Positions 1 through 40,947 of a DNA stretch of 40,947 nucleotides are shown here, piece by piece. Made by a program: the position numbers and the translations under genes. Where the stretch lies: positions 5,725 through 46,671 of the forward strand of contig JANWXU010000017.1 in assembly GCA_025057395.1 (NCBI GenBank), written 5' to 3'. Origin of the DNA: Bacteroidia bacterium (GTDB taxonomy: Bacteria > Bacteroidota > Bacteroidia > J057 > JANWXU01). How positions within the stretch are numbered: position 1 is the first letter of the stretch; the number at the start of each line of letters is the position of its first letter. The notes below the pieces were generated by a model. That model was not told where the DNA came from. It was given only the letters and a program-made list of their open reading frames with translations, and made no database searches.

Positions 1-3000
1 CAAAATACCATTTTCATCATAAAAACGTAGCGTTGCTCCATTAGTAGAAGTAGAAACCGTAAAGGTAGTTCTGCCAGTACCGCAGCGCTGAACATTATTT
101 ACCACTGGCCTTGCAGGGGGCGCACTAACCGTTATACTAAAGGGCACCCTTGCAGAAGGCATGCAATTACCCTGCCTAGCTTCTAAATAAAATACAGAAC
201 TGGTAGTAATTAGTGGTGTTGTCAAGCTATAGGGGGGGGCTACAGCCTTATCTAAGGCAAAACCTCCGATAGGTTCCGCAAATAAACTCACTTCTGTACC
301 TGATGGTACAGATACTGTGAAGGTAAGACGTTGAGCAGCGCAGAGGGTAAAAGGACCCACTGGAGGAATACTTAGTGCTTGTGTTACGGTAATACTAAAG
401 GGTGTACGAGCACTACTACAAGCTCCGTTTTCTTGCTCTACATAGTAGGTAATATTAGTTACCACATTCAAACGAAGTTCATACGGATTTTGATTAACAG
501 TTTGAATAGGTACGCCGCCGCTTGGCTGGGTATAAAGCTTTACAACCGCGCCACTACTTACACCATTTATGGGCACCGTCACTATACCCGCACAAGTTTG
601 AATAGGCTCTATTTGTAAATTAGCAGGTCTATCAAAAATAGTTACCGAAACTTTTACTCTCGGGCTTTCACATTGCGTTAAAGTAGAGAAACTCGCTAAG
701 TAATAATTAGCACTTACAGCCACAAAAGGAATTAAGAGCTCATAAGGAGCAACATTATCAGTAGCTATAATGTTTCCCCCTTGGGGAACATCATATAAGC
801 GTACCTCTACATTAGGGGTAGCATTCATAGCAATAGAAAAACTAACACTTCCTGGCCCACAACGCTGTAAGTTCAGTGGAGAGCCGGGCATAGGTGGCGC
901 CTCCACAACATTTGCACTGACGGTAACTCTATCTCCTACACACATTCCATTTACCGGCTCTAATTGAAACTGAGTAGTAGTGAAAATAGTATAAGGCGGC
1001 GAAAGCTCAAAGGGCGGAGTAGCATCTATTTGAATAGGGCCAGCATTCCCACTTACATATAAACGAACTTCTGAAACATTACTTCCTTGGGCAGTAAAAG
1101 TTACTGTGCCTGGACTGCACCGGCTTACAGAATTGGCTGTAATTACCGGCTTAGACTGAACATTTACTACTACCATGCTCCTTCTTACTGATTCGCACTG
1201 CCCAATAGCGCTAGCAATATAAAAAGTGGTGGTAGTAGTAATTATTGGCGTAGTGAGGGAATAAGGGAAATCAGAATCCAAATCCAAAATAACTCCTTGA
1301 GCTGCCTGACTATATAAACGAACTTCCACATTATTTTGCGGTGTGGTTATAGTAAGAATAGCCGAGCCACTACCACAAATTACTGATACGTTTCCTACTG
1401 CCGGTGCTTGGGGAGGTTCAGTAACTAGAACCTGTACAGGCACTCTAGGACTACTACAACCTGTAGCTGTATTTTGACTTTCAATATAAAAAATAGTATG
1501 AGTTGTAAGTACAGGAGTGGGAAGTTCAAAAATGGGAGTATTATCAGTAGCAATAGGAGTGCCTCCAACAGCTGCATCAAACAAAGTAATTTGTGTACCT
1601 GCAGGAGTACTCATTTGCGCAACTATTGTAGCTATATTACCTGCACAAATAGGTGCTACTCTTGCCGTTGGACTTCCGGGTACAGCACTTACTTCAGCCA
1701 CCACCTCTACATTAGAACTCGAACACTGCATACCACGACTATAGGTTCGAATATAAAAAGTAGTAGTAGTAACTAAAAAGGGTGTCGATAATATAAAAGG
1801 CGGAGTAGCATCTACGCTTAATATGTTATTATTAATATCCAATAATTGTACTTCCGCTTCAGCACTACTTACTGTAAAATGTAGAGTACCTGCTCCGCAG
1901 CGAGATACTCTAGTAGTATTAGGAATAGGAACAGCAGGCGCATCATAAACTAATACTACTACCGCTGAACGAGTATTACTAGGACAGGTTATTGGTCCAC
2001 TTTCTAAATAAAAAGTAGTGTTTACGAGCACTGGAGGGGTTATTAAATTATAGGGGGGGGCTACAGCTGCTTGTATAAAATCTCCCCCCGATTCTTGCGT
2101 ATACATGCGCACTTCTGTACCATTCTCTACACTCATGGGAATGCTTAAAGTGAGCCTAGCCCCACGGCAAACAGTCTGCGTTCTTACAGTAGGAGGCGGG
2201 GGTGGCAAAAGTACTCTTGCTTCCACAGCAGTTCTAGGGCTACTACAATTTCCATTAAATGCTTCTACATAAAATAAAGTATGGGTACCAATGGGGGGAG
2301 AAGTTATTACCGAGATTCCATTACTAACACCGGCCGTAGCTACTGGCACCCCCTGCGTTGCGGTAGTAAATAGCCTCACTTGAGTCGCCTGTACCTGAGT
2401 CTGTACTGTAAAAGTTACACTTCCTACCCCACATCTCATTACGGGTTGCACCTGCGGATGAGTAAGAGTTACATCATAATGAATAATTACAGGCACTCGA
2501 TCACTTTCGCAGTTACTAAAAAAGCTAGCTACATAAAAAGTAGTGGTGGTAGTAATAATCGGAGTTCGTAAAAGGTAGGGCACATCCATAGAGCTTGAAA
2601 TAGGACTTCCACCCACAGGGTTTTCATACAAATAAAAACCTGTACCTTCGGGCCTACCCATTAGGGGAGTGAGTATAGCCACTGCGGAGCTACAAAGGGT
2701 AACGGAAGCCACCTTGGGTAAACCAGGTTTAGCACTCGGATTTAGCTGTACAAATACAGGGGTTCGACTAGTACTTGTACATCCTGTTTGAGTATTAATA
2801 GCCTCTACGTAAAAAGTAGTAGTAGTATTAATAGAGGGAGTATTCAAAACATAAGGAAAAGTAGTAGCCGAAGCAATAGGAGAGCCTCCCCGTGGAGTAA
2901 CATATAAGCGCATTTCCGTGCCAGCAGGTATGCCCATGTTGGCAGTTAGAGTTACGGACCCATTCTGGCATAGCAAAAATTGATCTTGTAACACTGAGGG

Positions 3001-6000
3001 AGCTGCTGGTGGTATAGCCATCTCTATAGCAATTTGTCCTCTATCGCCCTCACAACCCGAAACTACGTCCGCAGCGGCTACGTAGTAAGTAATCGAGCTT
3101 GAAATGTACTGAGAGAAAGTATAAGGTGCTGAAAAAGCAGTAGAAATAGGAACACCCCCTATTGGAGTAGAATACAAATACATTCGATTGCCACTAGGAG
3201 TGCCCATATGAGCAGTAAAGGTGAAAATGCCAGGACTACAAAGAATAATTTGCTGATTGGCAGGCCTACCTGGTAAAGAATTAAAGCTAACTTCCACCTT
3301 AGTACGAGGGCTGGTACAACCTGTAGAAGGATCGCGAGCTTCTAAGTAGTAAGTACCATTAGCTAAAGGATTAGGCGGATTAATTTCATAGGGATAAGTA
3401 GCATCACTTCCTAAAACAGTTCCACCTACAGGTAAAGCATATAGCAATACAATTGTCCCGCTAGGAATATTAGCACTAAAAGTGGCAGTTATAGTAGCAG
3501 GAATACCACTGCAACGAATTACATTACTAGCTTGAGGAGCAGGTAGCGGCGGCTGCAAAATAACATTTACTACCGCTCGTTCACTTTCGCACCCACTAGT
3601 AACATCAATGCTACTAATGTAATACAAAGTAGAAGTAGCATTGAAGGGAGTTTGTAATACAGCATTGGTAGAAGTACTACGTGCAAAAGGCACTGTTGCT
3701 ACAGGAGTTTCATATAGCCTTAATTCAGTACCTAAGGGTTGTACCATAGCCGCTGTAACAAAAGCATGACCTGCCTGGCAAATTGTTACATCTCTAGCTA
3801 TTGGTTTACCTGGACGTTTTAGCATTTTTATTTGTATGGGTGCTCGCCCACTCTTACAGCCGCTTGCTAAAAGCACGTGTTCGGCATATAAAGTAGTGTC
3901 TCTATTCAAATTAGAAATGCGATAGTTGCAACTACGATGGCAATCACTTAAAGTAACTATAGGAGCACCCGCTGTAGAAACAGTATAAAGCTGGATGGAT
4001 TCACCTGGTTGGGCAGTTATGGAAAAAGAAAAATCAGCGGGCCCACAGAAATTATAACTAAGCGGACCCGGCTCTGAGGGGGTAGGTAAAATCTTAACTA
4101 CTACTGCAGTCCTTTGAGATTCACAACCCAATTCCGCTATACGACTAGCTAAGTAATAAGTAGTAGTGGTAGTAGACTCAAGGGTATATTCAAAGGGAGG
4201 CACATTATCTACTTGTAAGGGATCTCCACCCGTAGGAAATTGATATAAAGCAATAACATTACCTGCAGGCTGCCCCATTGTGGCTGTAATAGTTACAGCA
4301 CCTGCTCCGCATCGCTCCCAAACTTGATGGGTAACCTGCGGCGCAGCTGGTAAACTATATACTACCACCCTTAAAGGCAAACGTACACTTTCACAAAATT
4401 CATTATAAGTAGCTAAATAAAAAGTAGTGGTCGTGGTAACAGGAATATCAGTGAATTCGTAAGGACCTTGGGGCAAATGAGCTAAAGGAACACCCCCACT
4501 AGGAACAGTATACAAGCGCATGCCTACTTGCTGGGGTTGAACTAAAGTTGCTGTTATGGTAATATTACCCGCACCACAGCGAGTAGGAGCGTTTGCCTGA
4601 GGACGCGCTGGCGTTGTACCCAATTGCAACCAAACTGGACGACGGGTAGCAGAAATACAGCCTGTTTGGGTATTGACCGCTTCTACGTAGTAAAAATTAC
4701 TTGCTACCACATTATTAATAGGTAACTGGAACGGAGGAGTATCATCTTCTGCAATAGGAATACCCCCTACTGGCGAGCCATAAACTCGAACTTTCATAAA
4801 AGCAGGGTTAAAAAAGCTAACAGATAAAGTAGTGGAATTACGGCTACATAATACTATGGTGTCTGGAGTAGTAGGCAAAGGGGGCAAAGGATGAATAGTA
4901 GCCACCACAGGAATTCTCCGACTCTCACACTCCTTAGCTTCATTAAAAACAGAGGCGTAAAAAGTTGTGGTAGTAGTAATGTTATTAAGAACTAAAAAGT
5001 AGGGACTTACTCCTGTACGAGTTAAGTAACCTGTTGCTGCAGGAGAAGGATAAAGCCGAATTTCATTACCTGGTAAATCACCCATTTGGGCTGTAAAAGT
5101 TACAGCTCCAGCACCACATCTTTCTACATTTCCTATAATAGGCGGACTCACTTGATTAGGCTGTATAATCACAGGGGTTTTTGCACTTTCACAATTTCCA
5201 TCAAAGGCTGTCGCATAGTAAGTAACAGGCCTTGTAATACCTGTAACACTAAAGTACCCCGGCACAGTAAGTGCCTCCCACAAGGGCTCAGAACTACTAG
5301 ATTGGGTATACAAACGAAAAGCTTGCCCTGGTGGATTGCCAGGCAACACAGTAATATTAGCAGTATCGCTATTACAAATATGTATTCTTTGTATTATAGG
5401 CCTTCCTGGCAGTGGAATAATAGTACCCACAAAATCTTTACGAGCTTCACATCTAGTTTCTGTGTAGGCTACTTCCACTACATAGCTCGTAGTAGTAGTA
5501 ATGCTAGGTGTAGTGAATATAGCAGGTAGTTGAGTAGTAGTTTGAATAGGAGCATTAAAGCCTGGCCATAAATACAGTCGCACTTCGGTGTCTGGAGTTG
5601 GGTTAGTAACAGTAACAGTTACAGTTACAACGCCAGGACCGCAGCGAGAAGCACTGACAGGATTTAGACTAAACACAGGCACCGGGCGAACAATTGCCGA
5701 AGCCTGTGTTCGCTGCTTGCTTTCACATCCCGTTTGAGGATTATAAGCAGTAAAAAAGTAAGTAGCTGTTTGAGTGACATTGGCAGTATAAGTATAAGCA
5801 GGAATATTATCAGTATGAATAAATTGAATACTTTCTGGCAGAGTATAAACCCTCAACACATTGCCCGGTGCAATCATAGTAGCAGTAAAAGTAACGGGTG
5901 TACTACCATTACCACAGGCCAAAACATTTTCTACTACTGGAGGAGTTACTGTTTCTATTCTAGCTACAATAGGTACTCTAGCAGAAGAACAATTTGAATT

Positions 6001-6780
6001 ATTATATCCTGCCTCAATATAAAAAGTGGTATGGGTAGAAATTTCTGGAGTTCGAAGAATGTATGGCTGGGTAGAGTCTACTGCTACCGGTTCACCACCC
6101 GAAGAAACAGTATAAAGGCGAGCTACTGCTCCAGCAGGCTGATTCATCAGAACAGAAAAACTAAAACTACCTGGTTCACAAGCGCTTAAGTTTTGGGCAC
6201 TGGGAACCGCAGGACGTAAACGAGCAATAGCTGTTACAGGCACTCTTGGTTCATTGCTTACACAATTACGATTAGCATCATAAGTTTCAATATAAAAAGT
6301 AGTAGTAGTGTTATTCTGAATTGTTGCTTGTAATAAATAATTCGGACCGTTAGAGGAAGTAGAAATAGGCATTCCCCCATATGGAGTCGAATAAAGTCTT
6401 AATTCTGTTCCTGGAACAATTCCCATACGCGCTGTAAAAGTAATAAGACCGCTAGTACCACAAGTTTCCACTTGCGAGCCTGTAGGAATGACTGGAGATG
6501 GCCCTGCTTGCGGATAGGCAATAACAGGTGTTCTTGTACTTGTACAACCATTCGAAGTAGCACTAGCTAAATAATAAGTAGTAGTGACTCCCACACTTGG
6601 TGCTTGAATTTCATAGGGTGGTGAATTTTTGATGGCAAAAGGCGTTCCTCCTGTAGGAGTAGTATACAGCCGAATTTCTGAACCCGCAGGATTATTCATT
6701 AGCGCAGTAAAAACAGGATTATGAGTACCACAGACATTCATAGCTGTAGGTGCAGCTGGAGCAGTTATAATTTGCACATT
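1..6780 (-). repeat. At least 25 tandem CHU_C-type Ig-like repeats of about 89 aa
   Basis: The segment encoding a TTT.YY/TTTFYIE strand recurs about every 267 bases (near 6565, 6290, 6018, 5750, 5475, 5211, 4955 and so on down to 187). Each unit carries RLYT.P.GG.PI, a TTTTYY strand, then GC.S.RTPV.V. This matches the pattern of the CHU_C-associated Ig-like domains seen in T9SS cargo proteins. The array continues past the left edge. Confidence 0.82.
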
Positions 6781-9700
6781 TACAGTATCTTTAATTGTAG
6801 GACAACCAGGAGCAACGGCTTCTACAATATAATCTCCTGCGGCAGGTAATAGCGCATTAGGCAGTTCAGGATTTTGTAGCGTAGAACTAAAACCATTAGG
6901 TCCTGACCAGTATAGCGTAGTACCTGGCTTAGCAGTAGCAGTTAAATTCAACTGTTCGCCTACACAAAGAGGACTATTGCTCATGGGAGAAGGCGGCAAT
7001 GGTGGCTCACTAATAATTACATTCGTTGTATCATAAGTAGTGCCGCAGCCCGGAACAGTTACTGTCACTACATAAGTACCAGTGTGATCCGTAGTAGGAC
7101 TAGGAATTACAGGATTACGAAGAGTAGAAGAAAATTGATTAGGTCCTACCCATTCATAAGTAGCGTCAGGATGTAAGTCAGTGCTTAAAAATAAGGTTTG
7201 GGGCTGATTAAGGCACAAAGGACCATTATTTGTAGGGTTAGGTATTGCTGGTGCATATACCTTCACTTGCGTAGTAGCTAAAATAGGATCACATCCTGGT
7301 ACTACTACGGTAATTGTATAAACACCATTCGCTGCAGTAGTTACTCCGCCAATTTTAGGGTAAAGTAAAGTAGAATTAAAACCATTAGGACCCGTCCATT
7401 GATAAGTGGCGCCTGGAGAAGGTACAGCATTAAAACTTAAATCATTACCTACACAAACCGGACCAGAATTAGTAGGTGCCGGAAAAAGTGGGGGATTTAC
7501 TACCTGTACATCAAAAGAGCCAGTAACGGGAGCACAGGCAGGTACCGAAACAGTCACAGAATAAGTACCCGAATGCGCAGTAGTAGCATTAGGAATACTG
7601 GGGTTTTGCAAAGTAGAACTGAAGTTATTAGGACCTGTCCAACTATAAGTAGCACCCGGCGTAGTTACGGCCTGCAAAAGAATAGTACCATTTTGGCACA
7701 TGATAGCGGTTCCACTCGGATTAGGAGGATTAGGCGGCGCAAATATTTGAACTGTAGTTGTAGCCGAAATAGGATCACATTGCGGAACAGTAACAGTAAT
7801 AGAATATACACCTGCATTAGCTACCGATACATTTGCAATGTTTGGGTTTTGAAGAGTAGAGGTAAAGCCATTAGGTCCTGTCCATTGGTAGGTAGCGTTA
7901 GGCGAAGCATTAGCACTTAAATTTAGTACCATACCTTCGCAAAGAGGACCATTGTTTTTGGGATCAGGGAAAATAGCAATATCATTAACAATAACATTTA
8001 CTTGCCCCGTAACCGGCGCACAACCTGGCACAGTAACCACTACTTGATAAGTACCTGCATTGGCAGTACTTACTTGATGGATAGTAGGGTTACGAAGGGT
8101 TGAACTAAAAAAGTTAGGGCCCGACCAAGAATAGGTAGCATTAGGCGATAAAATAGCATCCAATTGTAGGGTTTGCCCTAAACATAATGGAGAATTGCTT
8201 GTGGGATTAGGCGGAGAAGGAGGCAGATTTACTTCTACTGTTGTAGAAGACTTAACGGGCGCACAAAAAGGTACGGTCACTGTAATTTCATAGATACCTG
8301 CATTAGCAGGAGTAGCATTAGCAATAATAGGATTTTGCAAAGTAGAGCTAAAAGCATTAGGACCTGTCCAAGAATAACTAGCCCCAGGAGTACCATTAGC
8401 AGTAAGCATAATGGGATCGCCTGCACAGACGGGTGAATTGCTAGTTACAGCAGGATTAACCGCCACATCATGGATAATTACTGTAGTTTGGGCAGTAACG
8501 GGTGCACACCCTGGAACTGTCACGGTTACAGAATAAGTACCCGCATGACTCAAATTGACACCGTAAATAGTGGGATTTCGAAGCGTAGAAGAAAAATTAT
8601 TAGGTCCACTCCATGAGTAAGATGCACCTGGGGTAAAGGTAGCATCCAAATTTAGGGTCTGGTTTAAGCAGAGAGGACCATTATTTGTAGGGTTAGGTGG
8701 CAAAGGTGGATCATTTACTATAACAGTAGTTTGAGCCGTAATAGGGTTGCATTGCGGAACAGTAACAGTTAGAGTATAAACTCCAGAAGCTGCAGGCGTA
8801 GCTCCCCCAATGGTAGGAGTAAGCAGTGTAGAATTAAAACCATTAGGACCATTCCAATTATAAGAAGCTCCAGGCGAACCTGTGGCCGTTAAAGTAATAT
8901 TATCACCCGTACAAACAGGACTATTCGAAGAAGGATTGGGGAAAATAGGAATATCATGTACTACCACAGTAGTTTGTCCCGTAGCGGGAGGACAACCCGG
9001 AACTGTAACGGTTACGGAGTATGTTCCTGCTTCTAAAGTAGTAACTGCATTAATCGACGGATTTTGTAAAGTAGAAGTAAAGTTATTGGGTCCTGTCCAC
9101 TGGTAGGTAGCGCCAGGCGTACCTACTGCCATAAGATTCAACAATGCACCTGAGCATAAAGGCCCATTGTTACTAGGATTTGGCGGATTAGGAGGCGCAT
9201 TTACTGTAACTGTGGTAATTGCGGTAATAGGATTACATTGTGGAACAGTAACTGTAATAGAATAATCGCCAGAAGCAGCAAGCGTTACACCACCAATGGT
9301 AGGATTTTGTAGGGTAGAACTAAATCCATTAGGACCTACCCATAAATAAGAAGCTCCAGGAGAACCCGTAGCTGATAAATTCAAATTTCCTCCTACACAA
9401 ACTGGGGAATTAGACTGTGGAGCGGGAAAAACTGCAAAGTTATTAATAGTAACAGTAGTTTGGCCTGTTGCTGGTGGGCAGCCCGGTACTGTAACAGTTA
9501 CAGAATAAGTACCTGCATTAGAAGGATTTACTGCTGGTATGGAAGGATTAGGTAGAGTAGAATTAAAAGACCCTGGACCCGACCAGCTATACGTAGCCCC
9601 TGGAGTAGTAGCAACAGTAAGTTGCAAAGTGGCCCCTGCACACAAAGGACCATTATTCGTAGGGTTAGGAGGATTGGGGGGATTATAAATTTCCACATTA

Positions 9701-12462
9701 ATAGCAGCCGTTACAGGGTTACACTGTGGTACGCTTACCGCCACCACATAAGTTCCACTATAGGCAGTAGTAGCCCCCCCAATAGTGGGGTTTTGTAAAG
9801 TAGAAGAAAATCCATTAGGACCGGACCATAAATAAGTAGCGCCCGGTGTTGGCGTAATTTGCAAGTTTAAATTTTGCCCTGCGCAGATAGGAGAATTACT
9901 TTGTGGATTAGGAAAAACAGGAGTATTATTAATCTGTACCGTTGTTTGAGAATTTACGGGCGGACACCCCGGAACAGTAACAGTTAAAGAATAAGTGCCT
10001 CCATTATTAGGTCCTACAGCATGAATCGTAGGATTTTGCAAAGTAGAAGTAAACATATTAGGTCCTGTCCAGCTGTATGTAGCGCCGGGACCTGCATTGT
10101 TAGAAGTAAGTTGCAAGGTAGCGCCTGTACACAAAGGACCGTTATTACTTGCATTAGGGTTAGGTGGGTTATTTACTACTGCATATACAGTAGCAGAAAC
10201 AGGATTACAATGAGGAACACTAACTATAACTGTGTAAGCACCTGTAGCAGCGGTAGTAGCTCCACCAATGGTTGGGTTAGGTAAAGTAGAGCCAAAACCA
10301 TTAGGACCTGTCCATTGGTAAGTAGCATTAGGCGTAGTATTGATAGTAAAATTCAAATTTCCACCAGCACAAATAGGACTATTCACGGTAGGATTAGGAA
10401 ATACAGGAGTGCTTAGTATCTGAACTGTTGTTTGACTCGTAACCGGCGCACAACCTGGTACCGTTACAGTGACCGAATATGTACCTGCATTAGCAGCTGT
10501 TACGGCATACAATACAGGATTTTGAAGTGTGGAAGAAAAGGCATTAGGTCCTGTCCAGGAATAAGTAGCATTCGGCCCTGCATTAGGCGTAGCCAAATTA
10601 AGAGTAGCCCCCGTACAAAGCGGACCATTATTTGTAGCCGTTGCAGCAGGGGGATTACTGATAATTACATTCGTAGTTACCTGAACAGGATTACATCCTG
10701 GTACACTTACCGTTAGGGTATAAAGTCCGGCATCGGCAGCTGTCACATTAGTAAAAGTTGGATTAAGAAGATTAGAATTAAGACCACTAGGACCTACCCA
10801 TTGATAAGTAGCCCCGGGGGTAGCAGTAGCATTTAATACCAGGTTTTGATTAGCACAAAGAGGACCATTATTCGTAGGATTAGGAAAAATAGCAGGTCCT
10901 TTTACCGTAACAGTGGTAGTAGCAGTAACCGGATTGCAGCCTGGCACCGTAACAGTAAGAGTATATACCCCATCATTTGCTAGTGTAACAGGTTGAATAG
11001 TAGGGTTTAATAAAGTCGAAGTAAAACCATTAGGTCCAGACCAGGAATAAGTGGCATTCGGCCCTGCATTATTAGCCGTTAATTGAAGAGTACCTCCTAC
11101 ACAAAGCGGACCATTATTAGTGGGGTTAGGAACAGGTGGATTACTTACTGTAACATTATGAGTAGCACTAATAGGCTGGCACGGGGGCTTACTTACCGTA
11201 ATGGTGTATGTGCCAGAGGCAGCAGCAGTAACAGCCCCAATTGTAGGATTAGCAAGCGTAGAACTAAAACCATTGGGACCTATCCAACTATAAGTAGCAC
11301 CTGGAGTGGGAGTAATGGTAAACTGGAGAGTGGAACCTGCACAAAGAGGAGTATTACTAGTAGGTGCTGGAAAATTAGGTGTGGTAATCACTGAAACATG
11401 AGTAGTAGCAGTAACCGGGTTGCAGCCTGGAGCGGTTACTGTAACAGTATAGGTTCCAGCATTTAACTGAGTAGCTCCTTGAATAGTAGGATTTTGAACA
11501 TTAGATTGGAAATTATTAGGTCCATTCCAAGTGTATGTAGCTCCTTGTACCGGAGCCGCTGTTAGTAGTAAATTATCACCTGCACAAATAGGTCCATTAT
11601 TGCTAGGATTGATTACAGGACCAATTACTACTTGTACACTTCCTGTTACAGGAGGGCAAGGGGGCTTGGAAACTGTTATAGAATAAATACCCGCCCCGGC
11701 TGTTGTAATTTGAGAAATAGAAGGATTCTGCTGATTCGATACAAAGTTATTAGGACCTGTCCAAGAATAAGTAGCCCCCTGGGTACCTGTTGCCGTTAAG
11801 AAAAGAGTTCCTCCAGCACATACAGGACTATTACTTGTAGGAGCGGGAGGATTAGGCGGCGCAACCACCTGTACAGTAGTGGTAGCTGATACAGCGCCAC
11901 AGCCAGGCACATTTACTGTAACCGTATACGTACCACTATTAGCTAGGGTAGCAGAAGGAATCACAGGATTTTGATTACCCGAAGTAAAGCCATTAGGTCC
12001 TTGCCACGAGTAAGTAACTCCTTGGGCATTGGGCGCATTTACATTAAGGTTAATTTGCTGCCCTACGCAAACAGGTCCATTATTCGTAGGGTTAGGATTA
12101 GCGGGTGCGTTTACTTGCAAGGAAGAAGTCCACACAAAAGGAATAAAACAGCCTTGCTTAAAAGCAATAAAAACATACGTACCCGAATGGTTGGGCTGTG
12201 CATTATTAAGTACTGGATTTTGCCCTGTAAGAATTACAGGCCCAATCCAGGTAGCAATAATTATAGGGTCATTTAATATATTTTGAGCACTAAAATACAC
12301 TGTGCCCCCCTGGCAAACTGGACTTGGATTAATTAGAGGAATAAAAATAGGAGGAATACATAGTTGTGAGAATAACTTCTGATTGCTTATAAATATTAAA
12401 AATAAAAGAGCTAGTACTCTGGAGAAAAAATAAAGCTTATGAAGGAGTAGTCTTTTATTCAT
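1..12462 (-). CDS. Giant secreted Ig-like repeat protein (5' part; 3' end outside window)
   Basis: The reading frame starts at ATG 12462-12460 and runs to the left edge as 4154 codons; every line checked is free of in-frame stops and the repeats stay in phase. The first 32 or so residues form a signal peptide: basic MNKRLLLHK, a hydrophobic core, then KLFSQ, a typical Bacteroidota cleavage site. About 23 Ig-like repeats of about 81 residues follow (to about residue 1895), each with GP.C.G near its start, YSW.GPNGF in the middle and a PGC near its end. After them come at least 25 repeats of about 89 residues with RLYT.P.GG.P, TTT.YY and C.S.RTPV, which fit the CHU_C-associated Ig-like type. 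The gene lies 294 bp downstream of another giant gene on the same strand, beyond a terminator, so it probably has its own promoter, though no exact TAnnTTTG box was found. Inferred role: a cell-surface or secreted adhesin. The C-terminus, where a T9SS sorting domain would be expected, is not visible. Confidence 0.9.
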   Translation of the reverse strand, partial: MNKRLLLHKLYFFSRVLALLFLIFISNQKLFSQLCIPPIFIPLINPSPVCQGGTVYFSAQNILNDPIIIATWIGPVILTGQNPVLNNAQPNHSGTYVFIAFKQGCFIPFVWTSSLQVNAPANPNPTNNGPVCVGQQINLNVNAPNAQGVTYSWQGPNGFTSGNQNPVIPSATLANSGTYTVTVNVPGCGAVSATTTVQVVAPPNPPAPTSNSPVCAGGTLFLTATGTQGATYSWTGPNNFVSNQQNPSISQITTAGAGIYSITVSKPPCPPVTGSVQVVIGPVINPSNNGPICAGDNLLLTAAPVQGATYTWNGPNNFQSNVQNPTIQGATQLNAGTYTVTVTAPGCNPVTATTHVSVITTPNFPAPTSNTPLCAGSTLQFTITPTPGATYSWIGPNGFSSTLANPTIGAVTAAASGTYTITVSKPPCQPISATHNVTVSNPPVPNPTNNGPLCVGGTLQLTANNAGPNATYSWSGPNGFTSTLLNPTIQPVTLANDGVYTLTVTVPGCNPVTATTTVTVKGPAIFPNPTNNGPLCANQNLVLNATATPGATYQWVGPSGLNSNLLNPTFTNVTAADAGLYTLTVSVPGCNPVQVTTNVIISNPPAATATNNGPLCTGATLNLATPNAGPNATYSWTGPNAFSSTLQNPVLYAVTAANAGTYSVTVTVPGCAPVTSQTTVQILSTPVFPNPTVNSPICAGGNLNFTINTTPNATYQWTGPNGFGSTLPNPTIGGATTAATGAYTVIVSVPHCNPVSATVYAVVNNPPNPNASNNGPLCTGATLQLTSNNAGPGATYSWTGPNMFTSTLQNPTIHAVGPNNGGTYSLTVTVPGCPPVNSQTTVQINNTPVFPNPQSNSPICAGQNLNLQITPTPGATYLWSGPNGFSSTLQNPTIGGATTAYSGTYVVAVSVPQCNPVTAAINVEIYNPPNPPNPTNNGPLCAGATLQLTVATTPGATYSWSGPGSFNSTLPNPSIPAVNPSNAGTYSVTVTVPGCPPATGQTTVTINNFAVFPAPQSNSPVCVGGNLNLSATGSPGASYLWVGPNGFSSTLQNPTIGGVTLAASGDYSITVTVPQCNPITAITTVTVNAPPNPPNPSNNGPLCSGALLNLMAVGTPGATYQWTGPNNFTSTLQNPSINAVTTLEAGTYSVTVTVPGCPPATGQTTVVVHDIPIFPNPSSNSPVCTGDNITLTATGSPGASYNWNGPNGFNSTLLTPTIGGATPAASGVYTLTVTVPQCNPITAQTTVIVNDPPLPPNPTNNGPLCLNQTLNLDATFTPGASYSWSGPNNFSSTLRNPTIYGVNLSHAGTYSVTVTVPGCAPVTAQTTVIIHDVAVNPAVTSNSPVCAGDPIMLTANGTPGASYSWTGPNAFSSTLQNPIIANATPANAGIYEITVTVPFCAPVKSSTTVEVNLPPSPPNPTSNSPLCLGQTLQLDAILSPNATYSWSGPNFFSSTLRNPTIHQVSTANAGTYQVVVTVPGCAPVTGQVNVIVNDIAIFPDPKNNGPLCEGMVLNLSANASPNATYQWTGPNGFTSTLQNPNIANVSVANAGVYSITVTVPQCDPISATTTVQIFAPPNPPNPSGTAIMCQNGTILLQAVTTPGATYSWTGPNNFSSTLQNPSIPNATTAHSGTYSVTVSVPACAPVTGSFDVQVVNPPLFPAPTNSGPVCVGNDLSFNAVPSPGATYQWTGPNGFNSTLLYPKIGGVTTAANGVYTITVVVPGCDPILATTQVKVYAPAIPNPTNNGPLCLNQPQTLFLSTDLHPDATYEWVGPNQFSSTLRNPVIPSPTTDHTGTYVVTVTVPGCGTTYDTTNVIISEPPLPPSPMSNSPLCVGEQLNLTATAKPGTTLYWSGPNGFSSTLQNPELPNALLPAAGDYIVEAVAPGCPTIKDTVNVQIITAPAAPTAMNVCGTHNPVFTALMNNPAGSEIRLYTTPTGGTPFAIKNSPPYEIQAPSVGVTTTYYLASATSNGCTSTRTPVIAYPQAGPSPVIPTGSQVETCGTSGLITFTARMGIVPGTELRLYSTPYGGMPISTSSNGPNYLLQATIQNNTTTTFYIETYDANRNCVSNEPRVPVTAIARLRPAVPSAQNLSACEPGSFSFSVLMNQPAGAVARLYTVSSGGEPVAVDSTQPYILRTPEISTHTTFYIEAGYNNSNCSSARVPIVARIETVTPPVVENVLACGNGSTPVTFTATMIAPGNVLRVYTLPESIQFIHTDNIPAYTYTANVTQTATYFFTAYNPQTGCESKQRTQASAIVRPVPVFSLNPVSASRCGPGVVTVTVTVTNPTPDTEVRLYLWPGFNAPIQTTTQLPAIFTTPSITTTTSYVVEVAYTETRCEARKDFVGTIIPLPGRPIIQRIHICNSDTANITVLPGNPPGQAFRLYTQSSSSEPLWEALTVPGYFSVTGITRPVTYYATAFDGNCESAKTPVIIQPNQVSPPIIGNVERCGAGAVTFTAQMGDLPGNEIRLYPSPAATGYLTRTGVSPYFLVLNNITTTTTFYASVFNEAKECESRRIPVVATIHPLPPLPTTPDTIVLCSRNSTTLSVSFFNPAFMKVRVYGSPVGGIPIAEDDTPPFQLPINNVVASNFYYVEAVNTQTGCISATRRPVWLQLGTTPARPQANAPTRCGAGNITITATLVQPQQVGMRLYTVPSGGVPLAHLPQGPYEFTDIPVTTTTTFYLATYNEFCESVRLPLRVVVYSLPAAPQVTHQVWERCGAGAVTITATMGQPAGNVIALYQFPTGGDPLQVDNVPPFEYTLESTTTTTYYLASRIAELGCESQRTAVVVKILPTPSEPGPLSYNFCGPADFSFSITAQPGESIQLYTVSTAGAPIVTLSDCHRSCNYRISNLNRDTTLYAEHVLLASGCKSGRAPIQIKMLKRPGKPIARDVTICQAGHAFVTAAMVQPLGTELRLYETPVATVPFARSTSTNAVLQTPFNATSTLYYISSIDVTSGCESERAVVNVILQPPLPAPQASNVIRCSGIPATITATFSANIPSGTIVLLYALPVGGTVLGSDATYPYEINPPNPLANGTYYLEARDPSTGCTSPRTKVEVSFNSLPGRPANQQIILCSPGIFTFTAHMGTPSGNRMYLYSTPIGGVPISTAFSAPYTFSQYISSSITYYVAAADVVSGCEGDRGQIAIEMAIPPAAPSVLQDQFLLCQNGSVTLTANMGIPAGTEMRLYVTPRGGSPIASATTFPYVLNTPSINTTTTFYVEAINTQTGCTSTSRTPVFVQLNPSAKPGLPKVASVTLCSSAVAILTPLMGRPEGTGFYLYENPVGGSPISSSMDVPYLLRTPIITTTTTFYVASFFSNCESDRVPVIIHYDVTLTHPQVQPVMRCGVGSVTFTVQTQVQATQVRLFTTATQGVPVATAGVSNGISVITSPPIGTHTLFYVEAFNGNCSSPRTAVEARVLLPPPPPTVRTQTVCRGARLTLSIPMSVENGTEVRMYTQESGGDFIQAAVAPPYNLITPPVLVNTTFYLESGPITCPSNTRSAVVVLVYDAPAVPIPNTTRVSRCGAGTLHFTVSSAEAEVQLLDINNNILSVDATPPFILSTPFLVTTTTFYIRTYSRGMQCSSSNVEVVAEVSAVPGSPTARVAPICAGNIATIVAQMSTPAGTQITLFDAAVGGTPIATDNTPIFELPTPVLTTHTIFYIESQNTATGCSSPRVPVQVLVTEPPQAPAVGNVSVICGSGSAILTITTPQNNVEVRLYSQAAQGVILDLDSDFPYSLTTPIITTTTTFYIASAIGQCESVRRSMVVVNVQSKPVITANSVSRCSPGTVTFTAQGSNVSEVRLYVSGNAGPIQIDATPPFELSPPYTIFTTTQFQLEPVNGMCVGDRVTVSANVVEAPPMPGSPLNLQRCGPGSVSFSIAMNATPNVEVRLYDVPQGGNIIATDNVAPYELLIPFVAVSANYYLASFSTLTQCESPRVKVSVTIFDRPANLQIEPIQTCAGIVTVPINGVSSGAVVKLYTQPSGGVPIQTVNQNPYELRLNVVTNITYYVEQENGACSSARTPFSITVTQALSIPPVGPFTLCAAQRLTFTVSVPSGTEVSLFAEPIGGFALDKAVAPPYSLTTPLITTSSVFYLEARQGNCMPSARVPFSITVSAPPARPVVNNVQRCGTGRTTFTVSTSTNGATLRFYDENGIL
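6780..12330 (-). repeat. About 23 tandem Ig-like repeats of about 81 aa
   Basis: The motif for N.GP.C.G recurs roughly every 243 bases, for example near 12070, 11820, 11585, 11100, 10615, 10130, 9645, 9155, 8670, 7940, 7460 and 6965. Each unit then reads ATYSW.GPNGF.S..QNP.I, SGTYTVTV and a PGC. The period is a multiple of three and DNA identity between units is only moderate, so this is an old protein-level array and not a recent DNA amplification. Confidence 0.85.
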
Positions 12463-12756
12463 GCTACAAAATTTTAGTAAAAAAGATTAAAAGACCTAGA
12501 ACTTTACTTAAATAAAAACTTTTTAAGCTAATAAAAAGAGCATTGATTAAAAAAATATTAACTTACCTTAATTAATTCTTATCAAACTACTGAAAAGCGA
12601 CATTTATACATATACAAAAAAAATAAATTAAATGCCTAATCACTTGTTTAGGTTTAAAGTTTTAATATAACCAAAGCCTATAAATAACAAAACTTTTAGG
12701 CCTAAAATACAAAAAGGCTACCCCTATTGGGTAGCCTTAGTTAAGGCAATTCTTTT
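12463..12756. other. Intergenic gap between the two giant genes
   Basis: This is AT-rich DNA between the stop of the upstream giant gene and the ATG of the downstream one. It contains the terminator hairpin at 12711-12740. No complete TAnnTTTG promoter box was found on the minus strand, and no small gene with convincing features was seen. Confidence 0.6.
12711..12740 (-). terminator. Rho-independent terminator of the 22.9-kb giant gene
   Basis: A perfect inverted repeat (AAGGCTACCC / GGGTAGCCTT, 10 bp, five-base loop) lies 17 bases beyond the stop codon. On the minus strand it is followed by TTTTTGTATTTT, the usual form of an intrinsic terminator. It separates the transcripts of the two giant genes. 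Confidence 0.85.
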
Positions 12757-15700
12757 CTATTCAAACATAATTTTCGCCTTGAAGATTTGTTCACCTAGGC
12801 GCAGTTCTAGGATATAAATGCCTGGTGTATAGCGCTCTATTTGCACAGGAATTTGATTCAAGCCATGAACTATTGGGCTAGTATTCTCTAGGGCAACCCT
12901 ACCTGTTAAATCAACAATACGAATATAAGCTTGCCCTTGCTGCGCAGCCTCTAATTGAAGTATAAAATTACCACGGCTGGGGTTAGGATAAACAGTAACA
13001 TTATCAAAATTTTGCGTACTAAAAGTTTGTAATCTTGAAGGGAGGGTAGTGAAGTTACTTTCACTACTCCATACCGAAAGTATTCCACTACATTCTGCTT
13101 GAACCCTTACTAAATAACGAGTGTTAGGATCTAAACCACTAATAGTAAAGCTTGTCTGCAAGCCCGTACTAATAGTATTCCAAGCAGTACCTACGGCGTC
13201 TCTACGCCAAGAAATGCTATAACGTGTTGCACCTGGAACGGGAATCCAAGTTACTATTGCATTGTTAATAGCAGGCTGTATTTGAGTAATTGCAGGTGCT
13301 TGACAGCCCGAAAGCGTAGTGAAACGCACAGGATTAGAATACTCCGAGAAAATTCCACTCCCACAATTTGAACGTACCCTTGCCTCGTACTGCGTATTAG
13401 GCTGTAGATTAGATAAGGCAACACTTGTTGCATTTATAGGATTAGGTACTATATCAATCCAAGTTGTAGCATTTAATGGTTTGTAGCTTACTTCGTAACT
13501 TATAGCAGAACTTACAGCACTCCAACGAATAGTAGCTGTAGTAGCACTAATCAAGTCTACACTAACACTTCCTGGAACTGCACAAGTAGCTGCCTGCTGG
13601 CCAAGTACTATTGAAGCCGAAGAAGTACAACCGCTACCATCTCTATCATTCACTGTTATCGTATATACTCCTGTAGCGAGATTGGCATAGACTACACTTG
13701 TTGTTGAAGTTATTTGCTCATTGCCACCATTCAGGCGAACTCTATAAGGAGGAGTACCCCCTGTAATTGTTACAGCAATAGAGCCATCAGTGCATGTAGG
13801 ACATGTAGTACCTGTTGCAGTGGCACTTACCAAAGCTCCTTGACTTACGTTAATGGTTACTGTTCGTTCAATAGCGCAGCCCAAAAGATTAGCAACCCTG
13901 ACGGTATATGTAGTAGTAGTGCTAGGACTAGCTACAGGACTAGGAATTGTAGGATTGTTTAAGCCTGTAGTAGGTGTCCATGTGTATTTATCGCCTCCAC
14001 TAGCATTGAGTTGTACAAGTGAGTTGGCACAAACCGTAACAGCCTCCGGCGTAACACGAATAGTCGAACCATAGAAAGGTATTACAGTTACGAAATCGCG
14101 GAAAGTACAGCCGGTCGTGGTATTAGTGACAGTTAGAGTATAAGTAGTTACTACTGTTGGATAAGCTAGCGGATTAGCTATTGTAGAATCACTAAGGCTA
14201 ATGCCCGGACTCCAACGATAAATATTACCTCCTTGTGCTCTTAATTGAACAGGTATCCCTACAGCATCAATTGTATAACAAAGGGTATCTGGCAGGCCAG
14301 TATTAATTACACAGCCGGGAACTGTAAAGGCAGTGGTTGCAAAACCAGAGGTATCAACGCCTAGTGCACAAACAGTTCGTACGCGCGCCTGATATTGAGC
14401 ATTCGGAGTTAAGCCTGTTAGTACTACGCGATTCTGTGCTACTATAGGAAGAGCTTCCCAGTTTGTTGTTCCACTGCGACGATACTCAAATAAATAGCCT
14501 ACAGCATTTGGAATAGCTCTCCAAGTAGCTACTACACTAGCAGGATTACTAGTATTAACCAGCAACTCTGTAGGCGAAGGGCAAGTAGCTTGGCAAACTC
14601 TTGTAATAATAAGCTCTGGGGCAAAGCGTGTAGAAGTAAATTGAATGTTACTAGGCATATTGCTTCGCTGAGAGATATTAGGTGTGCCTACCACTGTATT
14701 AGTAGTAAGATTAGCAATTACTGTTGCAGGAGTTGCAGTATTACATCCATTCACATTCCCCTCTACATCGGTACGAATCACATATACGTCTGAGTTACCT
14801 TGTCCAAAGCTTCGTGTATTACCTGTAATAATAAATCCGTTATCTGTAGTTACAGATACATACCTAGCCTGATCTGCTAAATTACCACCATACGTACGAG
14901 AGAATAATAAATTACCGCTAAAATCAGTCTTTACAAGGTATACATCAGAATTGAAAGAAACACTTCCTCCCACTGCTACAAACCCATCTTGTGCCACATT
15001 TATACCATAAGCATAGTCAAAGGAAGCACCTCCGAAGGCACGTGCCCACTCAAGGTTACCCGCCGAATTAGTTTTTACCAAGTACATATCCGCATTACCC
15101 ACGTTAAAGCTACGAGTTAAGCCTCCTACTAGGAAACCACCATCAGGAGCTTGCACAATCGAATATGCATCTTCTTGATTAGGTCCTCCAAAAGTTCTTG
15201 CCCACTGCACAACGCCCAGACTGTTAGTTTTAATTACTAACATATCATTGCTTCCTTGACCAAAGCTATTACTCATACCCGCGACAGCATACCCTCCATC
15301 CCTGGTAAGAACAACAGAAAAACCATAATCATCTTGTGCACCACCGTAAGCTTGTGCCCACTGCACATTACCCTGGGCATCAGTTTTCATTAGGAATAAA
15401 TCTCGTTTCCCTATACCCGAGTTATTTACAGATCCTACTACTATATACCCGCCATCTCCAGTTTGCGCAACATCATAAGCTACACGCCAATCGGTCCCCC
15501 CGTAGGTTCTTTCCCATTGCTTATTACCCTGACCATCTATCTTTAGCAGGTAAATATATGTCTCTGTAGCACCAGTACTCGTAGAATGTCCTGCAATAAT
15601 ATACCCTCCATCGTTGGTAGGAATTATAGACCGAGCTTCATCACGGTTAGGTCCTCCATAAGTTCTATCCCAAACACGATTACCAAAAGCGTCTAACTTA

Positions 15701-18700
15701 ACTACATAAACATCCCAATTGCCCGCACCAGCACTTATAGTATAACCTGCAACAATATATCCACCATCGGGTGTTTGACGAGTAGAAAAGCCTTCGTCCC
15801 AAGCATTACCGCCTATGGCTAACTGAAATACTGCGCCCGAAGGAGCTGCTGTTGGAAAAGCTACAGGGTTACTAAAGCTAGAATTACCTAAACCACCACA
15901 ATTGCTGCGTACTTGAACTTCGTATACAGAGTTGGGAACAAGAGTAGTGAGCAAAATAGTAGTATCACTTACGTTAGCTACAGTTTGCCAATTAGCATCG
16001 CCTACTCGACGATACTGTACATCATAAGATATTGCTCTTGGAACGCGACGCCATGTAACTGTTGCTCTAGAACCCGAAATATTACTTACCACTACTCGAA
16101 CAGGGGTGCTACAAGTTATATCTGTAGTAGTAAATTGAGTATTCACAAAGTCTGATACTGAAGCATTAGGTCTACAAATAGTACGAACTCTTACTCGATA
16201 AGTGGTATTAGGTTCTAAGCTTGCTATAGTATATTGAGTTGCAGCCTGAGTTGCTAAAAGCGACCAATTATCTGCTCCTTGCTTTCTTATCCAAATTTCA
16301 TACAAACTAGCTCCTGCTACAGGGTTCCAGCTAACAAGTGCACTATTATCCGTCACCTGACTAACCGTAAGAGACTGTGGCCTTTCACAGTTAGTAATAC
16401 CTGTAGTGACTGTGGTAGTAGTATATCCTGAAAAGGCAACTCCTACTTCGCAAACCGTGCGTACACGAATTGTATAATTAGTATTCGAGTTTAAGTCATT
16501 TATTACCACAGTGGTATTAGGAGCAGATACAAACAACCGCGTCCAATCGTTGGAACCTTGCGGAGCATACTCTACTTCATATCCTTCTGCATTAGCTACG
16601 GGTTGCCAAGTTACCCTTACACCAAAAGAAGTAACCTCAGAAGTAGAAACCTGGGTAGTAGGCGAGCAAGATTTGGTATCAAAAGAATTCAATATCCATG
16701 AAGAAAGTGCTACAGCTGGCTCACATATTACACGCACTCTTACATCATAGGTACGGTCAGGAGTTAGTCCACTAAGAGCTACTCTTGGCTGAGTAGTACG
16801 AATAGGTGAAGACCATTGCACTTGCGTTTGCAACTTATATTCTACCTCATACCCCTGCGCACCTACTACTGGCTCCCACCGAACTACAGCCCTTGACGCA
16901 GAAATACTATCTATTATTAAGAAATTTATAGCATCACACTCCTGCGTTGCAAAACGAGTGGTAGTAGGACTAGACGTAGCGTTAGCACATATAGAGCGCA
17001 CTCTCACATCATATAGAGTTCCACCTAGCAAGTTAGTAATTACTACAGAAGTTCCAGTTGTAGGCGGTAAGGCCGTCCAATTCTGAGTAGATATAGGCTT
17101 GTATTCAACTTGGTAACTATTAGCTTCAGGAACAGGATTCCATTGCACTGTAGCTGTTGTAAAGCTGAGTGCACTAGCAACAACATTGCTCGGTGCTGGG
17201 CAGGTGCCACTGGGGCATTCTAGCGTCTGGAAACTAAATAAAGTGAAGCCTGAGAAATTTCCGTTCAAGCAAATAGCTTGAATTCTTACCTCATAAACAG
17301 TATTGCAAGCTAAGCCTGTTAGGGTCACAAGGGGAGATAGCACAGTGATTGGTGCCGACCAGGGACTTCCACTGCCCAATACTCGATACTCAACTCGATA
17401 ACTTTGAGCCGTAGGCACTCCTGCCCATACCAAAATACCTCGCGTAGGAGTAACATCCACTAACCCAACATTTTCAGGATCTTGACAATCTCCTGCTCCC
17501 ACACCTGGAGTACAAAACTGAGTAGTAGCAAAATTAGAATTCCCATTTGCACAAATAGCTCGAACCCTCACATCGTAGCACGTATTCGCTTGCAAGTTTC
17601 TTAGTTCAATACTTGTAGCTAAGGGTGGAACAGTAGTTAAGGTTATCCACTGGTTAGCTCCTCTTATAGAGTACTGCACTTCATAGCTTGCAGCATTAGA
17701 GCTAGCACTCCAAGATACTTGTGCTGCATTAGAAGTAATACTACTAACTACTACGTTAGTCGGCACCTCACAAAGAGTAGTCGTAGTAAAATTACCAGTT
17801 GTAAATGGCGAAGTGCTACCATCCGTACAAATCACTCGCACTCTTATTTCGTAAGGCGTACCTCCTGTCAGACCTGTAATTGTCACACTGGTAGCGGAAG
17901 TTGTTACTACGGTTATCCAAGTAGGAGCCCCCGCTACTCGATATTCTACTTGGTAACCCCTGGCTTGCGCTACAGGTGCCCATGAAATACTAGCCCTATT
18001 ATTCTCAACTGCCGAAATATTTATGTTCGCAATAGGCGTACAGGGCTGGGTAAGAGTGAAATTAGTAGCAACCGGAATAGAAGAAACACCTGGTGCACAA
18101 ATTGCCCTCACATATGCAACATAGCTCGCACCTGCTATTAAATTGTTGAATACTTGTGAAGTAGCAGGTGCATCTACAGTTGTAGTACTCACGGGAGTTA
18201 GCCCCCCTTGGGTTTCCTGACTAAGGCTTACTTCATAACGAATAGCTGTTACGGTGGGCAGCCACTCCACACGTGCCGAAGTATTACTTAAAACAGTTGC
18301 AACTACACTTGTAACCGGTTGGCAATCGCCTGGTGTAAATATTTGATAATTATAAATCGAACTTTCACCGTTAGCACAAATAGCCCTTACGCGCACTAAA
18401 TACTCTGTAAAAGGAACTAACCCTGTAATTGTAATACTTGTCTGAGAAGTAGTACGGGTAATTAACCAATCCTGCCCCGAATTATTACTCAATTGCACCT
18501 CATAAGACTGGGCACCTCCTACTGCCCCCCAAGAAATAGTAGCTTCTGTATTATTCTGCGCAATTCGAATAGGCAACTGAATTACAGGATTCCCACATCT
18601 AGGATTAGCCGAGCTTAAGCTAAAGAAAGTAGTTACATAATTCGAAACGCCAAAACTACATATAGAGCGAACACGTACTAGATAATCACGATTAGTCTGC

Positions 18701-21700
18701 AAGCCAGCAATTGAAAAGCTAGTAACCGTGGTACTTCCTCTTGGAATCCAGGCTCCTCCTCCAATTACACGCGTATCCACTTCATATCGAATCGCTTCTG
18801 GAACTCCGTTCCAGCGTATCTGAACTGGTTCTGTAGTACTAGTTACAGTTGCCACTAAGTTTGTAGGATCAGGGCAGGGAGCAATAGGAGCAATGATACC
18901 CCGCGTATAATCAGAATTTAAACCGGGTCCACAAATTGCCCTTACTCGAAATGGGTAGTTATTCTCTGGAGCTAACCCTGTAACAGCAATACTTGTATCG
19001 GTAGTAGTACGGCTAATCCAATTGGCTGCATTTCCGGGTTCACCTTGTGCATAATCAAATTCATAGCGTAAAGCTCCCGGTACCCTGCGCCAAGTAATAA
19101 TTGCCCCCGTTTGACTTTGGTCTACTATTACGCTAACTATTACAGGCTTAGGGCATTCTCCTTCACAAACTGCTTTCGTTGTAAAGGAAGCAAAAATATT
19201 AGGAGAAATAGACAACCCAGCCACGCATATTGTGCGTAAACGGACATCATAAGTAGTATTAATATCCAAATTAATAAGCGAGAAATTGTCTCCGTTTACT
19301 AACAGGGTAGGAGACCAATTCACATCATTTTGACGCTTAAATTCAAGCTCATAACCTACAGCCCCTTCTACTAAACGCCATTCTATTCTAGCACTATTAC
19401 AAGTAACATTATTGGCTATTAAGAAATTAACCCCTTGGCAGTCCGGTGTAGTAAAGACCTCACTTGCAAAAGGAGAACGTAAGTTATTGGCACAAATTGT
19501 ACGAATTTGTACTTCATACTCTGCTCCCCCTAATAAATTAGTTAGTAAATAACTGGTAGTACTAGCACCTATAGAAATAATGCTAGAAAAATTGCCGTTA
19601 GGTAGTAAGCGATATTGTAATTCATAACCTTGTGCACCAGTCACAGCCGACCAACGTACTTCTACTTCGGTATAACTTCTATTAATTACTGTTATAGAAG
19701 AGGGTGGTAAACATTGCTGGTTGCATAAGGTTGCCACACTAGTGCGAATCGGAAATGATAGCCCACCATCAAGGCAAATAGTTTGTACAGAAACTTCATA
19801 TACACTGCAGGGCTGTAAGTTGGATACTGTAAAGGAAGTGGTATTCACTGTTACATATGTAGTATCGCCTGTACCCCCCTGCCGGAAATATCCAATTCGA
19901 TACCCCGCTGAATTATTTACAGCATCCCAGCTTACCGTAAAACTTGTTTCAGTGAAAGCAGAAGTATTAATACTTACTACCGCGTCACAATTCTGGGTGG
20001 TAAAAGTTTGATATACCCATGGAGAAAATACTATTCCTGCTTCACAATTAACACGAACTCCTACCTCATAGCTAATAGCCGGCCTGAGACCGCCCAAGCG
20101 TACCCTTGTATTAGGAGCTGCAACATAAATAGTATCTATCCAATTTTGAGTATTATATTCTCTATAAATCACTTGATAACCTACAGCTCCTTCTACGGCA
20201 TCCCAATTCACAAAAACAGAGTTGGAGGTAACATCAGTGAAGAATAAAAAGTTAATTGCTTCGCAAGTACGAGTTTCAAAAATTGTACTAATAGGAGTAG
20301 AAGTAATACCACCCGCACAACGAGTCGAAACCCTTACATCGTACCCCATAGAAGATACCAGGTTTGTTAGATTAACAGTAGTAGTAGGATGGTTTACAAT
20401 GATTTGTTGCCACTGCGTACTTGCTTGCATTTTGTATTCTACCAAATAGGATATTGCGTTAGGTACAGGTGTCCAAGTAACAGTAGCAGAACGATAAGTA
20501 ATTGCTATTACACTAATTTCACGCGGAGGTGGACAGTTAACCTGCTCTGCTGGAATAGTTACACTTCGTGTAGTCCGGCAATTATTAGCATCTCTTACTT
20601 CTACCGTGTAGTTACCCGGAGCTAAATTTCTAAATGTTACACTCCCTACCGAAGACTGACTGCTAGTACCCATCAGATAAATATAAGGCGGAGTCCCTCC
20701 TGTAGCTGTTGCCGTTATAGTACCATCATTTCCAATGCTTGGGGTTGCACTTAGGCTAAGAGTAGGCGTTGCATTTACTGTAACTTGACGTGTAGTAGAA
20801 TAATTACAACCATTCAAACTACCCGAATAAGTAATGGTGTGAGTACCAGGACCAGCCACACTAGGAGAAAAAGTACTGCCTGAAATTCCTCTACCACTAA
20901 AAGAACCTCCTGCCGGCGTTCCTATTAGCCCACTACTTGCATCCGATGAACAATACACTTCACTTAGACCGCTAATCGAAGCCACAGGGTTATCTGTAAC
21001 TGTAACTTGTAATGTACCACTAAATGGACAGTCATTAGCTACTCCGCTGTAAGAAATCGTATGAGTACCTACCCCTGCAAGCGCCGGATTAAAAGTATTA
21101 CCCACCACTCCCGGCCCACTAAATACCCCTCCAGCTGGAATAGCCGTGAGGGTTGCTATAGGTGATGCTAAACAATAGGTTCCCGAAACACCACTGATGG
21201 TTGCCGCCAAATTAGAAGTCACACGAATATTCGCAGTTGTACTGTAAGGACAGCCATTTATTTCGCCCCTATAGGTAATTGAAAAAGTACCTATACCAGC
21301 ATTTGCTGGATCAAATACATTTCCTACTACCCCATTACCCGAAAAAATACCACCTGCTGGCGTACCTACTAGCACTATCGGACTGCTACCCACGCAATAT
21401 TGATTAGCTATCGGTCCATTAATCGTAGCAATTGTAGCTGTTGGAGCCTGTACTACTCTAATTGTGGCCGTAGTTGAATACGGACAACCATTTTGATCTT
21501 CACCACGATATGTAATAGTATGCGTTCCTATTCCGGCAAGCGCTGGGTTAAAAGTGTTTCCACTGACGCCACGTCCACTAAAAGTACCTCCTGCAGGAGT
21601 ACCCACTAGTGTAATTACCTGTGAACTTGCGCAATATTCAACCGCTAAAGCTCCCTGAGTAGTAGCAATGGTAGGAGTTGGACCCGAAATTACGGTAATT

Positions 21701-24700
21701 GTTGTAGAAGTTGAATAATTGCAACCGTTGAAAATACCACTATATGTAATAGTATGCGTTCCTACTCCTGCAAGCTGGGGGTTAAATATATTTCCACTAA
21801 TACCCGGACCGCTAAAAGTACCTCCTGACGGTGTACCAACGAGAGTAATAGGGCCTAAAGTTGCACAATATTGTGAAGGCAAAGGACCCGTAGTTGTAGC
21901 AATCGCCGCAGAAGGAGTACTTGTAATAGTTACATTAGCCGAAGTAGCGTAAGGACAACCATTCAAATCACCTGTATATGTAATGGTATAATTACCTGGT
22001 GTTAGATTAGACGGGAAAAATAGATTACCCACTACCGCAGGCCCTGCAAATGTACCCCCTGCAGGATTACCTACTAATGTAACTGGCGCCGAAGTATTGC
22101 AATATTGATTAGCCAGCGGACCATTTAAGGTAGCTATAGTGGCAGCAGGGTTATTTGTTACCGTAACTGTGGCAGTAGTAGAATACGGACAGCCATTAAA
22201 TGTACCACTATAGGTAATAGCAAAGGTACCAATTCCTGCTACTGCAGGGTTAAAAGTATTTCCCGTTACTCCTCTTCCACTAAAAGTACCTCCTGCTGGC
22301 GTTCCTGCTAAAGTAATAGGTTGTGCACTTAAACAATACTGATTTGCTAAAGCTCCACTAGCGGTAGCAATAGTAGGTTGCGGTGCTCCAACAACATTAA
22401 TAGTAGCACTCGTGGAATAAGCACACCCATTAAAAGTACCTGAATAAGTAACTATATACTGCCCTGGAGCAACATTTAGATTAAATGTATTTCCACTCAC
22501 GCCTGTACCTGAAAAAGTGCCTCCTCCAGGTGTTCCTGTCAAAGTGAGAGTTCCTGCACTCGTGCAATACTGGGGCTGCAGCGGCCCATTTATCGTAGCA
22601 ATTACTGGCTGTGGTGCTGCAGTAATATTTACTTGAGCACTTGTAGTATATGGACATCCGTCTATTGTACCACTATAAGTAATAGTGTAAACTCCAGGAG
22701 CTAAACCAGCAGGGTTAAAAGTATTAGCTGTAACTCCTGTACCACTAAAAGTACCTCCCGCTGGCGTTCCTACTAGCGTAATAGGATTAGAAGTGTTGCA
22801 ATAGGTAGGCAATAGTGAACCGCCGAGGGTAGAAATACTAGCTACCGGTGAAGTAACTACCGTTATATTTGCCGTAGTAGAGAAATTACAACCGCTAATA
22901 TTACCACTATATGTGATTGTATGAGTACCTAAGCCTGCTAATGCTGGATTAAAAGTATTAGTTCCTGTAATTCCTCTTCCACTAAATATTCCTCCTGCGG
23001 GTGTTCCTACTAAGGTAAAAGGTGAAGTATTCAAACAAACTTGATTCGGCAAAGCCCCTAATGTTGTACCTATACTAGCAGTAGGCGTACTCGTAACTGT
23101 TACAGTTACCGAAGTACTATAAGGGCAACCGTTAAAAGTTCCCTGATAAGTAATAGTATGAGTTCCGATTCCAGCTATTGATGGAGAAAAGGTATTGCCC
23201 GTAACTCCTGGTCCACTAAAAGTACCTCCTGCAGGAGTACCTACTAAAGTGATAGTTCCCGAAGTTGAGCAATACTGACTAGCAATAGGACCTTGCGAGG
23301 TATTAATTGTAGCAGTAATCTGTGGAACTACGGTTACTGATACAGTAGTGCTATACGAACAATTATTGGACACGCCTTCATAGCGTATAGTATGAGTGCC
23401 CGCCCCTGCTAGCGTAGGATTAAACGTATTACCTACTACACCCGGACCACTAAAGTTACCTCCTGCTGGCGATCCAATAAGAGTAACTGCTGCAGCATTA
23501 AAACAATAGCTTGCGCTTAAACCGCTAATAGTAGCCACAGGATTATTGACTACAGTGATAGTAACAGTAGTGCTATAGCTACATCCCCCTTGAACACCTG
23601 AATAGGTAATAGTATGCGTTCCAATTCCAGCATTCGAAGGAGTAAAAACACCGGTAGCATTTACACCCGGCCCACTAAAAGTTCCCCCCGAAGGATTACC
23701 TACTAGAGTAATAGCTGAAGAATTTAAGCACAAATTGCTAGCGGCACCTATTATAGAAGCTACTGGTGCTTGGGAAACTGTTACGGTTGCCGTAGTAGAA
23801 AAGCTACATCCTGCTATATTTCCTTGGTACTGCAATGTATGGGTTCCGAGCCCTGCGGCACCAGGATTAAAAGTATTTCCAGAGACACCGGGTCCACTGA
23901 AAGTACCGCCCCCTGGAGAAGCACTTAATGTTACTACCGGCGAATTAATACAATACTGGGGCTGTAAATTCAAAAAGCTAGCTACCGGCTGATTAGTTAC
24001 TGTAACAGAGATTGAGGTAGTATAATTACATCCATTAAAATTACCACTATAACGAATAGTATGAGTACCTAGACCAGCTATATTAGGATCAAAAGTATTA
24101 CCTACTACCCCTGCTCCCTCAAAACGCCCTCCACTTGGCGAGCCACTTAGTACAATAGGAGGAGTATTTAGACAAGTTGAAGACCCAATACCACTAATCG
24201 AAGCAACCGGTTGCTGGGTTATTTCCACCTGCTGAGTAGTAGAATAAGAACAGCCATTACTTGTTCCAGAATAAGTAATAGTAATCGTACCTACACCCGC
24301 TGCTGCTGGGTTAAAAGTGTTGCCACTCACTCCGGGTCCACTAAAGCTACCTCCTGCTGGCTGCCCAATTAAAGATACAGCACTTGAAGTAGAACAGTAC
24401 TGATTACTTAAGCCTACGATACTGGCTACAGGAGGCTGGTTAACACGTACCGTTGCTGCCGTAGTATAAGGACATGCAGCATTCAAGTTGGAATAGGTAA
24501 TAGTATGAGTTCCTACCCCTGCTATAGCAGGATTGAAAGTTGAACCTACAACTCCTGGTCCGCTAAAACTTCCTCCTAGCGGAACACCACTAAGAGTAAC
24601 AGGAGAAGAGTTAGTACAATACTGAGGCGCTAATCCACCAATTGCTGCTGGTACTGGTGCCACTACTGTAACATTTACGCTAGTAGTATAAGCACATCCG

Positions 24701-27700
24701 TCTTTAGAGCCTCGATACTCAATAGTGTGGGTGCCCGCTCCCGCTAAAGCAGGATTGAAAGTTGAACCTACAACTCCTGGACCTCGAAACGTTCCACCTA
24801 CAGGAGAACCTACCATCGAAGCGGATGGGCTATTCAAACAATACTCAGCACTTAAGCCTGCTATAGAAGCTGCGGGCAAGTTCGAAACAAACACTGTAAC
24901 GCTAGCCGAATAAGAACAACCACCAACATTTCCGCTATAGGTCAACACGTGAGTTCCTGCGCCTGCTATACTTGGATCGAATCGAAGACCCGAAGTACCT
25001 GGTCCACTCAAGGTACCTCCTGGAGGAGTCACCTGTAGTGTAACCGCAGGCGAATTAATGCAAAAAGCTTCTTCTACTCCACTTATGGCAGCTATCACAG
25101 GCAGCGTTACTGTAACATTTACTGTAGTACTATAAGCACAAGCTCCTACTCTTCCTTCATATCGAATTGTATGTGTTCCCGGACCTGCTAGAGAAGGGGT
25201 AAACACGTTACCTGCCATACCTGGTCCCGTGAAAGTACCTCCTGCGGGAGTCCCCGTTAAAACTACAGCATTGTCTGTACTGCAATAAGCATTATTAGGA
25301 TTAGTAAAACCGGTAATGTTGGGTGTAGGAGCTTGAGTTACAGTTACGGTAGTAGTAGTCGAATATTCACATCCATCCAAATTACCTTTATAAGTAATTG
25401 TATGGATGCCTGCTCCCGCTTGAGCAGGATTAAATTGATTGCCACTAATACCCGGCCCTTCAAAACGACCACCTGCAGGAATAGCCGTTAAAGTGGCGGG
25501 TGCACTATTAGAACAGTAGTTAGGATCCAAACCTCCTACAAATGTAATAGGAGGATTAGCAACCCTTATAGTAACAGTTGTATTATAAACGCACCCTCCT
25601 TGATTACCAAAGTAAAAAATAGTATGAGTACCCGGACCTGCAATTCTTGGAGAAAATGAATTACCTACAATACCCGGACCATTCAAAGAACCTCCCGCAG
25701 GATTCAATATCAAAGGAATATCAGCATCGGTAGCACAGTAACTTGGTTGAAGTCCTCCCGCTGCAGTAACACTTGGCTGGATAAACTGCGTGACACTAAC
25801 GGTAGCAGAAGTAGTATAGTTACATCCATTTTCGGAGCCTGAATATGTTATTGTATGGGTACCTGCTCCCGCATTTGCTGGATTAAACCTATTGCCACTT
25901 ATTCCTGGTCCACTAAACGTACCTCCCAAAGGTATACCCGCTAGATCTACCGGGCTACCCGTTGTACAATATTGACTCGCCAACCCAAAGATAGCTGGAG
26001 GCGTTTGCTGTATTACTCGAATCTGAACTGAACTAAAATAAGAACATCCGCCTGCAACACCACTATAACTAATTGTATGAGTTCCAGCACCTGCCAGCGC
26101 AGGAGTAAAGCGCCCATCAGGACTAATACCTGGTCCTTCAAAAGTTCCTCCACTAGGGGTAGCAGAGAAATTCACTGGTGCTTCTTGTGAACAATAAGTA
26201 GGCTTAAAGCCTGAAATTGTTGCCGTCTGAGCTTGCGAAACTGTTACAGTTACAGTTGTAGAATAATTACATCCCCCTATAGTACCACTATAAGTTATTC
26301 GATAGACGCCTGCTCCTGTACTCGGAGAAAAAGTATTTCCTACTACTCCTCCTCTATCGCTACTAAAATTACCTCCTGCAGGAGTACCTATCATAGTGAC
26401 CGGAGGATTATTGGTACAATACTGCGTACCCAACCCTGCAATAGACGGCGTAGGCTGTTGCGTAACTCGAACAGTAGCACTTGTTTCAAATGCACATCCT
26501 CCCACGTTACCAGCATAAGTAATAGTATGCGTGCCCGCTCCCGCTATACCAGGGTTGAAGCGATTAGTGCCGGTAATTATACCAGGTCCAGTGAAGGTAC
26601 CTCCGGCAGGTGTACCTGTAAGAGCTACTTCTGAGGCATTAGAGCAATAAGCAGCTGCTAAGCCTGTTATAGAAGCACTCGGAATAGGAGACACACTTAC
26701 CTGACGAGTAGTTTGATAATCACAGCCTCCAATACTTCCTCTATATGTAATAGTGTGTGTACCTATTCCTGCAACAGCGGGATTAAAAGTATTACCTACT
26801 ACTCCATTTCCACTGAATGTACCTCCTGTAGGATTTCCAAGCAAAGTAGCCGCAGGAGAATTCAAGCAATATGCAGGAGCAAGACCTACAATTTCGACAT
26901 TCGTAGGCGTCGGAGTAACACGAATATTTACTGTAGTTGAATAACTACAACCATCTTGGGTACCAGAATAGGTTATAGTATGAGTACCTGCACCTGCAGT
27001 TTGCGGACTAAAGGTATTTACACTCACGCCTGTTCCACTAAAAGTACCACCTGCAGGTGTTCCTCTCAGGGTAATAGCAGAAGTTGTTATACAAACTGCT
27101 TCAGGTAAAGCTTCAATAGTAGGTACCACTGGCGTGCTTACTCTTATAGTGATAGAAGTACTATAAGTACAGGCACCAGCGTTTCCTGCATAAGTAATTG
27201 TATGAGTACCTACTCCTGCAACGCTAGGGTTAAATTGTGTTCCTAATACGCCAGGCCCACTAAAAGTACCACCTGCAGGTGTTCCTATTATAGTAACTGG
27301 CTGAGCTGTTTGACAATACACATTTTGCAGGCCCGCAATAGAAGCAACCGGATTATTATCTACCGTTACTTGACGAGTAGTAGAGTAAGCACAGCCCCTA
27401 AAATTGCCGCTATACGTGATAGTAACAACGCCTGGAGTTACATTTGCGGGATTAAAAGCATTACCAGAAATGCCCGGGCCGCTAAAGCTGCCCCCTGTAG
27501 GCAATCCTGTTAATGTAACTGGTGGCGAAGTTCGGCAATAAGCATTATTTAAGCCTACGATGCTTGGTGTAGGGGGCGCTGTAACGGTCACACTTAAAGT
27601 AGTGGAATAAACACATCCCCCTAAATTTCCACTATATGTTATTGTGTGCGAACCGGCACCCGCTGCAGCCGGAGAGAAAGTGTTTCCACTAATTCCAGGT

Positions 27701-30700
27701 CCTGAAAAAGTACCTCCTGCAGGAGACGCATTAAGAGTAACATTATTCTCCGTGGCACAGTACTCGGCAACTAAGCCAGTTACAGAGACTGTAGGCGGAG
27801 CTGTTACACGAACCTGAACATTGGTAGTATAACTACAACCTCCAATAGTTCCGCTATAGGTTATTGTGTAGTTACCCGGAGTGGAGGGTGTAAAACGATT
27901 ACCACTAATTCCTGGTGCACCACTAAAGGTACCCCCCGCAGGATTACCTATTAAAATGACTGGATCACTTGTTGTGCAATATTCATTATTCAAGCCTACA
28001 ATTTGAGGCGTAGGAGCTGAAGTAATTGTTACACTTACAGAAGTTGAATAGCTACACCCTCCCAAATTTCCACCATAACTAATAGTATGGGTTCCTGCAC
28101 CTGCAACACTTGGAGTAAAAATACTCCCTTGAACCCCTGGTCCGCTAAAAGTTCCTCCACTTGGAGTTGCCTGTAAATTCACAGGGCTTGCCGTAATACA
28201 TAGCGGAGAAGTTATATTCAATATAGCAGCATTAGGTTGAGCTGTTACCGTAATAGTTCTCGTCGTGGAGTAATTGCAGCCATTTAGAGTTCCTTGGTAA
28301 GTTATGGTAAAAGTTCCCGCCCCTGTAGCAGAGGGGTCAAAAATTCCGTTTTCACTAATGCCACTACCACTAAATCTACCTCCGGCTGGCTCACCAATAA
28401 AGGCTGTAGGTCCCGCATTAATACATAATCCTCCCTCGCCAGGCCCTGTTACTCGAGCTGTAGGTTGTGCACCTACGTTTACAGTCTGGGTAGTGCTAAA
28501 ATTACAACCTTCAAAGTTTCCACGATATTCTATGGTATGAGAGCCTACTCCTGCTGCAGAAGGGCTAAATGTATTGCCACTTACCCCTGGCCCACTAAAT
28601 GTACCTCCTAGTGGGGTTCCACTAAGTGTAACAGGAGTAGTCGAAGTAACACAATATGCACTTTGTAGTCCACTAATAGTAGCCAAAGGTTGGGCAGTAA
28701 CACGTATTGTGGCTGTAGTGGAAAACTGACAAGCAGTAGTGTTACCCACGTATGAGATAGTGTGGGTACCGGCACCTGCCAAGCTAGGATTAAAATTATT
28801 TCCCTGTATCCCTGGTCCACTCAATGTACCACCGGCTGGAGCGCCTGTTAAAGTTATAGGATTAGCATTTATACAAATAGGGGAAATAATACCACTTATA
28901 TTAGCAGTAGGTTGCTGCTCTACGGTTACTTGTTGTGTAGTGGCATAACGACAGCCTCCTATTGTTCCTTCATATCTGATTGTAAATGTACCTGTTCCTG
29001 CTGCTGCTGGGCTAAAAGTATTAGCTCCCGTAATACCCGGCCCACTGAAAGTTCCACCAACAGGAGTCCCTATTATACTCACAGGTGAGGCATTAGCGCA
29101 ATAAATATTATTCAACCCACTAATTGTTGGAGTAGGCTTAGCTGTAACTGTTACGTTAGTTTGAGTAGAATACAAACATCCATTAAAATTGCCACGATAG
29201 GTAATGGTATGAGTACCTGCTCCCGCTTGAGATGGACTAAATATACTCGTTCCTGTTAAAATTCCTGGACCTTCAAATGTACCTCCTCCTGGGGTTCCAG
29301 TAAGAGTTACCTGGTCTGAGTCTATACAATATGGGCCTGCTAGGCCTGTAATACTTGGAGTAGGGGGAGCAGTTACAGTTACTTCTATCTGCCGAGAATA
29401 TTGACAGCCAAAGAAATTGCCTGAATAAGTTATAGTATTAACTCCAACATTTGCACGTGCAGGGTCAAAGATATTGCCTATCATACCTGGACCCTGGAAA
29501 CTCCCCCCTTGGGGAGTTGCAGTAACTACCACTGGAGATGCTGTACGGCAAATAAAGTTTTGAAGTCCACCAATTTCAACAATAGGCTCTGCAGATACTC
29601 TTAAATTAACTGAAGTACTATAATTACACCCCTCAAAATTACCTCGGTAGGTTATTGTATGCTCTCCCACCCCTGCATTAGCTGGAATAAAAGTATTGTT
29701 TACTACACCAGGACCACTAAACGTTCCTCCTGGAGGAGTTGCGTTAATAGTAACAGGTGTGGTTTGAGAAACACAATAATTTGCAGATAAGCCGCTTATA
29801 GTAGTACTCGGTCGGCTACTTACCCGTGCACTAATACTAGTAGAATAAGTACAGCTTCCCTGGGAGCCGCTGTAAGTAATAGTAAAAGAACCTGGTCCTA
29901 CATTAGCGGGACTAAATAAACCTGCCGGCGTAGTCCCGGGGCCACTAAAAGTACCCCCCGATGGGGTTCCGGTAAGTTGCACAGGCGAAGCATCTACACA
30001 GATAACTCCTCCTGCTATACCTGAAATGCTAGCGGTAGGCCTTGCTTCTACCGTAACTTGCTGTGAGGTAGAATATTGACAACCTCTTGTGGTTCCAGAA
30101 TAGGTTATAGTGAAAGTTCCTGCTCCCGCTACTGCAGGATTAAAAGTATTTCCACTAATAGCTCCTGCTACTGCAGGATTAATGCTAAAAGTACCACCAC
30201 TTGGAATACCGTTGATAGTAACGGCGGGCGCAGTAACACAGTAAGTTGATTCTAATCCTAAAATAGCAGCATTCGGCTTACCCGAAACCTCAACCTGTAT
30301 GGAAGTGGAGTATGCACAACCTCCTAAATTACCGCTATAGGTTATAGTATGAGTACCTACTCCGGCTGTTGATGGTGAAAACTGGTTGCCACTTACTCCT
30401 GTACCCGAAAAATTTCCTCCTGAGGGAGTTCCAGTTAGGGTAATAGAATTTACTTCTACACAGAAGGGTCCTTGTGCGGAAAGAGTAATTGTAGGGGTTA
30501 CAGGCGCTGTTATACGAATAGTTTGAGTTGTAGTATAAGTACACCCTCTAAAGGTTCCTTCATAACGAATTGTAATCTGTCCTGTACCCGCTGCGCCGGG
30601 GTTAAATATATTATTGCTTACGCCCGGTCCTGAGAAGGTTCCACCTGCAGGATTACCCACTAACTGCACTGCTCCTGCAGTGGTACAATACTCATTGTTT

Positions 30701-33700
30701 AAGCCTAAAATACTCGGCGTTGGTCTTTCTGTAACTACCACGACTCGAGTAGTAGTATAGGCGCACCCCCCAAAATTTCCTCTATATTCTATTGTATTAT
30801 TACCAATATTTACAAACGGAGCCCCGGGATTAAAAGTATTTGTAGTAGTACCATTTACAGTAAATTGCCCCCCTGTTGGAGTTCCATTTAATGGAACGGG
30901 TTGAGCATCCCGGCAATATTCATTATTAAGCCCAGTAATTTGCGCTTGGGGAACAGCTGTTACCGTTACATTTTGAGTAGTGGTATAGGTACAACCTCCT
31001 AAATTTCCTTCGTATCGAATAGTATGAGTACCGACTCCAGCATTGGCTGGATTAAATACATTATTGCTCATACCTGGTCCTGAGAAAGTACCCCCTGCTG
31101 GGTTTCCTGTAAGGGTAACACTACTAGCTGTTATACAATAAGGACCACCCAAACCACTAATACTTGCAGTTGGCTGAGCTGTAACAGTAACTTCTTGCTC
31201 GGTGCTATATTGGCACCCCCCCAAATTACCAGAGTAGCGAATACGATAAGTACCTGCACCCGCAGCACTTGGCGTAAATACATTTCCTTGCAAACCAGAA
31301 GAACCACCTATTAAGGAAAAGGTGCCCCCCGAAGGGTTACCAATTAAAGTGACAGGCGTAGTGCTTGTTACACAGTAGGAAGATTGGAGCCCTAAAATAG
31401 AGGGAGTAGGAGGTGTAGTAATCCTTACATTTCGAGATGTAGTATAAGCACAACCGCTTAAGTTGCCAGAATAAGTTATAGTATAGCTACCTGCTGGTAA
31501 ATTAGGATTAAAGCTAGAAGGCTGTACCACACCCGTACCACTCAAGGTACCCCCTGCAGGAGAAAGCGTTAAATTGACAACTGCGTCTGTACTACAGTAG
31601 GCGTCCGCTAAACCATTTATAGCAGGTGTAGGAGGAGAAGAAATAGTTACCAAAGCAGTGGTAGAATAGGAGCATCCTCCTATGTTACCACTGTAAGTTA
31701 TAGTATAAGTACCTGGTGTAATTGCAGAAGGCGTAAGTGTACCCGTTGGTGTAAGCCCTGTTGGAATTCCACTAAAGGTACCTCCAGATGGTAGGCCTAT
31801 TAAATTGACGGGTGGAGAAGTAGTACAGTAAGGGGAATTTAGGTTACTAATCGAAACAGTAGGAGTGGCAGTTACAGTAACTGAAATGTTTGTACTATAA
31901 GCACATCCCCCCAAATTGCCACTGTAAGTGATTGTATAAGTACCGGCACTAGAAGGATTAAAAGTATTGCCCGTGACACTGTTACCTGTTCCGCTAAAAG
32001 TGCCGCCTGCTGGTGTTCCTCTTAGAGAAACGGGTAGAGCAGTGATACATATGGGAGAAGAAATACCCGTAATAGAGGGAATGGGCTGTGCTGTAATTAT
32101 CACCTCCTGAGCGGTTGAAAAATTACATCCTCCTTGGTTACCAGAGTAGGTAATGGTATAGGTACCCGGTTGTAAACTAGAGGGCAAAAATACAGTACCT
32201 GTAACACCTGGTCCACTAAATGTTCCACCTGCTGGAACCCCCGTTAAATTAACAGGCCCTGCATTGGCGCAATAAGCACCAGCCAGCCCATTAATTGCAG
32301 GAGGAATAGGCGCAGTAATAGTTATACTAATGGAAGTAGAATAGTTACACGCTCCTTCTGTACCCTGGTAAGTAATTTCATAGGTTCCTGGCACAGCATT
32401 TGCTGGGGTAAATACGCTACCGCTTAAAGCAGGGGTAGAGGGAGTAACAGAGAAAGTACCTCCTGCGGGTCTACCCGTGAGCGTAAAAGCACTTGCAGTC
32501 TGGCAAACTTGCTGCCCAGGAAATCCTGCAATACTCACAGCGGGAGCATTAATTACAGATACATTAAAAGAAGTTGAATAGCGACATCCTCCTAGCTCCC
32601 CAGAATAGGTAAGTGTATGAGTACCCACTCCTGCATTCCTGGGAATAAAGTTAGTAGTTGCGGGTTCTACTCCTGGTCCACTGAGAGTTCCTCCTGTAGG
32701 AAATACTGTTGCAGTAACAGGCGGGTTAGTGATACAAACCTGGCTTGGAATTCCTGTAACCCTAGGCGTAGGAGGATCATTAACAGCCACATCTCGAGAG
32801 GTAAAGTAGTTACAGCCGTTAAAAGAACCCTGATAACCTATGGTATATATTCCAGCAGTAAGGCTACTAGGGGTAAAAGTATTATTGGGTAGGGGCGTTC
32901 CATTTAATGTGAAGGTTCCACCACTAGGGGTGCCTGTTAGAGTTACGGAGCCACTTGTTCTACAATATTGGCTTAATAAATTAGCACCGATGGTTGCATT
33001 AGGTGGTGTAGAAACAGTAATAGTAGCACTCGTTGTATAATTACAACCATTAATGGTACCGCTATAGGTTATAGTATGCTGCCCCGCTCCTGCTGCCGTG
33101 GGGTTAAATCTGTTTCCGCTCACACATGCGCCGCATGAAGCACTAAAGGTTCCCCCTGCAGGGTTTGCGTTCAGCTGCAATGGTGAAGCATCAACACATA
33201 TAAATTGAGGCAAATTGATAAAGGCTACATTATTAGGGGGTGCTCCTACTACTATGGAGTCCCTAACTGTATAGGGGCATCCTCTATCAAAGCCACTATA
33301 AGTAATTCGAAAAGTTCCTGGTCCTGCAATATTTGGAAGGAATTGATTACCATTAATGCAATTAGTACAATTAGCAGTAAATGTTCCTCCTACAGGAGTT
33401 CCCACTAGAGTTATAGGCGTGGTAGTAGTAGAGCAGGTAAGTCTTGTAGAGGGAGTAACGGAGGCTGCAGGCGCTTCACACCCTATTTTCAGTACAAAGG
33501 CGTCTTTATTTCCTCTTAGAGAAGCTTGAAATGGATTTTGGGTTGGAAAATTACTGCTTTGTGTAAATCCACACACATAAGCTAAACCTGTAGCATCTGT
33601 AACTACATCATAAGCTTCGTCACGCTGGTTACCTCCCAGATAAGTTGCCCAGTCTCTTGCTCTCTCTGCGTTGAATCGTATTACAAAGGCATCAAAGGCA

Positions 33701-35643
33701 GTACCATTTAGAGCCCCCTGGTATGAGTTGATAATCGGAAAGTTTGAACTTCGCGTTCTTCCTACTAAAGTAATTTCGCCGCTTCTACTAATATCTACGC
33801 CTCGCCCATTATCATCCGAATTACCCCCATAATAAGTAGCCCATACTAAACCTCCACTAGGATTAAACTCAGCTAAATAAGCGTCTGCTAGACCACCTAG
33901 GCTTTGTTGAGTAAAACTACCTGTAGGCGTAGGTCTTTGAAATGTGGTGCTTCTTGTTGTACCTGTTATTACTACTCTTCCAGCTGCGTCCATGTCAATG
34001 CTTATAGCATCATCTTGCTGCTCTCCACCAAAGTAGGTAGCATATACAAGCTGCAAGCTTGAGTTAAAACGAATAACAAAAGCATCTTGGATACCCCCAA
34101 AAGTGGATTGCGCTGCGTTAGGAGTAACCGGGAAATTAGTACTAAACACATTCCCCGTTACTGCTACCCCTGCAGCAGAAACTGCTATATCAAAACCTAC
34201 CTCATCATTAGAAGGACTGCCGTAGTAAGTAGTCCATTCCAAAACACCACTATTGTTATAACGCGCAACAAATACATCAAAGAATTGCCCTCCCCCATTA
34301 GGATCTACAAAAGCTCCTGGAATACTAGATACAGGAAAATCAATATCTGTACTATTAGTTACACCTGTAATATAAACATTTCCACTTTGGTCTACTCCCA
34401 CCCCCCATCCTTCGTCTGCAGCTTCATCACCTCCAATTAATCCTCCGGTAGATCCACCAAAATATCGATCCCATTGTAAAACTCCATTACTGTTAAAATA
34501 TGCAACAAAGGCGTCTGCGGTTCCACCGTTATATCCCCCACCACTTACTAAATTGGTACTATTTGTACGTCCCGTGATGGCAATATCGCCATTAGGAGCA
34601 GTAGCAACGCCATTGCCCACATCTAGAAAAGAACCTCCATAGTAGGTAGACCAAAGACGTGCACCACTTGAGTTAAACTTGGTGATTACGACATCGAATT
34701 GTCCTCCTGTGTAGGCGGGCCCAATAGTCACAGGAAAATCAATACTACTAGCTGCTCCCGTTACAATCACGTTTCCATCATTGTCTAGGGTAATATCATA
34801 AAAATCTTCTTCTGTGGAGCCTCCGTAGTAAGTAGACCAATAAATTACTAAGGGGTCTATTACCAATTTTTGGTTTTTATCATAAGCGCCTATCCCAAAA
34901 GATATTATACCGTCTTTGATTATGAAATTAGCAGGAATGATTTTTTTAGCATCGATATTGACATTTTCTTGATAACAAAAAGGGGAATTTTCAATAATTC
35001 TTCCTAAAGGATTGGTTATTACGAGATTACCATTAGTTTGAAGTTCTTGATTTTGAGCTCCATAATACTTTAATTTGATAATAGATGGGTCTGCTCCAGG
35101 GTGCACAATGAAATCATACTTCATCCCTCCTGGAGTAGTAGAATTCCCGTAAAATACCAGGTCTATATTAGGGTAAATATTTTTATAAACTAGTTTCCCA
35201 TAAATTTTCATTTTTTGTAGCCTTGTACCTGTATGGCCTAGATACATATTAATATATTCGGGAGCGGGATCTTCTGCTTCTACAGTGACATTAGGATTAG
35301 CTCCTAAAATTTCTAGGTCTAGGCGATATAATTCAGTTATTTTTTTTATGGGTTTATCAAATTTTCTCAAATTGGTAATATTTTCTTCTTCTATTTTAGG
35401 GAAGACATAGCTTATTCTGTTTTTTGAGAAAAAAACTTTTATTCCACTTATCTCAGTAGTAAATAAAAGATCACTTCGGAAATTTCCTTTGATATCCTTT
35501 ATTTGGCCTTGGTTAGGAAGAAAGATAAAGTCACTTTTCTCAGGCTTTGGTAGCTTTTTGGCGAAAGCTAAGCAAGCTAGAACAAGCCAAATAAGTGCCA
35601 CAAAAATATTTTTCATATAGTGAATAGTATTAGAGCGTTTCAT
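12757..35643 (-). CDS. Giant T9SS-secreted adhesin: two propellers, 56 Ig-like repeats, 20 FnIII domains
   Basis: This is a single uninterrupted frame of about 7630 codons. Residues 1-28 are a signal peptide (basic start, hydrophobic core VALIWLVLACLAFA). Residues 30-262 resemble the DUF7948-type beta domain that precedes SBBP repeats (FLPNQGQIKD). About 263-719 hold seven SBBP propeller units (WSTYYGG...DGNVIVTG). About 724-4954 hold 56 Ig-like repeats, followed by a SprB-like repeat (GGTPPY), 17 FnIII domains (to about 6600), a second set of seven propeller units (W.RTYGG...DGGYIVAG), one FnIII, two Ig/PKD-like units, a second SprB-like repeat, two FnIII and, from about 7541, a T9SS type A sorting domain (YPNPSRG...PGIYILEL). 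Inferred role: export by T9SS, attachment to the cell surface, and adhesion or gliding. The start is uncertain: GTG 35652, ATG 35643 and ATG 35616 are all possible, and the last also gives a good signal peptide. No catalytic domain was recognised. Confidence 0.93.
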   Translation of the reverse strand: MKRSNTIHYMKNIFVALIWLVLACLAFAKKLPKPEKSDFIFLPNQGQIKDIKGNFRSDLLFTTEISGIKVFFSKNRISYVFPKIEEENITNLRKFDKPIKKITELYRLDLEILGANPNVTVEAEDPAPEYINMYLGHTGTRLQKMKIYGKLVYKNIYPNIDLVFYGNSTTPGGMKYDFIVHPGADPSIIKLKYYGAQNQELQTNGNLVITNPLGRIIENSPFCYQENVNIDAKKIIPANFIIKDGIISFGIGAYDKNQKLVIDPLVIYWSTYYGGSTEEDFYDITLDNDGNVIVTGAASSIDFPVTIGPAYTGGQFDVVITKFNSSGARLWSTYYGGSFLDVGNGVATAPNGDIAITGRTNSTNLVSGGGYNGGTADAFVAYFNSNGVLQWDRYFGGSTGGLIGGDEAADEGWGVGVDQSGNVYITGVTNSTDIDFPVSSIPGAFVDPNGGGQFFDVFVARYNNSGVLEWTTYYGSPSNDEVGFDIAVSAAGVAVTGNVFSTNFPVTPNAAQSTFGGIQDAFVIRFNSSLQLVYATYFGGEQQDDAISIDMDAAGRVVITGTTRSTTFQRPTPTGSFTQQSLGGLADAYLAEFNPSGGLVWATYYGGNSDDNGRGVDISRSGEITLVGRTRSSNFPIINSYQGALNGTAFDAFVIRFNAERARDWATYLGGNQRDEAYDVVTDATGLAYVCGFTQSSNFPTQNPFQASLRGNKDAFVLKIGCEAPAASVTPSTRLTCSTTTTPITLVGTPVGGTFTANCTNCINGNQFLPNIAGPGTFRITYSGFDRGCPYTVRDSIVVGAPPNNVAFINLPQFICVDASPLQLNANPAGGTFSASCGACVSGNRFNPTAAGAGQHTITYSGTINGCNYTTSATITVSTPPNATIGANLLSQYCRTSGSVTLTGTPSGGTFTLNGTPLPNNTFTPSSLTAGIYTIGYQGSFNGCNYFTSRDVAVNDPPTPRVTGIPSQVCITNPPVTATVFPTGGTLSGPGVEPATTNFIPRNAGVGTHTLTYSGELGGCRYSTSFNVSVINAPAVSIAGFPGQQVCQTASAFTLTGRPAGGTFSVTPSTPALSGSVFTPANAVPGTYEITYQGTEGACNYSTSISITITAPIPPAINGLAGAYCANAGPVNLTGVPAGGTFSGPGVTGTVFLPSSLQPGTYTITYSGNQGGCNFSTAQEVIITAQPIPSITGISSPICITALPVSLRGTPAGGTFSGTGNSVTGNTFNPSSAGTYTITYSGNLGGCAYSTNISVTVTATPTVSISNLNSPYCTTSPPVNLIGLPSGGTFSGIPTGLTPTGTLTPSAITPGTYTITYSGNIGGCSYSTTALVTISSPPTPAINGLADAYCSTDAVVNLTLSPAGGTLSGTGVVQPSSFNPNLPAGSYTITYSGNLSGCAYTTSRNVRITTPPTPSILGLQSSYCVTSTTPVTLIGNPSGGTFSLIGGSSGLQGNVFTPSAAGAGTYRIRYSGNLGGCQYSTEQEVTVTAQPTASISGLGGPYCITASSVTLTGNPAGGTFSGPGMSNNVFNPANAGVGTHTIRYEGNLGGCTYTTTQNVTVTAVPQAQITGLNNEYCRDAQPVPLNGTPTGGQFTVNGTTTNTFNPGAPFVNIGNNTIEYRGNFGGCAYTTTRVVVVTERPTPSILGLNNEYCTTAGAVQLVGNPAGGTFSGPGVSNNIFNPGAAGTGQITIRYEGTFRGCTYTTTQTIRITAPVTPTITLSAQGPFCVEVNSITLTGTPSGGNFSGTGVSGNQFSPSTAGVGTHTITYSGNLGGCAYSTSIQVEVSGKPNAAILGLESTYCVTAPAVTINGIPSGGTFSINPAVAGAISGNTFNPAVAGAGTFTITYSGTTRGCQYSTSQQVTVEARPTASISGIAGGVICVDASPVQLTGTPSGGTFSGPGTTPAGLFSPANVGPGSFTITYSGSQGSCTYSTSISARVSSRPSTTISGLSANYCVSQTTPVTINATPPGGTFSGPGVVNNTFIPANAGVGEHTITYRGNFEGCNYSTSVNLRVSAEPIVEIGGLQNFICRTASPVVVTATPQGGSFQGPGMIGNIFDPARANVGVNTITYSGNFFGCQYSRQIEVTVTAPPTPSITGLAGPYCIDSDQVTLTGTPGGGTFEGPGILTGTSIFSPSQAGAGTHTITYRGNFNGCLYSTQTNVTVTAKPTPTISGLNNIYCANASPVSIIGTPVGGTFSGPGITGANTFSPAAAGTGTFTIRYEGTIGGCRYATTQQVTVEQQPTANISGIISPICINANPITLTGAPAGGTLSGPGIQGNNFNPSLAGAGTHTISYVGNTTACQFSTTATIRVTAQPLATISGLQSAYCVTSTTPVTLSGTPLGGTFSGPGVSGNTFSPSAAGVGSHTIEYRGNFEGCNFSTTQTVNVGAQPTARVTGPGEGGLCINAGPTAFIGEPAGGRFSGSGISENGIFDPSATGAGTFTITYQGTLNGCNYSTTRTITVTAQPNAAILNITSPLCITASPVNLQATPSGGTFSGPGVQGSIFTPSVAGAGTHTISYGGNLGGCSYSTSVSVTITSAPTPQIVGLNNEYCTTSDPVILIGNPAGGTFSGAPGISGNRFTPSTPGNYTITYSGTIGGCSYTTNVQVRVTAPPTVSVTGLVAEYCATENNVTLNASPAGGTFSGPGISGNTFSPAAAGAGSHTITYSGNLGGCVYSTTLSVTVTAPPTPSIVGLNNAYCRTSPPVTLTGLPTGGSFSGPGISGNAFNPANVTPGVVTITYSGNFRGCAYSTTRQVTVDNNPVASIAGLQNVYCQTAQPVTIIGTPAGGTFSGPGVLGTQFNPSVAGVGTHTITYAGNAGACTYSTSITIRVSTPVVPTIEALPEAVCITTSAITLRGTPAGGTFSGTGVSVNTFSPQTAGAGTHTITYSGTQDGCSYSTTVNIRVTPTPTNVEIVGLAPAYCLNSPAATLLGNPTGGTFSGNGVVGNTFNPAVAGIGTHTITYRGSIGGCDYQTTRQVSVSPIPSASITGLAAAYCSNASEVALTGTPAGGTFTGPGIITGTNRFNPGIAGAGTHTITYAGNVGGCAFETSATVRVTQQPTPSIAGLGTQYCTNNPPVTMIGTPAGGNFSSDRGGVVGNTFSPSTGAGVYRITYSGTIGGCNYSTTVTVTVSQAQTATISGFKPTYCSQEAPVNFSATPSGGTFEGPGISPDGRFTPALAGAGTHTISYSGVAGGCSYFSSVQIRVIQQTPPAIFGLASQYCTTGSPVDLAGIPLGGTFSGPGISGNRFNPANAGAGTHTITYSGSENGCNYTTSATVSVTQFIQPSVTAAGGLQPSYCATDADIPLILNPAGGSLNGPGIVGNSFSPRIAGPGTHTIFYFGNQGGCVYNTTVTIRVANPPITFVGGLDPNYCSNSAPATLTAIPAGGRFEGPGISGNQFNPAQAGAGIHTITYKGNLDGCEYSTTTTVTVTQAPTPNITGFTNPNNAYCSTDNAVVLTGTPAGGTFTGPGMAGNVFTPSLAGPGTHTIRYEGRVGACAYSTTVNVTVTLPVIAAISGVEEAFCINSPAVTLQVTPPGGTLSGPGTSGLRFDPSIAGAGTHVLTYSGNVGGCSYSASVTVFVSNLPAASIAGLSAEYCLNSPSASMVGSPVGGTFRGPGVVGSTFNPALAGAGTHTIEYRGSKDGCAYTTSVNVTVVAPVPAAIGGLAPQYCTNSSPVTLSGVPLGGSFSGPGVVGSTFNPAIAGVGTHTITYSNLNAACPYTTAATVRVNQPPVASIVGLSNQYCSTSSAVSLIGQPAGGSFSGPGVSGNTFNPAAAGVGTITITYSGTSNGCSYSTTQQVEITQQPVASISGIGSSTCLNTPPIVLSGSPSGGRFEGAGVVGNTFDPNIAGLGTHTIRYSGNFNGCNYTTSISVTVTNQPVASFLNLQPQYCINSPVVTLSASPGGGTFSGPGVSGNTFNPGAAGLGTHTLQYQGNIAGCSFSTTATVTVSQAPVASIIGAASNLCLNSSAITLVGNPSGGTFSGPGVNATGVFTPSNAGIGTHTITYSGVQGGCSYSTTVTITVVNNPVATISGLSASYCFNAAAVTLIGSPAGGNFSGPGVVGNTFNPTLAGAGTHTIRYEGVSNNCSYSTTVSVTVVPQITATINTSQGPIASQYCSTSGTITLVGTPAGGTFSGPGVTGNTFSPSIAGIGTHTITYQGTFNGCPYSTSVTVTVTSTPTASIGTTLGALPNQVCLNTSPFTLVGTPAGGIFSGRGITGTNTFNPALAGLGTHTITYSGNISGCNFSTTANITVVTSPVASISTLGGSLLPTYCNTSNPITLVGTPAGGTFSGTGVTANTFNPAGLAPGVYTITYSGTIDGCPYTTSAQVNITAAPQPVIATINGPLQPQYCTSAGTLTLTGTPGGGTFSGTGVSGNTFNLNVAPGQYIVTYSGTFNGCAYSTSATINVVGAPQPTIATASGALANQYCLSAQPITLAGTPAGGTFSGRGVTGNTFNPAVAGIGTFAITYSGTFNGCPYSTTATVTVTNNPAATIATLNGPLANQYCNTSAPVTLVGNPAGGTFAGPAVVGNLFFPSNLTPGNYTITYTGDLNGCPYATSANVTITSTPSAAIATTTGPLPSQYCATLGPITLVGTPSGGTFSGPGISGNIFNPQLAGVGTHTITYSGIFNGCNYSTSTTITVISGPTPTIATTQGALAVEYCASSQVITLVGTPAGGTFSGRGVSGNTFNPALAGIGTHTITYRGEDQNGCPYSTTATIRVVQAPTATIATINGPIANQYCVGSSPIVLVGTPAGGIFSGNGVVGNVFDPANAGIGTFSITYRGEINGCPYSTTANIRVTSNLAATISGVSGTYCLASPIATLTAIPAGGVFSGPGVVGNTFNPALAGVGTHTISYSGVANDCPFSGTLQVTVTDNPVASISGLSEVYCSSDASSGLIGTPAGGSFSGRGISGSTFSPSVAGPGTHTITYSGSLNGCNYSTTRQVTVNATPTLSLSATPSIGNDGTITATATGGTPPYIYLMGTSSQSSVGSVTFRNLAPGNYTVEVRDANNCRTTRSVTIPAEQVNCPPPREISVIAITYRSATVTWTPVPNAISYLVEYKMQASTQWQQIIVNHPTTTVNLTNLVSSMGYDVRVSTRCAGGITSTPISTIFETRTCEAINFLFFTDVTSNSVFVNWDAVEGAVGYQVIYREYNTQNWIDTIYVAAPNTRVRLGGLRPAISYEVGVRVNCEAGIVFSPWVYQTFTTQNCDAVVSINTSAFTETSFTVSWDAVNNSAGYRIGYFRQGGTGDTTYVTVNTTSFTVSNLQPCSVYEVSVQTICLDGGLSFPIRTSVATLCNQQCLPPSSITVINRSYTEVEVRWSAVTGAQGYELQYRLLPNGNFSSIISIGASTTSYLLTNLLGGAEYEVQIRTICANNLRSPFASEVFTTPDCQGVNFLIANNVTCNSARIEWRLVEGAVGYELEFKRQNDVNWSPTLLVNGDNFSLINLDINTTYDVRLRTICVAGLSISPNIFASFTTKAVCEGECPKPVIVSVIVDQSQTGAIITWRRVPGALRYEFDYAQGEPGNAANWISRTTTDTSIAVTGLAPENNYPFRVRAICGPGLNSDYTRGIIAPIAPCPDPTNLVATVTSTTEPVQIRWNGVPEAIRYEVDTRVIGGGAWIPRGSTTVTSFSIAGLQTNRDYLVRVRSICSFGVSNYVTTFFSLSSANPRCGNPVIQLPIRIAQNNTEATISWGAVGGAQSYEVQLSNNSGQDWLITRTTSQTSITITGLVPFTEYLVRVRAICANGESSIYNYQIFTPGDCQPVTSVVATVLSNTSARVEWLPTVTAIRYEVSLSQETQGGLTPVSTTTVDAPATSQVFNNLIAGASYVAYVRAICAPGVSSIPVATNFTLTQPCTPIANINISAVENNRASISWAPVAQARGYQVEYRVAGAPTWITVVTTSATSVTITGLTGGTPYEIRVRVICTDGSTSPFTTGNFTTTTLCEVPTNVVVSSITSNAAQVSWSASSNAASYEVQYSIRGANQWITLTTVPPLATSIELRNLQANTCYDVRVRAICANGNSNFATTQFCTPGVGAGDCQDPENVGLVDVTPTRGILVWAGVPTAQSYRVEYRVLGSGSPWSAPITVLSPLVTLTGLACNTVYEVRIQAICLNGNFSGFTLFSFQTLECPSGTCPAPSNVVASALSFTTATVQWNPVPEANSYQVEYKPISTQNWTALPPTTGTSVVITNLLGGTLYDVRVRSICANATSSPTTTRFATQECDAINFLIIDSISASRAVVRWEPVVGAQGYEVEYKLQTQVQWSSPIRTTQPRVALSGLTPDRTYDVRVRVICEPAVALSSWILNSFDTKSCSPTTQVSTSEVTSFGVRVTWQPVANAEGYEVEYAPQGSNDWTRLFVSAPNTTVVINDLNSNTNYTIRVRTVCEVGVAFSGYTTTTVTTGITNCERPQSLTVSQVTDNSALVSWNPVAGASLYEIWIRKQGADNWSLLATQAATQYTIASLEPNTTYRVRVRTICRPNASVSDFVNTQFTTTDITCSTPVRVVVSNISGSRATVTWRRVPRAISYDVQYRRVGDANWQTVANVSDTTILLTTLVPNSVYEVQVRSNCGGLGNSSFSNPVAFPTAAPSGAVFQLAIGGNAWDEGFSTRQTPDGGYIVAGYTISAGAGNWDVYVVKLDAFGNRVWDRTYGGPNRDEARSIIPTNDGGYIIAGHSTSTGATETYIYLLKIDGQGNKQWERTYGGTDWRVAYDVAQTGDGGYIVVGSVNNSGIGKRDLFLMKTDAQGNVQWAQAYGGAQDDYGFSVVLTRDGGYAVAGMSNSFGQGSNDMLVIKTNSLGVVQWARTFGGPNQEDAYSIVQAPDGGFLVGGLTRSFNVGNADMYLVKTNSAGNLEWARAFGGASFDYAYGINVAQDGFVAVGGSVSFNSDVYLVKTDFSGNLLFSRTYGGNLADQARYVSVTTDNGFIITGNTRSFGQGNSDVYVIRTDVEGNVNGCNTATPATVIANLTTNTVVGTPNISQRSNMPSNIQFTSTRFAPELIITRVCQATCPSPTELLVNTSNPASVVATWRAIPNAVGYLFEYRRSGTTNWEALPIVAQNRVVLTGLTPNAQYQARVRTVCALGVDTSGFATTAFTVPGCVINTGLPDTLCYTIDAVGIPVQLRAQGGNIYRWSPGISLSDSTIANPLAYPTVVTTYTLTVTNTTTGCTFRDFVTVIPFYGSTIRVTPEAVTVCANSLVQLNASGGDKYTWTPTTGLNNPTIPSPVASPSTTTTYTVRVANLLGCAIERTVTINVSQGALVSATATGTTCPTCTDGSIAVTITGGTPPYRVRLNGGNEQITSTTSVVYANLATGVYTITVNDRDGSGCTSSASIVLGQQAATCAVPGSVSVDLISATTATIRWSAVSSAISYEVSYKPLNATTWIDIVPNPINATSVALSNLQPNTQYEARVRSNCGSGIFSEYSNPVRFTTLSGCQAPAITQIQPAINNAIVTWIPVPGATRYSISWRRDAVGTAWNTISTGLQTSFTISGLDPNTRYLVRVQAECSGILSVWSSESNFTTLPSRLQTFSTQNFDNVTVYPNPSRGNFILQLEAAQQGQAYIRIVDLTGRVALENTSPIVHGLNQIPVQIERYTPGIYILELRLGEQIFKAKIMFE
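12760..13020 (-). other. T9SS type A C-terminal sorting domain
   Basis: This is the last 80 or so residues of the giant protein. It contains VYPNPSRGNF, an IRIVDLTGRV strand, and YTPGIYILEL near the end, with the short basic segment FKAKIMFE at the terminus. These are the conserved elements of the sorting domain that directs proteins through the type IX system and is then removed. Its presence identifies the giant protein as T9SS cargo. Confidence 0.92.
13030..14620 (-). other. C-terminal FnIII / Ig-PKD / SprB module of the giant adhesin
   Basis: Reading along the protein there is one FnIII domain (CPSPTELLVN...W.A.P.A..Y), then two units of the form YRWSP or YTWTPTTGL followed by TTTYT and GC. 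A SprB-like repeat (TGGTPPYRVRLNGG...YTITV.D) and two more FnIII domains follow. The FnIII units begin with C..P and end with a VR..C strand, like those in the main FnIII block. Confidence 0.75.
14740..15836 (-). repeat. Second beta-propeller of the giant adhesin (seven units)
   Basis: There are seven repeats of about 52 residues with the pattern W.RTYGG...D.....DGGYIVAG.T.S.G.....D.Y..K.D..GN. The opening YGG-like motifs are IGGNAWDEG, YGGPNRDEA, YGGTDWRVA, YGGAQDDYG, FGGPNQEDA, FGGASFDYA and YGGNLADQA. Seven units are enough to close one propeller. This type differs from the SBBP units near the N-terminus. Confidence 0.8.
15840..20538 (-). repeat. Block of 17 fibronectin type III domains
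   Basis: Seventeen units of about 90 residues each contain C..P near the start, V.W..V..A..YEVEY in the core, a T.Y.V...L strand and a final VRVR.IC. The fixed cysteine pair (start and end of each unit) suggests a disulfide per domain or between neighbours. This pattern is common in Bacteroidota secreted proteins, often with carbohydrate- or surface-related roles. Confidence 0.85.
20540..20785 (-). repeat. SprB-like repeat between the Ig and FnIII blocks
   Basis: One unit reads SATPSIGNDGTITATATGG, TPPYIYLMG, then LAPGNYTVEVRDANNC. This is the hallmark pattern of the SprB-type repeat found in gliding adhesins of Flavobacterium. A second copy lies near the C-terminus at about 13590-13845. Confidence 0.8.
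20786..33470 (-). repeat. 56 tandem Ig-like repeats of about 75 aa
   Basis: I counted 56 occurrences of the core P.GGTFSGPGV (with variants), each preceded by a YC segment and followed by FNP..AG.GTHTITYSGN, GC.YSTT and V.VT. The mean period is about 226 bases. Nearly every unit has two cysteines, one in YC and one in GC.Y, which suits an internal disulfide. Units differ in many residues, and synonymous differences are common, so most of the array is old. Confidence 0.88.
33485..34857 (-). repeat. N-terminal SBBP beta-propeller (seven units)
   Basis: Seven units of about 60-70 residues contain W.TYYGG (or variants WDRYFGG, YATYFGG, WATYLGG), D....I..D..GNV.VTG.T.S..FP and DAFV..FN. This is the SBBP pattern of Bacteroidota secreted proteins. 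It directly follows the N-terminal DUF7948-like domain, a common pairing. Confidence 0.85.
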
Positions 35644-35966
35644 TAGGTACACAAATTTATATAGCTAAAGCTTATAAAAAAATAATTTCTAAGTAAAATA
35701 ATTGAAAAGAGCAATTAGAAGTTCAGTACTTTACAATTGGCAACAACTAAAATTTATTAACAATCATAGCTAGAATAAACTTTTGTAAACGAAAATTATC
35801 GACATAAGATAATTTTAGGAGCCTGATGAAAAGAAAAAGGTAGATAAAAAAGAAAGAATTAAAGCTCTAATAAGCTCTAAACTTTTCTTTCTTTAAAGAA
35901 ACAATTTTAGTCCTAAGTTTGTTAATTTGAAGTTTAGGTTGATTAACCACGATATATTAAAAATAA
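35644..35966. promoter_or_regulatory. Divergent intergenic region between the giant adhesin and cheR
   Basis: This is about 320 bp of AT-rich DNA with no gene. Toward the giant gene there is TAAATTTG on the minus strand (35652-35659). Used as a -7 box it would start transcription near 35646 and favour translation from ATG 35616. Toward cheR there is TAAGTTTG (35914-35921), about 45 bases before the ATG. Both match the Bacteroidota TAnnTTTG box but neither has a clear TTG at the expected upstream distance. A 9-bp direct repeat AAGCTCTAA (35862-35870 and 35872-35880) sits between the arms of an imperfect AAAGAAAG/CTTTCTTT inverted repeat. Confidence 0.35.
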
Positions 35967-36815
35967 ATGATATCTAGTAGCATAAACGAGAATGATATAG
36001 AAGTTGAGTTGGAAGAGCTCAACCAATTGAGCCAAGCTATCCTAACCAAATACGGATATGACTTTACTAACTACGCGCAATCTTCCTTCAAGCGAAGGAT
36101 AATTATGGTTCTAAAAAAAAATAGTATTAAAAGTGTTGGTCTTCTCATTCAAAAAATTGTACAAGATCCTAAGTTTTTTGAACAATTTGTTACAGACATA
36201 ACAGTAAATACGACAGAGCTATTCCGAGATCCTTCTTTTTTTCGAGTAGTAAGGGAGGAGCTTTTGCCTATTCTAAGTAACCGTCCTGAATTTAATATTT
36301 GGCATGCCGCTTGCTCAACGGGAGAAGAAGTAATATCGATGGCAATCTTATTAAAAGAAGAGGGGCTATGGGAAAAAGCTAAAATATATGCTACCGACAT
36401 TAATACAGCTGTGCTTAAAAAAGCAGCAGAAGCACGATATCCTCTTAGAAATTGGGAATTATTTAAACAAAACTATTCAAATACAAACCCTAAGGGAAAA
36501 CTAGAAGATTATTGTGAAATAAAAGATAATGAAATTCAATTTGATAAAGATTTAATTAAAAACGTTAGATTCAAGCAACACGATTTGGCGGTAGACCAGC
36601 ATTTTTTCAAGTTTGATTTTATTCTTTGTCGCAATGTAATGATTTATTTTAATCAAAAACTACAGAATCGGGTGTTTGAGCTTCTACATAATAGCCTATT
36701 CTTGGGAGGTTATTTAGCTTTAGGGGCTAAAGAGTCTTTAATATGGTGTAAAATTGCAGATAAATTTGCTGCTTTCAACGAAAACGAGAAAATATATAAG
36801 AAGATCAAATTATAA
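35967..36815 (+). CDS. cheR: CheR-type protein-glutamate O-methyltransferase
   Basis: A 282-residue protein that by family would transfer methyl groups from S-adenosylmethionine to glutamates of chemoreceptors in the cytoplasm. An N-terminal helical segment (about 10-80) contains YGYDFTNY and a basic FKRRI stretch. The catalytic part has NTTELFRDPSFF, the SAM-binding HAACSTGEEV, ATDIN and FDFILCRNVMIYF, all family hallmarks. The length is normal. ATG 35967 gives the full N-terminal domain, and no Shine-Dalgarno sequence is obvious, as is usual in this phylum. The cheB start is 15 bases after the stop, so the two are almost certainly cotranscribed. No chemoreceptor, CheA or CheW gene is in the window, so the substrate is unknown; it could be receptors encoded elsewhere or a non-chemotaxis sensor. 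Confidence 0.93.
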   Translation: MISSSINENDIEVELEELNQLSQAILTKYGYDFTNYAQSSFKRRIIMVLKKNSIKSVGLLIQKIVQDPKFFEQFVTDITVNTTELFRDPSFFRVVREELLPILSNRPEFNIWHAACSTGEEVISMAILLKEEGLWEKAKIYATDINTAVLKKAAEARYPLRNWELFKQNYSNTNPKGKLEDYCEIKDNEIQFDKDLIKNVRFKQHDLAVDQHFFKFDFILCRNVMIYFNQKLQNRVFELLHNSLFLGGYLALGAKESLIWCKIADKFAAFNENEKIYKKIKL

Positions 36816-36830
36816 GAAAGCTTATAGGAA

Positions 36831-37433
36831 ATGGCTAATGAAAAAAAAATGTGGGAAATCATTGTTATTGGGGGCTCAGCAGGAAGTTTTTCTGTAGTAA
36901 GTAAAATTTTAGAAAAAGTACCTCGCAACTTAAGTGTTCCTATTGTATTATGTTTGCATAGATTAAAGGACAAAAGGGAGGGCTTCAAAGAAGCGCTGGA
37001 AATTAAGTCTAATATTCCAGTTAGGGAGCCCTGTGATAAGGATAAAATAGAAAAGGGAGTAGCGTACTTAGCACCCTCCAACTATCACTTACTCATTGAA
37101 AGTAAAGAGATATTTGCTCTTTCTACAACTGAACTAGTTCAATATTCGCGTCCTTCGATAGACGTACTATTTGAGTCCGCTGCAGATACCTATAAAGGGG
37201 GTGTTCTAGGATTACTTCTCTCAGGTGCTAACCGCGATGGGGCTCTTGGAATGAGCAGGATTAAGTCTAAAGGAGGCTTTACTATCGTTCAAGATCCTAA
37301 AGATGCTAGTATGCCTACTATGCCTGCTGCAGCCATAGAAACAACAACTATCGACTTAGTTTTAGATACCTCTAATTTAGTCTCCTTTTTTGCTAATATT
37401 GAAAAAAATTTATTTATCCATGCTGCAAGTTAA
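36831..37433 (+). CDS. cheB: CheB-type methylesterase domain protein without receiver domain
   Basis: A 200-residue protein consisting only of the CheB methylesterase domain, which by family hydrolyses glutamyl methyl esters (and may deamidate glutamines) on chemoreceptors. The catalytic triad is visible: Ser16 in GGSAGS, His43 in LCLHR and Asp136 in SGANRDGALGM. The conserved YLAPSNYHL (about 79-87) and the region around QDP.DASMPTMPAAA are also present. The N-terminal response-regulator domain of classical CheB is absent, and no candidate for it lies upstream, so activity cannot be controlled by phosphorylation of the same chain. It lies 15 bp behind cheR and presumably opposes it. Stand-alone CheB domains of this kind are known in Bacteroidota. 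After it comes a gap of about 230 bp with the next promoter. Confidence 0.92.
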   Translation: MANEKKMWEIIVIGGSAGSFSVVSKILEKVPRNLSVPIVLCLHRLKDKREGFKEALEIKSNIPVREPCDKDKIEKGVAYLAPSNYHLLIESKEIFALSTTELVQYSRPSIDVLFESAADTYKGGVLGLLLSGANRDGALGMSRIKSKGGFTIVQDPKDASMPTMPAAAIETTTIDLVLDTSNLVSFFANIEKNLFIHAAS

Positions 37434-37492
37434 ATTTAAGAAGTATTTTTATTGATAGATTAATTTTTATCCACAATTCAGAGGGTTTCCAT

Positions 37493-37523
37493 TTGCAATA
37501 TTATTTTTACTTTAGTATCTTTG
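37493..37523 (+). promoter_or_regulatory. Bacteroidota-type promoter of the SiaB/SiaC operon
   Basis: TTG at 37493-37495 and TATCTTTG at 37516-37523 are separated by 20 bases. This matches the Bacteroidota -33 TTG / -7 TAnnTTTG promoter. The predicted transcript starts near 37529 and has a leader of about 140 bases before the first gene. The position between cheB and the first SiaB gene suggests that the Sia operon is transcribed separately from cheRB. Confidence 0.65.
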
Positions 37524-37667
37524 CTGTGTTTAAGTACGTAGAGTGCAATCTGCGCCCTGCATCCGCCAAAATGCAAAGTTATTAATTTTTAATGTACCAT
37601 GGAAAAAAGTAGTAAAAGGAGTAAAGGTAGCGTTTGAAAAAATTGAAATAAAGCAAATTCGCATTTG

Positions 37668-38267
37668 ATGATGATTATGAGTACAAGCCAGCCTACAGAA
37701 ACAGAAAAAAAAGAAGGCCCTTTGGCATTTAGCTATGAATGCTATAAGGATATGCTGGACAATAATATTATATTTGCCTATCGAGGTATAGTTACCTCTG
37801 ATTTAGTAACCAATGTGCTTGAAATAATGGAAGAAAGATTAGAGGAGGAGGGACAAAGCAAAAAAATTTCAAAAAAAGTATTTAACGTAATGGTTGAATG
37901 CCTCACAAACGTGTATGTAGATGAAGATAAGCTATTCAAGGAAGGATATGATCCCTCAGCATTGTTGTTGGTTGCTAAGGGCTCTAATTCTTATAAGGTA
38001 ACTACAGGGAACTATATTCCTACCAAAGGCGTAAATAGTCTGAAGCTGATGATAGATCGAATCAATAGCATGGATAAAGAAGAACTCAAAACATATTACC
38101 AGGAAATACTTTGCATGGAAGAGCCAGATATGAACGGACTTACTAACTTAGCTATTATCGATCTGGCTAGAAAATCAAAAAATAAACTAACATATACCTT
38201 CAAGTATGAAAACAATAAATATACTTTTTTTACTTTAGAGTCGCAGATTTCAAAATCGGGAGTGTAA
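37668..38267 (+). CDS. SiaB-family protein kinase, first copy, altered nucleotide site
   Basis: A 199-residue cytoplasmic protein of the SiaB (DUF6272) family. In Pseudomonas aeruginosa SiaB phosphorylates SiaC. An N-terminal tail rich in Ser, Thr and Lys (1-18) is followed by the family core: NNIIFAYRG (32-40), KKVFNVMVECLTNVY (69-83, with Glu77 and Asn81 of the N-box) and the C-terminal strands ending in YTFFTLES. Unlike the second copy, the residues after the N-box read VDED instead of HHLD, and the glycine-rich loop reads NGLTNLAIIDLARKS (156-170), having lost the G..GLG spacing. Nucleotide binding may therefore be weak or absent. ATG 37668 was chosen; ATG 37677 and TTG 37665 are also possible. 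It is the first gene of the operon, with the SiaC partner 62 bp downstream. Confidence 0.85.
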   Translation: MMIMSTSQPTETEKKEGPLAFSYECYKDMLDNNIIFAYRGIVTSDLVTNVLEIMEERLEEEGQSKKISKKVFNVMVECLTNVYVDEDKLFKEGYDPSALLLVAKGSNSYKVTTGNYIPTKGVNSLKLMIDRINSMDKEELKTYYQEILCMEEPDMNGLTNLAIIDLARKSKNKLTYTFKYENNKYTFFTLESQISKSGV

Positions 38268-38329
38268 ATGGTATTTTCGTTTACTCATAATACATCTAAA
38301 ATAAATCTAAATTTAAATTACAAAGCAAT

Positions 38330-38716
38330 ATGCTCGAAGCATTAAAAATTGAACCAACTCATAAAACACCTAAAGTATATTTGGACCCTAAAGAAAATCA
38401 TTTCGAAGTAAGTGGGCGCTCTATTCCAGAAGATTCGGTAGGATTTTATAAAAGAATCCTCGACTGGATAGATGAATACGCCAACCAACCCAATCCTGAA
38501 ACGGAATTTAAATTCGAGCTAGAATACTTTAATACTAGCTCTTCTAAAAATATTTTAGAGCTTCTAAAAAAATTAGAAAAAATACATCTTGAAGGGAAAG
38601 GAAAAATTCACATTACCTGGTACTACGATGAAGATGATGAAGATATGGAAGAAACGGGGGAAGATTATAAAGCTTTATTAAATGTCCCCCTAGACTTAAT
38701 TATGAAAGTGTACTAG
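38330..38716 (+). CDS. SiaC-family regulatory phosphoprotein, first copy
   Basis: A 128-residue protein of the SiaC (DUF1987) family, small cytoplasmic proteins that are phosphorylated by SiaB and, when unphosphorylated, bind and activate the cyclase SiaD in Pseudomonas aeruginosa. Conserved parts are IEPT.KTPKV (7-16), GRSIPEDSVGFY (29-40), LDWIDEYA, LEYFNTSSSK (64-73) and an acidic stretch DEDDEDMEETGEDYKALL near the C-terminus. Thr69 in FNTSSSK is the likely phosphosite, by position equal to Thr68 of the Pseudomonas protein (from memory, not aligned). It is followed after 74 bp by the second SiaB. It differs from copy 2 mainly in surface positions and a slightly longer end. Confidence 0.9.
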   Translation: MLEALKIEPTHKTPKVYLDPKENHFEVSGRSIPEDSVGFYKRILDWIDEYANQPNPETEFKFELEYFNTSSSKNILELLKKLEKIHLEGKGKIHITWYYDEDDEDMEETGEDYKALLNVPLDLIMKVY

Positions 38717-38790
38717 ACATAAGTATAATTAACTGACCCTACTTATTTCTGTTTGTTAACCTAACTAATTAAATAATTCTGGCGGTGAGC

Positions 38791-39339
38791 ATGACGTATA
38801 GCTATTACAAAAACATGCAGGTAAACAATATTATATTTGTTTACCAGGGTGAGGTAACCGCAGAGTTAGTATCGTCCATTCTTCACATGATGGAAAATAA
38901 ACTAGATGGCGATGGTGAAGATAAAAAAATTAAGAAAAAAGTTTTTAATGTAATGGTAGAGTGTTTACAAAATGTTTATCACCATCTAGATACCTTAGAG
39001 GTAAGCGTGGACGATACAGAAGTAAATGATCGAACTGCACTCCTTATGATTGGTAAGGAGGAGAAAGACTACTACGTTATCACGGGTAATCATGTTCTTA
39101 ATGAACGAGTAGCTGCTTTACGTAGCCGTCTTGAAAAAGTGAATAGTTGTGATAAAAATGAACTAAAGAACCTGTACCAATCGATATTAAATGACGGGGA
39201 ATTATCAGAAAAAGGAACCGCAGGACTAGGCATGATTGATATAGCCCGAAAATCAGGGCAAAAACTAGGTTATGATTTTCACCCTGTATCAGATAAGTAT
39301 TCTTTTTTTAGTTTAGAAGCAAAAATTGCGCGTTATTAA
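38791..39339 (+). CDS. SiaB-family protein kinase, second copy
   Basis: A 182-residue SiaB (DUF6272) family protein with the elements expected of an active kinase of this GHKL-like fold. It has NNIIFVYQGEVT (12-23), VFNVMVECLQNVYHHLD (51-67, with Glu57, Asn61 and His64-His65), and KGTAGLGMIDIARKSG (141-156), the glycine-rich nucleotide loop. It ends with YSFFSLEAKI. By family it phosphorylates SiaC. ATG 38791 was chosen because it starts at the conserved YSYYK; GTG 38785 would add two residues. It shares KKVFNVMVECL and the overall layout with copy 1, so the two arose by duplication. The second SiaC follows after 45 bp. Confidence 0.9.
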   Translation: MTYSYYKNMQVNNIIFVYQGEVTAELVSSILHMMENKLDGDGEDKKIKKKVFNVMVECLQNVYHHLDTLEVSVDDTEVNDRTALLMIGKEEKDYYVITGNHVLNERVAALRSRLEKVNSCDKNELKNLYQSILNDGELSEKGTAGLGMIDIARKSGQKLGYDFHPVSDKYSFFSLEAKIARY

Positions 39340-39373
39340 TCCGTGATCCTTTTTTTATAATTATCAATAAATT

Positions 39374-39378
39374 GGAGG
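39374..39378 (+). promoter_or_regulatory. Strong Shine-Dalgarno sequence for the second SiaC
   Basis: GGAGG lies six bases before ATG 39385. This is unusual for Bacteroidota, and the other genes of the operon lack a comparable site. It may raise translation of this SiaC relative to its neighbours. Confidence 0.6.
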
Positions 39379-39384
39379 AAAAAA

Positions 39385-39759
39385 ATGAGATCACTAATTA
39401 TTGAACCAACGGCCAAGACCCCAAAAGTAATAATGAACTCTGATATTAATGTTTTTGAAATAGTGGGTAGGTCTATACCAGAAGATTCCGTTGGATTTTA
39501 CCGAAAGGTTCTGGATTGGGTAGATGAATATGCTAAAAATCCCAACGCGCACACCAACTTTAAATTTCAATTGGAGTATTTTAACACTAGCTCTTCGAAA
39601 TGCCTATTAGATTTATTTCGAAAGCTAGAGAAAATGTATAAAAATGGCCATGATGTAGTTATAACCTGGCATTATGATGCAGATGATGAAGACATGGAAG
39701 AAACAGGGGAAGATTACAAAGCACTTTTAGAGGTGCCATTCGAATTAGTATCAATATAA
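39385..39759 (+). CDS. SiaC-family regulatory phosphoprotein, second copy
   Basis: A 124-residue SiaC (DUF1987) family protein, clearly a paralogue of the copy at 38330-38716. The two share GRSIPEDSVGFY, LEYFNTSSSK and the acidic DDEDMEETGEDYKALL without change. Thr68 in FNTSSSK (62-72) is the likely phosphoacceptor for a SiaB kinase. Positions that differ, such as TKFNFQ versus EFKFE near 57-62 and the C-terminus, may set partner choice. It lies behind the intact SiaB copy and 23 bp before the membrane-anchored coiled-coil gene. Role inferred from the Pseudomonas system: a phosphorylation-controlled binding protein. No target cyclase is encoded in the window. Confidence 0.9.
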   Translation: MRSLIIEPTAKTPKVIMNSDINVFEIVGRSIPEDSVGFYRKVLDWVDEYAKNPNAHTNFKFQLEYFNTSSSKCLLDLFRKLEKMYKNGHDVVITWHYDADDEDMEETGEDYKALLEVPFELVSI

Positions 39760-39782
39760 TTAATTATTAAACATAATATGAT

Positions 39783-40247
39783 ATGTCAAGGAGGGAGTCA
39801 GAAGCATTTCCTCATGAAACGGAAGTGCTTAGAGTAGCAAGAGAAACCGCCCAGAATCCTAACTTAACAATGGATGAAATACAGAAAGCGTTTAATACCC
39901 TATGTGATGAATATGAAAAGCTTTTAGAAGAAACCCGTTTTTTAACCAAAACGGCAGATAAGCTCGAGATGAAGCTTAACGCAGCTAACGAAAAGCTGAA
40001 AGCGGAAAAAAATTATTTCGCCACAGAGGCTGAAATAAATCGAGTAGAAAAAGAAAAAGCTCTACACAAGAATAAGCAACTATTTCAAGAAAAAACTGAA
40101 GCGGTTACAAGTGTAAATAAATTACAAACTACGCTCAGTATAATAATAGTTGTTCTACTGGTTTTGCTAATTACGCTAGGGTATTATGCATTTCACCCAC
40201 AAAAAATGATTCAAATTATGCAGCAGTTAGGTATCAGGGAGAATTAG
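39783..40247 (+). CDS. Membrane-anchored coiled-coil protein of the Sia operon
   Basis: A 154-residue protein of unknown function. Residues 27-36 (NLTMDEIQKA) precede a long helix with YEKLLEETRFLTKTADKLEMKLN (44-66 region), a pattern resembling helical stalks that sit before cyclase domains in other signalling proteins. The heptad-rich charged coiled coil continues to about 110. One transmembrane segment (about 117-137, SIIIVVLLVLLITLGYY) lies close to the C-terminus and leaves a 17-residue tail, so most of the protein should be cytoplasmic with a C-terminal anchor. There is no signal peptide and no GGDEF or other catalytic domain. It is the last gene of the operon, 23 bp behind the second SiaC. 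Inferred: a membrane docking site for SiaC or SiaB. It is also possible that it is a scaffold unrelated to cyclases. Confidence 0.75.
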   Translation: MSRRESEAFPHETEVLRVARETAQNPNLTMDEIQKAFNTLCDEYEKLLEETRFLTKTADKLEMKLNAANEKLKAEKNYFATEAEINRVEKEKALHKNKQLFQEKTEAVTSVNKLQTTLSIIIVVLLVLLITLGYYAFHPQKMIQIMQQLGIREN

Positions 40248-40275
40248 AATGAACTGCTCCTTTTTCTAATTCTCC
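40238..40275 (+). terminator. Hairpin at the end of the Sia operon, overlapping the stop codon
   Basis: Perfect 12-bp arms GGAGAATTAGAA (40238-40249) and TTCTAATTCTCC (40264-40275) enclose a 14-base loop. The left arm contains the TAG stop codon of the coiled-coil gene. The following bases are T- and C-rich (TCTTCTGTTTC) but not a clean T run, so termination strength is uncertain. The minus strand beyond the hairpin is not T-rich, so it probably serves only the plus strand. Confidence 0.55.
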
Positions 40276-40333
40276 TCTTCTGTTTCACCATTAACTATTT
40301 TTCTAATGCCAATATTTTAAGTCCTCAATGGAA

Positions 40334-40947
40334 TTATTGTTTTAGCTTATTCAGTAGGCAATTGTACTGAACTTGTGACTGAATGCACATATCCATTTTA
40401 AGGATAGGATGCTCAAATGTAAGACGGTAACAACACAATAATATTGACAAGTCAGGTAAGAAATTTGTTTTTCCGTATTTAACATCACCACAAATAGGGC
40501 ATCCTATGCTTGCTAATTGAACCCTAATCTGATGTTGCCTTCCAGTATGGGGAATTATCTTTAAAAGAGCACGCTTTCCTATTAGTTTCCACACCTCATA
40601 ATCTAAGATAGCTTCTTGGCTATGTGGAATTTCTTTTAGGTAAGCACGCATAATATTTCTTCCGGGTATTTTCTTTAAGTAATGTATTAAACGTCCGGAA
40701 GGGCTAGGGGGTATCCTCTCCGTTACAGCGATATATTCTTTTTTGATTTTTCCTTCCTGAAATTGTTTGCTTAATCGAGCAGCTGCTTTTGACGTTTTTG
40801 CTAACATAATTACTCCACTAACAGGTCTATCAATTCTATGTAATAAAGCTAAATAAACGTTTCCTCGCTTTTCATATCGAACTTTAAGGTAATTTTTCGC
40901 CCATCCTATAACACTCAAGTCTTGAGTTATATCGTCTTGGCTTGGCA
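40334..40947 (-). CDS. RluA-family RNA pseudouridine synthase (5' end outside window)
   Basis: This is the C-terminal 203 or so residues of a cytoplasmic pseudouridine synthase, which converts specific uridines of rRNA or tRNA to pseudouridine. The catalytic motif LLHRIDRPVSGVIMLAKT carries the essential Asp (HRIDRPVSG). The later signature HTGRQHQIRVQLASIGCPICGD and KYG are intact, so the enzyme core is complete. The frame stays open to the right edge (encoding PSQDDITQDLSV), which looks like the segment just after the usual N-terminal KPAG motif. The true start is therefore beyond the window and the in-frame TTG at 40918 is not the start. The substrate uridine cannot be assigned. It is convergent with the Sia operon and probably unrelated to it. 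Confidence 0.92.
   Translation of the reverse strand, partial: PSQDDITQDLSVIGWAKNYLKVRYEKRGNVYLALLHRIDRPVSGVIMLAKTSKAAARLSKQFQEGKIKKEYIAVTERIPPSPSGRLIHYLKKIPGRNIMRAYLKEIPHSQEAILDYEVWKLIGKRALLKIIPHTGRQHQIRVQLASIGCPICGDVKYGKTNFLPDLSILLCCYRLTFEHPILKMDMCIQSQVQYNCLLNKLKQ

Follow-up and report, generated by a model that had tools for sequence, protein, structure and literature searches.

The window, a 40,947-nucleotide stretch of a Bacteroidia genome (assembly GCA_025057395.1; 4.08 Mb in 244 contigs), carries a tandem SiaB-SiaC-SiaB-SiaC locus. This is probably a SiaABC-type partner switch in which the SiaB-SiaC pair was duplicated once, and in which the first kinase copy, SiaB1, turned into a pseudokinase that is catalytically dead but selected, and that acts by binding. 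The first-pass annotation had read such a tandem in one stretch; ORFs and coordinates agree, placing the quartet at 37665–39759.

All four genes lie on the forward strand with intergenic gaps of 45–68 bp: SiaB1 (37665..38267, with ATG at 37668 or 37677), SiaC1 (38330..38716), SiaB2 (38785..39339) and SiaC2 (39385..39759). Both SiaBs match DUF6272 of Pfam (SiaB1 at 106 bits) and exceed the cut-off of 85 bits for the NCBIfam model SiaB_fam_kinase (NF038262), SiaB1 at 124.7 and SiaB2 at 175.3 bits. SiaC1 and SiaC2 match PF09345 at 143 and 147 bits (4e-42 and 3e-43; cut-off 24.5), and score 83.6 and 93.4 bits, below the cut-off of 150, with the equivalog model for Pseudomonas-type SiaC. On the same strand the quartet is preceded by genes for a CheR-type methyltransferase (35967..36815; PF01739, 5e-40) and a single-domain CheB methylesterase (36831..37433; PF01339, 6e-49), and followed by one for a coiled-coil protein with a C-terminal transmembrane segment (39783..40247). 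A pseudouridine synthase gene is on the strand opposite to the SiaB-SiaC locus. Beyond the quartet, one further SiaB and three further SiaCs are encoded in the genome; two of its SiaC genes, at G000:C11:15749-16099 and G000:C189:64935-65288, have no adjoining SiaB. Most of the window is occupied by two giant reverse-strand ORFs. One (1-12462, at least 4154 aa) has Ig-like CHU_C-associated repeats (20 stretches of Pfam Ig_7), and the other (12757-35652, 7631 aa) has, by eye, similar and fibronectin-like repeats. An Rfam search of the window gave no match, and promoter and terminator scans of it did no better than shuffles.

A first contig scan with the single protein as query gave no match. The quartet was found in 18 sampled Bacteroidia genomes, most of them metagenome-assembled: seven from the window's order, spanning five families, and 11 of family f50, the latter contributed by a class-wide sample of 395 genomes. 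Within the order, this arrangement is shared by six genomes besides the window's, with SiaB1 ∼1 kb 5′ of SiaB2. A phylum-wide sample of 395 genomes yielded no further quartet. SiaB1s were delimited by a clear score gap, all scoring at least 262 bits and everything else at most 216. Its recurrence across 18 genomes, including one assembled into a single contig, excludes both chance and a faulty assembly as its source. Retention is strict: every genome with this SiaB2 also has SiaB1 (18/18).

SiaB1 of the window keeps the N-box Glu and Asn and also TGN, has Asp in place of the N+4 His and GLTNLA in place of GxGLG, and bears an N-terminal extension of ∼17 residues relative to SiaB2. SiaB2 has all the nucleotide-site motifs (ECLQNVYHH, TGN, GTAGLG), invariant in the seven orthologues of the order. 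Earlier motif readings proved exact: ECLTNVYVDED with NGLTNLAIIDLARKS in SiaB1, its N-box Glu and Asn both present, ECLQNVYHHLD with KGTAGLGMIDIARKSG in SiaB2, and NTSSSK in both SiaC copies. Across the order's seven SiaB1s the N+4 residue is Asp or Glu and the loop reads GL[TS]xL[GA], its LG kept in six of the seven; G007 has ANLTKLG, and its N-box Asn is replaced by Gly. Losses are deeper in f50, where a 13-residue deletion takes out the N-box Asn and His in 11/11, TGN has become xGR and GxGLG reads like GGVPSIS. The third Gly of GxGLG is lost in all 18 SiaB1s.

These losses are concentrated at the nucleotide site. We compared 24 columns conserved in at least 80% of 146 canonical SiaBs, using Pseudomonas numbering. 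The SiaB1s keep most of the structural columns, together with the N-box Glu61 (18/18). At nucleotide-site columns, the N+4 His and G146 are kept in 0/18, N100 in 3/18, and N65 and G148 in 6/18 each. Membership of the canonical set was decided at five motif positions, N100 of the G1 region not among them; N100 is nonetheless invariant in that set, and is lost in 15 of the 18 SiaB1s. Glu61 of Pseudomonas SiaB is the predicted catalytic residue (PMC7647112), and the roles of the other residues are assigned by alignment. Since Pseudomonas SiaB has Tyr at N+4 and is active, loss of the N+4 His is by itself no proof of inactivity. Many invariant SiaB1 residues lie outside the ATP site, and the N-terminal helix and first strand, common to SiaB2, are strongly conserved. 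The AlphaFold2 model of SiaB1 (pLDDT 82.9) matches 6kko_A, the SiaB of a SiaB-SiaC complex, with Z 20.8 and rmsd 2.3 over 165 residues; the next structural matches are RsbW and SpoIIAB, at Z about 10–12.

The first-pass annotation had named as counter-evidence a lack of the GLG loop in many single-copy active SiaBs. Our survey found otherwise: of 170 SiaB domains, 18 of them SiaB1, the canonical motifs are kept in 146 of the remaining 152, ruling out motif loss as a common state among SiaBs. Nor is the SiaB1 clade an artefact of shared motif losses. In a tree of 71 SiaBs, SiaB1 forms one clade (support 100/100) that joins SiaB2 at 99/99; without the motif columns, support is 100/99 for SiaB1 and 96/95 for SiaB1 with SiaB2. 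The question whether copy 1 makes up a conserved clade with the same losses is thus answered positively, by alignment and by trees with and without motif columns. The SiaC tree mirrors the SiaB tree, with SiaC1 (99/92) and SiaC2 (96/96) as separate conserved lineages that group together at 100/95. These clades and the matching SiaC tree indicate a single duplication of the pair before the order and f50 lineages split, after which SiaB1 changed fast.

Order orthologues are 46–61% identical to the window copy for SiaB1 vs 76–87% for SiaB2, and within f50 the median dN is 0.24 for SiaB1 vs 0.036 for SiaB2. Though evolving several times faster than SiaB2, SiaB1 has dN far below dS (0.058 and 2.2 between G002 and G008), a rough comparison in that dS is near saturation. 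The ORF is intact in 18/18 genomes, in two divergent groups. With motif losses in 18/18, the Glu kept and dN far below dS, SiaB1 is best described as a putative maintained pseudokinase, not a decaying gene. That reading, one of two offered in the first-pass annotation, is well supported, both by the conserved clade and by the intact motifs of 146/152 other SiaB domains.

The phosphosite NTSSSK is kept in SiaC1 (NTSSSKNILE type) and SiaC2 (NTSSSKCLLD type) of every genome aligned. In Pseudomonas, unphosphorylated SiaC binds the stalk of SiaD, with SiaC T68 touching SiaD S82 and Q86 (PMC8457831). The SiaD stalk sequence (7e6g) is RLEKVARISDRYQQMMRDLN, and its RISDRYQ aligns with a motif of the coiled-coil protein, LTKTADKLE in the window and LTKISDKLE or LTRIADRNQ in relatives. 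In a stalk-motif scan of 481 ORFs, the best 12 matches were all coiled-coil proteins encoded downstream of SiaC2, with sequences such as EARTLTRIADRNQRRLDEMN; their scores were reached by at most about 2% of heptad-preserving shuffles. Those of G005, G007 and G010 were intermediate (5–10% of shuffles), and the window's own motif is poor and does not stand out. A phmmer search of the coiled-coil protein against PDB returned only unspecific coiled coils; through this short motif, which is what links it to SiaD, the protein is a candidate SiaC target. The f50 genomes have two coiled-coil genes in succession (L148:9032-9995), with the stalk-like motif only in the second.

The fullest operon, seen in f50 and G010, reads CheR-CheB-PP2C-SiaB1-SiaC1-SiaB2-SiaC2-coiled-coil membrane protein; f50 adds a PEBP-family gene before PP2C and a second coiled-coil gene, and for two f50 loci the available sequence, limited by the contig or by the stretch retrieved, stops short of CheR-CheB. 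The PP2C gene is directly 5′ of SiaB1 in G001, G010 and the f50 genomes; in G001 it is not immediately preceded by CheR-CheB. At the quartets of the window and G005, CheR-CheB is present and PP2C is missing, and G002, G007 and G008 have CheR-CheB-PP2C elsewhere, away from it. Given that linkage of CheR-CheB and PP2C varies in this way among relatives, the window locus represents a larger signalling operon in reduced form. It has no linked PP2C phosphatase gene, and searches of the window's genome and of G005 gave no full-length PP2C orthologue; there are 27 SpoIIE-family phosphatase matches in the former. Where the CheR-CheB-PP2C(GAF/PAS) trio stands away from the SiaB-SiaC quartet, it stays intact (L231, L232, L233).

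A second live/dead SiaB-SiaC tandem arose independently in family f12 (G025, G107, G198 and G139, at L234, L235, L236 and L237). As in the quartet, the order is SiaB-SiaC-SiaB-SiaC; one SiaB is without the N-box Asn/His and GxGLG: N65 is replaced by Ala, Thr or another residue, and the loop by a DLA or ELA sequence. Unlike in the quartet, the dead copy is the downstream one, and the phosphosite of the associated SiaCs carries Ser (NSTSAK, SSSSAK). In G198 a contig end cuts the upstream canonical SiaB. The f12 dead SiaBs form a clade of their own, and a single origin with SiaB1 was rejected when the two were forced together (AU test, p 2e-51). We lean, by a little, towards the view that coupling a live and a dead GHKL kinase to two copies of their SiaC target is a recurrent SiaC partner-switch design that arose at least twice within Bacteroidia, the dead kinase serving as a dedicated ATP-independent receptor or regulator of SiaC.

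Other SiaB arrangements were noted in passing. G071 (L238:637-2049) has one SiaB, with its N-box Asn replaced by Ser (ESLESIMRQ), adjoining two SiaCs. G004, of the window's order, encodes a SiaB-SiaC fusion as a 319-aa ORF (L050:5603-6562, reverse strand). In several Bacteroidia genomes, ORFs or arrays hold two to four successive DUF6272 domains (L189, L159, L162, L203), with spacing between some domains too tight for a SiaC gene.

For the quartet we propose that SiaB2 would be the sole kinase, phosphorylating Thr/Ser of NTSSSK in SiaC2 and probably also in SiaC1. The GAF/PAS-PP2C phosphatase, which adjoins SiaB1 in relatives and was not found linked in the window, would remove the phosphate. 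Unphosphorylated SiaC would then bind the membrane protein encoded downstream, at its coiled-coil stalk, by analogy with SiaC and the SiaD stalk in Pseudomonas. Since it has the SiaB fold and N-box Glu without a full Mg/ATP site, SiaB1 would most likely act by binding: it may hold unphosphorylated SiaC1, which it would be unable to modify, and thereby set the amount of free SiaC, SiaB2 or phosphatase. SiaC1 is the most likely partner, rather than SiaB2 or the phosphatase, as SiaB1 has kept Glu61 and the fold and is co-inherited with a SiaC1 whose phosphosite is intact. The computation shows family membership, gene order, the motif losses, a single SiaB1 clade under purifying constraint and the second independent origin; from these we infer that SiaB1 is inactive, what it binds and that the coiled-coil protein acts as effector. 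That a dead SiaB1 has been kept in 18 related genomes, and that the same layout evolved twice, suggests a probable regulatory function specific to SiaB1.

Pseudokinases often tune a live kinase as its dead subunit, and SiaB1 might likewise be an allosteric partner of SiaB2 in a heterodimer, with SiaC1 as a specific input docking on the dead subunit. Pseudomonas SiaB is reported to form a dimer (PMC7278518), the conserved N-terminal helix and first strand are common to the two copies, and SiaB1 is strictly co-retained with SiaB2. The same evidence fits simple SiaC binding equally well, however, and SiaB1 carries an N-terminal extension that SiaB2 lacks; we regard the heterodimer as a serious but less likely rival. 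Somewhat more doubtful is a two-tier switch, like RsbS-RsbT-RsbU over RsbV-RsbW, in which SiaB1 freed from SiaC1 would bind and activate PP2C, which would dephosphorylate SiaC2. The gene order PP2C-SiaB1-SiaC1-SiaB2-SiaC2 in f50, G001 and G010 suits it, as does the inventory of two kinase-like proteins, two antagonist-like proteins and one phosphatase, and the PP2C gene neighbouring SiaB1 keeps an RsbT-RsbU-like role for SiaB1 in view. RsbT is, however, an active kinase, as are both Rsb kinases, and the phosphatase is unlinked in G002, G007 and G008 and has no full-length copy that we could find in the window's genome or G005.

The other reading offered in the first-pass annotation was a kinase with changed nucleotide use, making SiaB1-SiaC1 and SiaB2-SiaC2 two parallel channels. 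For SiaB1 of the window's order we consider this improbable. The N-box Glu is kept in all SiaB1s, the Asn in six of seven of the order and the SiaC1 phosphosite in all, and Pseudomonas SiaB tolerates Tyr at N+4; such a two-channel switch would be consistent with these. Against it, the Gly of GxGLG is lost in 18/18, and Asn and His are deleted in 11 orthologues, with Asn changed to Gly in one of the order, so a function common to the SiaB1 clade cannot need them. Altered nucleotide use is thus unlikely across the whole clade, and what stands of that earlier reading is possible residual, weak nucleotide binding by the window copy, given its N-box Glu, Asn and TGN and the LG of the loop in six of the order's seven SiaB1s. 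The notion that SiaB1 is a decaying duplicate without function draws on the faster evolution of the protein; intact ORFs in two divergent groups, dN far below dS, the many invariant residues outside the ATP site and the parallel origin of a live/dead tandem elsewhere make it very improbable, and we reject it on conservation and dN/dS. We retain a pseudokinase that binds SiaC1 as the preferred reading of SiaB1.

Pseudokinases are well studied among eukaryotic-type kinases; to our knowledge they have rarely been reported for the small GHKL kinases that work in bacterial partner switches. We found no account in the open-licence literature of a SiaB-family pseudokinase or of a SiaBC locus in tandem. 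The novelty would lie in known families in a new arrangement, with a predicted loss-of-catalysis paralogue. Two lineages offer a live paralogue beside a dead one as a control, making the role of the GHKL fold without ATP chemistry directly testable. The SiaD-stalk-like stretch in the coiled-coil protein suggests what SiaC's target may be where no diguanylate cyclase is at the locus.

The closest known system is SiaABCD of Pseudomonas aeruginosa, comprising SiaA (PP2C), SiaB (kinase), SiaC (phosphoprotein) and SiaD (diguanylate cyclase). Shared with it are SiaB- and SiaC-family genes side by side, the NTSS phosphosite, a PP2C upstream in some relatives of the window, and a SiaD-stalk-like motif in the coiled-coil protein downstream of SiaC. 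The window locus differs in having two SiaB-SiaC pairs, one SiaB being without an intact ATP site. It has no GGDEF protein, and a coiled-coil membrane protein without GGDEF follows SiaC2; CheR-CheB is linked, and the PP2C belongs to the GAF/PAS type and is unlinked in the window. The RsbRSTUVW and SpoIIAA-AB switches combine a GHKL kinase, a STAS antagonist and PP2C. They differ in that SiaC matches PF09345, not STAS, in Pfam, and that no sigma factor is at the locus; they resemble it in the fold of the SiaB1 model, close to SpoIIAB and RsbW, in kinase-antagonist pairs with PP2C, and in a two-layer layout.
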